Assembly (NCBI GenBank): GCA_016875395.1
Contig: VGRF01000005.1
Span: 1 to 64,000 of the forward strand
Source: Deltaproteobacteria bacterium
Lineage (GTDB): Bacteria > Myxococcota_A > UBA9160 > UBA6930
DNA: 64,000 bases
Direction: 5' to 3'
Shown piece by piece: positions 1-64,000 of the stretch. Numbering within the stretch: position 1 is the first letter of the stretch; each line of letters starts with the position of its first letter. A program made the position numbers and the translations under genes. The notes beneath the pieces are model-generated. The model saw only the letters and a program-made list of their open reading frames with translations. It did no database searches and was not told where the DNA came from.

Positions 1-136
1 ACACCGTCCGTCCGCACTCGAGTCTCGGCAATCTCACGCCGGCAGAGTTTGCCGCGCGAGGTCGATCAACAGAGCAACCAGGGGCCGTTCTCTAGAGACC
101 GTTGGTCCGAGAAATGCCAGCAGGTCAGCCGCGCTC
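1..136. other. window-edge stretch, no gene seen
   Basis: I see no convincing coding region, RNA gene or repeat here. The only local symmetry is the 10-base palindrome TCTCTAGAGA near 90-100. Open frames crossing this stretch have no recognisable protein signature. Confidence 0.5.
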
Positions 137-223
137 TCACGGCAGCCCGAGCATGGCCGCCGCCTCGGCGCACGTCGCGAGCGGGCGACCCACTTCGGCG
201 CACAGCGCCGCGGCTTCGCGCAC
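137..223 (-). pseudogene. detached 3' fragment of a BKACE (DUF849) gene
   Basis: Read on the minus strand, this stretch encodes the last 28 residues of a BKACE protein (ending LATCAEAAAMLGLP) and a TGA stop. It matches codons 272-299 of the intact gene next door (322-408) with about 6 differences in 87 bases; the first 52 bases are identical. Homology stops where the palindromic element at 232-292 begins, so no upstream part of a second gene is present. It is a tail-only duplicate or a recombination scar, not an expressed gene. One change is non-silent (K to E). Confidence 0.7.
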
Positions 224-231
224 GTGGCCGG

Positions 232-292
232 CGGGGACATTCCGCAAGTAAGTAAAGAAACTCCAGCTTTACTCACTTGCGGAACGTCCCCG
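232..292. repeat. REP-like 26-bp inverted repeat, 9-nt loop
   Basis: Two 26-base arms (232-257 and 267-292) are reverse complements except at two positions, separated by a 9-base loop. The outer end begins CGGGGAC and the inner end is AGTAAAG/CTTTACT. On the minus strand both mismatches become G-U wobbles, so a transcript reading leftward out of the BKACE gene would fold into an unbroken stem. The GGGGAC start resembles palindromes mobilised by REP-associated tyrosine transposases; that assignment is inference, since no RAYT gene is in the window. It may also stop transcription of the BKACE gene. Confidence 0.65.
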
Positions 293-321
293 GTCTTCCG
301 CCTGCGTCCGCCGCCGCGTAC

Positions 322-1221
322 TCACGGCAGCCCGAGCATGGCCGCCGCCTCGGCGCACGTCGCGAGCGGGCGCCCCACTTTGGCGCACAGCGCGGCGGCC
401 TCACGTACCAGTTCCTCGTTCGTGGGCGAGCGGCCCGGCGCGTAGAACTCCTCGATCCCGACGTGCAGGTGGCCGCCGCGTTCGAGCGCGGCGCGCGCGA
501 CCGGCGTCGCCATCAGGTCGCCGCCCCACACCGAGACCGACCACGGCAGGCCCGAGCCTTCGAGCATCTCTAGGTAGGCGTCGAGCGCCTTCAGCGTCGG
601 TGGAAGCCCGAACGTCACGCCCGGTTGCATCGCGAAGATCCCGTAGTCGCCGCCGAAGTAGAGCTTCACGAGCGTGCCGCGCGGGAGCTTCGCGCGGCGG
701 TGATAGAAGAGCGTGGTGCGGAGCGAGCCGGGCTCGTAGATGCCGAGGCTCGGGCCGAGCCGGAGGCGCTCGCAGAACGCGAACGCGTACTTCACGTCGT
801 CGTACGAGACGCCGTACACGACGCCCGCCGGCAGGCCGTCGGGCCCCGGGCCGCCGAGGTTGGTCGAGCCGGGATCCCAGCCCGCGAGGCGCAGCGGCAC
901 CTCGCGCTGGATCGCTTCGAGGTGCGCGAGCATCCCGGCCATGCCCTGACCGGCCGCGAGGGTCGGGTACCAGAGCGCGTCCGGCTTCGCGGCGAGAACG
1001 CCGCGCCACGCCGCGAGGTAGTCCTGCGCGGCGGCGTCTCCGCTCAGCGCATAACTGCTGTTATGCGCATGCACGATCGACGCGCCCAGCTCGAAGCAGC
1101 GCAGCGCGTCGCGCGCGATCTCGGCGTGCGTGACCGGCACGCTCGCGTTCTTCTCGCGGCTGGTGCCGCCGTTGATCGCGGCCTCGAGGATCACCGGGAG
1201 ATCGCGCCGACTCGTCGTCAT
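322..1221 (-). CDS. BKACE family 3-keto-5-aminohexanoate cleavage-type enzyme
   Basis: The 299-residue product belongs to the beta-keto acid cleavage enzyme family (formerly DUF849). These zinc enzymes condense a beta-keto acid with acetyl-CoA, giving acetoacetate and a new acyl-CoA. Visible signatures are EAAINGG near residue 13, the metal-binding HAH at residues 51-53, and LHVGIEE near residue 257, which carries the conserved glutamate. Length fits the family. The physiological keto acid cannot be told from sequence. The gene is divergent from the TonB receptor, and its last 28 codons are duplicated downstream beyond a palindromic element. The ATG start gives a normal N-terminus. Confidence 0.9.
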   Translation of the reverse strand: MTTSRRDLPVILEAAINGGTSREKNASVPVTHAEIARDALRCFELGASIVHAHNSSYALSGDAAAQDYLAAWRGVLAAKPDALWYPTLAAGQGMAGMLAHLEAIQREVPLRLAGWDPGSTNLGGPGPDGLPAGVVYGVSYDDVKYAFAFCERLRLGPSLGIYEPGSLRTTLFYHRRAKLPRGTLVKLYFGGDYGIFAMQPGVTFGLPPTLKALDAYLEMLEGSGLPWSVSVWGGDLMATPVARAALERGGHLHVGIEEFYAPGRSPTNEELVREAAALCAKVGRPLATCAEAAAMLGLP

Positions 1222-1376
1222 GCGGCCACGGTGGCACGGCGTGCGCGCCGAGACGAACGGGCGCGCCTTCTAGAACGCGTTTCAGGTTTTTGGCTTGACC
1301 CAAGCGTGCCGACCTGGACACAGTGCCGCTTCCGCCCGGCAGGATGCGCCCTGACCGCGGCACGGAGGTGCACTCG
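1222..1376 (+). promoter_or_regulatory. divergent promoter region and leader of the TonB receptor gene
   Basis: A TTGACC hexamer at 1295-1300 could be a -35 box, but I see no good -10 element 16-18 bases on. A 7-bp hairpin (GTGCCGC at 1323-1329, GCGGCAC at 1357-1363) ends directly against the Shine-Dalgarno GGAGG at 1364-1368. I could not match it to a known riboswitch, including the cobalamin type. Confidence 0.3.
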
Positions 1377-3925
1377 ATGCGACTGCTGCAGAAGCTCGCC
1401 ACAACCACTCTTGCCGCGTTCGCGGCCGGGGCGATCGCGTCCGCCCAGGACGCGGCTCCCGCGCCGGCGCCCGAAGCTCCGCCCGAGTCCGCACCGTCGC
1501 CCGCGGACGAGGGGGTCGAGGAGATCGTCGTCACGATCACGAAGCGCGCGGAATCCGTGCAGGACATCAGCGGAAACGTCGCCGCCTTCAATCAGGACAC
1601 GATCGAGAGCGCGAACATCGAGAACGTCGGCGACCTGATCGGGTTGCTGCCGAACGTGACGGTCAAGAGCGAAGACACCGACATCTCGGTCCGCGGTGTT
1701 GCACGCGTCGCCTTCGATTCGCAGTCACCCGTGGCCTACCACATCAACGGCGTATACCAGTTCAACTCCCTCAGCTACGTCGGGCAGTTCTACGACCTCC
1801 AGAACGTCGCGATCGCGCTCGGGCCCTCGGGAACGCTCTACGGGCGCAACGCGAACGGCGGCGCGATCAACATCGAGTGGCGTCGCCCCGACAGCTCTTG
1901 GGGCGTGACGGGCGACGTCACCTACGCGCCTCGTTTCGACAACTACCAGTTTCGAAGTGTCGTCAACATCCCGCTTTCGGGAGAAGACAACGACCTCTTG
2001 AACGCGCGCTTCGTACTGACGCGCGAGGTAGGAGACGGCGCCGTACGCAACCCAGCGGGCACCGAGCGAGAGGGCGCCGGATCGAAGGACGACTGGTACT
2101 CGCGGCTCTATCTGACTTCCCAGCCGACGGAGAATCTGCGTCTCGATCTGCGCGGCTCGTACCTGAAGAGCGACAAGCGCTACGCCGGTGGTGTCTCGCT
2201 GCTTCCGCGCGGAACCGTGCCGCAGGGTGTTCTCCCGTTCGGCGCACTCGGCTCGTTCCCCTTCGACTGGGCGAGTGGCTTCGTTCAGTTCAAAACCGCG
2301 ATCCAGAACTCGCCACTTCGCCCGATCATCGGATTCATCCGCCTGCAAAACCCCGGAATCTCGTTGAACGCCGCGACGGAGCTGTTGCTGTTGCAGGGCT
2401 TCCCTGCGTTCAACGTGCCCCCGCTCGTGCGCGACCCCCAGTTCTTCACTCCCATCTCTGCCGCCGAGTTCGCGAGGGGAGAACGGGCATCGGACTCGCG
2501 GCTCTTCGACCTGGGCTCGGGCAGGCTGGAAATCTGGAGCGTCGATGGCGGGCTCGAGTGGAACCTCGAGGGCCTGCCGCTGTTCGGTGATGTCGACCTG
2601 TTCGCGCTCGCCGGATACAGCCGCATCGAGAACGAGGGGCTATCCGACTCCGACGCCACCTCGTACGGCGCCCTCGACACCGAGAGCTCTCAGCTTCCTG
2701 AGACCAAGCGAACGTTCGAGTTGCGCTTCCAGTCCAACAACGAGTCGTGGCTCAACTGGACCCTCGGCTTCTTCTACGTGAACAACAAGGTCGATCAGGT
2801 CCGCAACACGCTCACGCCGCTGACGATCTCGGGGGCCTCGCTCACGCAGCAGGACAAGGGTTACGCGCCCTTCGCGAACGTCGTGCTCAAGCCGATCGAC
2901 CCGATCGAAATCTTCCTCGGCGTGCGTTGGAATCACGACGAGTTCAGCCGCAACGAGGACCCGAATCCGACGCCGTTCGACCCGGTGGCAGCGCCCTTGC
3001 TCGGGCTGAACAACACCTTCCGCGAGACGACCCTGGACGCGAGCGTGAAGTGGTTCATCAACGAAGACCACATGGTCTACGTGAAGTGGGCACGCGGCTA
3101 CAAGGCTGGCTTCACGCAGGTGCTGCCGGCGTCGAGCTTCGGCGGCAGCGTCTTCCCGGCCCGGCAGAACGTCGTTCAGCCGGAGACCAACATCGCGACG
3201 GAGATTGTGGGGCCAAGACGTCTTGGTTCGACGGTCGGTTGAACGCGAACTTCTCGGCGTTCCACTACGACTACTCGAATCTGCAAGTGCCAATGATTCA
3301 GTTCACCCAGATCCTCAACATCAACGCAGAGAAAGCGACGATCTGGGGCGCGGACGCGACGCTCGACATCAATCTGGTCGACAACTGGACGAACCGCTTC
3401 GCGATCGGCTGGTTGTCCGCTGAGATCGACAAGGCGTGCGCGAACGACCCGCTGGTGAACCTGACGCTGACGCCCCCGCCGCCGGACCCGGCGTGCGCGG
3501 CCCGACAGGCGGGCCTCGGCCCCCAGGATCGCAACTTGGTTGGTGACCAAGACCTCGCCGGCAGGACGCTCGAGGATGCGCCGGAGTGGAAGCTCTCTTT
3601 GCTCTCGACCTATCGCTGGGATCTCGGGGGCGCCGGCGTGATCACACCCACGCTCGAGTTCACGTGGACCGCCGACACGTGGCGGCGCCCATTCAACAAC
3701 CCCGATGCGGACATCGTGGACGCATACACGAAGACCGACGTGCGAGTCCGCTGGTCCGAGCCGGAGCAGCGCTACTGGGTCGAGGCGTTCGGAGAGAACC
3801 TCGAGAACAAGTACGTCTACCCGCGCGGCATCGTGGTCGCGCTGACGGGCACGGCGCAGGGTTTCGGCTTGCTGCAGCCGCGCACCTACGGCGTGCGACT
3901 CGGGTTCAACTGGGGCGCGAAGTAG
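1377..3925 (+). pseudogene. TonB-dependent receptor, interrupted by a frameshift
   Basis: This is an outer-membrane TonB-dependent receptor for an unknown large ligand such as a siderophore, cobalamin or glycan. The start at 1377 has GGAGG eight bases upstream and a signal peptide ending ASA-Q. Next come a TonB-box-like EEIVVTITK, a plug domain (IENVGDLIGLLPNV, GPSGTLYGRNANGGAIN) and beta-barrel strands. The frame breaks at about 3207-3212: frame 1 ends shortly after ATEIVG, while the next frame resumes with GAKTSWFDGRLNANFSAF and runs to the normal C-terminal strand (TYGVRLGFNWGAK, final residues slightly polar). Together they give a full-length receptor of about 850 residues. Either a sequencing error or a recent inactivation would explain it; flanking codon use looks intact, so decay is not advanced. 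Confidence 0.85.
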
Positions 3926-3946
3926 CGCGCTTCGCTCGCTTTCGAA

Positions 3947-3982
3947 GGAGCGCCCCATCGCCTCGCGGCGGTGGGGCGCTTC
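3947..3982. terminator. bidirectional hairpin between convergent genes
   Basis: Arms AGCGCCCCATCGCC (3949-3962) and GGCGGTGGGGCGCT (3967-3980) pair over 14 bp with one G-T wobble and a TCGC loop; two more outer pairs are possible. It sits between the convergent ends of the TonB receptor and the thioredoxin-fold gene, with no clear T-run on either side. Confidence 0.6.
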
Positions 3983-3998
3983 GCATTCGCGACGGTTG

Positions 3999-5447
3999 TT
4001 AGGCGCGAATCTCGCGCCACACGGGCGTCGAGCCCGTCGCGCCGTTCGCCCAGCCGCCGATCACCGCGGAGAAGAGCCCGGCGCCGCCGCCGCACTGCAC
4101 GATCAAGAGGCCGTTGTTCGGGCGGAACTTCGGGAACTCGGCGTCGAGCGCCGCGCCGGTGAACGGAAGCCCTTCGGCGATGCCGCCGGCGCCGCGCGCG
4201 AGCTCGTGGCCCGACACGCGCGTCAGCTCGTTGATGCGTTCGGCGACGCGCTGCTTCGTCCAGCCCGCCTCGCGGTAGATGCGCGCGTGCTCGGGGCCGA
4301 TCGCGAGGATCGCGTCGAAGCCGAGCACGAGCTTCGGGTGGTGCACCGCGCGCAGGTTCAGCGCGAAGGTGCGCGACAGCGATTCCGGATCGCGCGAGAG
4401 CTGGTCGACGATGCTGCGCGGCCCTTCGCCGGGGAACAGCGTCACGGTGTTCGCGCCCTGCGGCGCGCCGAGGTCCGCCGAGAGCGGACCCCACGGCGAG
4501 TTCGCTTCGTCCTCGGCGAAGCAGAACGCGATCTTGCCGGGGTTGCCGAACGTCGCGCGGTCGACGTCGCCGGGCCGCCCGCCGCCCACGTTCCGAACCA
4601 CCAGCTGGAGCGCGCGGCCGATCGTCAGGTTCGCGCGGTTGCCCTGGCCAAACACGTTCTTGCCCGCGTTCATGCCGATCGCGCGCGCGATCGGGCCGTT
4701 CACGACGATCACGGGGCCGACGGGCATCGTCGTCGCGAGCACGCCGTGAATGTTGAACGTGTCGTTGCAGGCGGCTTCGACCGCGGCGATCACGACGGGC
4801 AGGTACTCGGGCTTACAGCCCGCCATCACCGCGTTGATCGCGATCTTCTCGACCGTGCACTCCACGAGGTCCGGCGGCACCGTCGCGACGACTTCCTGCG
4901 GCGCGCGCGTCGTGCCTTCGAGCATCGCGAGCACGCGCGCCTCGGTGGGCGGCACCACGGGCAGGCCGTCCGTCCAGCCCTTCGCGAAAGCCGCCTCGAA
5001 CTCGTCCTCCAGCGCTGCGAGCTCGACGCGGCGCGCGTGCAGCTTCGAGCCCGAGTACTTCGCGCGCAGCGCATCGACGCGATCCGGGTCGACGGAGAGC
5101 GAGCCGCAGCCGGGCCGCCACTCGGGCAATCCCGCGCCGACCCCGCGCACGCCCGTGAATTGCTCCCACTCGCCGCGCTGCCAGCCGAGAATGCGCCCCG
5201 TCTCTTGGCCGCTCTCCACCCGTAACAACGTCGGCACCGCTTCGATCTCGTAGTGCCACGAGCGCGCGAGCGCGGTGTCGTCTTCGGGCGAGAGGCCCTC
5301 GGGAAACGCGAGATCGTCTTGCGTGTAGACGGTGATCTTCGTCTTCGCAGCGATCTCCGCGAGCACGGACGCCACGAGCACGCAGGTGGGGCAATCGCGC
5401 TTCACGAACGCGACCAGGCCCGAGGGCAGTGCGGGCTTCTCCGCCAT
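3999..5447 (-). CDS. thioredoxin-fold protein with large uncharacterised C-terminal domain
   Basis: The product is 482 residues. Residues 1 to about 95 look like a thioredoxin/glutaredoxin fold with a redox pair CPTC near residue 19 and a cis-proline-type VPTLL. The remaining 380 residues form a domain I know only from uncharacterised proteins, with GLPVVPPTEARV, a glycine-rich VVNGPIARAIGMNAG and a cysteine-bearing AGCKPEYLPVV. No transmembrane segment is visible. The start at 5447 is chosen for the AAGGAG Shine-Dalgarno just upstream; longer reading of the same frame only extends over the divergent GST gene. A role in thiol-disulfide or redox chemistry is inference from the N-terminus. Confidence 0.7.
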   Translation of the reverse strand: MAEKPALPSGLVAFVKRDCPTCVLVASVLAEIAAKTKITVYTQDDLAFPEGLSPEDDTALARSWHYEIEAVPTLLRVESGQETGRILGWQRGEWEQFTGVRGVGAGLPEWRPGCGSLSVDPDRVDALRAKYSGSKLHARRVELAALEDEFEAAFAKGWTDGLPVVPPTEARVLAMLEGTTRAPQEVVATVPPDLVECTVEKIAINAVMAGCKPEYLPVVIAAVEAACNDTFNIHGVLATTMPVGPVIVVNGPIARAIGMNAGKNVFGQGNRANLTIGRALQLVVRNVGGGRPGDVDRATFGNPGKIAFCFAEDEANSPWGPLSADLGAPQGANTVTLFPGEGPRSIVDQLSRDPESLSRTFALNLRAVHHPKLVLGFDAILAIGPEHARIYREAGWTKQRVAERINELTRVSGHELARGAGGIAEGLPFTGAALDAEFPKFRPNNGLLIVQCGGGAGLFSAVIGGWANGATGSTPVWREIRA

Positions 5448-5531
5448 CACGACTCCTTCCGCGCGCAGCGACGAAAACGCGCGACAAACGAGGATGGCAT
5501 ACTCGTTCGCCCTCGTTCGCAGGAGAACCCC

Positions 5532-6527
5532 ATGAGCGCGCGATTCCAGATCTACGGCTCCGAAATGTCCCCGTACTCCGTGAAGGTGCGCTCGTACTTC
5601 CGCTACAAGGCGATCCCGCACGACTGGAACGTGCGCGGCCCCGCGAATCAGGCCGAGTACGCAAAGCACGCCAAGCTGCCGCTGATCCCGCTGGTTGTTA
5701 CGCCCGACGACAAGGGCCTGCAGGATTCGACGCCGATCCTCGAGACGATCGAGGCGCAGTTCCCGCAGCCGAGCATTCACCCCGCCGATCCCGTCGCCGC
5801 GTTCGTCTCCGCGCTGCTCGAAGAGTGGGGCGACGAGTGGGGCAACAAGTGGATGTTCCACCTGCGCTGGGCGCGCCCCGCCGACCAAGACTCCAGCGCG
5901 GAGCGCATCGCGCGCGACATGACGGGCGGCGCCAGCGGCGACGCGCTCGCGAAGGCTGCGGCGATGGTGAAGGAGCGCATGGTCCCGCGCGTGTGGTTCG
6001 TCGGCTCGAACGCCGAGACCGCCCCGCAGATCGAGCAGTCCTACCTCGATACCCTCGCACTGCTCGAAGCCCACCTCGCCGCGCGCCCCTACTTGTTAGG
6101 CGCGCGCCCCGGCTTCGCCGACTTCGGCGTGTGGCCCCAGCTCTACGAGTGCTGGACCGACCCCACCGCCGGCGCCTGGCTGCGCGACAAAGCCCCGCTC
6201 GTCGCCGGCTACGTGCAGCGCATGCTCGATCCCAAAGCCCTCGGCGCGTTCGAGAGCTGGGCGGCACTCGCTCCCACCCTCGAACCACTCCTGACCCAAC
6301 AAGTCGGCGCGATCTTCCTCCCCTGGAGCGACGCCAACGCAAAGGCCATCGCCGCGAACGCCGAAGAGTTCAGCGTCGAGCTCGGCAGCGGCAAGTGGAC
6401 CCAGAAGCCGCAGAAGTACCACGCGCGCTCCCTCCAAACGCTGCGCGCGAAGTACGCCCAGGCGAAAAGCACGAACCTCGACGCCGTACTCGCGAGAACG
6501 AACTGCCTGAAGTGGCTCGCCACCTAA
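5532..6527 (+). CDS. glutathione S-transferase family protein
   Basis: The 331-residue protein begins with a thioredoxin-like GST N-domain (QIYGSEMSPYSVKVRSYF, then the beta-3/beta-4 LPLIPLVV and DSTPILETIE), followed by an all-helical C-domain. It is longer than a typical GST (about 220), with an extra tail from about residue 255. SPYS occupies the usual active-site SPYC/S position. AGGAG lies upstream of the ATG. It is divergent from the thioredoxin-fold gene, sharing an 84-base promoter region, which suggests related thiol functions, but the substrate is unknown. Confidence 0.8.
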   Translation: MSARFQIYGSEMSPYSVKVRSYFRYKAIPHDWNVRGPANQAEYAKHAKLPLIPLVVTPDDKGLQDSTPILETIEAQFPQPSIHPADPVAAFVSALLEEWGDEWGNKWMFHLRWARPADQDSSAERIARDMTGGASGDALAKAAAMVKERMVPRVWFVGSNAETAPQIEQSYLDTLALLEAHLAARPYLLGARPGFADFGVWPQLYECWTDPTAGAWLRDKAPLVAGYVQRMLDPKALGAFESWAALAPTLEPLLTQQVGAIFLPWSDANAKAIAANAEEFSVELGSGKWTQKPQKYHARSLQTLRAKYAQAKSTNLDAVLARTNCLKWLAT

Positions 6528-6690
6528 TCACTCGCGCGCAGCACGCCACGCACAGCAAGCAGCACGCGCCGAGCGCCGCACCCGCACTAGAAGCAGCAAC
6601 CCACCCGCGCCGCGCGAGTCCGCGACGCGCGGGCTCGTGAACCTCGCTGACGCGAACACGCCGACCATCTCCCTCACACCTCGGTAGAGA

Positions 6691-6727
6691 GCGCCGCCGC
6701 TGCGGCTCAACGCCGCAGCGGCGGCGC
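6691..6727. repeat. perfect 16-bp hairpin, 5-nt loop (module copy 1)
   Basis: GCGCCGCCGCTGCGGC (6691-6706) and its exact reverse complement (6712-6727) flank the loop TCAAC. It lies 164 bases after the GST stop, has no T-run, and precedes the repeat body by 40 bases. The same 16+5+16 geometry recurs at 23737 and 49451. Confidence 0.7.
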
Positions 6728-6767
6728 ACGTCCTCCCAACCCACGAGGTGGCACTGCCGCACAGCAA

Positions 6768-6995
6768 GGAGCGCGGGGCGGGACCGGGGGTCTGGCGCGC
6801 AGGGCCGTAGCCTGCGAGATCGCCGCACACCTCGATGTGCGTGCGCAAATCGGGCGCACGCATACGCCCAGATCCCCAGCCAACCGGCGCGCGAGCGGAA
6901 GCGCATAACCCACCCCGCTGCCCGCACATCTCGCCGGCTGCACTGCACCCAAGCGAAGGCCCGGAGTCGCCAGGGCCCCCTCCCGCCCCGCGCGG
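6768..6995 (+). repeat. structured intergenic repeat, copy 1
   Basis: This is about 228 bases, matching 23839-24065 at roughly 80% by eye in the same orientation. The ends pair with each other: GCGGGGCGGGA near 6774 with TCCCGCCCCGC near 6981-6991, continued by GGGGGTC/GGCCCCC and TGGCG/CGCCA around small bulges, then GGGCC/GGCCC. Inside is a 10-bp hairpin, GTGCGTGCGC with GCGCACGCAT (one wobble). It may be a structured RNA or a non-autonomous mobile element with terminal inverted repeats; I cannot choose. It ends 166 bases before the acyl-CoA dehydrogenase start. Confidence 0.7.
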
Positions 6996-7161
6996 CGTCC
7001 CGAGCGAGACGAAGTCCCCAGCAACCACCCCCCGCGCCAAGTTCCGCGCGCGAGGAGTCCGCGACCTCGCGCGCTCTTCGCCCCGGGCCCCGATGCACCG
7101 CAGCAACCGCCCGTACTACCGTCACTCCCTTCCAACAAATCCCTGGCACAGGAGCCGCGCC

Positions 7162-8391
<1,230 letters not shown>

Positions 8392-8410
8392 TTAGGTCTG
8401 CGGACCCAAT

Positions 8411-8443
8411 GGGCCCGGCGAGCACACCAGCTCACCGGGCCCG
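8411..8443. terminator. GC-rich hairpin after acyl-CoA dehydrogenase
   Basis: GGGCCCGGCGAGC (8411-8423) pairs with GCTCACCGGGCCC (8430-8442) with one mismatch around the loop ACACCA, 19 bases after the stop. It has no strong T-run. Its right part is one copy of the 27-base repeat shared with 10517-10543. Confidence 0.5.
8417..8443. repeat. 27-base direct repeat, left copy, flanking hsdM
   Basis: This segment is identical to 10517-10543 except at one base (core GGCGAGCACACCAGCTC followed by A or G). Both copies begin exactly 26 bases after a stop codon, here that of the acyl-CoA dehydrogenase. Confidence 0.65.
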
Positions 8444-8511
8444 TTGATTTCTGTGGCGACGAAGCGCCTGCTCTGCTCGTAGAATCGCCTCGATCGCTGG
8501 AGACGCATACT

Positions 8512-10491
8512 GTGCCGCTGAAGAAATCCGAGCTCTACTCCTCCATCTGGAAGAGCTGCGACGAGCTGCGCGGCGGCATGGATGCGTCGCAGTACAAGGA
8601 CTACGTGCTCGTCCTCTTGTTCGTGAAGTACGTCTCGGACAAGGCGGCGAGCCAGAAGGACTTCCTGCTCGACGTGCCGAAGGGCGGCGGCTTCGCCGAC
8701 ATGGTCGCGCTGAAGAGCGACAAGGCGATCGGCGAGAAGATGAACACCATCATCTCGAAGCTCGCCGAGGCGAACGATCTGCGCGGCGTGATCGACGTCG
8801 CGGACTTCGACGACCCGACCAAGCTCGGCAGCGGCAAGGAGATGGTGGATCGCCTCACCAACCTGGTGGCGATCTTCGAGAACTCGGCGCTCGACTTTCG
8901 CGCGAATCGCGCGGACGGCGACGACCTGCTCGGCGACGCGTACGAGTACCTCATGCGCCACTTCGCGACGGAGTCCGGCAAGAGCAAGGGCCAGTTCTAC
9001 ACGCCGGCGGAAGTCTCGCGGGTGATCGCGAAAGTCATCGGGGTCGGCGCGGCGAAGGATCAGGCCGCGACGATCTACGACCCCACGTGCGGCTCGGGCT
9101 CGCTCTTGATCAAGGCGGCCGACGAAGCGCCGCGCGGCATCACGATCTACGGGCAGGAAAAAGACAACGCGACGCGCGCGCTCGCGAAGATGAACATGAT
9201 TCTGCACGGCCACGCGACCGCGGACGTCGCGCCGGCCGGCAGCAGCACCCTCGCGAATCCGCACTATCGCGACGCGAAGAGCGGCGGGCTCAAGACGTTC
9301 GACTTCGCGGTCGCGAATCCGCCGTTCTCCACAAAGGCCTGGACCAGCGGCTTCAATCCAGAGCACGACGAGTTCGGGCGTTTCGCGTTCGGCGTGCCGC
9401 CGGCGAAGAACGGCGACTACGCGTTCTTCCTGCACCTGCTCGCGTCGCTGAAGAGCAGCGGGCGCGGCGCGATCATCCTGCCGCACGGCGTGCTCTTCCG
9501 CGGCGGCACCGAGGCCGCGATCCGACGCGAAGTCGTCCGGCGCGGCTACATCGAGGGCATCATCGGGCTGCCGGCAAATCTGTTATACGGCACCGGCATT
9601 CCCGCCTGCATCGTCGTCGTCGATAAGCGAGGAGCCGCGGCCCGCAAAGGCGTCTTCATGATCGACGCCTCGCGCGGCTTCGTGAAGGACGGCAACAAGA
9701 ACCGGCTGCGCGCGCAGGACATTCACCGGATCGTCGACGCCTTCACGCGCCAGCTCGAAACGCCGCGCTATGCGCGCATGGTGCCGCTCGCCGAGATCAG
9801 CGATCCGAAGAACGACTTCAACCTGAACCTGCCGCGCTACATCGACAGCAGCGAGCCCGAGGATCTGCAAGACATCGACGGCCACCTGCGCGGCGGCATC
9901 CCCGAGCGCGACGTCGATGCGCTGAGCCGCTACTGGGAAGTGCTGCCAGCGGTGCGCGCGCTGCTCTTCGAGTCTGCCGGGCGCGCGGGCTATCTCCGCT
10001 TGAAGCTGCCGATCGCGGAGGTGAAGGCCGCCATCTTCGCGCACCCGGAGTTCGGCGCGTTCAATGCCGGCGCGAGTGCGCTGTTCGCGAGCTGGCGGAA
10101 GGCGCACGCGCCGCGCCTGCGCGCGATCGAGAAAGGCGCGAACCCGAAGGCGCTGATCGAGACGCTCTCCGAGGCGCTGCTCGAAGGCTTCGCCAAGGCG
10201 CCGCTGCTCGATGCCTACGATGTCTACCAGCACCTGATGACGTACTGGGAGACGACGCTCAAAGACGACGTCTACCTGATCGCCGAGGCCGGCTGGAAGG
10301 ACGCCGCGAAGCCGCGGCTGCTGGTCGAGTCGAAGGAGCAGAAGGCGAAGGAGCAGCCGGACTTCGTCAGGATCGATCGCAGTCATGGTCCGCGATTCAT
10401 CCAGACGCTCGATCGACACCTCCCGCACTGGCGAGCGCTCCGAGGCGAGTTGAGCGCGGCGCCCCTGGCTCACGAGGAGTGGAGCTACTGA
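8512..10491 (+). CDS. hsdM: type I restriction-modification methyltransferase subunit, orphan and 3'-fused
   Basis: HsdM methylates adenine at the N6 position when complexed with HsdS. The N-terminal HsdM_N domain (SELYSSIWKSCDELRGG), SAM motif DPTCGSGSLL and catalytic NPPF (VANPPFST) are intact. Start is GTG at 8512 with GGAG nine bases upstream. The family member with this layout normally runs to about 800 residues with a coiled C-terminus. Here HsdM identity stops near residue 619 (KEQPDFV), and the last 40 residues (SHGPRF..HLPHWRALRGEL..HEEWSY) resemble the tail of YgjP/DUF45 metallopeptidases, a common neighbour in type I loci. I infer an in-frame deletion joining the two genes. No hsdS or hsdR is in the window, so restriction is unlikely and modification doubtful. 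Confidence 0.85.
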   Translation: MPLKKSELYSSIWKSCDELRGGMDASQYKDYVLVLLFVKYVSDKAASQKDFLLDVPKGGGFADMVALKSDKAIGEKMNTIISKLAEANDLRGVIDVADFDDPTKLGSGKEMVDRLTNLVAIFENSALDFRANRADGDDLLGDAYEYLMRHFATESGKSKGQFYTPAEVSRVIAKVIGVGAAKDQAATIYDPTCGSGSLLIKAADEAPRGITIYGQEKDNATRALAKMNMILHGHATADVAPAGSSTLANPHYRDAKSGGLKTFDFAVANPPFSTKAWTSGFNPEHDEFGRFAFGVPPAKNGDYAFFLHLLASLKSSGRGAIILPHGVLFRGGTEAAIRREVVRRGYIEGIIGLPANLLYGTGIPACIVVVDKRGAAARKGVFMIDASRGFVKDGNKNRLRAQDIHRIVDAFTRQLETPRYARMVPLAEISDPKNDFNLNLPRYIDSSEPEDLQDIDGHLRGGIPERDVDALSRYWEVLPAVRALLFESAGRAGYLRLKLPIAEVKAAIFAHPEFGAFNAGASALFASWRKAHAPRLRAIEKGANPKALIETLSEALLEGFAKAPLLDAYDVYQHLMTYWETTLKDDVYLIAEAGWKDAAKPRLLVESKEQKAKEQPDFVRIDRSHGPRFIQTLDRHLPHWRALRGELSAAPLAHEEWSY

Positions 10492-10506
10492 CGCTCTGCG
10501 CGCGGA

Positions 10507-11196
10507 TCAGATCGGTGGCGAGCACACCAGCTCGCCGGGCCCGATTCGTTCGATCGCGTAGCCGAGCTTCGAGAGCGACTCGCAGCAGCGCGCTTCGACG
10601 CCAGGGTTCGCGCGGTCGTGGGTGGAGAGGAAGAGCACGGGCTCGTGCGCGCGCAGCGTGCGCTCGCCGCCGCGCAGCACCTCGAGCTCGGCGCCTTCGA
10701 CGTCGATCTTGATGCAGCGCGGTCGCAGCGCTCGCTCGCTCGCGATCTCGTCGATCGTGCGCAGCTCGACCTCGGCATCGCCGCGCGCGTCGAGGCGCCC
10801 GCGGCCGCTTCCCGCTCTCGCGAAGCGCGCGCGGCCGATGCGGTCGGAGAGCGCGCAGGGGAGGATCTCGATCTGCTCGAGCGCGTTTCGCGCGGTGTGT
10901 GCGCGCAGAAAGCCGAGATTCGTCGCGTCGGGCTCGCACGCGATCACGCGGCCACTGGCGCCGACTCGGCGCGCGGCGAGCAGCGCGTAGAAGCCCGCCG
11001 CTGCGCCGACATCGAGCGCGTGGTCGCCGGCGCGCAGACACGCGGCGAAGCGTCGCGCCTGTTCCGCTTCGTACGTGCCGAGCAGCATGCGCGCGACTTT
11101 GCCGCCGCTCGCAGGTAGCCAGCGCATTCCTCGCAGCGGGCCCGCGAGGATCGGCAGCGCGATGCCCGATGCGATCTCCGCCCTTCGCATTCGCAC
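10507..11196 (-). CDS. FkbM family methyltransferase
   Basis: This 229-residue SAM-dependent methyltransferase is of the FkbM type, usually an O-methyltransferase acting on sugars or secondary metabolites. The SAM site is ALDVGAAAGFYALLAA near residue 60, the acidic ribose-binding position is CEPDATN, and the family motif is IKIDVEGAELEVLRGG near residue 162. The start is GTG at 11196 or ATG at 11190; neither has a strong Shine-Dalgarno. Its last codons lie inside the 27-base repeat, and it converges on hsdM with 15 bases between stops. Confidence 0.85.
   Translation of the reverse strand: MRMRRAEIASGIALPILAGPLRGMRWLPASGGKVARMLLGTYEAEQARRFAACLRAGDHALDVGAAAGFYALLAARRVGASGRVIACEPDATNLGFLRAHTARNALEQIEILPCALSDRIGRARFARAGSGRGRLDARGDAEVELRTIDEIASERALRPRCIKIDVEGAELEVLRGGERTLRAHEPVLFLSTHDRANPGVEARCCESLSKLGYAIERIGPGELVCSPPI
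10517..10543. repeat. 27-base direct repeat, right copy, flanking hsdM
   Basis: This is the second copy of the repeat at 8417-8443. It starts 26 bases after the hsdM stop and lies inside the 3' end of the FkbM gene, where it encodes GPGELVCSP. GGCGAGC/GCTCGCC within it form a 7-bp hairpin. Confidence 0.65.
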
Positions 11197-11220
11197 TGGG
11201 TAGCAGCGCGCGCCCTCGCA

Positions 11221-11940
11221 CTACGCCCGCGGGCTCGGCGCGAGCACGAAGCCCTCGCGCCAGATTCCCTCGACGCGCGTCGGCTCCTCGCCCGCGAGCC
11301 CGTAGCCGTCGCGCGCGCCCTCGAGCAGCGCGAGGCCCGCGACGCCGGCGACGAGCGCCTGCAGCTCGTCGTGGCTCGGTGTGCGGTTCGTCTCGATCGC
11401 GAGCCGCGTGCAGATCTCGCGGTGCTTTGCGCGCAGTCGCTGCTCGGTGCACTTCGCCTTCGCGGGCAGCGGCTCCATCCCGAGGCGCTTCCACGCGAGG
11501 TGCGGGAACACTTCGACCGCGCGCCGCCGCGTCGCCTTCGAGTCCGCGAGGCGCGGCCAGCCGAGTGCGTGCAGCGCGTCGAACACGGCGACCGAGAACT
11601 CGACGAACGCGGTGTACGGCCGCGGCTTCACCTCGCCCGGCGCACCCACCTTCGCGGGCGCGTGAACCGCGCGGTCGCAGGTGCGCGAGTGCGGGCTCGG
11701 ATTCGCGGGATGCTTCCATGCCTGCGGGCCGTCGAGCAGCAGCAACTCCGCGCCGCGCGCCTCGGCGAGCTGCGCGCACAGCGCCGCGACGTGCTGCGGC
11801 GTCGGGGCTTCGCTCTCGTCGCGTGCGAGCGCGACGAAGTCGGCGCGAATTCCTCGCGCGCGGCGTTCGATCACGCACACGCCGATGTCGACGTATCGCT
11901 TGTACGCGAGATCGACCGAGACGACGCGCGCGCGGCTCAC
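11221..11940 (-). CDS. DUF429 protein (RNase H-like fold)
   Basis: The 239-residue product matches the DUF429 family of predicted nucleases with an RNase H-like fold. Visible features are the N-terminal acidic strand VVSVDLAYKRYVDIG, the LLLLDGPQAW strand near residue 72, a conserved VEVFPHLAWKRLG, and a C-terminal helix with HDELQALVAGVAG. Activity is unproven. The GTG start overlaps the stop of the upstream thioesterase (GTGA), so the two are probably translated from one message. Confidence 0.75.
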   Translation of the reverse strand: MSRARVVSVDLAYKRYVDIGVCVIERRARGIRADFVALARDESEAPTPQHVAALCAQLAEARGAELLLLDGPQAWKHPANPSPHSRTCDRAVHAPAKVGAPGEVKPRPYTAFVEFSVAVFDALHALGWPRLADSKATRRRAVEVFPHLAWKRLGMEPLPAKAKCTEQRLRAKHREICTRLAIETNRTPSHDELQALVAGVAGLALLEGARDGYGLAGEEPTRVEGIWREGFVLAPSPRA

Positions 11941-12644
11941 GCTAAGGTGCCGGGCGGCTTCTTGCTCCGTGCGAGCTCCGCAAACTTCTCGCCGCCGACC
12001 TGGATGAACAAGCCATGCGCGGTGCTGGTGCGCACGCCGTTCGCTTCGCAATCGGCGGAGAGGAACAGCCGCCGGCCCTCGCTGCGCTCGAGGCGCCCCG
12101 TGAACACGAGCTCCACGTGCAGCGGCGTCGGGCGCTCGTAGCGGACGGTGAGCTCGCGCGTCATGCCGGGGTGGCCGGAAAAGCTCGTCGCGTACCCCAA
12201 CAACTCGTCGAACGCGGCCGCGAGGATGCCGCCGTGCAGGAGGCCGGGCGCGCCCTCGTGCGCGGCGCCGTACGTCGCGCGCCCGTGCACGACGTTCGCC
12301 TCGAGGTCGAGGCGTAGGTCGAGCGGCGCGGCCATCGGGTTTGCGAGACCGACGATCGGACCGCGATCGTGAAAGTTCTCCATGCCGGCGTACATGCCGT
12401 CGCGCGGCGCGAGATCGAGCTGCGCGTGTCCCGCAGCCTGAAACATGCGCGCCGCATCCCGCACCTGCGCCGCGATCGCGCGGATCTCCGCTTCGTTTGC
12501 AGCCGTCGCGGAGATCTCCGCGAGCAGGCCACGCAGCGCCGCCGCCAGATCGCGCTTCGCGGGCCACGTACCGCCCGCACTCTTCACGTTCTCGCGCGAC
12601 GCGACGATGCGCTCGAGGTGCGCGCGAATCTCATCGGACGTCAT
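11937..12644 (-). CDS. hotdog-fold (PaaI-type) acyl-CoA thioesterase
   Basis: In this 235-residue protein, about 95 N-terminal helical residues precede a hotdog domain with the PaaI hallmarks LLHGGILAAAFDELLG near residue 140 and a GVRTSTAHGLFIQV strand at the end. Such enzymes hydrolyse acyl-CoA thioesters. The ATG at 12644 is the only good start; a long open frame upstream is only a shadow of the penicillin-binding protein gene. It overlaps DUF429 downstream by four bases. The men operon lacks a DHNA-CoA thioesterase, and this gene is one candidate, but there is no direct evidence. Confidence 0.8.
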   Translation of the reverse strand: MTSDEIRAHLERIVASRENVKSAGGTWPAKRDLAAALRGLLAEISATAANEAEIRAIAAQVRDAARMFQAAGHAQLDLAPRDGMYAGMENFHDRGPIVGLANPMAAPLDLRLDLEANVVHGRATYGAAHEGAPGLLHGGILAAAFDELLGYATSFSGHPGMTRELTVRYERPTPLHVELVFTGRLERSEGRRLFLSADCEANGVRTSTAHGLFIQVGGEKFAELARSKKPPGTLA

Positions 12645-12679
12645 CGCGCGGAGATAGCTCGAAGCGAACGTCGTGTGCC

Positions 12680-15600
12680 TCAGTGCGCCGCGATTCGCTC
12701 CGGCGCCGCGAGCGCGTCGCTCGCGATCGGCGCGGCCCCCACGAGCGGGGCGATCGCCGGCGAGAGCGCACGCAGCACTTCCAGCGGCAGCGCGCTCGTG
12801 AACTTGTATTCGGCGGCGGATTCGCCCGCGACGTACGCGGTGACGACGCCGAAGTGGCGTTCGCCGATGATGAACGTGAACACGGCCGACCGGTTCAGCA
12901 CGCGCTCGCCGGTCTTCACGCCGCCGCGCGAGAAGGTCTTGAAGCGGTGGTCGCCGGTGCCCGTCTTGCCCGCGATCGGGATGAGCGCGCCGTCCGCGCT
13001 CTCGAACGTCTTCGCGACGCGGCGCGCGGTGCCGTTCGCGACGACGTCGCCGAGCGCGCCGCGCACCGCGCGCGCGACATCTTCGTTCAGCACGCGCACG
13101 GCATTCACGTCGCCTGCTGCGAAGTTCGTCTCGTACGGCGTCGCGGTCGCGAAGGCGAGCGCTTCGACGCGGCGCTCGCCGAAGCGAACACCGCCCGAGG
13201 CGAGGATGCCCATCAGCTCGGCGAGCGTCGCGGGGCGATCGGCGGAGGAGCCGATCGCGGTCGCGTACGAGGGCACCAGCGAGTCGAACGGGTAGCCCAC
13301 GCGCACCCAGCGCTCGTGGATGCGCAGGAACGCGTCCTGCTCGCGCAGCTCGTGGAGGCGGCGCTCGCGCGCGCGCTCGTTCTTCGTCTTGAACAGCCAC
13401 TCCGAGGCTTCGAGCCGCGCACGGTCGCCGGCAGTGATCAGGTCTGCGCGCGACGCGGCGGGGTTCGCCCAGAGCTGCTGCGCGGTCCACAGCTCGAGCG
13501 GCTGCACGCCCGCGAGCCAGCCGCGGTCGGAGAGGCTCAGCTCCGCGGGATCGAGCACTTCGTAGAGCCGGCGGCGCGCGTCGGCGCTGAGCGCGATCGC
13601 CTGCGGCGCGCGCGCGAGCAGCTCGGCCTCGAACCAGGCGCGCTCGCCGCTCGGGTTCACGCTGCGCAGGATCGTCGCGACACGCTTCGGTGTCGGCTGC
13701 TTGCGCGCGACGAGGCGCGAGATCAGCTCGTGACGCGAGGCGTCCGCGAGCCGGCGATGCGCGCTCGCGACGATGCTGCGCCCCTCCTGATCCGCGTAGC
13801 GCAGCAGCGCGCTGTGGCGCTCCGCGGGCGTCTCGGCGCGCGCGATGCGCGCAGCCTCGTAGCGCGCGAGGTCGCGCATCATGCGCACGAAGGGCAGGTT
13901 CACCGAGCGCCGGAACGCCTCGCGCACGCTCAGCACGCGCGTGTTGTCGCTCGCGTCGAAGTTCGCGAAGTGGTGCACACCGCCGCCGGTGAAGAAGCGC
14001 TCGTGCGGGCTCGCGGAGTAGCGGCCATCGAGCGCGGCTTCGAGCAGCTCGGGCAGCGTGAGCTCCGGGTTCGCCGCCAGCTCCGACACCGCGAACTCGG
14101 TGAGCGGGTCGGGGAGATGGCTCGCATAGAGCGAGTCGCGCAGCGCAGCGAGATCTTTCGGGCTCTTGCCCGCGTGCTCGGCGTGCAGCTCGGCGAACAC
14201 CTCGAGGTAGCTGACGAGCGTGCGCAGCTTCGCGGTGGAGCCGAGGTCGAGCTTGATGCCGTCGTTCACGTCGAGCTCGGCGCCGAGGCTGTCGGCGTGC
14301 ACCCGTAACAAGTTCCCGCGCGGCGTCTGCTCGTAGAGGGTGAAGGCGTAGACGACGCCCGCCGGGTCGCCGCTCGCGAGCGCGTTCTTCTGGCGCAGGC
14401 CGAGCGCCTCGACCGCAGTGGGGCTCGCGAGCTCGCGCAGGCGCCGCGTCACCTCCGCCTGCGCGCGCGCGTCGAGCGTGGTCGCGACGCTGAGATCGAG
14501 GCGATCGAGCTCGTACGGCGACGCGCCGAGCGTCGTGCCGAGCCAGGCGCGCAGCCTCGTCACGCCCTTGCCCGCAGCGACCGCCTCCATGTCGCGGTGG
14601 CCGCGCGCGAAGCGCAGCGCTGCCGCGAGCGCGGCGTCGCGCAGCTCGGGTGTGATCACCCCGTCGCGCGCGAGCGCGCGCAGGTGCTGCGCGGCGAGCT
14701 CGTTCAGCGCGGTTTCGTCGCCGTGCAGAAGGCCCGTGGGGCGACGCGCCGAGAGCACGAGCGAGAGCGCCTGCCGGAACGCGAGGCCGCGCGCAGCCGC
14801 GTCGTCCAAGTTGTCGGGGGAGGCGCGCAGCAGCTCGGCCACGCGCGCGGGGTCGGCGTCGTAGTAAGCGCGCAGTCCGTCGCCCACGCCGAACACTTCG
14901 CCCCACTCGGGCGTCGCCGAGAGCGGCAGCGTGTTCAGGTACGTGAGCGCCAGCGCGCGGCGCTGCGAGGTCGTGTCGCGCCCCTGCGCGTAGGCGCGCA
15001 CGCTAGCCGACGCGATCTGTCGCAGCTTCTCGCGCGGCTCCGAGGTGAGCCCGCCCGGCGAGTGGCGGTACTTCTCGATCTGCGTCGCGAGCGTGCTGCC
15101 GCCCGGCACGTTGCCGCCGGCGCCGAGCCGCCTCCCGCCGAGATCGAGCGCGGCGCGCGCCAGGCGGTCCCATTCGACGGCCGGGTTCGCGTAAGGCCGA
15201 TCTGCGCCGAGCAGCTCGCGGTTCTCGACGTAGAGCAGGCTCCGTAACAACACGTCCGGGATCGCCTCGAAGCTCTCGAAGCGGAAGCCCGGGTCCTCGA
15301 ACGCGAAGAGCGTGTCCCCGTGCGCATCGAGCAGGCGCAGGCCGGCGGCGTCCTTCTCGGCGTAGGGCGGCGTCAGGCCGAGGCGTTCGGCTTCGCGCAG
15401 CTCCGGCGAGAAGCTCGCTTGCGACGCGATCGCGAAGCCATCTAGCCAGAGCGCCTCCGCGAAGGTGGGAATGCGCGAGTAGCCGAGGCGCGTGTCGTAC
15501 GGGCCGGCGTTCGGGAACGCGATGCTGCGGCTTGCACCGGGCACCACGTCGTGCGTGAGCTTCTCTGCGTACCGCGTTGCGAGCAGCGACTGCAGCGTAG

Positions 15601-15746
15601 ACGAGCGCGCTTCGTACGCGACGCCCGCAAGCGCTCGCGCCCGCGGCGAGCGCGAGCCACATCCACAAGGGGGGACGCCATCCGCGCCGCGTCGTCGCGA
15701 GCGCTTCGGTTCGCGCAGCAGTCGTGAGGGTGGGATCGGCGGCCAT
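12680..15746 (-). CDS. penicillin-binding protein with glycosyltransferase (GT51) domain, N-terminal frameshift
   Basis: This is a bifunctional peptidoglycan synthase-like protein of about 1020 residues. The glycosyltransferase part shows LLYVENRELL and GGSTLATQIEKYR (canonical GGSTITQQ). The transpeptidase part has the SxxK motif GSTAKLRTL and the KTGT box (IAGKTGTGD). The best N-terminus, MAADPTLTT at 15746, leads to a membrane anchor (PPLWMWLALAAG) in a different frame from the rest. Removing one base near 15629-15645 joins them smoothly as LALAAGAALAGVAYEARSS. Without that repair the protein would begin internally without an anchor. Sequencing error is as likely as a real lesion. Confidence 0.8.
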
Positions 15747-16058
15747 GCGTGAGCTTGATTCTGCGATGCCGGACGCTTGGACCGTGCAACCCGCGCCGGG
15801 CGCGAGGGTCGCGCGGGCCCATACATAGGTGGCTGCGAGGGGCTTCCGTGTGGCAGTCCGCTGCGCTCGTGAAGCCGGCTGAGCGCGCTCACGTGGAACT
15901 GCACGTGGGAGTGGGGGTTGCTGCCGCATCCTGCGAGGGCTCCTGCCACGCCGCTGCGGGGGAATTACCTCCGCGCTGCCGTAGGTGAGACGCGCGCGCC
16001 GCCGCGGGGATTCGCACCGGGCGCGAAGGCGAGCGCTTCGCGAGAGGCAACTCCGGCG
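15747..16058. other. intergenic region, no gene seen
   Basis: This is 312 bases between the start of the penicillin-binding protein gene and the end of the SDR gene. Presumably it holds the promoter of the former. I see no repeat, convincing hairpin or conserved ORF. Confidence 0.5.
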
Positions 16059-16961
16059 CTACGTACCGTCGGGCTTCTTCGTAAAGCGCTGGTAAGGCGA
16101 GCCGGAGAAGTCGGTGGTCAGGTGGAACCCGTTCCACGGCGTGAGGCCCGCGTGGCCACCGGGCTCGATCAGGCGGAATTTCTGGAACTGCGCACCGCCG
16201 TCGACCTTGATCGTCTCGCCCGTGATGAATGCCGCCGCCGGCGAGAGCAGGAACACGATCGCGGCGGAGACTTCGCTCTCGGTGCCGAGGCGTGCGGCGG
16301 GCTGACGCACGGCTTCGTCGGCGGTGCGCTGCTGCACGTCGGGTGTGTAGGTGAGCATCCCGTTCGACAGGATCGTGCCGGGCGCGATGCAGTTCACGCG
16401 CACGTCGCTGCGCGCCCACTCCATCGACATGGTGAACGTCATGTTCTCGATGCCCGCGCGCGCGGCGGACATGTGGCCCATGCCCGGATAGCCCGTCCAG
16501 ATGTCGGCGAGCATGTTCACGATCGCGCCGCCGTGGCTCTGCATCCACGCGCGATAGGCGGCGCGCGAGACGAGGTAGGTGCCGTTCAGGTTGAGGTCGA
16601 TCACGGTGCGCCAGCCGTTCGGCGACATCTCCGCGAGCGGCGCGACGAACTGCCCTCCCGCGTTGTTCACGAGCCCATCGAGGCGACCGTGCCGCCCTAA
16701 TACTTCGGCGATCATCGCCTCGATCGCTTTCTCGTCGCGGATGTTCACCGAGACGGTGCTGCACTTGCCGCCGGCGTCGGCGATCTCCTGCGCGGTCTTG
16801 TCGAGCAGCTCTTGCCTGCGCGCAGCGATCACGACCTGCGCGCCGAGCGACGCGAGCTCGTGCGCCGTGCAGCGCCCGAGGCCGGTGCCGCCGCCCGTGA
16901 CGAGCACGACCTTGCCTGCGAACAGGCCGGGCCGGAAGACGGAGTCGAACTTGCCCGGCAT
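16059..16961 (-). CDS. short-chain dehydrogenase-fold protein lacking YxxxK
   Basis: The 300-residue Rossmann protein has cofactor motif VVLVTGGGTGLGR, NNAGGQF near residue 100, and a C-terminal extension. Overall it resembles the enoyl-CoA reductase/citronellal dehydrogenase branch (PECR, AtuG). In the helix that normally carries the catalytic Tyr and Lys it reads AARAGIENMTFTM, so Tyr is Glu and Lys is Phe. Related branches also vary here, so it may still be an enzyme of acyl-CoA metabolism. MAPEG and a transporter gene follow upstream on the same strand, with 5- and 26-base gaps. Confidence 0.8.
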   Translation of the reverse strand: MPGKFDSVFRPGLFAGKVVLVTGGGTGLGRCTAHELASLGAQVVIAARRQELLDKTAQEIADAGGKCSTVSVNIRDEKAIEAMIAEVLGRHGRLDGLVNNAGGQFVAPLAEMSPNGWRTVIDLNLNGTYLVSRAAYRAWMQSHGGAIVNMLADIWTGYPGMGHMSAARAGIENMTFTMSMEWARSDVRVNCIAPGTILSNGMLTYTPDVQQRTADEAVRQPAARLGTESEVSAAIVFLLSPAAAFITGETIKVDGGAQFQKFRLIEPGGHAGLTPWNGFHLTTDFSGSPYQRFTKKPDGT

Positions 16962-16966
16962 GCGCG

Positions 16967-17359
16967 TTACAACGCCTTCACGATCAGCGCGATGGCCGCG
17001 ACCATCGTGACGAGGCCCGTCAGCACGGCGCCGCCGATGCGCAGCGGCTCGTTCACCTTGTCCTTCTTCAGCCCGAGCGGGTGCGCGATGCGCGCGGCGA
17101 GCAGCGCCGCGCCGAGGCCGTGCAGCAGCGTGCTGCCCGCGCCGTTCAGCTCGAGCAGGCCGATCAGGAGCAGCGCGAGCGGCACGTTCTCCGCCCAGTT
17201 GCCGTGGCGGCGAATCTTCAGCAGCAAGTCGGCGTTGCCGCCGTCGCCGATCGAGATGCCGAGCTTCCCGCGCGTGGGGCCGATGCCGGCAGAGAGCGCG
17301 AAGCCGAGGATGGCCTGAATGCCCGCGTAGAGGCCGGTGATCGGAACGGCGAGATCCAT
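16967..17359 (-). CDS. MAPEG family membrane protein
   Basis: The 130-residue integral membrane protein has four predicted helices and the MAPEG signature [19 protein letters not shown] near residues 49-67. The family includes microsomal glutathione transferases and eicosanoid synthases. The bacterial role is usually unknown, with glutathione-linked detoxification the common guess. It ends five bases before the SDR start and is probably co-transcribed with it. Confidence 0.85.
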   Translation of the reverse strand: MDLAVPITGLYAGIQAILGFALSAGIGPTRGKLGISIGDGGNADLLLKIRRHGNWAENVPLALLLIGLLELNGAGSTLLHGLGAALLAARIAHPLGLKKDKVNEPLRIGGAVLTGLVTMVAAIALIVKAL

Positions 17360-17385
17360 GGCGATTCTCCCGAGTTGTTAGGGGG

Positions 17386-18753
17386 TCAGGGGCGCCGCGC
17401 GGCGAGCTCCGCGCGAAGCTGCGCGTGGCGGGCGGAAGTGATCGGGTAGTTCCACACCAGAAGCAGCCCGATCAGATAGAGCACGCCGGGGCCGGCGGAG
17501 TAGAAGATGCGCAGGCCGAGCAGCTTGTCGGGCGGGTTCACGCCATCGGTCTGAAAGCCGATCAGCGCGAGCGAGCCGAACGCGATGAACTGCCCGAGCG
17601 CGACGATCGCCTTCACCGCGAGCGACCACGCCGCGAAGAACAGCCCTGCGCGGTCTTCGCCGCTCTCGATCGCGTCGAGGTCCACCACGTCGGCCTTCAT
17701 CGACGAGGGCAACGCCGTGAGCGCGCCGGAGCCGATGCCCGAAGTCATCAGGACCGCGAGCATCAGCTTCTCTTCGCCATGCCCGACGAGCATGTAGAGC
17801 GACGTCGCGAACACCATGAATGCCATGCCGCACATCCACGCCTGGTGCTTCTCCATGCGCTTCGCGAGCAGGCCCCACAGCACGATCCCGCCCATCACGA
17901 AGGGGATGTACGCGATCAGGTTCGACATGCCGGCGCCGGCGGAGCCGACGATGTGGCGAACGAAGAACGGGTACATCACGCCCTGCAGCGCCGGGCCGAG
18001 GCCGACGATGGTGAAGGCCGCCAGCAGGCGCAGGAACGGCCCGTTGCTCAGCATCACGCGCAGGCCCTTCAGCACGGGGATCGAGGCGGCGCCCTGCCCG
18101 GTGTCGGGCACGAAGAACGCGATCCCGAGCATCGCGACGGGCAGCAGCACCGCGGTGTAGGTGGCGACGAGCTCGAGTGCGGGCCCGGGCTTCGGATCCA
18201 TCCCGAGTACGAGCGTCGGCACCGTGACGCCGACCCAGAAGCCGCCCGAGCCGGCGAACGTGCGCCAAGTCGTTATGCGCGTGCGCTCGTGATAGTCGGG
18301 AGAGAGCTCCGCGCCCCAGGCGTAGTAGGGGATGTTGATCATCGAGAATCCGAGCCAGAACAGGACCATCCAAGTCGCGAAGTAGGTCGCGTCGACCTCG
18401 CTGGGCGGTACGAACAGGCGCCACACCGCGAGCATGTACACGGGCGTGCCCGCGATCACCCAAGTCTTGCGGCGGCCGAGGCGCGCGCGCGTGCGATCGG
18501 AGAGGAAGCCGACCGCGGGGTCGATCGCGACGTCGAGCAGGCGCGCGACGAGCACGATCAACGCGACGTCGCCGAGCGCGACCCCGAGCTCTGCGTAGCG
18601 GAAGCCGAGGAACAGAGTCATTAGGTTGAGCGCGCCCATGACGGGCAATTCGAGCGCCGCGTACGAGAAGAGCTGGCGGACCGGCACGCGCCCCGCGCTC
18701 AGGGCGCTGGCGACAGGTTGACTTGCCGGATCGGTCCTCTGTGCTGCGCTCAT
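17386..18753 (-). CDS. MFS transporter, GPH (MFS_2) family
   Basis: The 455-residue transporter has about 12 transmembrane helices. The loop DVAIDPAVGFLSDRTRARLGRRK near residue 75 is characteristic of glycoside-pentoside-hexuronide:cation symporters. The substrate cannot be assigned; in this lineage such genes often sit among lipid-degradation genes. It is divergent from the M48 protease gene, with only 51 bases between starts. Confidence 0.85.
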   Translation of the reverse strand: MSAAQRTDPASQPVASALSAGRVPVRQLFSYAALELPVMGALNLMTLFLGFRYAELGVALGDVALIVLVARLLDVAIDPAVGFLSDRTRARLGRRKTWVIAGTPVYMLAVWRLFVPPSEVDATYFATWMVLFWLGFSMINIPYYAWGAELSPDYHERTRITTWRTFAGSGGFWVGVTVPTLVLGMDPKPGPALELVATYTAVLLPVAMLGIAFFVPDTGQGAASIPVLKGLRVMLSNGPFLRLLAAFTIVGLGPALQGVMYPFFVRHIVGSAGAGMSNLIAYIPFVMGGIVLWGLLAKRMEKHQAWMCGMAFMVFATSLYMLVGHGEEKLMLAVLMTSGIGSGALTALPSSMKADVVDLDAIESGEDRAGLFFAAWSLAVKAIVALGQFIAFGSLALIGFQTDGVNPPDKLLGLRIFYSAGPGVLYLIGLLLVWNYPITSARHAQLRAELAARRP

Positions 18754-18804
18754 TCGAGCACTCTACATCGACGCCGCAGCGAGCCGCGCAGATAGACTGC
18801 GCCG

Positions 18805-20106
18805 ATGCGCCGTTCGCTCGCTCTCGCACTGCTCGCCTCGGTCGTGCTGCTCGCGAGCACGGCGTTCGCGCAGGAATCCACCGCCGCGCGCCTTCCGCTG
18901 ATGGAGCAAGAGCTGGCCGAGCTGCGCGAGCCGGTCGCCGTGCCAGAGCCGACGCCCGAGGCGGTGCGGCTCTATCGCACGAGTCATTGGGTTTTGGCCG
19001 CGAGCATTGCGATCGATGCGGCGATCCCCGCGCTGATCCTGTGGAGCGGCCTCGCCGTCGCGCTGCGCTCGCGCATCGAGCGCGCGGTGAAGTGGTGGCC
19101 GCTCGTCGCGGGTCTGTTCTTCGTCGCGTACGTCGCGGCCGACTGGCTGCTCTCGCTCCCGTTCTCGTACTACCGCGGCTTCGTGCGGCTTCACGAGTAC
19201 GGGCTCTCGAACCAGTCGCTCACGGTGTGGCTGCGCGAGCGCGCGATCGGCCTCGGCGTCGAGGCGCTCGTCGGGATGCTCGTGATCTGGGTGCCGGTGC
19301 TGCTCGTGCGCAAGCTGCCGCGGCTGTGGTGGCTCGCGACCGGCGCGCTGCTCGTGCCGTTCGTGACGCTCGTCGTGTTCGTGAAGCCGATCGCGATCGA
19401 CCCGCTCACGGACGACTTCGGCGCGATGAAGAGCCCGCAGCTCGAGGCGCGCATCCTCGCGCTCGCCGAGCGCGCGGGGATCGAGGGCGCGCGCGTGTAC
19501 GAGGTGAACAAGAGCGCAGACACGAACGCGGTGAACGCCTACGTCACGGGATTCGGCTCGACCAAGCGCATCGTGCTGTGGGACACGCTGCTCGCGAAGC
19601 TCGCCCCCGAGCAAGTGCTGGTGGTGATGGGTCACGAGATGGGCCACTACGTGTTGGGGCACGTCGTGCGCGGCATCGTCGTCTACTCCGCGCTGCTGAC
19701 GTTCGCGCTGCTGCTGATCCACCTCGCCGCGAGCGCCGTGGTGCGCCGCCGCGGCGCGAAGCTCGGCCTGCGCGGCCTCGCCGATCCCGCGGCGCTGCTG
19801 CCGCTCGCGATGCTCTTCGCCGCGCTGCTCGGTCCGCTGCTGATGCCCGCGGCACTCGCCTACTCGCGCCACAACGAGCGCGAGTCCGACCGCTTCGGCC
19901 TCGAGATCACGCGCGACAACCGCGCGTGCGCGGAGGCGTACGTCGCGATGCAGGCGAGCAACCTCGGCTACCCGCGTCCCGACGCGTGGGTGCAGTGGCT
20001 GCGCGGCTCGCATCCCTCGCTCGGCGAGCGCATCGACTTCTGCAACACGTACCGCCCGTGGGAGCGCGGCGAGGCGCTGCGCTACGAGCACCTGTTCCGC
20101 GAATGA
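18805..20106 (+). CDS. M48 family (Ste24-like) membrane metallopeptidase
   Basis: This 433-residue zinc endopeptidase has a signal peptide (cleavage after TAFA), several membrane helices, the zinc motif VVMGHEMGHYVLGH near residue 276, and the third ligand in NERESDRFGLEI near residue 360. The layout matches CAAX prenyl protease 1/Ste24. In bacteria these proteins act in envelope proteolysis. The stop overlaps the start of the TPR lipoprotein gene (ATGA), suggesting the two work together. Confidence 0.9.
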   Translation: MRRSLALALLASVVLLASTAFAQESTAARLPLMEQELAELREPVAVPEPTPEAVRLYRTSHWVLAASIAIDAAIPALILWSGLAVALRSRIERAVKWWPLVAGLFFVAYVAADWLLSLPFSYYRGFVRLHEYGLSNQSLTVWLRERAIGLGVEALVGMLVIWVPVLLVRKLPRLWWLATGALLVPFVTLVVFVKPIAIDPLTDDFGAMKSPQLEARILALAERAGIEGARVYEVNKSADTNAVNAYVTGFGSTKRIVLWDTLLAKLAPEQVLVVMGHEMGHYVLGHVVRGIVVYSALLTFALLLIHLAASAVVRRRGAKLGLRGLADPAALLPLAMLFAALLGPLLMPAALAYSRHNERESDRFGLEITRDNRACAEAYVAMQASNLGYPRPDAWVQWLRGSHPSLGERIDFCNTYRPWERGEALRYEHLFRE

Positions 20107-21041
20107 GCGCCGCGTACTCGTTGCGGACGCTCGCGTTCGCCGCGCTGCTCGGAGGATGCATGGCGCTGCCGCTCGCCGATCTCGACTCGCTGTGGGACTA
20201 CGACAAACCCGCCGAGAGCGAGGCCCGCTTTCGCGCGCGCCTCGTCGAGATCGCGGACGACGCGGATGCGTCCCTGGAGACGCGCACTCAGCTCGCGCGC
20301 GCGCTCGGCTTGCAGCAACGCTTCGAGGAAGCGCACGCGGAGCTCGATCGCGTCGAGGCGAGGCTGAACACGCGGCAGGGGAGGGCCTCGCCGCGCATCC
20401 GCGCGCGGCTGCATCTCGAACGCGGCCGTGTGCTGCGTTCGAGCGGGAAGGCAGCGGAGTCGCGTCCCGAGCTCGAGCGCGCGCTCGCGGAGGCGGACGC
20501 CGCGGGCGAGGAGTTTCTCGCGTGCGACGCGCTCCACATGCTCGCGATCGTGGCGCCGCTGGAGGAGCAGGTTGCGGCGCACACCCGCGCGATCGAGCGC
20601 GTGTCGCGAACGCGCGACGAGCGCGCGAGGCGCTGGCTCGCGCCGCTCACGAACAACCTCGCCTGGGCGCACCACGACCGCGGCGAGTACGCCGAGGCGC
20701 TCGCCACTTTCGAGCGCGCCGTGCCGCTCTTCGAGGCGCGCGGGGGTGCGAATGAAGTGCGCATCGCGCGCTGGAGCGTGGCGCGCGCGCTGCGTTCGCT
20801 CGGGCGCTGCGAGGAAGCGCTGCCGCAGCAGCTCGCGCTGCTCGCGGGGCACCGCGCCGCCGGCAGCGAAGACGGCTTCGTGCACGAGGAGATCGCCGAG
20901 TGCTTACTCGCGCTCGGCCGCGGCACCGAGGCGCGCGCGCACTTCGCCGATGCGCACCGCCTGCTCTCCCGAGACGCGTGGCTCGTGCGCGACGAGGCCG
21001 CGCGGCTCGCGCGGCTGAAGCAGCTCGCGGAGGCGCCGTGA
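20103..21041 (+). CDS. TPR-repeat lipoprotein
   Basis: The 312-residue product has a lipoprotein signal ending in the lipobox LLGGC near residue 19. Helical repeats follow with TPR spacing, for example NNLAWAHHDRGEYAEALATFERAVPLF and AECLLALGRGTEARAHFADA (quoted in part). TPRs mediate protein-protein contacts, so an envelope-bound partner of the protease next door is likely. The start is fixed by the ATGA overlap with the protease stop; a much longer open frame here is a shadow. Confidence 0.8.
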   Translation: MSAAYSLRTLAFAALLGGCMALPLADLDSLWDYDKPAESEARFRARLVEIADDADASLETRTQLARALGLQQRFEEAHAELDRVEARLNTRQGRASPRIRARLHLERGRVLRSSGKAAESRPELERALAEADAAGEEFLACDALHMLAIVAPLEEQVAAHTRAIERVSRTRDERARRWLAPLTNNLAWAHHDRGEYAEALATFERAVPLFEARGGANEVRIARWSVARALRSLGRCEEALPQQLALLAGHRAAGSEDGFVHEEIAECLLALGRGTEARAHFADAHRLLSRDAWLVRDEAARLARLKQLAEAP

Positions 21042-21054
21042 TAGCTTCGCGCAC

Positions 21055-21759
21055 ATGGACGCCTCGAACCGCGCATTCATCGACGAGCTCGTTACGGAGA
21101 TCCGCGCCCGCCGCAGCTTCGGTGGTCATCCACTCTGGCACGCGATCGCCGCAGGCAAAGTCTCGCGCGAGGGGCTGAAGATCTTCGCGCGCCAGTTCTA
21201 CCTGCAGGTGAACGAGTTTCCCCGCGCAGTCTCGGCGCTCCACGCGAATTGTCCGTACTCGGATCTGCGCCACGAGCTCGCCGAGAGCGTGTACGAAGAA
21301 GAGACGGGGCGAATCTCGGGCTGCAACCTCCCGCACCCGCGCCTGTTCGGCCTGTTCGCCGCGGCGGTCGGCGTGCCCTGGGAGTCCCTAACAACCAGCG
21401 AGCCGCTGCCGTCCACCGCAGCGCTGATCCACTGGTTCGAGAACTCGACGCGCAACCGCCCGTTCCTCGAAGGCGCCGCCGCGATCCAGCTCTCGGCCGA
21501 AGGGCAGGTGCCCGGCGCATTCGGCCCGTTCGCGCGCGCGCTCGAGAAGCACTACGGGCTCTCGAAAGAGGCCGTCTCGTTCTGGGACGTGCACGAGATC
21601 GCCGATCGCGATCACGCCGACGTCGGCGATCACGCGGTGGGCCGCCATGCGAACGGCGATGAGGTGCGCGCGCGCATTCGCGCGGCGGTGCGCCAATCGC
21701 TCGCCGCGTGGTGGGGCTTCTTCGACGGCATCGAGCGCGAGATCGCGCGCGCGGCCTGA
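21055..21759 (+). CDS. heme-oxygenase-like iron-containing redox enzyme
   Basis: The 234-residue all-helical protein is of the TenA/PqqC/heme-oxygenase-like superfamily, which includes diiron oxidases. Candidate metal ligands are in YEEETG near residue 81 and in WDVHEIADRDHADVGD near residue 184. Typical substrates in the family are amino acids or fatty acids, but nothing here identifies one. It starts 13 bases after the TPR gene. Confidence 0.75.
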   Translation: MDASNRAFIDELVTEIRARRSFGGHPLWHAIAAGKVSREGLKIFARQFYLQVNEFPRAVSALHANCPYSDLRHELAESVYEEETGRISGCNLPHPRLFGLFAAAVGVPWESLTTSEPLPSTAALIHWFENSTRNRPFLEGAAAIQLSAEGQVPGAFGPFARALEKHYGLSKEAVSFWDVHEIADRDHADVGDHAVGRHANGDEVRARIRAAVRQSLAAWWGFFDGIEREIARAA

Positions 21760-21842
21760 ATCCGTCGACTCAGCTCGGTTCGGCTCGCGGCAGCGCCGTC
21801 GCAGCAGGCGTAGCATCGGCGCCGTCGTGGAGGAGGCTTGCC

Positions 21843-23051
21843 ATGCCCGGACCGCTAGACGGCATCCGCGTCGTCGAGATCGCGCAGGAGATCCAAGGCC
21901 CGTACGCGGCGATGCACCTCGCCGACCTCGGCGCCGAAGTCATCAAGGTCGAGACGCCGAAGGTCGGTGATCTCTCGCGCCACATGAAGATCAAGCTGAT
22001 CGCCCCGACCGGCGCGGAGAATCCCGAGTTCAGCCACTACTTCCTCGCGATGAATCGCGGCAAGAAGAGCATCACGCTCGACCTGAAGAACGCGGCGGCG
22101 AAGGAAGTGCTCTGGCGTCTCGTCGAGCGCGCCGACGTGCTCGTCACCAACTACCGCCCCGGCGTGCTCGACCGCCTCGGCTTTCCCTGGGACGAGCTGC
22201 AGCGCCGCAACCCGCGCCTCGTGTTCGCGCAGGGCTCGTCGTGGGGACCGCGCGGGCCGTGGAGGACGCGGCCGAGCCGCGACACGCTCGCGCAGGCCGT
22301 CGGCGGCCTGATGGCGAAGACGGGGCCCGACTCGGGCGAGCCGCACGCGGCGGGCGCGCTCGTCGCCGATCACTCGGGCGCGCTCACGCTGTTATCAGGG
22401 ATTCTCGCCGCGCTGTTCGCTCGCGAGCGCACGGGCCGCGGCCAGCGCGTGGACGTCTCGATCTACGGGACGGTGCTCGCCCTGCAGCCGATGGAGCTGA
22501 ACTTCAGCTCGCTCTCGGGCCTCGAGACGCCGCGCGCCGGGCGCGGCCACCAGTTTCTTCACGGCGTGTGGGGCGCGTTCGCGACGAAGGACGGGCACAT
22601 CTGCCTCGCGGGCGTCGACGACAAGCGCTGGCCCTCGTTCTGCGACGCGATGGGCATCGCGCATCTGCGCGACGACCCCGCGCACGACAACGTGACGCGG
22701 AACTATCACGGCTACGCCACCGCGAAAGTGCTCGACGAGATCTTCCCCACGCGCACGACGGCGGACTGGATGGAGCGCCTCACCGCGATCGACGTGCTGG
22801 CCGCGCCCGTCGCGAGTTATCAGGAAATTCTGGCCAGCGAGCAGGCCGCCGAGAACGGCTACCTGACGCACATGCAGCACCCCGATCTCGGCAGGATCAA
22901 GATCGTGGGCTCGCCGATCGGCCTTTCTGAGACGCCAGTCACAGTCTCGGGGCCGCCTCCCGAGCTCGGCGCCAACACCGAAGAGATCTTGCTCGACGCC
23001 GGCTACAGCTGGGAAGAGGTCGAGGCCTTGCGCGGCAAAGGCGCGACGTGA
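21843..23051 (+). CDS. CaiB/BaiF family CoA-transferase
   Basis: This 402-residue class III CoA-transferase moves CoA between carboxylic acids. The N-terminus is typical (PLDGIRVVEIAQEIQGPYAA, LGAEVIKVE), as are NRGKKSITLDLK and the GRGQRVDVS segment near residue 197. The ATG at 21843 follows GGAGG and gives the canonical N-terminus; the frame is open further upstream without homology. Donor and acceptor acids are unknown. Confidence 0.9.
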   Translation: MPGPLDGIRVVEIAQEIQGPYAAMHLADLGAEVIKVETPKVGDLSRHMKIKLIAPTGAENPEFSHYFLAMNRGKKSITLDLKNAAAKEVLWRLVERADVLVTNYRPGVLDRLGFPWDELQRRNPRLVFAQGSSWGPRGPWRTRPSRDTLAQAVGGLMAKTGPDSGEPHAAGALVADHSGALTLLSGILAALFARERTGRGQRVDVSIYGTVLALQPMELNFSSLSGLETPRAGRGHQFLHGVWGAFATKDGHICLAGVDDKRWPSFCDAMGIAHLRDDPAHDNVTRNYHGYATAKVLDEIFPTRTTADWMERLTAIDVLAAPVASYQEILASEQAAENGYLTHMQHPDLGRIKIVGSPIGLSETPVTVSGPPPELGANTEEILLDAGYSWEEVEALRGKGAT

Positions 23052-23078
23052 AGCTCTCCCCATCACGTGGGTGAGCTC

Positions 23079-23687
23079 ATGCGTGCGACCAGATCGCGAG
23101 CGTTCGGCATCGGCATCTTGATCGGCATGGTTGTCATGGCCGGCTGCGCCTCGAGCGGCGGCGGCAGCCAGGCGCAGCGCAACGAAGATCGCACCGTCGG
23201 CAACAGCACCTACTCCGAAGACACCGTGCTGCGCCAAGCCGAGGGCGTGTTCGGTGAAGGCGCCGAAGGCATCGGCGAGCTGATCGCGCGCGCCTTCAAG
23301 AGCTACGGCCGACCCAACGCGATCATCCGCGGCGAAGAAGGCGGCGGCGCGGTCGTGTTCGGCCTGCGCTACGGCAAAGGCCAGCTCTCCTACGCCGGCG
23401 GCGGCCAGCGCAAGATCTACTGGCAGAGCCCGTCGCTCGGCTTCGACGCGGGCGGCAACGCCGCGAAGACCTTCATCATGGTCTACAACCTGAAGAGCAC
23501 GCAGGACCTCTTCCAGCGCTACCCCGCCGTCGACGGCAGCCTCTACTTCGTGGGCGGCGCCGGCCTCAACTACAACCAAATCGGCGACACCGCGCTCGCC
23601 GTCATCCGCGTCGGCGTCGGCTGGAGAGCCGGCGTCAGCGTCGGCTACCTGAAGTTCACGCCCGAAGCGAGCGCGAATCCGTTCTGA
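23079..23687 (+). CDS. eipA: DUF1134/EipA family envelope lipoprotein
   Basis: The 202-residue exported lipoprotein has lipobox VMAGC near residue 18, then a conserved DUF1134 core: YGRPNAIIRGEEGGGAVVFG, RKIYWQSPSLGFDAGGNAAK, LYFVGGAGLNYN and the ending GYLKFTPEASANPF. EipA is a periplasmic beta-barrel protein needed for envelope integrity in Brucella. Here a lipidated version is predicted. The ATG at 23079 is preferred; GTG at 23067 would add four residues. Confidence 0.85.
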   Translation: MRATRSRAFGIGILIGMVVMAGCASSGGGSQAQRNEDRTVGNSTYSEDTVLRQAEGVFGEGAEGIGELIARAFKSYGRPNAIIRGEEGGGAVVFGLRYGKGQLSYAGGGQRKIYWQSPSLGFDAGGNAAKTFIMVYNLKSTQDLFQRYPAVDGSLYFVGGAGLNYNQIGDTALAVIRVGVGWRAGVSVGYLKFTPEASANPF

Positions 23688-23736
23688 GGTCTTAGGAGCG
23701 CCCGCCGCCGCAACTACGCCCTCGCCCAACTCGAAA

Positions 23737-23773
23737 GTGAATCCAGGGCGCCTCGATGGCGCCCTGGATTCAC
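23737..23773. repeat. perfect 16-bp hairpin, loop TCGAT (module copy 2)
   Basis: GTGAATCCAGGGCGCC (23737-23752) and its exact reverse complement (23758-23773) flank TCGAT. It shares GTGA, GCGCC, the loop and the closing bases with the hairpin at 49451-49487, while six of the seven middle pairs differ yet remain paired. It lies 49 bases after the DUF1134 stop and may also act as a terminator; TTTC follows it on the minus strand. Confidence 0.7.
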
Positions 23774-23838
23774 CCACCCCCACGCCCAACGCTGCGCGAC
23801 CTAACAAGCGAGATCGCGGCACGAGACCGCACCCCCGA

Positions 23839-24065
23839 GGAGCGCAGGGGCGGGACGGGGGGTCTGGCGCGGAGGGCCGTAGCCATCACCCGGGAGGCAC
23901 GCCTCGCTGCGCGTGCGCACGTCGGGCACCCGCGTACGCCCACACCTCCAGCCAACCGGCGCGCGGGCGGACGCGCATCACCCACCCGAATGCCCGCACC
24001 TCTCACCGGCTGCACTGCACCCAAGTGAAGGCCCGCAGCGCCACGGCCCCCTCCCGCCCCGAGCG
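23839..24065 (+). repeat. structured intergenic repeat, copy 2
   Basis: This is about 227 bases, homologous to 6768-6995. The terminal stem is conserved: GGGGCGGGA with TCCCGCCCC, GGGGGTC with GGCCCCC, TGGCGC with GCGCCA, GGGCC with GGCCC. The blocks GGGCCGTAGCC, CAGCCAACCGGCGCGCG and CCGGCTGCACTGCACCCAAG are nearly unchanged. It lies 65 bases after a 16-bp hairpin, as in copy 1. Confidence 0.7.
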
Positions 24066-24148
24066 GGACCACGAACGAGCCGCGTCTTCTCCGACTCCTC
24101 GGCGGCGAGTCTTCGACGCCGCCGATCCTCAGTAACAACTCGCTCCCG

Positions 24149-25159
24149 CTAAGCCCCGAACCCCCGCCTCAGCAGCATCAGCGTGTCGTACTCGAGCTCC
24201 GCCACGCGCCGCCCGGAAGCCGCGAGCACGATCGAGGGCACCGAGCCATCGAGGTGCTGCTTCGCTTGGCCCGCGAGCCCGAGGCCCCAGCGCAGCGTCC
24301 CCTGCGCCTTCCACCATTGAAACCGCGCCTCGTCCCACTCGCCGCCCGCTTCCTGATAGCCCGCGCGCATGTCGGCCACCGATCCGAAGCCGCCGACTTC
24401 GAGCGCGTCATTGCGGAAGCGCCACATGCGCTGCACGACCCAGCCGCAGTCCTCCATCGGATCGCCGAGGTGGCAGCCTTCCCAGTCGAGCGAGGCGCGC
24501 AGTCCGTCAGCGCCGACGATGAGGTTGCCGTTGCGGAAGTCGCCGTGAACGACGGTGATGCGCTTCGGCGCCGGCGGGATGTTGCGCTTCAGCCAGTTTA
24601 AGCAAAGCGTGAACGCGGGCGAAGGCTGCAACAACTCGTCGATCGAGCGGCGCGATACCGCGAGCGCGGTCTCGAGCGGATGCCCCGCTGGCCGCGGCAC
24701 GAGCGGGTGCGCTCTCGCGGCGTCGGCGGAGTGAAGGCGCGCGAGCGCGGCACCGCATTGCCGCGCCATCTTCGCGCCGAGGCCCGGCGTCTTCTCGACG
24801 AGGCGCAGCACTTGGCGCGGAATCGTCTCGCCCGCGATCTGCGTCGTGATGAAGAACGGTCCGCCGACACACGACGTGTCGCTGGTCGCGAAGTGCACGT
24901 GCGGCACCGGCATGCCCGCGGCCTCGGCGAGCTGCAGGTTCGAGGCCTCCACCTCGATCGGGTTCAGCTGCATCGCCGCGAACGGCACGATCGTGGCGAC
25001 GAGCTTCGTGCGCTCGCCGCCCGCGACCGCGTCGAACAGCATGTTGCGCCGCCGCGCGCCCGCCGAGGCCTGCGTCATGTTCTCGATCGCGACCTGCTTG
25101 CCCCACTGCTGCGAGAGGAACGCGGCGAGCCCCTTCGACGTCTCGTCGATCACGCTCAT
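24149..25159 (-). CDS. APH-like phosphotransferase family protein
   Basis: This 336-residue kinase-fold protein is related to aminoglycoside/choline phosphotransferases. The catalytic loop VVHGDFRNGNLIV and metal-binding LDWEGCHLGDP are near residues 208 and 228. In this branch, linked to acyl-CoA dehydrogenases, it may phosphorylate a small hydroxylated metabolite such as a hydroxyacyl-CoA (compare ACAD10/11), which is inference. ATGA overlap with the DUF6285 gene upstream shows a two-gene unit. Confidence 0.85.
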   Translation of the reverse strand: MSVIDETSKGLAAFLSQQWGKQVAIENMTQASAGARRRNMLFDAVAGGERTKLVATIVPFAAMQLNPIEVEASNLQLAEAAGMPVPHVHFATSDTSCVGGPFFITTQIAGETIPRQVLRLVEKTPGLGAKMARQCGAALARLHSADAARAHPLVPRPAGHPLETALAVSRRSIDELLQPSPAFTLCLNWLKRNIPPAPKRITVVHGDFRNGNLIVGADGLRASLDWEGCHLGDPMEDCGWVVQRMWRFRNDALEVGGFGSVADMRAGYQEAGGEWDEARFQWWKAQGTLRWGLGLAGQAKQHLDGSVPSIVLAASGRRVAELEYDTLMLLRRGFGA

Positions 25160-25542
25160 CGGAGCTGCTCCCCGGCGAAGTCGTAGTCGTCATGTCCCGG
25201 CTTCGCGATCGCGAGCTTGCCGCGCACGATTTCGAGCAGCGCCGGGAACGCTCGCCGCTCGAGCGCCGCGTCGTGGCCGGCGTCGAGGCGCGCACACAGC
25301 GCCGCGCTCAGCTCGCGCGCGCCGCGGCCGCCCGCGGGCTCCCCTAACACCTCGGTGAGCAGCGCAATCTCGCGCGCTTCGTGCGCCGGCCCGAGCTGCG
25401 CCTCGCGCTCGAGGATGCGGCACAGATTCCCCGCGACGCGCACGTTGTGTTGCAGGCCGCCCTTCGTGGCGGCGAGCACGTCGCCCTCGAGTAAATCCGC
25501 GATCGTTGCGAGCAGCTCGCTCGCGGTGGGCCGATCCTGCAT
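25156..25542 (-). CDS. DUF6285 protein
   Basis: The 128-residue helical protein begins DRPTASELLATIADLLEGDV, the signature I associate with DUF6285. Such proteins occur beside APH-like kinases and acyl-CoA dehydrogenases. Function is unknown; co-translation (ATGA overlap) with the kinase suggests a partner or accessory subunit. The start at 25542 is the first ATG that leaves the conserved N-terminus intact. Confidence 0.75.
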   Translation of the reverse strand: MQDRPTASELLATIADLLEGDVLAATKGGLQHNVRVAGNLCRILEREAQLGPAHEAREIALLTEVLGEPAGGRGARELSAALCARLDAGHDAALERRAFPALLEIVRGKLAIAKPGHDDYDFAGEQLR

Positions 25543-25631
25543 GCGCTCTCTCCTGCAACGAGCGCGCACGATATCGCCGCAGAGCGCCCGGTTTCGAGCG
25601 CCCGCGCTCGTGCGCTCGCACGGGGCTGCGG

Positions 25632-26615
25632 TCAGACGCTTCGCGTGTCGTGCCTCACGCCCCAGGGCAGCGTCGTGCTCGCGATCATGCCCTCGAGAAT
25701 CTGTGGCGGTTGGTGGTAGTGCCGCGTCCTCGAAGCCAGGCCCAGCGCGGCCGCCACGTGTGCGAGCGTTTCGGGGCAATAGCCGTAGCTGCGGATGCGC
25801 GACACGCGGCCGTCGACTTCCTCGAAGCGCGTGATTCCGCAGAGCCAGTCGCCGTCGCGCACGCTGGCGACCAGCCACTCGCCGCGGAACTCGCGCGCCT
25901 CCGCGCGCACTGCGCTCTCGGCGAGCGAGCTGGCGACCCACACGCCGTCGTTTCGCCGGCCGCCGCCGACCCCCATCACTTCGATCGTCACCGTCTCGAG
26001 CAGGATCGCCGTCACGCGCGCGACGTCGCGCGCGTTGAAGGCAGCCACGAAGCGGTCGACCAGCTCGCGCGAGGGCCTCCCGTGGTGAACCCGATCGGGC
26101 TCCGCGTGCAGTCGCGCGCGCCCGCGGTGCAGGGCCGCCTTCACCGCGCCGACGGTCGTCGACAGCACGTCGGCGATCTCGGCGTGCGACAGCTCGAAAC
26201 CCTCCGCGAGCACGATCGCGGCGCGCTCTTGCGGGCTCGCGCGCTCGAACAGCAGCTCGCCGGCCTCGCGCGCTGCGAGAGGAGCAGAAACCTCTGCCGC
26301 GATCGACTCGGGCGCGTCGTGCGACTCGTGGCTGCGTCGACGCGCGGCGTCGATCCAGAGGTTCGTCGCCACGCGCAGCAGGTACGCGCGCGGATTCGCG
26401 ACGCGGCTGTGCTCGCCATGGAGGTCTCCGCGGCCGATCGCCGCGAAACCGCGCAGCAGCGTCTCCTGCGCGAGATCCTCCGCGTCCCAGACGTTCCCGC
26501 ACATCCGCAGGCAGTAGGCGTGAAGGTTCGGGCGGAAGGGCTCGAGCGTGTCCACGTAACGAAACCACGCAGCTCGCAGCGCGCGGGCCAGCTCGTCGGT
26601 GACGGGCTCCAGCAT
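25632..26615 (-). CDS. ECF sigma factor with SnoaL-like C-terminal domain
   Basis: The 327-residue protein has sigma region 2 (LHAYCLRMCGNVWDAEDLAQETLLR), region 4 (LSHAEIADVLSTTVGAVKAALHRGR) and a C-terminal NTF2/SnoaL-like domain from about residue 175 (FVAAFNARDVARVTAILLE). ECFs with this tail often lack an anti-sigma factor, and the tail tunes activity. None is adjacent here. The ATG at 26615 is chosen because GGAGG lies eight bases upstream; the alternative GTG at 26633 would place that element inside the gene. Confidence 0.85.
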   Translation of the reverse strand: MLEPVTDELARALRAAWFRYVDTLEPFRPNLHAYCLRMCGNVWDAEDLAQETLLRGFAAIGRGDLHGEHSRVANPRAYLLRVATNLWIDAARRRSHESHDAPESIAAEVSAPLAAREAGELLFERASPQERAAIVLAEGFELSHAEIADVLSTTVGAVKAALHRGRARLHAEPDRVHHGRPSRELVDRFVAAFNARDVARVTAILLETVTIEVMGVGGGRRNDGVWVASSLAESAVRAEAREFRGEWLVASVRDGDWLCGITRFEEVDGRVSRIRSYGYCPETLAHVAAALGLASRTRHYHQPPQILEGMIASTTLPWGVRHDTRSV

Positions 26616-26684
26616 CGTGGGCACCTCCCTCACGAAGACGGCCAGGCGCTCCCTCGGGATACGGCCGACCTCGAAAAATCGTGC

Positions 26685-27764
26685 TCACCGCACCCCCGGC
26701 ATCACCTCGCTCGCGAGCCGCTGCGCCGCTGCAGCGGCTTCCTTCGGGTCGACGCCCGCGGTGGCGCCGATCAGCACGAGCTTCGTGAGACCCAGGCCGA
26801 CGAGCTCGCGCAGGCGCGCGATGCACGCGGCGGGCGGACCCACCACCGCGAAGCGGTCCACGAACGCGGGCGAGAGCAGGCCCGCCTGCGCGGAGTCGCC
26901 GCGCGTGTGCTGCGTCATGTGGTAGCCGCGGTGCACCGAGGCGAGCACTTCGCGCTGCACCTCGCTCGCGGGGCCGGCGACGCGGCCGTGCATCACGCTG
27001 AAGCGCGCGAAGGTGCTGAGGCCGCCGCGCACGAGCGTGCGCGCGACGGCGACGTCGGGGTGCGTGGCGACGTTCACGAACGCGCCGATCCGCAGCGACG
27101 CGGGATCGCGCCCCGCAGTGCGCGCGGCGTCGCGCGCCGCGGCGATGCCCCACGCGATGCGCTCCGGGTCCGCGCCCACCGCGAGCAGCACGCCGTCCGC
27201 GTGACGCGCCGCCGCCTCGATCACGCGCGGGCCGGTGCACGCCACCTCCACCGGCACCTTCGCGAGCTCGCGCGGCAGCGAGTGCAGCTTGCTCGCCTTC
27301 GGCGCGTCCGCGAGCCCTAATGACTCGACCGGCGGCGCGGCGCGTTCGTCGAAGCCGACGCGCGCGAACGCCACCTCCTCGCCGCGCAGATACGCCTGCA
27401 GCTCCGCGAGGTAGCGCTCCAGCACGGCGACGCGCGCGGGAGCGCGCCCGAGATGCGCGAGCGCCGAGTCGCCGCGCCCGATGCCGAGCACCGCGCGTCC
27501 ACCCGAGATCGCGTGAACGCTCGCGATCGCGGATGCAGTCGCCGCGGCGACGCGCGTCGCCGGGTTCGTCACGCCCGTCATCAGCTTCACGCGCTCCGTC
27601 TCGCGCGCGGCGAGCGCGAGCGCGATGTACGCGTCGCCCGACAGATTCTGCGAGTCCACCACCGCGAAGCCGTCGTAGCCCGCTCGCTCCGCCCGCTGTG
27701 CCTGCGCGCCCGCGCTGCGCGCGTCGGCGACGCCGAGGGTCCAGAGCTCGAGGGGGGCAGGCAT
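26685..27764 (-). CDS. LLM class F420/flavin-dependent oxidoreductase
   Basis: The 359-residue TIM barrel is of the luciferase-like monooxygenase superfamily. Features are AERAGYDGFAVVDSQNL near residue 27, LMTGVTNPATRVAAATA near residue 62, and the cofactor loop GGRAVLGIGRGDSALAHLG. The arrangement (GRGDSALAHLGRAP) resembles F420-dependent mer/TIGR03617-type proteins more than FMN luciferases, but the cofactor is not proven. It begins just downstream of a membrane protein gene and is probably in the same transcript. Confidence 0.85.
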   Translation of the reverse strand: MPAPLELWTLGVADARSAGAQAQRAERAGYDGFAVVDSQNLSGDAYIALALAARETERVKLMTGVTNPATRVAAATASAIASVHAISGGRAVLGIGRGDSALAHLGRAPARVAVLERYLAELQAYLRGEEVAFARVGFDERAAPPVESLGLADAPKASKLHSLPRELAKVPVEVACTGPRVIEAAARHADGVLLAVGADPERIAWGIAAARDAARTAGRDPASLRIGAFVNVATHPDVAVARTLVRGGLSTFARFSVMHGRVAGPASEVQREVLASVHRGYHMTQHTRGDSAQAGLLSPAFVDRFAVVGPPAACIARLRELVGLGLTKLVLIGATAGVDPKEAAAAAQRLASEVMPGVR

Positions 27765-27769
27765 CGAAC

Positions 27770-28240
27770 TCACACTCCTGGCTGGGAAGAACTCCTCAGC
27801 ACTGCGCGCATCGCGAGGCGGTTCAGCTGCGCGGCACCGTAGAGGACGGGCGCGAAGATGCTGATCATCGCGTAGGCCCCGAGGTTCCCCGAGATCGCGT
27901 CGAACGTGTAGATGTCCGGCCGATCGCCAATCGTCAGCACGACGAGTCGCAAAAACCCGGAGAAGATGAGAACGGAGACCGGGATCGCGAGGTACGGCGC
28001 CAACCAACGCGACCAGCGCGAATCGGACGCCCAAGAGGAGCGGAAGATCAGCGCAATCAGCACGCCGGTAGTCACTGCGGCTAGAAAGCTCGCGGACCTC
28101 GTCCGCCAATCGTCGAACGGAATCACGGGGTAGTTGAAGTCCTGCACGCCCTTGTCGAACGCGAGCGCCAGGCAGAACCAGGCCGCGCCTGAAAGCGCTC
28201 CAGCGACGACGAGGCGCCGGTGGTTGGGGGTCTCTCTCAC
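27770..28240 (-). CDS. small membrane protein of unknown function
   Basis: The 156-residue protein has four predicted transmembrane helices: VVAGALSGAAWFCLALAF, FLAAVTTGVLIALIF, WLAPYLAIPVSVLIFSGFL and AYAMISIFAPVLYGAAQL. I recognise no family. The GTG start overlaps the CoA-transferase stop (GTGA), and only five bases separate its stop from the LLM start, so it lies within a transfer-dehydrogenation gene set. Base composition looks slightly less GC-rich than its neighbours. Confidence 0.65.
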   Translation of the reverse strand: MRETPNHRRLVVAGALSGAAWFCLALAFDKGVQDFNYPVIPFDDWRTRSASFLAAVTTGVLIALIFRSSWASDSRWSRWLAPYLAIPVSVLIFSGFLRLVVLTIGDRPDIYTFDAISGNLGAYAMISIFAPVLYGAAQLNRLAMRAVLRSSSQPGV

Positions 28241-29433
28241 CTTCGCAGCACCTCGGCGATCTCCTCGTCCTCGAACCCCATCTCCCGCAACACCGCCTCG
28301 GTGTGCTCCCCGAGATGCGGCGGACCCTGTCTCACGTCGGTAGGTGTCAGGGAGTAGCGCGGCGGCGAGCGCAGTAGGTGGAGCGCGCCTGCGTGGGCGT
28401 CGGGCACTTCGACGAGCACGTGGTTCGCGACGGCTTGGTCGTCGGCCGTGAAGCCGGCGAGGTCGTTGATCACGCCGATCGGCGCCTCGTACTTGCGCGC
28501 GCGCTCCTGCAGCTCCGCGTTGGTGTGCTTGCCGATCTCGCCGCGGATCAGCTCGTAGAGTGCGGGCGCGTTCATGATGCGCGCGACGAGGCTCTCGAAG
28601 CGCTTGTCGCTGATCGCGTCCTCGCGGCCGAGCACGCGCATCACCGCCTCGAACTGGCGGTTCTCGATGATCACGATCGCGACGTGACCGTCTTTGGTCG
28701 GCCACGCGGTGTAGAGGCCGTCGCCGACGCCGGGCGGCGGAGGCGGCGGCTCGCCGAACAGGCGCGGACCCAACACGTCGGGCAAGAGGAAGCTCGCGAA
28801 TGCGTCGAGCATCGGGACGTCGACGCGTTGGCCCCGACCGGTGCGCTCGCGCTCGAAGAGCGCTGCGAGCGTCGACCAGGCCGCGGTCATGCCGCTGGTC
28901 TTGTCCGCGAACAAGTTCGGGATCAGCTTCGGCGGGCCCGCGCCGCCGAGCACGCGCGCGAAGCCACTGCGCGCCTGGATCACCATGTCGTACGCAGGCT
29001 GATGCGCGTCGGGGCCGTCGGGGCCGAATCCGCTGATGGCGGTGTAGACGAGGCGCGGGTTCTCGCGCGCGAGCCGCTCGTAGCCGAGGCCGAGGCGGTC
29101 CATGACGTCGGGGCGGAAGTTCTCGATCAGCGCGTCGGCCTTTGCGGCGAGCTTGCGCAACACGCGCTGCCCCGCCTCCTGCTTGAGATCGAGCACGACG
29201 CTGCGCTTGTTACGGTTCACCTGCGCGAACAGGCCCGTGATCGAGCCCTTGCGCTCGCCCATCACGCGCGTCGAGTCGCCACTCGGCGTCTCGATCTTGA
29301 TCACGTCGGCGCCGAGATCGCCGAGGATCTGGGCGCACAGCGGGCCCGAGATGATGGTGGAGAGGTCGAGCACGCGCAGACCGCGCAGCGGTCCGGTGCT
29401 CGCAGTTCCGATTCCGACGCGCATTTCAGCCAT
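28237..29433 (-). CDS. CaiB/BaiF family CoA-transferase
   Basis: The 398-residue class III CoA-transferase shows LRGLRVLDLSTIISGPLCAQ, LGADVIKIETPSGD, NRNKRSVVLDLK and GRGQRVDVPMLDAF. A proline run (PPPPPP) near residue 250 is an unusual low-complexity insert in a loop. The start at 29433 gives a short polar leader before the domain. It heads a three-gene overlapping unit (CoA-transferase, membrane protein, LLM oxidoreductase). Confidence 0.9.
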   Translation of the reverse strand: MAEMRVGIGTASTGPLRGLRVLDLSTIISGPLCAQILGDLGADVIKIETPSGDSTRVMGERKGSITGLFAQVNRNKRSVVLDLKQEAGQRVLRKLAAKADALIENFRPDVMDRLGLGYERLARENPRLVYTAISGFGPDGPDAHQPAYDMVIQARSGFARVLGGAGPPKLIPNLFADKTSGMTAAWSTLAALFERERTGRGQRVDVPMLDAFASFLLPDVLGPRLFGEPPPPPPGVGDGLYTAWPTKDGHVAIVIIENRQFEAVMRVLGREDAISDKRFESLVARIMNAPALYELIRGEIGKHTNAELQERARKYEAPIGVINDLAGFTADDQAVANHVLVEVPDAHAGALHLLRSPPRYSLTPTDVRQGPPHLGEHTEAVLREMGFEDEEIAEVLRR

Positions 29434-29537
29434 CTCGTTTGGGCTCCGCTCGCCTGCGGCTTCTCGAGCCGCGTTCGAACGATACGCGAATGGCGCACGC
29501 GATCGGGAAGGAATCTCGGTCGCGGTAGCGTCTCGCC

Positions 29538-30245
29538 ATGCTCGCCCGCGAAGTCGCACTCCGAGAGTCGCTCGCCTTCGTGTCGCGCTGGCTCGCGCCA
29601 GCGTCGCGTGTGCTCGAGGTCGGCTGTGGCGCCGGCGACCTCGCCGCGGCGCTCGGCGCGGCGGGCCACCGCGTCGTCGCGATCGACGCGCATCCCGAGC
29701 GCGTGGCCGAGGCGCGCGCTCGCGGAGTCGATGCGCGGCAGGCGGCCTTCCCCGACTTCAGCGCCGACGCGTTCGACGCGGTGCTCTTCACGCACTCGCT
29801 CCATCACGTGCACGACCTCGCCGGCGCCGTCGCGCGCGCGCGCGAGTTGTTACGCCCAGGCGGGCCGCTCGTGATCGAGGACTTCACCTGGGACGAGCTC
29901 GATGCGGGTAGCGCGGGGTGGGCGTACGCCTACTTCGCTGCGCGTCGCGATGAGCTGCGCGCGCCCGAGCGCATGTGGCGTCACGACGGCGACGTGCTCG
30001 CGACGTGGCGCAAGCACTTCATCGAGCACGAGCTGCACGGCGCGAGCGCACTGCGCGCGGCCCTGGCAAGGCACTTCGCGACGGAGTCGAGCGGAGCGGT
30101 GCCGTACTTCTTTCGCTTCGCGTGCTTCTCGCTCGGCGACGCGGAGAACGGGGCCGAGCTCTCAGAGAGCGTGCTGCGCGACGAGCGCGCCGCGATCACG
30201 CGCGGCGAGCTCGCACCGCTCGGCTGGCAGCTCGTGCTGCGCTGA
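29538..30245 (+). CDS. class I SAM-dependent methyltransferase
   Basis: The 235-residue methyltransferase has motif [16 protein letters not shown] near residue 25, acidic [10 protein letters not shown], and the post-motif [18 protein letters not shown] typical of Methyltransf_11. The substrate is unknown. It is divergent from the CoA-transferase and ends 46 bases before the enoyl-CoA hydratase gene. Confidence 0.85.
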
Positions 30246-30291
30246 CCCGCGCCCCGGTGCATCCTCGCGCGTTCACGACGAGGAGCGCGCG

Positions 30292-31098
30292 ATGTCTGAT
30301 CCGTATGCCGAGTACACCGAGCTGAAGTTCGAGCGCCCGAAGCCGGGCGTGCTCGCGGTCGTGCTCGACGCGCCGGGGCTCAACAGCGTGAACCAGCGCA
30401 TGCACCGCGAGCTCGCCGACGTGTGGCGCACGATCGACCGCGATCCGGAGACCCGCGTCGCGTTGTTACGGGGCGCCGGCAAAGCGTTCTCCGCCGGCGG
30501 CAACTTCGACATGGTCGAGGCGATCATGGGCGACTACGCCACGCGCGTGCGCATCCTGCGCGAGGCGCGCGACCTCGTTTACAACGTGCTCGATTGCAGC
30601 AAGCCGATCGTCTCCGCGATGCATGGCCCCGCGGTCGGCGCGGGTCTCGTCGCGGGCGTGCTCGCCGACGTGTCCGTCGTGGGCCGCACGGCGCGCATCA
30701 TCGACGGCCATACACGCCTCGGTGTCGCTGCGGGCGATCACGCGGCGATCTGCTGGCCGCTGCTGTGCGGCATGGCGAAGGCGAAGTACTACCTGCTGAC
30801 GTGCGACACGCTCACGGGCGAGGAAGCGGAGCGCATCGGGCTCGTCTCGATCTGCGTCGACGACGCGCAGGTGCAAGAGCGCGCGCTCGCGGTGGCCGAG
30901 CAGCTCGCGAACGGCGCGCAGGGCGCGATCCGGTACACGAAGCAGACGCTGAACCTCTGGTACCGCCAGTTCGGCGCCGCCTTCGACGCCTCGCTCGCGC
31001 TCGAGTTCATCGGCTTCGGCGGCCCCGACGCGCGCGAAGGCGTCGCCTCGCACCGCGAGAAGCGCGCGCCGAAGTTCTCAGGGCCGACGGCGGAGTAG
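30292..31098 (+). CDS. enoyl-CoA hydratase/isomerase family protein
   Basis: The 268-residue crotonase-fold protein has oxyanion-hole segments [15 protein letters not shown] near residue 61 and [20 protein letters not shown] near residue 111. The usual catalytic glutamate after the second segment appears as [15 protein letters not shown], so the acid/base residue is not the standard one and the exact reaction is open. AGGAG precedes the ATG. Its last 21 bases overlap the 3' end of menE on the other strand. Confidence 0.85.
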
Positions 31099-32601
31099 CC
31101 GGTCCCGCAGCTCTCGCCGCAGCAGCTTGCCCGCGGCGTTCCGTGGGAGCGCGTCCGTGAAGACGAACGCGTCGGGCGTCTTGAAGCGCGCGAGGCGCGC
31201 GGCGCAGTGGGCGCGCAGCGCGACCTCGTCGATCCGCGCGCTGGGGCGCGGCACGACGAACGCGACTGGCCGCGCGCCGAAGCGCTCGTCCGCGCGCGCG
31301 ACCACGCCGGCTTCGAGCACGTCCGCGTGTTCGTGTAACGCGTTCTCGATCTCGGCGGGATAGACGTTCTCCCCGCCGCTCACGATCAGGTCGGTCCGGC
31401 GATCGAGCACTTCGAGTCCGCCCTCGTCATCGAGGCGGCCGACATCGCCGGTACGCAACCAGCCGTCGCGCAGCGCGCGCGAGGTCGCGACTTCATTCCC
31501 GACATAGCGAGTCATTAGGGTCTCGCCGCGCACACAGATCTCGCCCTCGCTGCCCGGGGGCGCGAGCGCGCCATCCTCGTTCATGATCCGCAGCTCGGTC
31601 CCGGGCAGCGCGCGCAGCCGCCCGCCGAGCGGCTCGCGCTTCTCGGCTGGCGCGCGCGTCGCCACCTGCGACGCCGCTTCGGTGAGTCCGTAAGTGGGCG
31701 CGATCGGGAAGCCAAGCGCTGCGGCCCGCGCGAGCAGCGGCGCGGGCGCGGCCGCGCCGCCGAGCAGCACGCAGCGCAGCCTGGGTGGAGGCGGCCGCTC
31801 GCCCCACGCGTCGAGCACGCGCGCGAGCATCGTCGGCACGAGCGACACGAGCGCGATGTGCCCGCTCGTGAGCTCGGCGACCACGGCGCCTTCGTCGAAG
31901 CGGTCGTGCAGCACCGCGCTCGCGCCGGCGAGCGTGCAGCGCACGAGAATCGAGAGGCCGCCGATGTGGAACATCGGCATGCACGCGAGCCAGCGCTCGC
32001 CGGTCGCGAGGCCGATCGAGCGCTCGTGGCCGCGTGCGCTTGCGCGCAGCGCGCGCTGCGAGAGTTCGGCGGCTTTCGCTTCGCCCGACGTGCCCGAGGT
32101 GAACAGCCACAGCAGCGCGCGCTCCTCGCCTCGAGCGAGCGTGTCCGCATGTCGAGCCGAAAGCCGTTGCCCAGAAACGTGCGTGAGCGTCGGCTCGAGG
32201 GACGGGCTCTGCGCGTCGACGCGAAACGCTGCGATGCCACAGCCTGCGGCGAGCGCGCTCGCGCGCTCGACGCTCGAGGGCTCGGCGACGATCGCGCGCA
32301 CGCCGCTCGCCGCGAGCTGGCGCGCGAGCTCCGGCTCCGTGAGTCGTGCGTTCAACGCGAGCAGCGTGCAGCCGAGCGACTGCGCGGCGTGCAGCAGTAG
32401 CGCGACTTCGAGCGCACCCGCGGCGAGCAGCGCGATCGCCTCCCCCGGCGCGACGCCCTGGACGTGCAGCGCGGCTTGGAGAGCCCGCGCGCGTCTCCCG
32501 AGCTCTCCGTAATCGATGCACACGTCGCCAATCACCAGCGCCTCCGCGGCGCTGCTGCGAGCGGCTCGCTCGGCGAGCCAGCTCAAGCGGCGATCTCCCA
32601 C
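31078..32601 (-). CDS. menE: o-succinylbenzoate-CoA ligase
   Basis: The 507-residue adenylate-forming enzyme activates o-succinylbenzoate as its CoA thioester. ATP motif [15 protein letters not shown] is near residue 172, followed by [20 protein letters not shown] and the C-terminal lysine in [14 protein letters not shown]. The GTG start at 32601 overlaps the end of menC by 19 bases; TTG at 32586 is an alternative. It is the last gene of the operon, and its 3' end overlaps the convergent enoyl-CoA hydratase gene. Confidence 0.9.
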
Positions 32602-33671
32602 CGCGGTGCGGTTGCGCACGCAGAGAGCGCATCGGGATCGGGCGCCACGCCGAGGCCGTCGCCCGCCGGCAGCCGCATCACGCCGCCCTCGACCGGGAGC
32701 GTGGCGAGATCGCGCGCGAGCAATGCCCCGGTTGCGAGACCGCAGGCGCGCTCGCCGAGCGGGAGCGTCGTGGCGCAGTGCAGCGCCGCGGCGACGCCGA
32801 TCGCCGAGTCGAGGAACGAGGTGACGACGACGTCGACGCCGGCGTCCCCTGCACGGGCGGCGACCGCGCGCGCGGAGCGCGGGCCGCCGAGCAGCGCAGG
32901 CTTCAACACGAGCACGTCGCAGGCGCGCAGCGCGAGCGCATGCGAGATGGTGTCCACGTCGCCCGCGCCCTCGTCGAGCGCGATAGGCACGAGCGCCCGG
33001 GCGCGCAGGCGCGCGCAGGCCTCGATGTTCGCCACCGGCTCCTCGACGTACTCGGGCGCGAAACGCGCGAGCGCAGTGAGCGCCGCACTCGCCTCGACTT
33101 CCGTCCACCCGCCGTTCGCGTCGAGGCGAAGCCGCGCCTGCGCGCCGATCGCCTCTCTCAGCACCGCAACGCGCGCGACATCTTCGGCCAGGGGCGCCGC
33201 TCCGACCTTCAGCTTGAAGCTCCGGTAGCCGCTCGCCGCGAGCCGCTCGGCCTCCCTCGCGACCTCGTGGGGAGCACGGGCGGAGAGCAGCGCGTTCACG
33301 GGAACGGCTTGCCGCGCAGAGCTCTTCGCGAGGCTCGCCGCGAGCGGGACGCCGCACTCGCGCGCCGCGAGGTCGAGGAGCGCGCACTCGAGAGCTGCGC
33401 GCGCGAGCGGCGGACCGGCGATTTGCCGGGAGAGCAGGTCGCTCGCGCATTTCTGCAACAAGTGCGGCGCGGCGCGCTGCAGCCACGCCTCGGCCTGCGC
33501 GAGCGACGCGCCCGGCCAGCCCGGCAGCGGCATCGCTTCGCCGTGGCCCCTCGCATTCCTCGCTTCCAGCGTGAGCAGCACGCCTTCGCGCTGCGCGATC
33601 GCGCCGCGCGCGGTCGCGAGCGGCACGCGCAGCGGAAGCGCGAAGCGCTGAAGCGAGATCCGCTCGATCAC
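32583..33671 (-). CDS. menC: o-succinylbenzoate synthase
   Basis: This 362-residue enolase-superfamily enzyme dehydrates SHCHC to o-succinylbenzoate. Catalytic lysine is in FKLKVG, metal ligands in RLDANGGWT, EYVEEPV and ALDEGAGD, and the second lysine in LVLKPALLGG. Order and spacing match MenC. The GTG start overlaps the menA stop (GTGA). Confidence 0.9.
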   Translation of the reverse strand: MIERISLQRFALPLRVPLATARGAIAQREGVLLTLEARNARGHGEAMPLPGWPGASLAQAEAWLQRAAPHLLQKCASDLLSRQIAGPPLARAALECALLDLAARECGVPLAASLAKSSARQAVPVNALLSARAPHEVAREAERLAASGYRSFKLKVGAAPLAEDVARVAVLREAIGAQARLRLDANGGWTEVEASAALTALARFAPEYVEEPVANIEACARLRARALVPIALDEGAGDVDTISHALALRACDVLVLKPALLGGPRSARAVAARAGDAGVDVVVTSFLDSAIGVAAALHCATTLPLGERACGLATGALLARDLATLPVEGGVMRLPAGDGLGVAPDPDALSACATAPRWEIAA

Positions 33672-34582
33672 GCCGGCCAGGCCCAGCCGATCGCGCACAG
33701 CACCCCATGTGCGAGGCCGAGCTGCGCGGTGCGCGCGAGCACGGCGTTGAGGGCAGTGCCGCGCGCGTTCGGGCCGCCGGCGAGCACAAGGCGCGCGAGT
33801 GGGAACGCGAGGCGCGCGCCGAGCAGCGATGCGAGCAGGACGGGGCGCGCGAAGACAGCCGCGCTCGCGAGCGGGGCGAGGCACGCGAGCGCGATGAGCG
33901 CGGCGTAGAGCCGCCGCGTCGCGGCGTCGCCGAGGCGCACCGCGAGCGTGCGCTTGCCCACGCGCGCGTCGCTCTCACGGTCGCGCAGGTTGTTCACGAC
34001 GAGCACCGCGGTCGCGAGTGCGCCGACCGAGACCGAGGCCGCGAGCGCCTCGGGCGAGATGAGAAGCGACTGCACCCACGCGCTCCCCACGACCGCGACG
34101 ACACCGAAGAACAAGAACACGAACGGCTCGCCGAGTCCGTAATAACCGAATGGGTAGTGGCCGCCGGTGTAGGCGAGCGCCGCGGCGATCGAGGCGGCGC
34201 CGATCGCGAACACGGGCCAGCCCGCGACGAGCGCGAGGCTCGCGCCGAGCGCGCCCGCGATCGCCAGTGCGGCGCCCGCGCCGCGCTTCAGCTGCGCCGT
34301 CGTGAGCCAGCCGAGCGCCGCCGCGCGCGGCGGGCCCACGCGGTCCGGGCCGTCGGCGCCGCGCTGCGCGTCGAACGCGTCGTTCGCGAAGTTCGCCGCG
34401 ACTTGCAGCGCGAGCGCGCAGCCGAGCGCCGCCAGGGCGGGTAGCGCCTGCGCCCCGCCCGCGCCGAGCGCAACAGCCGTACCCACTACTACGGGCGCGG
34501 CAGCGAGAGGCAGCGTGCGCGGCCGCGCCGCGAGCCACCAGGCGCGCGGCGCGCTCGGAGTCGTAGTTGTTACGGACGCCAC
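33668..34582 (-). CDS. menA: 1,4-dihydroxy-2-naphthoate polyprenyltransferase
   Basis: This 304-residue UbiA-family membrane enzyme attaches the prenyl tail to DHNA. The two Asp-rich motifs are [14 protein letters not shown] near residue 67 and [16 protein letters not shown] near residue 195, set among about eight or nine helices. The GTG start at 34582 overlaps the end of menB by 13 bases; that overlap includes a TTGTTACG motif that supplies the menB stop. Confidence 0.9.
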
Positions 34583-35421
34583 GGGTAGCGCGCGAAATCG
34601 GGCTGACGCTTCTCGACGAATGCGTTGCGACCTTCCTGCGCTTCCTCGCTCATGTAGAAGAGCAGCGTCGCGTTGCCCGCAAGCTCCTGTAGGCCGATCT
34701 GTCCGTCGCAGTCCGCGTTGAACGCGCTCTTCAGACAGCGAATCGCGAGAGGGCTGTGCTCGAGAATGCGGCGGCCCCACGCCACGCCGGTGGCCTCGAG
34801 GTCCGCGAGCGGAACGACGCAATTCACGAGGCCCATCTGCTCGGCCTCGCGCGCGCCGTATTGCCGGCACAGGTACCAGATCTCGCGCGCCTTCTTCTGG
34901 CCGACGCTGCGCGCGAGATAGGACGCTCCGAGGCCGCCGTCGAAACTGCCGACGCGCGGGCCGGTTTGGCCGAAGCGTGCGTTCTCGGCCGCGATCGTCA
35001 GGTCGCACACCACGTGCAGCACGTGGCCGCCACCGATCGCGAAGCCAGCCACGAGCGCGATGACGGGCTTCGGCATGCCGCGGATCAGCTTCTGCAGCTC
35101 GAGCACGTTGAGGCGCCCGATGCCGTCGCCGCCGACGTAGCCGTCGTTCCCGCGCACGCGCTGATCGCCGCCGGAGCAAAACGCGTCGGGGCCGTCGCCG
35201 GTGAAGAGGACCACACCGACGCGCGCGTCGTTCTTCGCGCGCGTGAAGGCGTCGATCAACTCGATGATCGTCTCCGGCCGAAACGCGTTGCGGACCTCGG
35301 GTCGCGCGATCGTGATCTTCGCGAGGCCTCCGCCGTCGGTTTCGAAGCGGATGTCGGTGTAGTCGCGGGCCGTCTTCCAGCCCACGGCGGGCTCGAACGG
35401 GGGCATCGGTGCGTTGGACAT
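34570..35421 (-). CDS. menB: 1,4-dihydroxy-2-naphthoyl-CoA synthase
   Basis: This 283-residue crotonase-fold enzyme cyclises o-succinylbenzoyl-CoA. Family marks are [11 protein letters not shown] near residue 81, [20 protein letters not shown] near residue 124, and [18 protein letters not shown], with the C-terminal ARYPWRP typical of MenB. AGGAG lies before the ATG at 35421. It is 37 bases from the end of menH, the largest gap inside the operon. Confidence 0.95.
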
Positions 35422-35458
35422 GGCGTCTCCTGGTGGGCGTGAAGAAAAATCGAAGTGG

Positions 35459-36313
35459 TTAGGGAAGCGCGCGCGACGGCGCGCTTGCGCCTGCGCGCGC
35501 GAAGAAGTCGAGCGCGAGTGCGGCGAAGGCGTCCGGCGCATCGAGGTGCACGGCGTGCCCCGCGGCTTCGATGACGCTCGACTCGCCGCTCGGCGAGATC
35601 GCTGCGAGCTGCGCTGCGATCGCGCGGAACTTCGCGTCCTCGGCGCCCGCAACGAAGCACGCCGGCGCGGCAAGGCGCTCGAGCGCGTCGTGCAGTGGCG
35701 GCTGCGCGCCAGAGCCCATGCCGCGCAGGCTGTTCGCGAGCCCGTGGGGCCGATTGCGCAGCCGCTGCGCGCGCGCCGCGGCGAGCGCTTCGGCGCCGAG
35801 GCGCGCTTGGCTCGCGAACAGCGGCAGCGCCATCCAGCGCTCCACGAATGGGGCGATCCCGTCGCGCTCGATCGACGCGGCGAGGGCCTCGTCGTCCCGC
35901 ACGCGCGCCGCGCGCTCGTCGTCGTGCACGAGCCCCGCGCTCGCGCCGACGAGCACGAGCGAGCGCACGCGCGCGGGATGGAAGGCGGCGACCGCTAGCG
36001 CCGCTCGCCCTCCCATCGAGTAGCCGAGCCAGTGCGGCGCACCGATGCCGAGCACGTCGCAGAGTGCGTCGAGCTGCGCGGCGCAGGCCTTGATCGCGTA
36101 GGGCGCGAGCTCGCGCGGCGCATCGCTCGCGCCGTGGCCGACGAGGTCGACGCGCACGACGCAGTGCCGATCGCGCAGGCGCTCAGCCACGCCGTCGAGG
36201 CTCTCGCACGCACCAGTGAAGCCGTGCAGCGCCACGACCGGCGTGCCCTGGCCCTCGCGCACGACGTGCAGGCGCACGCCGCACACTTCGACGTCGAACG
36301 CGCTGGCGTTCAC
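35459..36313 (-). CDS. menH: SHCHC synthase-like alpha/beta hydrolase
   Basis: The 284-residue alpha/beta-hydrolase shows VVALHGFTG, nucleophile elbow [10 protein letters not shown] (Ser), and GHAVHLDAP (His). Position between menD and menB supports 2-succinyl-6-hydroxy-2,4-cyclohexadiene-1-carboxylate synthase. The GTG start overlaps the menD stop (GTGA). Confidence 0.85.
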
Positions 36314-38073
36314 GCGCACGCCTCCGCCGCGGCGTCCTGCGCCACGCGCGCGAGCGCGCGAAACGCGGTGACGTTCGCTGCTGGATCCACGGGCACTTCG
36401 ATCACCGAGACGCCGCCGCGCGCGAGCGACGTCTTCAGCGCCGCGCGGAAGTGCTCCCACGAGCCGACGCGCTCCCACTCGATTCCGAACAGCTCGCTCG
36501 CCTTTCGGAGCGGCAGGCCATGAGGCGTGTGGAAGAGGCGCTCGAACGCGATGGACTCGCGGTGCTCGGCGATCGGCAGGAAGGAGAAGATTCCGCCGCC
36601 GCCGTTCTCGATCAGCACGATCGTGAGATCGCGCGCGTCGCGCACCGCGGCGAGGCCGCCGAGATCGTGCAGGAACGCGAGGTCGCCGGTGAGCAGCGCG
36701 ACCGGGCCGGGCCACGCAGCGGACGCGCCGAGTGCGGTCGAGGTCACGCCGTCGATGCCGTTTGCGCCTCGGTTGACGAGTACGCGCAAGCGCCGAGAGG
36801 AGGCCGGCGCGAACGCGTCGACGTCGCGGACCGGCATGCTGTTCGAGAGGGCGAGCAGCGCGCCATCCGGCAGCGCGGCGGCGAGCTCGCGCGCGAGGTG
36901 CGGCTCGAGCAGCGCAGCCTCGGCGTCGAGCGCGTGCGCCACCGCGGCTTGCGCGGCGCGCTCGGCGTTCGCGAACGCGCTCTGCCAGCGGCTTACCCGC
37001 GCGCGATCACCGAGCGCGTCCGCGGCATGGGTGAGAAGCGCCCCGGGATCACTCGCGCTGCGCGCGGTCGCGAGGCGGCTCACGTCGCTGAAGCGCGCCG
37101 CGGAGTCGATCAGCCAATAGTCACTCGGCGCATGCGACTCGAGCCAAACCCGCAGCGCCTTGCTCGTGGGCGCGCTGCCGAGGCGCAGCACCGCGCGCGG
37201 TGCGTGGGCGCGCGCGAACGCGCCGTCGCGTAAATACAGCTCGTAGGCGGCGGCGACGTTCGCGCTCTCGACGTGTGCGCCGAAGCGAAGCTGTGATGCG
37301 GCGTCGGCGAGCACGGGCCAGCCCGACGCGCGCGAAAAACGCACCGCCGCGTCCGCGAGATCGCTCTGCAGCGGCAGGGGCCCCGCGACGATCACGCCGC
37401 GCTCTTCGCGCCGTGTGAGTGCGGCGAGCGCGTCGATCTCGGCGAGCGACGGCGACGGGAGATCGTTGCGCGCGAGCACGTTTTCGCTCGCGAGCGGCGC
37501 AAGTGGCGCGAGTCCGTGCGGCGGTGTGAGCGGTTCGCGCAGCGGCCAGTTGAGATGCACGGGGCCCGGGTTCGCGCCCTGCGCGTGGGCGAGTGCGCGG
37601 TTGGCCACGCTGCGCGCGACGCGCTCGGCCGCAGCGCCCGCCTCGGGCAGCGGCAGCTCGTGGAACCAGCGAACGTGGCTCCCGTAGAGCCGCACCTGAT
37701 CGATCGTCTGCCCCGCGTCGCAGTCGCGCAGTTCCGGCGGCCGATCCGCGCTGAGCACGATCAGCGGCGTGCCGCCGTAGTGCGCCTCGATCACGGCGGG
37801 GAAGTAGTTCGCCGCCGCGGTGCCGGACGTACACAAGAGCAGCGTCGGCGCGCCGGACGCCATCGCGAGGCCGCGCGCGAAGAATCCGGCGGAGCGTTCG
37901 TCGAGCTGCACGAAGATGCGCAGCCCGAGCGGCTCGCAGCGCAGCGCGGCGACCGCGAGCGGCGCGCTGCGCGATCCCGGCGAGAGCACGCAGTGGCGCA
38001 CGCCGCCCGCGACGAGCGCGCGGAAGAACTCCGCCGTCATCGTTGCGGTGGCGGCGGGATCAGCCGCGCGCAT
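36310..38073 (-). CDS. menD: SEPHCHC synthase (thiamine diphosphate enzyme)
   Basis: The 587-residue ThDP enzyme condenses 2-oxoglutarate with isochorismate. Features are LSPGSRSAPLAVAAL near residue 33, the catalytic glutamate in QLDERSAGFFARGLA, and the C-terminal ThDP/metal-binding LLTGDLAFLHDLGGL with IVLIENGGGGIFSFLP. The ATG at 38073 is preferred and overlaps menF by 14 bases; the downstream ATG at 38040 is possible. Confidence 0.95.
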   Translation of the reverse strand: MRAADPAATATMTAEFFRALVAGGVRHCVLSPGSRSAPLAVAALRCEPLGLRIFVQLDERSAGFFARGLAMASGAPTLLLCTSGTAAANYFPAVIEAHYGGTPLIVLSADRPPELRDCDAGQTIDQVRLYGSHVRWFHELPLPEAGAAAERVARSVANRALAHAQGANPGPVHLNWPLREPLTPPHGLAPLAPLASENVLARNDLPSPSLAEIDALAALTRREERGVIVAGPLPLQSDLADAAVRFSRASGWPVLADAASQLRFGAHVESANVAAAYELYLRDGAFARAHAPRAVLRLGSAPTSKALRVWLESHAPSDYWLIDSAARFSDVSRLATARSASDPGALLTHAADALGDRARVSRWQSAFANAERAAQAAVAHALDAEAALLEPHLARELAAALPDGALLALSNSMPVRDVDAFAPASSRRLRVLVNRGANGIDGVTSTALGASAAWPGPVALLTGDLAFLHDLGGLAAVRDARDLTIVLIENGGGGIFSFLPIAEHRESIAFERLFHTPHGLPLRKASELFGIEWERVGSWEHFRAALKTSLARGGVSVIEVPVDPAANVTAFRALARVAQDAAAEACA

Positions 38074-39487
38074 GCGACGTCTCGCGCAGCGCGTGAAACA
38101 CGGTGCGCAGCTTGAGGCGCGTCTCGCGCTGCTCGGCCGCCGGCTGCGAGCCGGCCACGATGCCTGCGCCGGCGTAGAGACGCGCGTGCTCTCCGCGCAG
38201 CAGCGCGCAGCGCAGCGCGACGAACAGCTCGCCGTCGCCGCGCGCATCCTGCCAGCCGATCGCGCCCGCGTACCAGCCGCGCTCGAGCGGCTCGTTCGCC
38301 GCGAGCCAGCGCGCGGCGGCTTCGCGCGGCGCGCCCGCGACGGCGGGCGAAGGGTGGAGGCGCGCGGCGAGGTCGAGAGCGCTCGCGTACGCGCTCGGGG
38401 CGAGCCGCCCGCACACGCGCGTTTCGAGATGCTCCACGTCGCCGGCGGCGAGCGGACGCGGGGCCGCGGGCTCGCTCAGCGCGTCGCACAGGGGCGCGAG
38501 CGCGCTGCGCAGCGACGCCACCACGTGCTCGTGCTCTGCGCGTTCCTTCGCGCTGGCGAAGAGCGTGGAGCGCGCGCGTGAATCGCGCGCCGCGCTGCGC
38601 CCGCGCCGCGCGGAGCCTGCGAGCGCCTGCGCCTCCACCACGCCGCCCGCGAGGCGCACGAGCAGCTCGGGTGTCGTGCCGAGAAACGCGGGCCCGCGGC
38701 GCTCGAACGATGCGTGAGGAGCGAGCGCGAACGTCGCGCCGCGGGGATGCGTCGCGCGCAGCGCGCGCAGGATGTGCGCGACCGGCGCGCGCACGCCGCG
38801 GCAATCGATCGCGCGCGCGACGACGAGCTTGTCGATCTCGCCCTTCGCGATCGCATCGAGTGCCTCCGACACGAGTCGCCGATAGCCGCGCGCGGGCCGC
38901 AACAAGCGCAGCGGGCTCGCGTCGCTCCGAGCGGGCGGCTGCGAGTGCGCCGCCGCGTGAGCCCACGCCTCGGCCTCGGCGCGCGCCGCGTCGAGCGCAG
39001 CGAGCGCGACCTCGCGCGGGTCGCCGGGCTCGATGCGAGTCGACCACGCGAGCCGCGCGCCGCGCGGGTCGCGGGCGAGGAGCGCGCGCGGCAGCACGAA
39101 GCGGCAGCTTCCGAATGCGCGCCACGGGCCGTCCTCGCGTGGCGCTTCGTGCGCGAAGGCGAAGCCGCCCACCCAGCGCGCATCGGCGCCCGGCGCGGCG
39201 TGAGTGCGCGCCGCCTGCTCGCGCAGCTGCGCGCTCGCGAGCTCGAGCCGATCCGCGCCATCACTCTCGACCACGGCGCTGGCGCCGAGCGCTGCGAGCG
39301 CGACCGATGCGCAGGGGCGCTCGAGCATGAAGCGCTCCTCGGCGCGCGCTGCGGAGAAGGCGTGCGTCGAGTCGAACGCGGCTTCGTGCGCCGCGAGCGC
39401 GCGGCCCGCGACGACGAGCTGCGCGAGGCCGCTCGCGCGCGCCGCGGCGAGCGCGGCGTCGACACACCGTTCGCCCGCATCGCTCAC
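38060..39487 (-). CDS. menF: isochorismate synthase
   Basis: The 475-residue chorismate-utilising enzyme makes isochorismate, the committed step. The general-base lysine lies in GEIDKLVVARAI near residue 280. Further marks are LGTTPELLVRL, ALAGSARRG, AKERAEHEHVV, HLETRVCGRL, LHPSPAVAGAPR and ERGWYAGAIGW. The first 150 residues are less conserved, as in other MenF. The GTG start overlaps the menG stop (GTGA). Confidence 0.9.
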   Translation of the reverse strand: MSDAGERCVDAALAAARASGLAQLVVAGRALAAHEAAFDSTHAFSAARAEERFMLERPCASVALAALGASAVVESDGADRLELASAQLREQAARTHAAPGADARWVGGFAFAHEAPREDGPWRAFGSCRFVLPRALLARDPRGARLAWSTRIEPGDPREVALAALDAARAEAEAWAHAAAHSQPPARSDASPLRLLRPARGYRRLVSEALDAIAKGEIDKLVVARAIDCRGVRAPVAHILRALRATHPRGATFALAPHASFERRGPAFLGTTPELLVRLAGGVVEAQALAGSARRGRSAARDSRARSTLFASAKERAEHEHVVASLRSALAPLCDALSEPAAPRPLAAGDVEHLETRVCGRLAPSAYASALDLAARLHPSPAVAGAPREAAARWLAANEPLERGWYAGAIGWQDARGDGELFVALRCALLRGEHARLYAGAGIVAGSQPAAEQRETRLKLRTVFHALRETSHARG

Positions 39488-40185
39488 GACTTGCGCTCCG
39501 CGATCACGAGCTGTGCGGCTCCGAACAGGAACCTGCGCTTGCGCAGCGCGGTGAAGCCCGCGCGCTCGATCATCGCGAGTAGCTCCGCTTCGGGCGGCAG
39601 GTACGAAGTGGACTCCGGCAGGTAGCGGTAGGCCGCGCGGTCGGAGAGCAGCGCGCCGATCAGCGGCACGACGCGATCGAAGTAAAACGAATGGCCCGTT
39701 CGCACGAAGCGCGAACGCGGACGATCGACCTCGAGGATCGCGAGCCGACCGCCGGGCCGAAGCACGCGTGCGCACTCCGCGAGAACCGGTTCGAGCGAGA
39801 TGAAATTGCGCAGCGCGAAGCCGCAAGTGAGCGCACTCGCGCCGCCGCTCGCGAACGGGAGCGCGAGCGCGTCGCCCTGCACGAGCGTCGCGCCGACCTC
39901 GCGCTCGCTCGCGCGGCGCAGCATCTCGCGCGCGAAGTCCACGCCGACGACGCGAGCTCCGCGCCTGGCGGCCAGCTCGCAAAGATCGCCCGTGCCGCAC
40001 GCGAGGTCGATTACGAGATCGCCCGGGCCGACGGCGATCGCGCTCAGCGCGGTGCGGCGCCAGCGCAGGTCGAGACCGAACGTGAGCAAGCGATTCATGA
40101 GGTCGTAGCGAGGAGCGATGCGATCGAACATCGACTGCACGAAGCGCCGCTTCGTTTCGGGCGTGGGAATGCTCACGGGCTTCAT
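39484..40185 (-). CDS. menG: demethylmenaquinone methyltransferase
   Basis: The 233-residue UbiE/MenG-type SAM methyltransferase carries out the last step of menaquinone synthesis. N-terminal FDRIAPRYDLMNRLLTFGLD, SAM motif VIDLACGTGDLCELA, CGFALRNF and LRPGGRLAILEVDRP are all characteristic. Since only a naphthoquinone pathway is visible here, MenG is the better name than UbiE. ATGA overlap with the regulator upstream. Confidence 0.9.
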   Translation of the reverse strand: MKPVSIPTPETKRRFVQSMFDRIAPRYDLMNRLLTFGLDLRWRRTALSAIAVGPGDLVIDLACGTGDLCELAARRGARVVGVDFAREMLRRASEREVGATLVQGDALALPFASGGASALTCGFALRNFISLEPVLAECARVLRPGGRLAILEVDRPRSRFVRTGHSFYFDRVVPLIGALLSDRAAYRYLPESTSYLPPEAELLAMIERAGFTALRKRRFLFGAAQLVIAERKS

Positions 40186-40961
40186 CGCCACGAAATCTCG
40201 AGCTGCCCGGAGGTAGCGGCCCGAAGCGCGTCCTCCACCGCGCGCGCCTCGCCGACATCCGAGAGACGCGCGAGCGCGCGGCGCACGAGCGTGTTGTGGA
40301 AGTGCAGCGCGACGAGCCGCGTGGCCTCGGGCAGCAGCTGGCGGAGGAGCGCCGCGAGGTCGAGCGGCGGCACGCTCGGCGATTCCGCAGCGGCGCGCGC
40401 GCGTTGCTCGAAGATCGCGATCGCGCGATCGGCGGTGGTTTCGGTCGCGCGCGCGTGTTCGCTGGAGAGCGCGAGCAGCTCCTGGAGGGGCATGCCCGAG
40501 CTGAAGATCACCAGCGCCGCGCGGCACATGCCGAGGTCGGACTCGCTGAAGCGCTCCTCGCCGTCGATCGCGACGGGCTGCAGCAGGCCGGTGCGCTGCA
40601 CCACACCGAGGATCGGCTCCGAGATGCCGGACAGCGCGGCGAGCTCTGCGCGCGTATAGGTGCGCTCGCCGACGCCCTCTGTCAGCAGGGCGCTCAGCAG
40701 CTGCGGCGTGGCGGACTTCCGGCCGCGGCGTGCGCCGCGCGGGCGGCCCGGCTGCTTCGCGAGCTGACCGATCTGCTCGAGCTTGAAGCCGCTACGCGCG
40801 AGCTTCTGGATCTCGCGCAGCCGCGCGAGGTGCTCGTGGCCGTAATAAGCGACGCGCCCAGCGTGCGTGGGCGGCGCGAGCAGGCCGCGGCGCTGATAGA
40901 AGCGCACGGTGTCGACGTTCACGCCCGCGGCCGTCGCCAGCTCTTCTACTCGGTATCGCAT
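40182..40961 (-). CDS. MerR family regulator, first gene of the men operon
   Basis: The 259-residue regulator has an N-terminal MerR winged helix (YRVEELATAAGVNVDTVRFYQ, with RRGLL and GRVAYYGHEHLARL). From about residue 98 a second winged-helix-like unit follows (YTRAELAALSGISEPILGVV), with a helical C-terminus. No cysteine metal site or B12-binding motif is visible, so the effector is unknown. It overlaps menG by four bases and sits directly behind a promoter with a dyad, so it likely controls its own operon. Confidence 0.85.
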   Translation of the reverse strand: MRYRVEELATAAGVNVDTVRFYQRRGLLAPPTHAGRVAYYGHEHLARLREIQKLARSGFKLEQIGQLAKQPGRPRGARRGRKSATPQLLSALLTEGVGERTYTRAELAALSGISEPILGVVQRTGLLQPVAIDGEERFSESDLGMCRAALVIFSSGMPLQELLALSSEHARATETTADRAIAIFEQRARAAAESPSVPPLDLAALLRQLLPEATRLVALHFHNTLVRRALARLSDVGEARAVEDALRAATSGQLEISWR

Positions 40962-40969
40962 GAGCAGTG

Positions 40970-40998
40970 TCTATAGGAGTAGATACTCTCATGGTCAA
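40970..40998 (-). promoter_or_regulatory. sigma-70-like promoter of the men operon, near-leaderless
   Basis: On the minus strand TTGACC (40993-40998) and TATAGA (40970-40975) are separated by exactly 17 bases. The -10 box ends 8 bases before the MerR ATG at 40961, so transcription should start within a few bases of the start codon. No Shine-Dalgarno can fit. Confidence 0.7.
40977..40988. promoter_or_regulatory. MerR-type operator dyad in the promoter spacer
   Basis: GAGTA-GA-TACTC is a perfect 5-bp inverted repeat, extended by one wobble pair, lying wholly between -35 and -10. MerR regulators bind just such dyads. A 17-base spacer is optimal without distortion, which would favour repression over the twist-activated mode seen with 19-20 bases. 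Confidence 0.55.
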
Positions 40999-41048
40999 GC
41001 CTAAGCTCCGACGGTGGTCGCGAGTGAGGTCTGAGAAATCGGCGCGGC

Positions 41049-42206
41049 CTACATCCACGCGTCGTCGCCGAGGCCGAGCTTCGGCCACGGGCCGGAACAA
41101 ATCGGCTGGCAGTTGCCGACGCCTTCTCCGCCGCCGACCGGGTCGATCACGCGCACCGCGGTGTCCCGGATCTGGTGGAGGCGGCGCGCTGTCGCGGGCT
41201 CGCTGCAGTCGAGGATGCGCTCGCCGTCGAGGTGGCTCGGGCCGCGCCACTCGCCGTGGTGGTGCCCGTCAAAGCCGAAGTAGAGGCCCGCGCCGAGCTG
41301 AACGCCGGTGTCGCTCAGCACTTCGAGCGTGATCGGCCGCTCGCGGCCGTCGGCGGTGCGCGCGAGCACGCGGCCTCCGAGCAGGCGGCGATTGCGCGGG
41401 TCGAAGCGCAGCTCGGGTGTCAGGTCGACGAGCGCTTCTTCGCGCCCGTCCGCGTGCTCGACCTTCGCGGTGACGTGCTTCTGCGTGAAGCCCGCGCCTT
41501 CGATCAGCGTGTAGTGGAGGAACAGGCCGTAGCGAGATCCGTCCGCGCGGGTGAGCAGGGAGGGGCACCAGATCATCTGAAAGCCGAAGCCGGGCGGAAT
41601 CGCAGGACGCGGCTTCGTGTCGGTGGGCGGCGTGCCTACGTCGTAGCGCACGCCCCACGAGTGATCGCGCGTCGAGACCCAGCTGTTAGGCGACATCTCG
41701 ATGCGGCGGCCGTCGAGCTCGATCCAGCCCGCGCAGGTCCCGATCTGGTGGTATCGCACGAGCTCCGCCGACGCGCGGAAGTCGTGGCGCATGAACGTGC
41801 GCTCCTCGACCGCGGGATTCAGCGCGGCTTCGAACAGCCAGTCGAACGCGAGCGGCTGGCACGAGTTGGCCTCGAGGCGGAAGCGAATCTTGCGGAGCGG
41901 CTCCACGACTTCGTAATGGATCGGCCCCGCGAACGTGCGCGATGGATCCGCCGCGAGCTCGCGGCTCGCGCGCACCGTGAGCTGCTCCTTGCCGCGCGAG
42001 AGCGCCGCGTAGGCGTCCATCACGTTGCGGTTCGTGTACTTGCCGAGCCCGAAGCCGAGCTGCAGCGAGCCGTCGCGCGCCATCGCCATCGCGCACACCT
42101 TCTCGGTCCACGCGGGATCGCTCGTGCCCACGTGCGCGAAAGTCTCCGCGACTTGGTGCGTGAAGGACTCGTCGGCGGGAAGGATGGGTCCGATCGGATT
42201 CGTCAT
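41049..42206 (-). CDS. AttH/CrtC-like lipocalin-fold protein, function unknown
   Basis: The 385-residue protein has a duplicated beta-rich layout. The segment SPNSWVSTRDHSWGVRYDVG (residues about 170-189) resembles the W-x-RDHSWG core of AttH/CrtC hydroxyneurosporene-synthase-like proteins and DUF7064/7065 families. No signal peptide or membrane segment. Members are common near lipid and steroid catabolic genes; the APH-like kinase next upstream fits that, but activity is unknown. Confidence 0.6.
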   Translation of the reverse strand: MTNPIGPILPADESFTHQVAETFAHVGTSDPAWTEKVCAMAMARDGSLQLGFGLGKYTNRNVMDAYAALSRGKEQLTVRASRELAADPSRTFAGPIHYEVVEPLRKIRFRLEANSCQPLAFDWLFEAALNPAVEERTFMRHDFRASAELVRYHQIGTCAGWIELDGRRIEMSPNSWVSTRDHSWGVRYDVGTPPTDTKPRPAIPPGFGFQMIWCPSLLTRADGSRYGLFLHYTLIEGAGFTQKHVTAKVEHADGREEALVDLTPELRFDPRNRRLLGGRVLARTADGRERPITLEVLSDTGVQLGAGLYFGFDGHHHGEWRGPSHLDGERILDCSEPATARRLHQIRDTAVRVIDPVGGGEGVGNCQPICSGPWPKLGLGDDAWM

Positions 42207-42226
42207 GGGTGCTCCAGCTTCGAAAC

Positions 42227-42317
42227 GCGCACAGGGGACGTACGCGCACCTTTACGTGTGAAAGTGCACGTACGTCCCAGGTGCGCGCTTTCGTGCACGT
42301 ACGTCCCCAGTGCGCGC
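42227..42317. repeat. REP-like palindromic cluster, three arm copies
   Basis: GGGGACGTACGCGCACC (42234-42250) is inverted at 42261-42277 (AAAGTGCACGTACGTCCC) around a loop, and the right arm recurs directly at 42291-42307 (TCGTGCACGTACGTCCCC). Each arm is followed or preceded by a GTGCGCG block. This is the GGGGACGTAC-type palindrome seen in REP elements of RAYT transposases. It separates two same-strand genes. Confidence 0.7.
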
Positions 42318-42318
42318 G

Positions 42319-43419
42319 CTAGCGCCAGTACGCGCCGCTCAGCATCTGCTCGAGCAGCGGGCGGTGCGGGATCGTGGCGTCGAGGTCGGCGGGCCAGGTG
42401 GCTTCGCCGAAGTGCACGGAGCGCGCGTGGATGCGCGCCATGATGATGCCGTGGCGCAGCGCTGCGTAGGCCTCGTACCAGCGCAGGTCGATGCGCTGGC
42501 TTGTTAGGCGCGCGTACTCGGCGGCGACATCCGCGGCGCGCAGGAAGTCGGGCATGCCGGGCAGCTTCGCGCCGACGGCGATCATCTGGAAGAACGCGTG
42601 CATGAACGAGAGCCAGCCGAGATCGAGGCCACGCGGGCCGAGCGCGGCCATCTCCCAGTCGAGCACCGCCGCCGGCGCGAAGCCGTCGTACATCACGTTG
42701 CCGATGCGCGAGTCGCCCCAGCTGATGCGCGCGTCGCCCTCGTCCGCGGGCCAGTGTGCTTCGAGCCACGCGAAGGTGCGCTCGATCAGCGGGTAGCTGC
42801 GGCCCTGGCGCATCCAGTCGTAGAAGCGGCGCTGGTTCTCCACGTGCCGCCGCAGCGCCGTCGCGCCCGGCAGCGCGAGCTCGAGGAACTCCGCGCCCTC
42901 CTTGTTAGGGTCGATCGCGTGCAGGCGCGCGATGGCGGCGATCGTCGCGTTCTGCAGCGCGCGCTGCTCCGCCGCGCTCGCGTCCTTCAGCCAGCTCGTC
43001 ATCGGATACGGCATGATGTCCGGTGGCACACGCCCGCTGACGCGCTCCATCACGAAGAACGGGGAACCGATGCGCGCAGGGTCTTCTTCGAGCCAGCGCA
43101 CGACCGGCACGGGCACGCCACCGCGCGCGGCGAGCTGCATCACGCGGAACTGCTTCGCGAGCTCGTAGCTCGGGAACACGGGCACGTCGCGCGGATCGGG
43201 CGCCACGCGCGCGACGAACGCGCCGCTGCGCTCCGCGCCCGCGTCGCGCCAAGTCGCGTCGAACAGCAGCGTCTCGCTCGACATGCCCGTTCCGCTCGGG
43301 CTGCCGAGCTGCGCGATGCGCGCGCCGGGCAGCTTCTCGCGGAGCCACGCCTCGAGGTGCGTGCGCGTCTGCTCGACGTCGCGTGTGGAACGCTTCGGCG
43401 CCTTGATCTCGTCGGCCAT
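42319..43419 (-). CDS. APH-like phosphotransferase family protein
   Basis: The 366-residue kinase-fold protein belongs to the ACAD10/11-type phosphotransferase branch: SGTGMSSETLLFDA near residue 43, FFVMERVSGRVPPDIMPY near residue 121, catalytic WGDSRIGNVMY and metal DWEMAALGPRGLDLGWL. In the catalytic loop the usual H-x-D is W-G-D, common in this branch. It probably phosphorylates a hydroxylated acyl-CoA or similar metabolite (inference). Confidence 0.85.
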   Translation of the reverse strand: MADEIKAPKRSTRDVEQTRTHLEAWLREKLPGARIAQLGSPSGTGMSSETLLFDATWRDAGAERSGAFVARVAPDPRDVPVFPSYELAKQFRVMQLAARGGVPVPVVRWLEEDPARIGSPFFVMERVSGRVPPDIMPYPMTSWLKDASAAEQRALQNATIAAIARLHAIDPNKEGAEFLELALPGATALRRHVENQRRFYDWMRQGRSYPLIERTFAWLEAHWPADEGDARISWGDSRIGNVMYDGFAPAAVLDWEMAALGPRGLDLGWLSFMHAFFQMIAVGAKLPGMPDFLRAADVAAEYARLTSQRIDLRWYEAYAALRHGIIMARIHARSVHFGEATWPADLDATIPHRPLLEQMLSGAYWR

Positions 43420-43426
43420 CTCTCTC

Positions 43427-43439
43427 CCTAACAGTTAGG
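43427..43439. promoter_or_regulatory. CCTAAC-A-GTTAGG palindrome before the kinase gene
   Basis: A perfect 6-bp dyad with a single central base lies 7 bases upstream of the kinase start, next to its GGGAG Shine-Dalgarno. It may be an operator. It is also built from two head-to-head copies of the GTTAGG core that is over-represented across the window. Confidence 0.35.
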
Positions 43440-43646
43440 CGCCATGCGCCGCGACGAGCGGCAGCGTTGCGTGCGTCGCGAGGCCCACTGAATCGCGCGG
43501 AGTCGCTTCATGCGGGCAACGTACGCCGTCGGCGCGAGCGGAATCCACCGCCGACCCGCCTTGCAAGCGTCGATGGCGCGCAGTTGGCGCGGTAGCGCGC
43601 GTGCGCGTTCTGGCGTTTCCTCGCGTCGCCCACCCGGAGGCCGCGA

Positions 43647-45830
43647 ATGCCCGTCACCACGCACCGCTCGCTCTGCCGCTTCTGCCACGCGCACTGCGCG
43701 GTAAAGGTGCGCGTCGAGGACGGGCGCGTCGCGAGCGTGATCGGCGACAAGGACGACCCGCTCTACGCCGGCTTCACGTGCGCGAAGGGGCGCGAGGTGC
43801 CGCGGCAGATGGAGCACGCAGAGCGCCTGCTGCACTCGCAGCGCCGCCGCGCGGACGGCACGCACGAGCCCATCGCGAGTGCGCAGGCGATCCGCGAGAT
43901 CGCGGACAAGCTGCGCCGCATTCTCGATCGCGACGGCCCGCGCGCGATCGCGGCCTACACCGGCACCTATTCGTTCCCGTATCCGCCCACGCAGCCGATG
44001 GGCTGGGCCTTCATGGATGCGATCGGGTCGCCCATGCGCTTCACCTCGAACACGATCGACCAGCCCGGCAAGACGATCGCGCTCGCGATGCACGGCAGCT
44101 GGGGTGCGGGCCCGCAGGTATTCGACGACTCGGACACGTGGCTCTTGTTAGGGCTGAACCCGCTCGTTGCGATGAGCGGCGGCGTGCCGAACACGAATCC
44201 CGCGAAGCAGCTGCATCAGGCGAAGAAGCGGGGCCTCCAGCTGATCGTGATCGACCCGCGGCGAACGGAAGTCGCGGAGCACGCGACCGTCCATCTCCAG
44301 CCGAAGCCCGGCGAAGATCCGACCATTCTCGCGGGCCTCCTGCGCGTGATCATCGCCGAGGGCCTGCACGACGAGCGCTTCATCGATGAGCACGTGAACG
44401 GCCTCGAGGCGCTCCGCGCTGCGGTGGAGCCGTTCACGCCGGAGTACGTGGAGCGCCGCGCGGGCGTGCCGGCCGCGGAGCTGATCCGCGCGGCGCGCAT
44501 CTTCGCGAGCGCGAAGCGCGGCTGCGCGAACGCGGGCACGGGCCCGAACATGGCGGGGCACGGCAACGTCACGGAGTACTTGTTACTGGCGCTGATCACC
44601 GTGTGCGGGCGCTGGCTGCGCGCGGGCGAGCGCGTGCCGAACCCCGGCGCGCTGCTGCCGCAGTTCCCGGCGAAGGCGCAGGCGAACCCGCCGTGGCAGG
44701 CGCACGGCTACGGCGAGAAGCTGCGCGTGCGCGGCTTCACCGACGCCGCGTGCGGGCTCGCGACTGCCGCGCTCGCCGAAGAGATCCTGCTCGATGGGCC
44801 GGGACAGGTGAAGGCGCTGTTCGTGCTCGGCGGCAACCCAATGATGGCGTGGCCGGATCAGAAGAAGACCCACGCGGCGATGAAGAAGCTCGAGCTGCTC
44901 GTGACGCTCGACATCAAAATGAGCGCGACCGCGAAGCTCGCGCACTACGTCGTCGCGCCGAGAGTTGGCTACGAGGTACCGGGCCTCTCGCTGCCGAACG
45001 AGACGCTGAGCTTCTTCGGCGTCGGCTTCGGCTACACGCAGCCCTACGCGATGTACGCGCCGAAGCTGGTCGACCCGCCCGCGGCCTCTGATTTGATCGA
45101 GGATTGGGAGCTGTTCTACGGCCTCGCCCAACAACTCGGGCTGCAGCTGAAGCTCTCGTCCTCGTTCTCGTGGGGCCCTTCTGCGAGTGAAGGGCCGACG
45201 CCGCTCGACATGCAACGCAAGCCGACCACGGACGAGCTCTACGAGCTGCTGTGCAAGGGATCGCGCGTGCCCCTCGCGACGGTGAAGGCTGGGGGCCGCG
45301 GCGCGCTCTATCCCGACGACTCGATCGTCGTCGCCGAGAAAGACGCGGGCTGGACGGGCAAGCTCGACGTCGGCAACGCATACCTATTAGGCGAGCTCGC
45401 CGAGATCGCGCGCGAGTCCGCCGCAGACGACGCGCGCTTCGCCTACCGCCTGATCTCGCGGCGTCTCCCCGACATCTACAACTCGAGTGGCCGCGACATC
45501 CCGCGGCTCACGCGCAAGTGGACCTACAACCCCGCCTTCATGCATCCCCACGACCTCGCGAAGGAAGGCCTCGCGACGGGCGACACGGTCGAGATCGCAA
45601 GCGGCTACGACCGCATCCTCGGCATCGTCGAAGCCGACGACAGCGTGCGCAGCGGCGCGATTTCGATGCCGCACGCGTTCGGCGGCCTACCGGAGGAAGC
45701 GCACGAGGTCGCGCGGCTCGGCAGCAACACGGGCGCCCTAACACCTGTCGACCGCGACTACGACCCGATCACGGGCATCCCGCGCATGAGCGCGATTCCG
45801 GTGAACGTGCGGAGAGTGAGGGGGATGTGA
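43647..45830 (+). CDS. molybdopterin-dependent oxidoreductase with 4Fe-4S cluster
   Basis: The 727-residue catalytic subunit is of the DMSO-reductase/formate-dehydrogenase superfamily. An N-terminal cluster motif is formed by CRFCHAHC (Cys 10, 13, 17) and Cys 45 (GFTCAKGRE). MGD-binding segments include LLLGLNPLVAMSGG, IVIDPRRTEVAEHA, VLGGNPMMAWPD and the C-terminal DGDXVEI-type GLATGDTVEIASGYD. No Tat signal is present, so it is cytoplasmic. GGAGG precedes the ATG. No small subunits are adjacent; the substrate is unknown. Its stop overlaps the next reading frame (GTGA). Confidence 0.9.
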   Translation: MPVTTHRSLCRFCHAHCAVKVRVEDGRVASVIGDKDDPLYAGFTCAKGREVPRQMEHAERLLHSQRRRADGTHEPIASAQAIREIADKLRRILDRDGPRAIAAYTGTYSFPYPPTQPMGWAFMDAIGSPMRFTSNTIDQPGKTIALAMHGSWGAGPQVFDDSDTWLLLGLNPLVAMSGGVPNTNPAKQLHQAKKRGLQLIVIDPRRTEVAEHATVHLQPKPGEDPTILAGLLRVIIAEGLHDERFIDEHVNGLEALRAAVEPFTPEYVERRAGVPAAELIRAARIFASAKRGCANAGTGPNMAGHGNVTEYLLLALITVCGRWLRAGERVPNPGALLPQFPAKAQANPPWQAHGYGEKLRVRGFTDAACGLATAALAEEILLDGPGQVKALFVLGGNPMMAWPDQKKTHAAMKKLELLVTLDIKMSATAKLAHYVVAPRVGYEVPGLSLPNETLSFFGVGFGYTQPYAMYAPKLVDPPAASDLIEDWELFYGLAQQLGLQLKLSSSFSWGPSASEGPTPLDMQRKPTTDELYELLCKGSRVPLATVKAGGRGALYPDDSIVVAEKDAGWTGKLDVGNAYLLGELAEIARESAADDARFAYRLISRRLPDIYNSSGRDIPRLTRKWTYNPAFMHPHDLAKEGLATGDTVEIASGYDRILGIVEADDSVRSGAISMPHAFGGLPEEAHEVARLGSNTGALTPVDRDYDPITGIPRMSAIPVNVRRVRGM

Positions 45831-46746
45831 AAGACAATGATCAATTCAACAGGATCATCGCGCTGGCGAGGCAAGAATTTGCGGAGCTGACGCAACACGT
45901 TCCGCGCGCGAGTTTCGTCGATCCGCCAAGCTTGGAGCAAAGTGCTGCCGATCGTTGCGCGGCCCTGGTCGCAACACTTCTTTCGAGAATTGCCTCCCTC
46001 AACGTGCTCGTCGCACGGAGAAACCTCGTTTCGCCAGCAATACCGGCGACGCATGACGAACCGGGGGCGCAGTTCCTAAGGGAACACTTGCTTTCAGCCG
46101 AGGGCGATCTGAGGGTTCTCGACTCGCGCCTGATCGACATGGGGCGTTCGGCTTCGACGTTCCTGACGTACGGGATCCAGAGCCAGCGAAGGTCGCTGCC
46201 TATCTTCGGTTCGCGGTGGAACGATGCGACGGGATCTGGGATTGGAACGACGAGGACTTCGCATTCCAGCAGGAGGATCACGGAGCTGCACTCCGATTGA
46301 TTGACTCGCCGCTGTTCGACCCGGAGAGTTGGCTCCGAAGGGTGGCAGAGATCCCTCCGTTCGCGATCCGCAAGCCCGAGCATTTGCCGTACCACGTTCG
46401 CGTTCGGATCGAGGAAATGAGGCAGCACTACATCTTCGGTTCCTGGATCGGATTCCTTGCAACCGCTCGAGCCCTGATTGAGTTTGCGCTGGTGGATAGA
46501 TCCAATCGCCTTGGGATCGATCCCTACGTTTATGCGAGGCGATTGAAGGGACTCAGCGAGTTAGTTGAAGAGGCGCGCCCGAACTTGGGGGCGATGTCCA
46601 CGCGCCTCGCCGCTGTGGTCCGCGCCGCGAACAGCGTTCTGCACCCCAGACGCGATGACAAGTTGGTGACGATCCCACAGCTGATGGAGCGCGAAGCCCG
46701 GAGGGGCTTCGAGGTTTGCGTCGCCCTCGTCGAGCGCGTCTACTGA
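45827..46746 (+). pseudogene. frameshifted hypothetical gene, lower GC
   Basis: Two overlapping frames form one protein. Frame one starts at GTG 45827 (VKDNDQFNRIIALARQEFAE) and reads well to SRLIDMG at 46143. The other frame continues from AFGFDVPDV through EPAKVAAYLRFAVERCDGIWD to the stop at 46746. One missing G in the run 46141-46144 joins them into about 306 residues. The C-terminal helices (TARALIEFALVDRS, LSELVEEA, RAANSVLHPRRDD) recall DUF4145-like proteins, a weak match. Base composition is clearly less GC-rich than both neighbours, suggesting horizontal gain. Confidence 0.65.
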
Positions 46747-46759
46747 TGGTAACTGGCCG

Positions 46760-49177
46760 CTAGGTCAGCACTCCCTTGTTGCCCAACTCCGCAATCTTCT
46801 CCTCGCTGTACCCGAGGATCCCCTTCAGCACCGCGTCGTTGTCGCGCCCGAAGTGGATCGCGGCCTTCGGACGCAGCGGCTCGCAGGCGCTGAGCTTCAC
46901 GCGGCCGTGCTCGACGTGGGTGGTCTGGTAGATCGAGTGCTCGCACTCGATCCAGTGGCCGCGGTGCTGCATCTGCGGGCACTCGTAGAGCGTCGCGGTG
47001 TCGAGGACTTCGTGCGCGGGAACGCTGCGCGCTTGGAGGGCGCGCTCGATCGCGCCGGCTTCGCGCGTCTTGCACCACGCGGCGACCGCCTCGTTCACGG
47101 CGGCGCGGTCTTCGCGGCGAGTGATCAGGTCCTCGCGCTGCATCTCGGCGCACAGCGCGCGCCAGTCGCGCTCGTCGCGCACCGAGAGCGCGACCCAGCG
47201 ATCCTTGCCGGCGCACGGGAACACGTCGTGCGGGAAGTAGCGCTCGTCCTCGTTGCCGCAGCCGCGCACGACGCGGCCGTTCACGCGGTAGTCGAGGTAG
47301 CCGGGCGCGGCGAAGTGGAGGGCGCTCTCCGCTTGTGACTGGTCGATGCGCTGGCCGCGACCGGTGCGCTGCTGCTCGGCGATCGCGCCTAACAACGCGA
47401 GCGTGTTGTACCGGACCGCGATGAAGTCGGTGTACGCGGCCCATGGACCGGACGGGATGCCGCCCTTCTCGGCTGCGAGGGTCATGTAGCCCGTCACGCT
47501 CGCGGCGAGATTTCCGAACCCGGTGAAGCTCCTCCACGGCCCGGTCTGACCCATCAGGCACGACTCGATCAGGATCGCGCGCGGGTTCTCGCGCTGGATC
47601 GTCTCCCAGCCGAGGCCCAGGTGGTCGAGTACGCCGGCGCCGAAGGACGAAGTGACGACGTCGGCCCAGCGAATGAGATCGAGAATCGCGTCGCGACCCT
47701 CGGGCGTGTGCATTTCGATCGTCACGCCGAGCTTGTTCGCGTTCGCGCTCTGGAAGCCGCCTGCGCCTTCGGGGTGCGGGTTCGCGAACTGGTAGGGCGG
47801 GATCACGCGCAGCGTGTCGATGTGCTTGCTCGACTCGACGTGCACGACCGTCGCGCCGTAGTCCGCGAGCACGCGCGTCGCGCCGGGACCCGCGAGCACC
47901 CAGAACAGGTCGAGCACCTTGAGCCCCGCGAACGGCAGCTCGCCCGCCGCGCCGGCGCGTACATCTGTTAGGGAGAGCGGCGCATTGCGCTGCTCCGCGC
48001 GCACCTCCGCGTCGTGCTCGCCGAGCCGCGGTGCGCGGCGCGTGATGCGCAGCGGCGTCTCGCTGAACTTCGCCCAAGCGCCGGGGTGGAGAAGCGGCGC
48101 GCCGTCGAGCGGGCTCGGCAGCGTCGCGGCGAACTCGCGCGCCTTCATCTGCGGACTACTCGTGATCTCGCCCAGATCGAAGACCGGCGCGACGAGCAGG
48201 CGGCGCTTCACGCTCTGCTCCATCAGCTCCGCGCTCGTCTTCGTCGCGAAGAACGCGCGCAGCGCGCGGTCGACCGGCTCGTACGAGCTCTCGGGGATGA
48301 CGCCGCCGCCGATGCGGAGCGCGAAGCTGTTCCAGTCTTCGTCGATCAGCGCGGGATCGCAGCGGCCCTCTTCGGCGAGCCATCCCAACAAGCGCTTCAT
48401 GAAGTGCCCCGTCGAGGGCAGGAACGCAGGGCCGAGCGTGACCCAGCCGTCCGCGGTGGGATACCGCGTACACAGGAACGCGCCCTTCACGTAGGCGCCG
48501 CCCGAGATGCGGCGCGCGGGCGTCTCGCCGATCGCGGCGTCGAGCGCACGGAACTGCGTCGCGAGCGTGGTGGCGTGCTGCATCGCGGCGTCGACGTGCT
48601 GGCCGCGCCCGGTCTTCTGGCGCGCGAAGTGCGCGATCAGCGCGCCGACGGCGCCGTCGGCCGCGGCGTGCAGCCCCGCTTGTGGAACCGCGGCGCGCAC
48701 GGGGCGGCCGTCGGCTTCGCCAGAGAGGAAGAGGGTGCTGCCGGCGGCGAGGCCGATGAGATCGGTGTAGGCGTAGTGCGCCTTCGGACCGTCTTGGCCG
48801 AAGCCGCTGATCGAGACGTAGATGAGCGCGGAGTTGATCGAGGCGAGGTCCTCGTAGCCGAGGCCGAGGCTCGCCATGTGGCCGGGCGCGAAGCTCTCGA
48901 TCAGGAAGTCCGCGCCGCGCGCGAGCTGCTTCAGCTCTGCGCGGCCCGCCTCGGTTGTTAGGTCGAGGACGATGCTGCGCTTGCCGCGCGCCCAGGCCCA
49001 CCAAGTGAGCGAGCGCTCTTTGTCGCGCGTGTCGCCCGCGAACGGGCCGCGCTCGCGGGCGCTCGACCCACCGGTGGGCTCGATGGCGATGACGTCGCAG
49101 CCGAGGTCGGACAGGAGCTGACCGCACAGGATTCCGTCTTCGGTGGAGAGGTCGAGCACGCGGTAGGGCTTGAGCAT
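46760..49177 (-). CDS. double-domain CaiB/BaiF CoA-transferase
   Basis: The 805-residue protein has two full class III CoA-transferase domains in tandem. The first begins PYRVLDLSTEDGILCGQLLS with GRGQHVDAAMQHA near residue 192. The second begins near residue 405 with FAGLKVLDLFWVLAGPGATR and has GRGQRIDQSQAESA near residue 590. Single-domain enzymes are interlocked homodimers, so the fusion probably folds as one intramolecular dimer. The second domain has diverged, so only one may be catalytic. Substrate unknown. Confidence 0.9.
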   Translation of the reverse strand: MLKPYRVLDLSTEDGILCGQLLSDLGCDVIAIEPTGGSSARERGPFAGDTRDKERSLTWWAWARGKRSIVLDLTTEAGRAELKQLARGADFLIESFAPGHMASLGLGYEDLASINSALIYVSISGFGQDGPKAHYAYTDLIGLAAGSTLFLSGEADGRPVRAAVPQAGLHAAADGAVGALIAHFARQKTGRGQHVDAAMQHATTLATQFRALDAAIGETPARRISGGAYVKGAFLCTRYPTADGWVTLGPAFLPSTGHFMKRLLGWLAEEGRCDPALIDEDWNSFALRIGGGVIPESSYEPVDRALRAFFATKTSAELMEQSVKRRLLVAPVFDLGEITSSPQMKAREFAATLPSPLDGAPLLHPGAWAKFSETPLRITRRAPRLGEHDAEVRAEQRNAPLSLTDVRAGAAGELPFAGLKVLDLFWVLAGPGATRVLADYGATVVHVESSKHIDTLRVIPPYQFANPHPEGAGGFQSANANKLGVTIEMHTPEGRDAILDLIRWADVVTSSFGAGVLDHLGLGWETIQRENPRAILIESCLMGQTGPWRSFTGFGNLAASVTGYMTLAAEKGGIPSGPWAAYTDFIAVRYNTLALLGAIAEQQRTGRGQRIDQSQAESALHFAAPGYLDYRVNGRVVRGCGNEDERYFPHDVFPCAGKDRWVALSVRDERDWRALCAEMQREDLITRREDRAAVNEAVAAWCKTREAGAIERALQARSVPAHEVLDTATLYECPQMQHRGHWIECEHSIYQTTHVEHGRVKLSACEPLRPKAAIHFGRDNDAVLKGILGYSEEKIAELGNKGVLT

Positions 49178-49412
49178 TCGGGGATTGAATCACAACGAGG
49201 GTTGGTGACGGGAGTCGATCGTTGCGGGGTTGCCTTGTTCTCTCGTTCACGGTGCCGCCGCGCGGTCCGGCGGGGGCTCGGCTGCGCTCGGCCGCGTGGG
49301 CGCGTCGGGGGATTGCCGTGCCGAGATCGTGCTTTCTGGCGCACTCATCCGAGTGTGCGCGCGCCCACGCCCGGGCACTCGCTCCGCGACCCCCGCCTCC
49401 CCGCGCGGCTCC

Positions 49413-49446
49413 TTGCTGTTACGTCTCCCCGCGTGTGTGTTGGGAG
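49413..49446 (-). repeat. partial third copy of the structured module
   Basis: On the minus strand, reading from the hairpin, CTCCCAACACACACG corresponds to CCTCCCAACCCACG of copy 1. ACAGCAAGGAGC (49413-49424) is identical to 6761-6772, then a GCGGGG..GGGGGTC block follows. Similarity fades beyond about 49385. Order (hairpin, linker, body start) matches the other copies. Confidence 0.5.
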
Positions 49447-49450
49447 AACC

Positions 49451-49491
49451 GTGACGCGGCTGCGCCATCGAGGCGCAGCCGCGTCACTTTT
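49451..49491 (+). terminator. perfect 16-bp hairpin plus TTTT
   Basis: GTGACGCGGCTGCGCC (49451-49466) and its exact complement (49472-49487) flank ATCGA and are followed by TTTTCTG. It looks like an intrinsic terminator, yet no plus-strand gene lies upstream of it. It could end a small RNA starting within the region, or be the hairpin part of the repeat module. Confidence 0.6.
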
Positions 49492-49604
49492 CTGTGTCGG
49501 CGGCGTGTCGCGCTCGTGCCCCCTCGGCGAATCGTGGTTCGCGGAGCCACGAAGACGCCTCGCGACCGCGGCATCGAGGCGTGATCGCATCTACCGTGCG
49601 CGGC

Positions 49605-50558
49605 ATGGCGACCACATTTCCTGCTCCGAGGTTCGTTCGTCTTCCGGAAGTGACGCTCGAGGTGCACGAGGCCGGTGTCGGTCCGGCGGTCGTGATGTGT
49701 CACGGGTTTCCCGAGCTGGCGTACTCGTGGCGTTATCAGGTGAACGCGCTCGCGGCGGCGGGGTATCGCGCGATTGCTCCGAATCAGCGCGGGTATGGCT
49801 GGAGCGATGCGCCGGCGGCGATCGAAGCGTACTCGCTCGATCACTTGTGCGACGACATGGCGCACCTGCTCGACGCGCTCGGGATCGATCAGGCGGTGTT
49901 CGCGGGCCACGACTGGGGCGGCTTCGTGTCGTGGGGGATGACGGTGCGGCATCCCGATCGCTGCCTCGGCGCGATCGGCGTGAACACGCCGTACATGGCG
50001 TTCCCGACCACGGAGCAGCTGCGCGCGATCTTCAAGGAAGACGAGAAGCTCTACATCCTGTGGTTCCAAAAGCCGGGCGTCGCGGAAGGCGTGATGGATC
50101 GCAATCCGCGCCTCATCTTCGAGAAGATGATGCGCCGCGCGACGGCCCCGCCGGCGGGTCCGCTGTTCCGCGGCGATGCGCCGGTCGACGCGAATCCGTT
50201 CCGGCGGCTCGAGTCGATGCCGACCGTGGGCGCGCCGCTCCTGACAAGTGAGGAGCTGGACTTCTACGTGAAGTCGTTCGACCACTCGGGCTTCCGCGGC
50301 GGCATCAACTGGTACCGCAACGCGGACAAGGACAAGCGCGTGATGCCCGAGCTCGGCGTGAAGAAGCTCACGCTGCCGTGCTTGATGGTGACGGCGTCGT
50401 GGGACGGCGCGCTGCCGCCGCAGGCCGCCGCCGGAATGCGCGCGTTGTGCAGCGATCTCGAGCTGCAGGAGCTGCAGTGCGGGCATTGGACGCAGCAGGA
50501 GCAGCCCGCGGCGCTCGCGCGCGTGATGCTCGACTGGCTGCGGCGGAAGGTGGGGTAG
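49605..50558 (+). CDS. epoxide hydrolase-like alpha/beta hydrolase
   Basis: The 317-residue alpha/beta-hydrolase shows oxyanion HGFPELAYSWRYQ near residue 34, nucleophile elbow AGHDWGGFVSWG with Asp near residue 104, and the catalytic histidine in CGHWTQQEQP near residue 296. Asp in the elbow and HGFPE point to soluble epoxide hydrolase or haloalkane/fluoroacetate dehalogenase; HGFPE and length favour epoxide hydrolase. The ATG at 49605 is the first that gives a normal N-terminus. Confidence 0.85.
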   Translation: MATTFPAPRFVRLPEVTLEVHEAGVGPAVVMCHGFPELAYSWRYQVNALAAAGYRAIAPNQRGYGWSDAPAAIEAYSLDHLCDDMAHLLDALGIDQAVFAGHDWGGFVSWGMTVRHPDRCLGAIGVNTPYMAFPTTEQLRAIFKEDEKLYILWFQKPGVAEGVMDRNPRLIFEKMMRRATAPPAGPLFRGDAPVDANPFRRLESMPTVGAPLLTSEELDFYVKSFDHSGFRGGINWYRNADKDKRVMPELGVKKLTLPCLMVTASWDGALPPQAAAGMRALCSDLELQELQCGHWTQQEQPAALARVMLDWLRRKVG

Positions 50559-50559
50559 T

Positions 50560-50596
50560 GCAAGCGAAGCGCGCAGCGAGGCGAAGTCTTCGGAGC
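50560..50596. repeat. dispersed intergenic repeat, copy 1
   Basis: GCAAGCGAAGCGCGCAGC (50560-50577) is followed after 5 bases by GAAGTCTTCGGAGC. The same 18-mer, then 7 bases, then GGAGTCTTCGGAGC occurs at 60565-60603. It lies between the hydrolase stop and the next gene. Confidence 0.55.
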
Positions 50597-50633
50597 CGAG
50601 CAGCGCAAGCTGAGTCGGGTCGCGACTGACGCG

Positions 50634-51683
50634 ATGGCTGGCCGACTCCTCATCTACGGCGCGACGGGCTACACGGGCAAGCTGCTCGCGGCGCACGCGG
50701 CCGCACGGGGGCTCGCGCCGATCGTGGCGGGGCGCAGTGCGCACAAGGTGAAGGAGATCGCGGCGCAGCACGGGCTCGAGGCGCGCGTGACTGCGCTCGA
50801 CGACGCGAGTGCGCTGCGCGCGATGCTCGACGGCGTCGCGTGCGTGCTGCACGCCGCCGGGCCGTTCTCGGCGACGGCGCGGCCGATGCTCGGCGCGTGT
50901 CTCGACGCGCGTGCGCACTACCTCGACGTGACGGGCGAGATTCCCGTGTTCGAGCTGTGCGAGTCGTTCGGGGCGCGAGCGCGCGACGTGGGCGTGATGC
51001 TGATGCCCGGCGTCGGCTTCGACGTGGTGCCGAGCGATTGTCTCGCGGCGCACGTGGCCGCACGCGTCCCCGAGCCGCACACGCTGCGCATCGCGATCGA
51101 TGCGATGGGCACGCCGACGCGCGGAACCGCGAAGACGAGCATCGAGATGATGGGCGTGGGCTGCCTCGTCCGGCGCGCAGGGCGAATCGTCGCGCTGCCG
51201 CCCGGCTCGCTGCAGCGCGACTTCGATTTCGGTTTCGGACCGCAGCGCTGCGCCGGCGCGCCGCTCGGCGATCTCGTCACGGCCTGGCACTCGACGCGCG
51301 CGGAGAACATCGAGATCTACCTGCGCGCCGGTGTCGGCATGCGCGCGATGCTGCGCGCGAGCGGGCCGCTCGGTCCGCTGCTGCGCCTGCGCGGCGTGCA
51401 GCGCGGCTTCCAGCGCATGATCGACGCGATGCCCGAGGGGCCGAACGAGGCGGAGCGCACGGAGCTGCGCGGGCACATCGTCGTGGAGGCGATCGGCGCG
51501 CGGGGTGAGACGGCGCGCGCGCGGCTCGACACGCCGAGCGGCTACCAGCTGACGATGCTCGCGGGTGTCGAGATCGCGCGGCGCGTGCTCGCGGGGGAGG
51601 CGAAGCCTGGCTACCAGACTCCCTCGACCGCGTTCGGCGCCGACCTCGTGCTCGGGCTCGATTGCGTGCGGACGAATGATTAG
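50634..51683 (+). CDS. saccharopine dehydrogenase-like/trans-acting enoyl reductase family protein
   Basis: The 349-residue protein begins with a Rossmann motif LLIYGATGYTGKLLAAHAA, then LHAAGPFSATARPMLGACLD near residue 81 and PGVGFDVVPSDCLA near residue 124. The layout fits the SDR-like saccharopine-dehydrogenase NADP-binding family, which includes lipid enoyl reductases. It begins 75 bases after the epoxide-hydrolase-like gene. Substrate unknown. Confidence 0.8.
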   Translation: MAGRLLIYGATGYTGKLLAAHAAARGLAPIVAGRSAHKVKEIAAQHGLEARVTALDDASALRAMLDGVACVLHAAGPFSATARPMLGACLDARAHYLDVTGEIPVFELCESFGARARDVGVMLMPGVGFDVVPSDCLAAHVAARVPEPHTLRIAIDAMGTPTRGTAKTSIEMMGVGCLVRRAGRIVALPPGSLQRDFDFGFGPQRCAGAPLGDLVTAWHSTRAENIEIYLRAGVGMRAMLRASGPLGPLLRLRGVQRGFQRMIDAMPEGPNEAERTELRGHIVVEAIGARGETARARLDTPSGYQLTMLAGVEIARRVLAGEAKPGYQTPSTAFGADLVLGLDCVRTND

Positions 51684-51755
51684 GTGCAGCGCGGTTGCGG
51701 TTCGCGGAGCCTCGGGCAAGCTGAGTTCCCGCGAGAAGGGGCCGAACGGGTCGTG

Positions 51756-52184
51756 ATGCGCATAGCCAGTCGCCGCCTGTGCTCACTGTTCCGCTGTGGG
51801 CTCGTAGTTCTGCTCGCGCTCGGCTGGGCGGATCTCCTGGTCGGCGGCGTTGCTCTGGCGTTCGGGCTTGACGATCACGCGCACGCGACCTCGCTGGTTC
51901 GGCACGACGGGCACACGCACGTCGTGTTCGCGCACGAACACGACGAGACTTCGGGTCCCACTCCTCGCGAGATTTCTCTCGAGGGCGGCGACCACGTCTT
52001 CGATGTCCCGAGCCCGGGCGATGCCATTCGCTCGAAGCCGAACGCGCTCGAGCGGAACGCGCAGCCGCTCGCGGCGGCCCTGCGGTTGCTCGAAGCGCCC
52101 GTGAGAGCTCGCTGCGCGCTGCATGTCGTGCAGTTGCCGCGCTCCCAGCTCAACTCGACGCGGACCGTCGTTCTACGCCTGTGA
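51756..52184 (+). CDS. small exported His-rich protein preceding czcCBA
   Basis: The 142-residue product has one N-terminal hydrophobic segment (VVLLALGWADLLVGGVALAF), then a histidine-rich stretch HAHATSLVRHDGHTHVVFAH (residues about 42-61) and a basic C-terminus. No family recognised beyond the habit of small His-rich exported proteins to lead czc operons. It probably binds metal in the periplasm (inference). The ATG at 51756 is chosen to give the signal-like start; the frame is open 24 codons further upstream. Confidence 0.65.
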   Translation: MRIASRRLCSLFRCGLVVLLALGWADLLVGGVALAFGLDDHAHATSLVRHDGHTHVVFAHEHDETSGPTPREISLEGGDHVFDVPSPGDAIRSKPNALERNAQPLAAALRLLEAPVRARCALHVVQLPRSQLNSTRTVVLRL

Positions 52185-52253
52185 GCGGGTCGTCCTCGCC
52201 GCGCAAATCCCGCGCGGCGGATCGCTGACCTTCCTCATCGCACAGGACGACTC

Positions 52254-53605
52254 ATGCGCACCCACGCTCTCTCGTGGTGCGCGGGTGTACTCGCCGTCTG
52301 GCTCGGCATGCCGCTCGCCAGCTACGCCGAGAGCCCGCCACCGTACCCGCTTGGCCGCGGCCTTCCGGCGTTCGAAGCCCCTGCGGAGCCTCGCGAGTCC
52401 GCCTCGGTTCCGATCGCTGACCCCCGAGGCGATCTCACGCTCGACGCCGCGCTAGCCGCCGCGCTGCTCGGGAACGCCAACCTCGCGGCGGACGCCTACG
52501 AAGTCCGAGCGCGCGAAGCCGCCCTGCTGCAGGCTCACGCGCGACCCAATCCCACGCTCGCGCTCGAGCTCGAAGACTTCGCCGGCTCGGGAGAGTTCCG
52601 CGGCGCTCGCTCAGCGCAGACCACGCTGCTGCTCGGGCAGCTCGTCGAGCTGGGCGGCAAGCGCGCAGCCCGCGTGCGCACCGCCGACGCGGACCTTGAA
52701 GCCGCCGCGTGGGACTACGAGCTGCGCCGCATCGATGTGCTCGCGCGCACTGCGGGGGCGTTCGCGGCGGTGCTCACCGCTCAGGAGCGCCTGCGGCTCG
52801 CGGACGAGTCCGTCGCCCTCGCAAAGGAGACACAGCGCGTTGCGGGCCTTCGGATGCGGGCGGGAATCGCTTCGGCGGCGGAGGAGATTCGCGCGGGTGT
52901 GAGTGTCGAGATCGCCGCGGTCGAGCGCGAGCACACCGAGCACGAGCTCGAGACGGCACGGCAGACGCTCGCTTCGATGTGGGGCGGAGAGGAGGCGCGC
53001 TTCGAGCGCGCGCAAGGAGATCTCGAGGTGTTGCCCGAAGTTCCTTCAGAAGACTCGCTCGCGCTTCGTCTTGGCGAGGCTCCAGGAGTGGCGCGTTGGC
53101 AGGCGGAGCGCGCGCGCCGCGACGCACAGCTCGCGCAGGCGCGCAGCGCGCGCGCCCCCGATCTCACGCTGCACGCTGGCCCTCGGCATTTGTCCGGGCC
53201 CGGGAACACGGCGCTCGTTGCCGGCGTGTCGCTGCCGCTTCCTCTCTGGGACCGCCGGCGCGGCGCGATCGCCGAAGCTGCGCAGCGCGCGGCGAAGGGC
53301 GCCGCCGAAGCGAGAGCGGAGCGCGTACGCGCGGCGACGGAGATCGCGACCGCTCGAGTCGGTCTCGCCGCCGCCGCAGAAGAGGCGGAGTTGTTACGGA
53401 CGCGCGTGATCCCCGGCGCCGAGCGCGCCGTGGCGGCGCTGCGCGACGGCTATCAGCGCGGGCGCTTCGCGCTGGTCGAGGTGCTCGAAGCCGAGCGCGC
53501 GCGACTCGATGCGCGCACGCAACACCTGAACGCGCTCGCGGAGGCGCATCGCCACGCCCGCGAGCTGGAGCGTCTCACCGGCGCGCCGCTGGAGGTTCGA
53601 TCGTG

Positions 53606-53606
<1 letters not shown>
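52254..53606 (+). CDS. czcC: TolC-family outer membrane efflux protein
   Basis: The 450-residue outer-membrane channel is of a tripartite metal pump. Signal peptide ends near ASYA, then two repeated TolC halves rich in coiled coil: TLDAALAAALLGNANLAADA near residue 62 and a second half with VSLPLPLWDRRRGAIAEA near residue 325. Context before an HME-RND pair supports the CzcC subgroup. The stop overlaps the adaptor start (TGATG). Confidence 0.85.
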
Positions 53607-57974
<4,368 letters not shown>

Positions 57975-58056
57975 GCGGCGCCCGGGCGCGACGCGTGCGG
58001 ACGTGCTGGTCACGAGCTTCCTCACGCGCATACCCTGCGCCGCGGAGGAAGTGCAC

Positions 58057-58908
58057 ATGCTCGACGCGAAGGCGATCTCGCTCGCCGGCAAGGTGGCAGT
58101 TGTTACGGGCGCGGGCGCCGGCATCGGGCGCGCGATCGCGGAGACGTTCGCGGCGTGCGGGGCCGCGGTCGTGATCGCGGAGCGCGACGCCGCGCGCGCG
58201 CAGGAGGCCGTCGCCGCGATTTCGGCGCGGGGGGGACGCGCGCTCGCGCACGTGGGCGACGTGTCGCAGCAGGCGGTCGCGGACGCGCTCGCGCGCGAGA
58301 GCATCGCAGCGTTCGGGCGCATTGACGTGCTCGTGAACAACGCCGGCGACTGGCTCGGCTTCTCGAACCCGTTCCTCGACAGCACGGACGAGCAGTGGCG
58401 CGCGCTGTTCGACGCGAACTTCGGCGCCGCGCTGCGCTGCACGCGCTCGCTCGCACCGCAGATGGTCGCGCGCGGCGAGGGCGGCTCGATCGTGAACGTG
58501 ACCACGATCGAGGCGCACCGCGGCATTCCCGGCAACGTGATGTACTCCGCGTTCAAGGCCGCGACCGAGGGCTTCGCACGCAGCCTCGCGCTCGAGCTCG
58601 CGCAGCACCGCATCCGCGTGAACTGCATCGCGCCGGAGACGACCGACACGCCGCAGGTGCCGGTGATGAGCTGGCTGCCGCCCGAGATGAAGGCGCACAT
58701 CCCGCGCTGGATCCCGCTCGGCCGCTTCGGCACGCCCGACGATCTCGCCGGCGCCGCGCTGTTTCTCGCGAGCGATCTCAGCGCGTGGGTCACGGGCACG
58801 ACGCTGCACGTGAACGGCGGCGCGCTCGCGGCGGCGGGCTGGTATCGCACGCCGCGCGGCGGCTGGACGAACATGCCGATCGTTACCGGCGGCGGGCTCG
58901 GGGGCTGA
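58057..58908 (+). CDS. short-chain dehydrogenase/reductase
   Basis: The 283-residue classical SDR has cofactor motif VAVVTGAGAGIGRAIAE, NNAGDW near residue 93, and a complete catalytic set with Ser in IVNVTT and YSAFK near residue 165. The PG after VNCIAP is changed to ET (VNCIAPETTDTP). Length and tail (GTTLHVNGG) are normal. GGAGGA lies before the ATG at 58057. Substrate unknown. Confidence 0.9.
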   Translation: MLDAKAISLAGKVAVVTGAGAGIGRAIAETFAACGAAVVIAERDAARAQEAVAAISARGGRALAHVGDVSQQAVADALARESIAAFGRIDVLVNNAGDWLGFSNPFLDSTDEQWRALFDANFGAALRCTRSLAPQMVARGEGGSIVNVTTIEAHRGIPGNVMYSAFKAATEGFARSLALELAQHRIRVNCIAPETTDTPQVPVMSWLPPEMKAHIPRWIPLGRFGTPDDLAGAALFLASDLSAWVTGTTLHVNGGALAAAGWYRTPRGGWTNMPIVTGGGLGG

Positions 58909-58966
58909 GCAGCCGCTTCGGGAGGCGAGTCGGCCACGCTCCGCGCCGAGGCGAGCGGCGGCAGCG

Positions 58967-60400
58967 CTACTCGCGGCAGCAGTCCCGGTTGCGCGGTTCT
59001 TCGAGCAGCCAGAAGAGGACGTTGTCGCGAAAGATGGGGTTGCTGGTGAGACCGAGGTGGGAGTCGGGGAGGAAGAGGACTTGGCCCAGGGCGAGCGGCG
59101 TGTCGACGTTCGGGCGGAAGGCGCCCCCAGCGCGTTCGTCGAGCAGGGCGCTCGAGCGCAGCACGGTGCCGTCGCCCGGCGCGGGGGTCGTGATGCGGAG
59201 CGCGCCCGTCGCGCGATTCACGGCGACGCGTGCGGCGGTGGGCTCGGCGTCGCCGGCAACGAGGCGTAGCTCGAGGCCGGCGGGTGGCGTCGCGCCGCGG
59301 CGATCGAGCGCGGCGTGGAAGGCGCGGGCGCGTTCGAGCGCGCGGCGTTGGAACGCGAGCCCGATTGCTCGACGCGCCTCGGGGTCGCGCTCGTTCGGAA
59401 GCAGCGTCGCGAGCGCTTCCGCCTGCGCGGGGCTCGCGAGGCCCCAGTTGTTATGTGCCCACAGCGCGGGGTCGAGCAAGTCCGCGAGCGGCTCGCCCTG
59501 TGCGTCGTCCCACACAGCGGCGCCGTGCCGCGCGCGCGGGAGCAGCTGGTAGATCGACGGGAAGGTGCCGAGCACGGCGGGCGGATAGAACGGCAACAGC
59601 GGACCGATCTTGCGGCCATCGACGAGCTGCACGAGCGCATCGACCGAGCCCGCGTTCGGCGTGCCGATCAGCACGACGCGTTCGACGCGCTTTGCGCCCG
59701 CCCAGCTGAGCTCAGGGACGCCGCTCGCGGGCAGGTCCTGATCGCCGTACATCAGGTAGTACCGCGCGATCAGACCGCCCATCGAGTGCGCGGCAATGTC
59801 GAACTTCACGTCCGCGTTCACGATGCCGAAGCGCTTCGCGTACTCGCGCTGGACGTATGCGCGCTTCTCCTCGATGAATGCGTGGAGGCGCTGCGCGTTC
59901 TCCACGTTGTCGCGCCGCCAGTCGTAGTCGAACTGGAAGCAGGTGAAGTGCTCGCCGCCGTAGTCGACCTCGCCGCCGAGGCCGAGCGCCTCGTCGCGGT
60001 ATCCGCCCACGCCGAGCGTCGCGAGAATTCCGGCGTAGGCCTGGATGTCGAGCGCGACTCCCGCGAGCGAGATGTGCACCGCATCGAGCACGCCGCTCGG
60101 CACGATCTCGTCGCGCAGCTCCGCGAGCGGGCGCAAGGCATCGATCGGCAGCGCGATCAGCCGCGCGCCGACGGGCTTCTCGGGATCGGCCGCACCGCCC
60201 TCGAACGCACCCCACGCGAGCGTGCCGCTCGCCGGATCGCGCAGCTTCGACCCGAGAATCCCCGGAATCACGATGATCGGATTCCGATCCGCCCCGTGAT
60301 GCCTCGCCGCCGGCGTGTACAGCAACGAAAAATCCGGCGCTCGCCCCGTCGATGCGCAAGCGAAGAGTGCCAGCGCCATCGAAAAGACGAGCAACCTCAT
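58967..60400 (-). CDS. LCAT-like acyltransferase/lipase lipoprotein
   Basis: The 477-residue alpha/beta-hydrolase is of the lecithin:cholesterol acyltransferase family. The N-terminus has a lipobox LALFAC near residue 14. The oxyanion region IIVIPGILGSKLRDP is near residue 42, DYDWRRDN follows, and the nucleophile elbow is AAHSMGGLIARYY near residue 204. It probably acts on lipid esters at the envelope. AGGAGG lies upstream of the ATG at 60400; an earlier in-frame ATG would bury the signal. The C-terminus ends in CC. Confidence 0.85.
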   Translation of the reverse strand: MRLLVFSMALALFACASTGRAPDFSLLYTPAARHHGADRNPIIVIPGILGSKLRDPASGTLAWGAFEGGAADPEKPVGARLIALPIDALRPLAELRDEIVPSGVLDAVHISLAGVALDIQAYAGILATLGVGGYRDEALGLGGEVDYGGEHFTCFQFDYDWRRDNVENAQRLHAFIEEKRAYVQREYAKRFGIVNADVKFDIAAHSMGGLIARYYLMYGDQDLPASGVPELSWAGAKRVERVVLIGTPNAGSVDALVQLVDGRKIGPLLPFYPPAVLGTFPSIYQLLPRARHGAAVWDDAQGEPLADLLDPALWAHNNWGLASPAQAEALATLLPNERDPEARRAIGLAFQRRALERARAFHAALDRRGATPPAGLELRLVAGDAEPTAARVAVNRATGALRITTPAPGDGTVLRSSALLDERAGGAFRPNVDTPLALGQVLFLPDSHLGLTSNPIFRDNVLFWLLEEPRNRDCCRE

Positions 60401-60564
60401 GCGGCCAGCCTCCTGTCTTGGATTACCTCCAAGGCCACGAAGCAACGCGACTCAATCTCACGCACCACCTCGCCGACCGCCCGAGCACGGCAAACGACGC
60501 GCCGCCACCGAAGTCAGAGCGACCCCGAAGTCGAACGCTCCTCCCAGGCATGTCGGCCGAGGCC

Positions 60565-60603
60565 GCAAGCGAAGCGCGCAGCTTTCCGCGGAGTCTTCGG
60601 AGC
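60565..60603. repeat. dispersed intergenic repeat, copy 2
   Basis: This copy shares an 18-mer and the GAGTCTTCGGAGC block with 50560-50596. An added hairpin CTTTCCGC/GCGGAAAG brackets the second block. About 30 bases on, CCTCCCAACCCAC recurs from the linker of the module at 6.7 kb. Confidence 0.5.
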
Positions 60604-60651
60604 GGAAAGCGAAGTCAACAAGGAAAACGGAGCCCGGCCCTCCCAACCCAC

Positions 60652-61824
60652 CTAACACCCAGAATTCCGCGCCACACAGATGCCGGAGAATCCCCCACCC
60701 GGGCTCCGCAGGTTCGTCACCTGCCCCTCGTACACGCGCGCGCCGAGCATGAGCACGCGGTCGCGGTAGGCGTAGGCGCGCACGTCGAACTTCATGTCGC
60801 GCGGGCCGTCGGTCGTCTCGACTTGCACGAGGCCGGGCTGCGCGAAGCGCTGCGCGACGTAGCCAGGCTCGGCGGCGATCTCCGCGAACTTCTTGCGCGA
60901 GATCTTGTCGCCGCGGTAGACGGCGCGGCTACCGAACGCGGCGGCGGGCTTGAAGACCCAGCTCGCGCGCTCAGCCCACGCACGCTCGAGGTCGAGCTCA
61001 GCGAGCAGGCGCGTCTCGGGCACGACCTCCGCCAGGAAGCGCGCGTCGTCTTCGCTCATGCCGAGGGCCGTGAGGTTGTTAGGCGACGAGAACGTGGCGA
61101 GGCGGCGCTTGTCGGCGAGCAGGAAGTGCTCGCGGGGCGACGGCGTCACCACGACTTCGTTCGCGAGGTAGGCGGCGCGCAGCGCGCGCGTGCGCTCGCT
61201 CGCGAGCTGGAAGTCGGTGTCGCGCAGGTAGACGAGATCGACGGGCCAGTCGCCGAGCGCGACGCCGCGGCCCGGCGTGTGCGCGAGCTCGCGCGTGTCG
61301 GCGATGCGCGCGTCGATCCCGGCTCGCGCGAACAGCGCGCGGAACAGCGCGAACTCGGGCGCCAGGAATTGCTGCGCAGGTGCGTCGTCGACGATCGCGA
61401 TGCGCGCGAGCTTTGCGCCCGCGCCGCGCACCGCGGCGAACTCGTCGCGGAACGTGCTCGCGATTTCGCTCTCGATGTCGCTGACCGAGAGCAGGCGCGA
61501 GCACAAGCACGCGAGCTTCTCGGGATCGCACAGCGACGCGGTGTGCAGGCCGTTCAGCAGTGCGCCGCCCGCGTTCGTGTTGATCTCGATCAGGCGCGGT
61601 CCCGCCGGCGTGACGTGAAAGTCGTACCCCATGAACACGCCGAAGTTTCCGGGCGCGTGGCGCGCGACTTCGTCCGCGAACGGTGCGATCGCCGCCTGAT
61701 GTCTCGGCGCGTGTGCGAGGGCGAACAGCAGCCGCGCCGTGCGCTGGATCGCCGCGAAGTGCGCGGCGTCGAGGCCGATGACGGTCGAGCCGGCGTACGG
61801 GATCGCCGCACGCTCGGCGCTCAC
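60652..61824 (-). CDS. ATP-grasp-like protein of unknown function
   Basis: The 390-residue protein has features of a circularly permuted ATP-grasp enzyme. LIEINTNAGGALLNGL near residue 78 would be metal-binding. KRRLATFSSPNNL and WVFKPAAAFGSRAVYRGDKI would be ATP-binding, and DMKFDVRAYAYRDRVLMLGARVYEGQ (quoted in part) the C-terminal core. Such enzymes ligate a carboxylate to an amine or thiol. I cannot name the substrate. The end GFSGICVARNSGC carries two cysteines. It lies 16 bases from the secreted protein gene. Confidence 0.6.
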   Translation of the reverse strand: MSAERAAIPYAGSTVIGLDAAHFAAIQRTARLLFALAHAPRHQAAIAPFADEVARHAPGNFGVFMGYDFHVTPAGPRLIEINTNAGGALLNGLHTASLCDPEKLACLCSRLLSVSDIESEIASTFRDEFAAVRGAGAKLARIAIVDDAPAQQFLAPEFALFRALFARAGIDARIADTRELAHTPGRGVALGDWPVDLVYLRDTDFQLASERTRALRAAYLANEVVVTPSPREHFLLADKRRLATFSSPNNLTALGMSEDDARFLAEVVPETRLLAELDLERAWAERASWVFKPAAAFGSRAVYRGDKISRKKFAEIAAEPGYVAQRFAQPGLVQVETTDGPRDMKFDVRAYAYRDRVLMLGARVYEGQVTNLRSPGGGFSGICVARNSGC

Positions 61825-61840
61825 GGCTGCGTTCGCGCGC

Positions 61841-62536
61841 TCAGTGCCCGTAGCTCACCACGAGGTCGTCGTACGCCATGTGCGCAACCACGTTCGGCAC
61901 TTCCTCGCTCCCGACCCTGGTGGTGTCCGGCGTGCCATCGCTGAGAGCCTGAATGCGCGTGAAGTCTTCGGATGTGGTCGTCAGATCGAACGGGACTTTC
62001 GTCGCGCCGGAGCGCTGAACGAAGAACAGGTTCCCCGTCAGCGGAAACAACCTGCCCTCGGCGTCGAAGAGGCGGAACTGTGCGCCGCCGGGGCCGTCGT
62101 ACGCGGCGATCTCGTCGTCGAGCCGGGGATTGGGATTCGTGCCGGTCGTCGTGCCCTTGTCGTCGATCCGCGCGCCGATGTTCACCGGCGTGAACGAGTC
62201 GAAGCGTGCGCCGCGCGACTTGCGAATGCGCATGTCGATCAGGCGGCGCGGCTGAATGCGCCCCTTCTTGTTCACGCCCACGACCGCAGTGCCGAGGTGC
62301 GTGGTGACGAGCGCCGCGTACTTCGCGCCGCCGCGCGTGCGCAGGCTCACGAAGCCGCCGCCGGCGAGTGAGATCTTCTTGACGCGCGCCGACTTCGGGA
62401 CCGTCACGAGCGACTCGAACGGAATCGGCGTGGCGACGCCTTCGAACGTGATCGTCTCGGTCGCGGGCGTCTGGGCGAGGGCTGGGGAAGCGAGAGCCAA
62501 CGCGGCGAGGAGTGCGATTCGGGACAGCTGGCGCAC
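61841..62536 (-). CDS. secreted protein of unknown function
   Basis: The 231-residue protein has a clear signal peptide (IALLAALALASPALA-Q). The mature part is beta-rich and begins TITFEGVATPIPFESL; it then has repeated short strands. I recognise no family. The GTG start at 62536 has GGAGGA six bases upstream. It is upstream of and co-directional with the ATP-grasp-like gene, so the two may be co-transcribed. Confidence 0.6.
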   Translation of the reverse strand: MRQLSRIALLAALALASPALAQTPATETITFEGVATPIPFESLVTVPKSARVKKISLAGGGFVSLRTRGGAKYAALVTTHLGTAVVGVNKKGRIQPRRLIDMRIRKSRGARFDSFTPVNIGARIDDKGTTTGTNPNPRLDDEIAAYDGPGGAQFRLFDAEGRLFPLTGNLFFVQRSGATKVPFDLTTTSEDFTRIQALSDGTPDTTRVGSEEVPNVVAHMAYDDLVVSYGH

Positions 62537-62659
62537 GCGGGCGTCCTCCGGAGGAGGGCAGGTGTTAGCTGCGCCCGAGAAAGGCTGTCAGGGGCAGCTT
62601 GCAGACGCGGAGTCGCGGCACACTGCGGCTCCCGCGGCAGCGCGGCAGGAGAGGGAGCC

Positions 62660-63898
62660 ATGGGCGCGATTCAGCAAGACGTTCCGAACGGCCGCATCGC
62701 CGGCACGTGTGACGACCGCTTCGCCGAAGTTGCGCGCGAGTTCGCGCGCAACTTCCAGGAACGCGGCGAGGTCGGCGCGAGCGTGAGCCTCGAGCTGCAC
62801 GGCGAGACCGTCGTCGATCTGTGGGGCGGCGTCGCAGACCCGAGCACCGGTCGCGCCTGGGAGCGCGACACGGTCAGCATCGTGTTCTCGTGCACGAAGG
62901 GCGCAACCGCGCTGTGCGCGCACGTGCTTGCGTCGCGCGGCCTGCTCGATCTCGACGCGCCGGTGAAGGAGTACTGGCCCGAGTTTGCGGTGCGCGGCAA
63001 AGAGCGCGCGACGGTGCGCATGATGCTCGACCACTCGGCGGGCGTGCCGGTGATCTCGGCGCCGCTGAAGCCGCTCGGGAGCGCGGACTGGGACTACATG
63101 GTCGCGCAGCTCGAGGCGCAAGAGCCGTTCTGGAAGCCGGGCACGCGCAACGGCTACCACATGATCAACTTCGGCTGGACCGTGGGCGAGCTCGTGCGGC
63201 GCGTCAGTAACAAGTCGCTCGGCGCGTTCTTCCAGAGCGAGATCGCACAGCCGCTCGGCATCGAGTTCTGGATCGGTGCGCCCGAGAGCGTCGAGGCGCG
63301 CGTCGCACCGATCGCGATGTACAAGCCTGCGCCTGGCGAGGCGCCGAGCGAGTTCGTCGTGAAAATGCTCAGCGAGCGCGAGTCGATTCAAGGCCTCTCG
63401 ATGCTGAACCTCGGCTTCGACGCGAACTCGCGCGAGTGCCACGCGGCCGAGATCGGCGGCGCGGGGGGCATCTCGAACGCGCGCGGCCTCGCCGGCATGT
63501 ACGCGCCCTTCGCGTGCGGCGGGAAGCTGCGCGGCAAGACCTTCGTCGACGCCGCCACGCTCGCGCGCATGGGCGAGGTCGCCGTCGCGACGCACGAAGA
63601 CGCGACGCTGCTGATTCCGTCGCGCTTCGGGCTCGGCTTCATGAAGTCGATGGACAACCGCCGCCGCCCGAGCGGCGATCGCGACAGCGCGATCCTTTCG
63701 TCCGCCGCGTTCGGCCACGTCGGCGCGGGCGGCTCGATCGGCTTCGCGGACCCGCGTGAAGAGCTCTCGTTCGGCTACTCGATGAACCGGATGGGGAAGG
63801 GAATCCTGCTCAACGAGCGCGGCCAGTCACTCGTCGACGCCGCCTACCGCGCGCTCGGCTACACGACGAACGCGCCAGGCGTGTGGACCAAAGGCTGA
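62660..63898 (+). CDS. serine hydrolase of the beta-lactamase (EstB-like) family
   Basis: The 412-residue protein has the penicillin-recognising fold. The SxxK motif is SCTKGATA near residue 78, the second element a tyrosine in NGYHMINFGWTVGELV, and the third HVGAGGSIGF near residue 352. These match carboxylesterase EstB and class C-like serine hydrolases rather than resistance enzymes. No signal peptide, so it is cytoplasmic. GGGAG precedes the ATG. Its stop overlaps the next start (TGATG). Confidence 0.9.
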   Translation: MGAIQQDVPNGRIAGTCDDRFAEVAREFARNFQERGEVGASVSLELHGETVVDLWGGVADPSTGRAWERDTVSIVFSCTKGATALCAHVLASRGLLDLDAPVKEYWPEFAVRGKERATVRMMLDHSAGVPVISAPLKPLGSADWDYMVAQLEAQEPFWKPGTRNGYHMINFGWTVGELVRRVSNKSLGAFFQSEIAQPLGIEFWIGAPESVEARVAPIAMYKPAPGEAPSEFVVKMLSERESIQGLSMLNLGFDANSRECHAAEIGGAGGISNARGLAGMYAPFACGGKLRGKTFVDAATLARMGEVAVATHEDATLLIPSRFGLGFMKSMDNRRRPSGDRDSAILSSAAFGHVGAGGSIGFADPREELSFGYSMNRMGKGILLNERGQSLVDAAYRALGYTTNAPGVWTKG

Positions 63899-64000
63899 TG
63901 TCCCTCGAAATCATCGGCACCGGCTTCGGACGCACGGGCACGCTCTCGCTGAAGCACGCGCTCCAGCTGTTGGGCTGGGATCCCTGTTACCACATGCTCG
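63898..64000 (+). CDS. sulfotransferase family protein, cut by window edge
   Basis: Only 34 codons are visible. They read SLEIIGTGFGRTGTLSLKHA and then LQLLGWDPCYHML, matching the N-terminal PAPS-binding loop of bacterial sulfotransferase-family P-loop proteins. The ATG overlaps the stop of the esterase gene, so the two are translationally coupled. Confidence 0.75.
   Translation, partial: MSLEIIGTGFGRTGTLSLKHALQLLGWDPCYHML

Follow-up and report, generated by a model that had tools for sequence, protein, structure and literature searches.

The two similar intergenic stretches that a sequence-only reading had picked out in the window (the whole 64-kb stretch of DNA analysed) belong to a repeat family of which we catalogued 33 copies in this genome. 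The family fits best as an apparently undescribed, structured, lineage-specific interspersed repeat. Its broad kind, to which bcr repeats such as bcr1, ERIC, NEMIS, and other stem-loop repeats belong, is already known. We are highly confident that the element is a structured repeat family. As an overall explanation, we favor, with about even confidence, lineage-specific non-coding interspersed repeats that would be carried in 3′ UTRs as transcript-end modules.

The two stretches, here named A1 and A2, are alike over 229 nt (84%, E 1.5e-64), and the stems that had been proposed for them are present in both. Each is indeed accompanied by a 16-bp hairpin (6691-6727 and 23737-23773), which had been described as preceding the element, but on the minus strand it follows the rod, 40-65 nt downstream. 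Read on this strand, each copy is a GC-rich rod that a long terminal stem closes off, with an RTYGA-loop hairpin behind it. The two-copy repeat is thus real, but its extent had been understated: the family has at least 33 members, and a scan of the window for perfect hairpins, followed by reading of the sequence around the one at 49451-49487, revealed a third window copy, C11, diverged relative to the other two. The window contains only five perfect hairpins of at least 11 bp, against 0.8 in mononucleotide shuffles. The parts of the three copies are as follows.

6768-6995, minus strand: copy A1, subfamily A rod with long terminal stem (199.5 bits with covariance model R1, of which it is a seed)
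6691-6727, minus strand: A1 3′ hairpin, 16 bp perfect, minus-strand loop GTTGA, then TCTCTACC
6730-6739, minus strand: A1 spacer motif TTGGGAGGAC, directly before the 3′ hairpin and common to many copies
7046-7074, minus strand: A1 hairpin on the upstream side of the rod, loop TCGCGGACT, part of a wider genome-wide population of TCGAAGACTC-type hairpins
23839-24065, minus strand: copy A2, subfamily A rod with long terminal stem (192.9 bits with R1, of which it is a seed)
23737-23773, minus strand: A2 3′ hairpin, 16 bp perfect, minus-strand loop ATCGA, then TTTCGAG
24100-24124, minus strand: A2 hairpin on the upstream side of the rod, loop TCGAAGACT, right behind the stop of a phosphotransferase-family gene (24149-25159)
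49258-49408, plus strand: copy C11, subfamily C (109.2 bits with model R2, one of its seven seeds)
49440-49449, plus strand: C11 spacer motif TTGGGAGAAC, preceding the 3′ hairpin
49451-49487, plus strand: C11 3′ hairpin, 16 bp perfect, loop ATCGA, T-rich tail TTTTCTGT, with a terminator-like score

A DNA search of the genome returned four subfamily A copies, together with a fragmentary match immediately downstream of rpoD. We also read 1.64 Mb of the genome, window included, and scanned it for long inverted repeats and hairpins; inspection of these stretches brought out more rods, unlike in sequence and like in anatomy. The covariance-model search that had been suggested for this genome did yield further copies: model R2, built from seven subfamily C rods, detected 19 copies genome-wide at E 1e-9 or better, of which the seven seeds match by construction and twelve are new. 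Model R1, for subfamily A, had no significant matches beyond its four seeds. The 33 catalogued copies fall into six rod classes (C, 19; A, 4; B, 4; D, 3; E, 2; F, 1), and the rod interiors differ strongly between subfamilies. The search for B and D-F covered only those 1.64 Mb (36% of the genome), so a family total of about 50 copies is an extrapolation.

The core unit comprises a rod of about 50-240 nt with its terminal stem, a spacer that often carries TTGGGAGGA, and the RTYGA-loop hairpin. A hairpin with the loop [AGT]T[CT]G[AG] lies 10-87 nt after the rod in 31 of the 33 copies (one of the other two has a deleted tail, and one is diverged), compared with just 5.5% of random 150-nt windows containing any hairpin that scores 9 or more; hairpins and genes were called by custom scripts, with thresholds set after inspection of the first copies. 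In the 1.64-Mb scan, RTYGA was the commonest loop class among hairpins with 5-nt loops, and every RTYGA hairpin adjoined an element on inspection. Many units have a TCGAAGACT-type hairpin upstream, and a tandem pair with rods at C6:135214 and C6:135536 repeats, with a period of 322 nt, the series of TCGAAGACT-type hairpin, spacer, rod, spacer, and 3′ hairpin; tandem duplicates lie at loci L203/L229 and L232. The upstream TCGAAGACTC hairpin, although inside the tandem unit, was rejected as a defining feature, because in the 1.64 Mb it mostly stands without an element behind it. In the same 1.64 Mb, the word TCGAAGACTCG was counted 30 times, usually as a hairpin loop; some occurrences adjoin elements, and most do not. 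Downstream of the C-type units at L232 and L234, hexamer-like tracts, (TCGGAG)n, stand directly behind the 3′ hairpin.

The folding-energy excess is clear in A1 (z of -4.1 on the plus and -3.0 on the minus strand) and weak in A2 (-1.0 and -1.6), so that the case for a conserved fold is carried by covariation across copies and not by folding energy. In the 19 subfamily C copies, aligned by fitting to R2, whose structure derives from seven of the same sequences, 93.1% of the cells are paired; 26 pairs (shuffle mean, 9.6) and 64 cells (shuffle mean, 16.9) are changed on both sides, these cells not being independent events. Much of the change in the closing stem separates two lineages. None of 500 shuffles reached either observed value, and sliding the partners by 1-3 columns left 6-11 pairs changed on both sides. 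Of the 16 pairs in helix 1, 15 have a two-sided change in one copy or another. Subfamily A, with four sequences only, has 12 such pairs compared with 5.4 in shuffles. For the 3′ hairpins (n = 17), 235 of 238 positions are paired versus 53% with the arms swapped between copies, a control that demonstrates no more than arms differing from copy to copy and matching within each; since these hairpins, trimmed to 14 pairs, were selected as near-perfect, the 98.7% pairing is not a family average. About ten further copies have 3′ hairpins with internal mismatches.

Covariation therefore exceeds both shuffles and slid partners, as expected of a conserved fold at the level of RNA or DNA. Because the copies drift apart in sequence and keep their self-folding, the fold probably matters. 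The family amounts to a natural experiment, replicated well, in which structure is separated from sequence: stems change almost completely and pairing stays. No conserved reading frame was found: close copies differ by indels of 1-2 nt, and gene calls over the elements amount to two, both attributed to over-extended starts.

The conserved fold may act as RNA or as DNA. In the rods, scoring with ribosum gave 8 G-U against 13 A-C pairs on the assumed sense strand and 14 against 8 on the other, and scoring without it gave 6 against 5 and 8 against 3. These counts, for which mostly Watson-Crick pairs were used, give in our reading no evidence of RNA selection specific to one strand, and we do not take them as evidence against transcription. 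The 17 strongest 3′ hairpins contain one G-U among 238 cells. An element acting at the DNA level, whose palindromes would serve as cruciforms or single-stranded hairpins (putative transposase or recombinase substrates or binding sites) with incidental transcription, is unlikely in our judgment, though several features are in line with it. Arm complementarity would then be maintained by this DNA role or by template-switch correction, and G-U pairs are indeed not preferred over A-C in the rods and nearly absent from the strongest 3′ hairpins, changes in the stems often swap G-C for C-G with no wobble intermediate, and many dispersed copies occur in one genome with none found in 90 others. However, the copies have neither a conserved terminal sequence nor a target-duplication signal, their orientation is biased toward the 3′ side of genes, and no mobilising gene was found, the sole Y1 transposase detected being flanked by a different repeat. 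We consider improbable a new structured RNA class in which some 50 copies would have arisen by copying of the RNA gene itself, in the manner of a SINE, with subfamilies keeping the fold and replacing the stems.

We use the term lineage-specific for absence by models R1 and R2 outside the genus. In 90 further genomes of the class, R2 had no match at E 0.01 (searched with stricter filters; the same genus is not among them), and R1 gave one weak partial match in 60 relatives, also with stricter filters. The sequence-only reading had taken missing covariation together with missing copies in related genomes, or a conserved protein, as signs against a structured element; strong covariation was found, and no conserved protein, but the search of relatives, in which the genus itself was not represented, did not produce the further copies in the class that it had looked for. 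An exact motif scan of GTDB contigs gave 16 loci, none full-length by R1 (best partial match, 19.9 bits, E 0.02). A phage or plasmid origin was rejected, as subfamily A had no match in phages or plasmids and subfamily C none in plasmids. Against Rfam 15, nothing in the window reached a gathering score, and the four element stretches had only sub-threshold matches. The covariation, the further genomic copies, and the lack of an Rfam match support what had been proposed, an undescribed structured multi-copy element. We found no description of the family in the literature, most subscription papers lying outside that search.

The rod with its long closing stem, and some motif resemblance judged by eye only, recall 6S RNA. 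This candidate was rejected, as RF00013 has no match in this genome at E 10 and none in the window or the element stretches, and it recognised no 6S RNA in the window's family, although it does find candidates, unlike in sequence, in other families of the order. Given also the copy number and the rod size range of 50-240 nt, it is extremely improbable that the elements are divergent 6S paralogues. The RF00013 candidates in those other families (L031, L032, and L033) score 55, 41, and 28 bits, the first alone above the cut-off.

Some relatives carry their own rods. One genome (G010) has rods of about 110 nt in at least four copies, unrelated-looking to the present family, with the core GTCGTGCTCAGCTC...GAATTCCGCGCGCC conserved and arms that differ (L249, L251, L252, L253, and L149:14023-14135); a different rod follows its rpoD. 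In another (G013), the rod behind rpoD at L133 has CTGCGCTTTAC in common with subfamily D of this genome; it is part of an inverted arrangement close to the end of a contig and is possibly an assembly artefact. A separate side observation is the repeated palindrome GTGAGACATTTCGGC-CCG-GCCGAAATGTCTCAC at L107, L109, and L112.

A simple codon-usage gene caller placed 31 of the 33 copies beside an upstream gene, some of these genes being called far away, so that nearer ones may be missed. The upstream gene is co-directional in 23 of the 31, with 20 of the 23 copies at 25-120 nt from the stop, and divergent in the other 8; the one-sided binomial for the co-directional bias is about 0.005, with random orientation taken as half and two tandem pairs counted twice. 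None of the 33 copies convincingly overlaps a gene, and two overlaps are apparent, at A1 and C14. At A1, the acyl-CoA dehydrogenase domain runs from residue 7 counted from a start at 7162, and the overlap was therefore attributed to an over-extended start; we assume the same, by analogy, for C14. Tails behind the 3′ hairpins are only weakly T-rich. C11 ends in a terminator-like TTTTCT tail, and intrinsic-terminator scoring did not score the 3′ hairpins of A1 and A2 as terminators.

Placement, orientation, and hairpin form point, with slightly less than even confidence, to a 3′-end role of the unit. Copies would have spread by being mobilised or duplicated, and read-through from a gene would transcribe those lying 25-120 nt on its 3′ side as its 3′ UTR. 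The rod and the 3′ hairpin would then form a transcript-end module for termination, mRNA-end protection, or both, and selection, or palindrome correction at the DNA level, would keep the arms complementary. If the unit acts at transcript ends, the lineage has a module of its own behind many genes, with one copy behind rpoD.

A 3′ end made of a hairpin and a short T tail would also suit independently transcribed small RNA genes with their own terminators, acting in trans, as would the divergent upstream genes of A1 and C11 and the situation behind rpoD, where a hairpin with the tail TTTGCTTTGG, resembling an rpoD terminator, stands between gene and rod. We regard such genes as rather unlikely: a scan limited to the sigma-70-like type found no promoter-like site near the three window copies, a copy number of this order would be unusual for a trans-acting sRNA, and the rod interiors differ strongly between subfamilies.

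In comparison with MITEs, the repeats of the favored reading are non-coding, intergenic, multi-copy (33 copies), and in the range of about 70-300 bp. Terminal inverted repeats in the transposon sense, which had been offered for the element, were not supported: the arms are complementary within and different between copies, and no target duplication was detected. Shared words are not in excess at the rod ends (4.73 versus 4.52, sd 0.16) or in broad windows around the unit ends, which are not sharply defined (7.06 versus 6.77, sd 0.34). The element is thus not shown to be a MITE, as its terminal arms lack sequence conservation and a target duplication was not detected; if the element is mobile, it spreads without the usual conserved termini. 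Mobilisation in RAYT/REP fashion by the one Y1_Tnp found was rejected, as this gene is flanked by GCGCACCTGGGACGTACGTGCAC repeats and not by the element palindrome. This RAYT-like Y1 transposase gene is L248 (G000:C6:88585-88881), and its GCGCACCTGGGACGTACGTGCAC repeats are unrelated to the elements. Integron attC sites were set aside because the copies are dispersed behind housekeeping genes.

REP/RAYT palindromes (PMC3733652) are likewise high-copy and extragenic, but measure 20-40 nt against about 320 nt for the present units, and the RAYT-like gene of this genome is flanked by a different repeat, GCGCACCTGGGACGTACGTGCAC. ERIC, NEMIS/Correia, and MITE-like repeats (PMC2229807, PMC3733652) are similarly non-coding, of the 70-300 bp class, and intergenic, with long stems near genes, but in most of them the copies have terminal repeats in common and target duplications, and we found neither here. 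Repeated folding families, mostly intergenic, are common in bacteria (Cozzuto et al. 2008, PMC2267715); the likeness to these stem-loop families is one of kind only. Repeats such as bcr, ERIC, NEMIS, and other stem-loop repeats are often transcribed with neighbouring genes (PMC3446304, PMC2229807, PMC3733652, PMC2267715). The repeats bcr1-bcr18 of the Bacillus cereus group are group-specific and intergenic, some with conserved folds, and about half of the copies are transcribed in UTRs or operons (PMC3446304). The present family resembles them as a group-specific intergenic repeat with a conserved fold, but it belongs to an unrelated organism, its transcription is something we infer, and its arms and hairpin stems vary freely between copies and stay paired.
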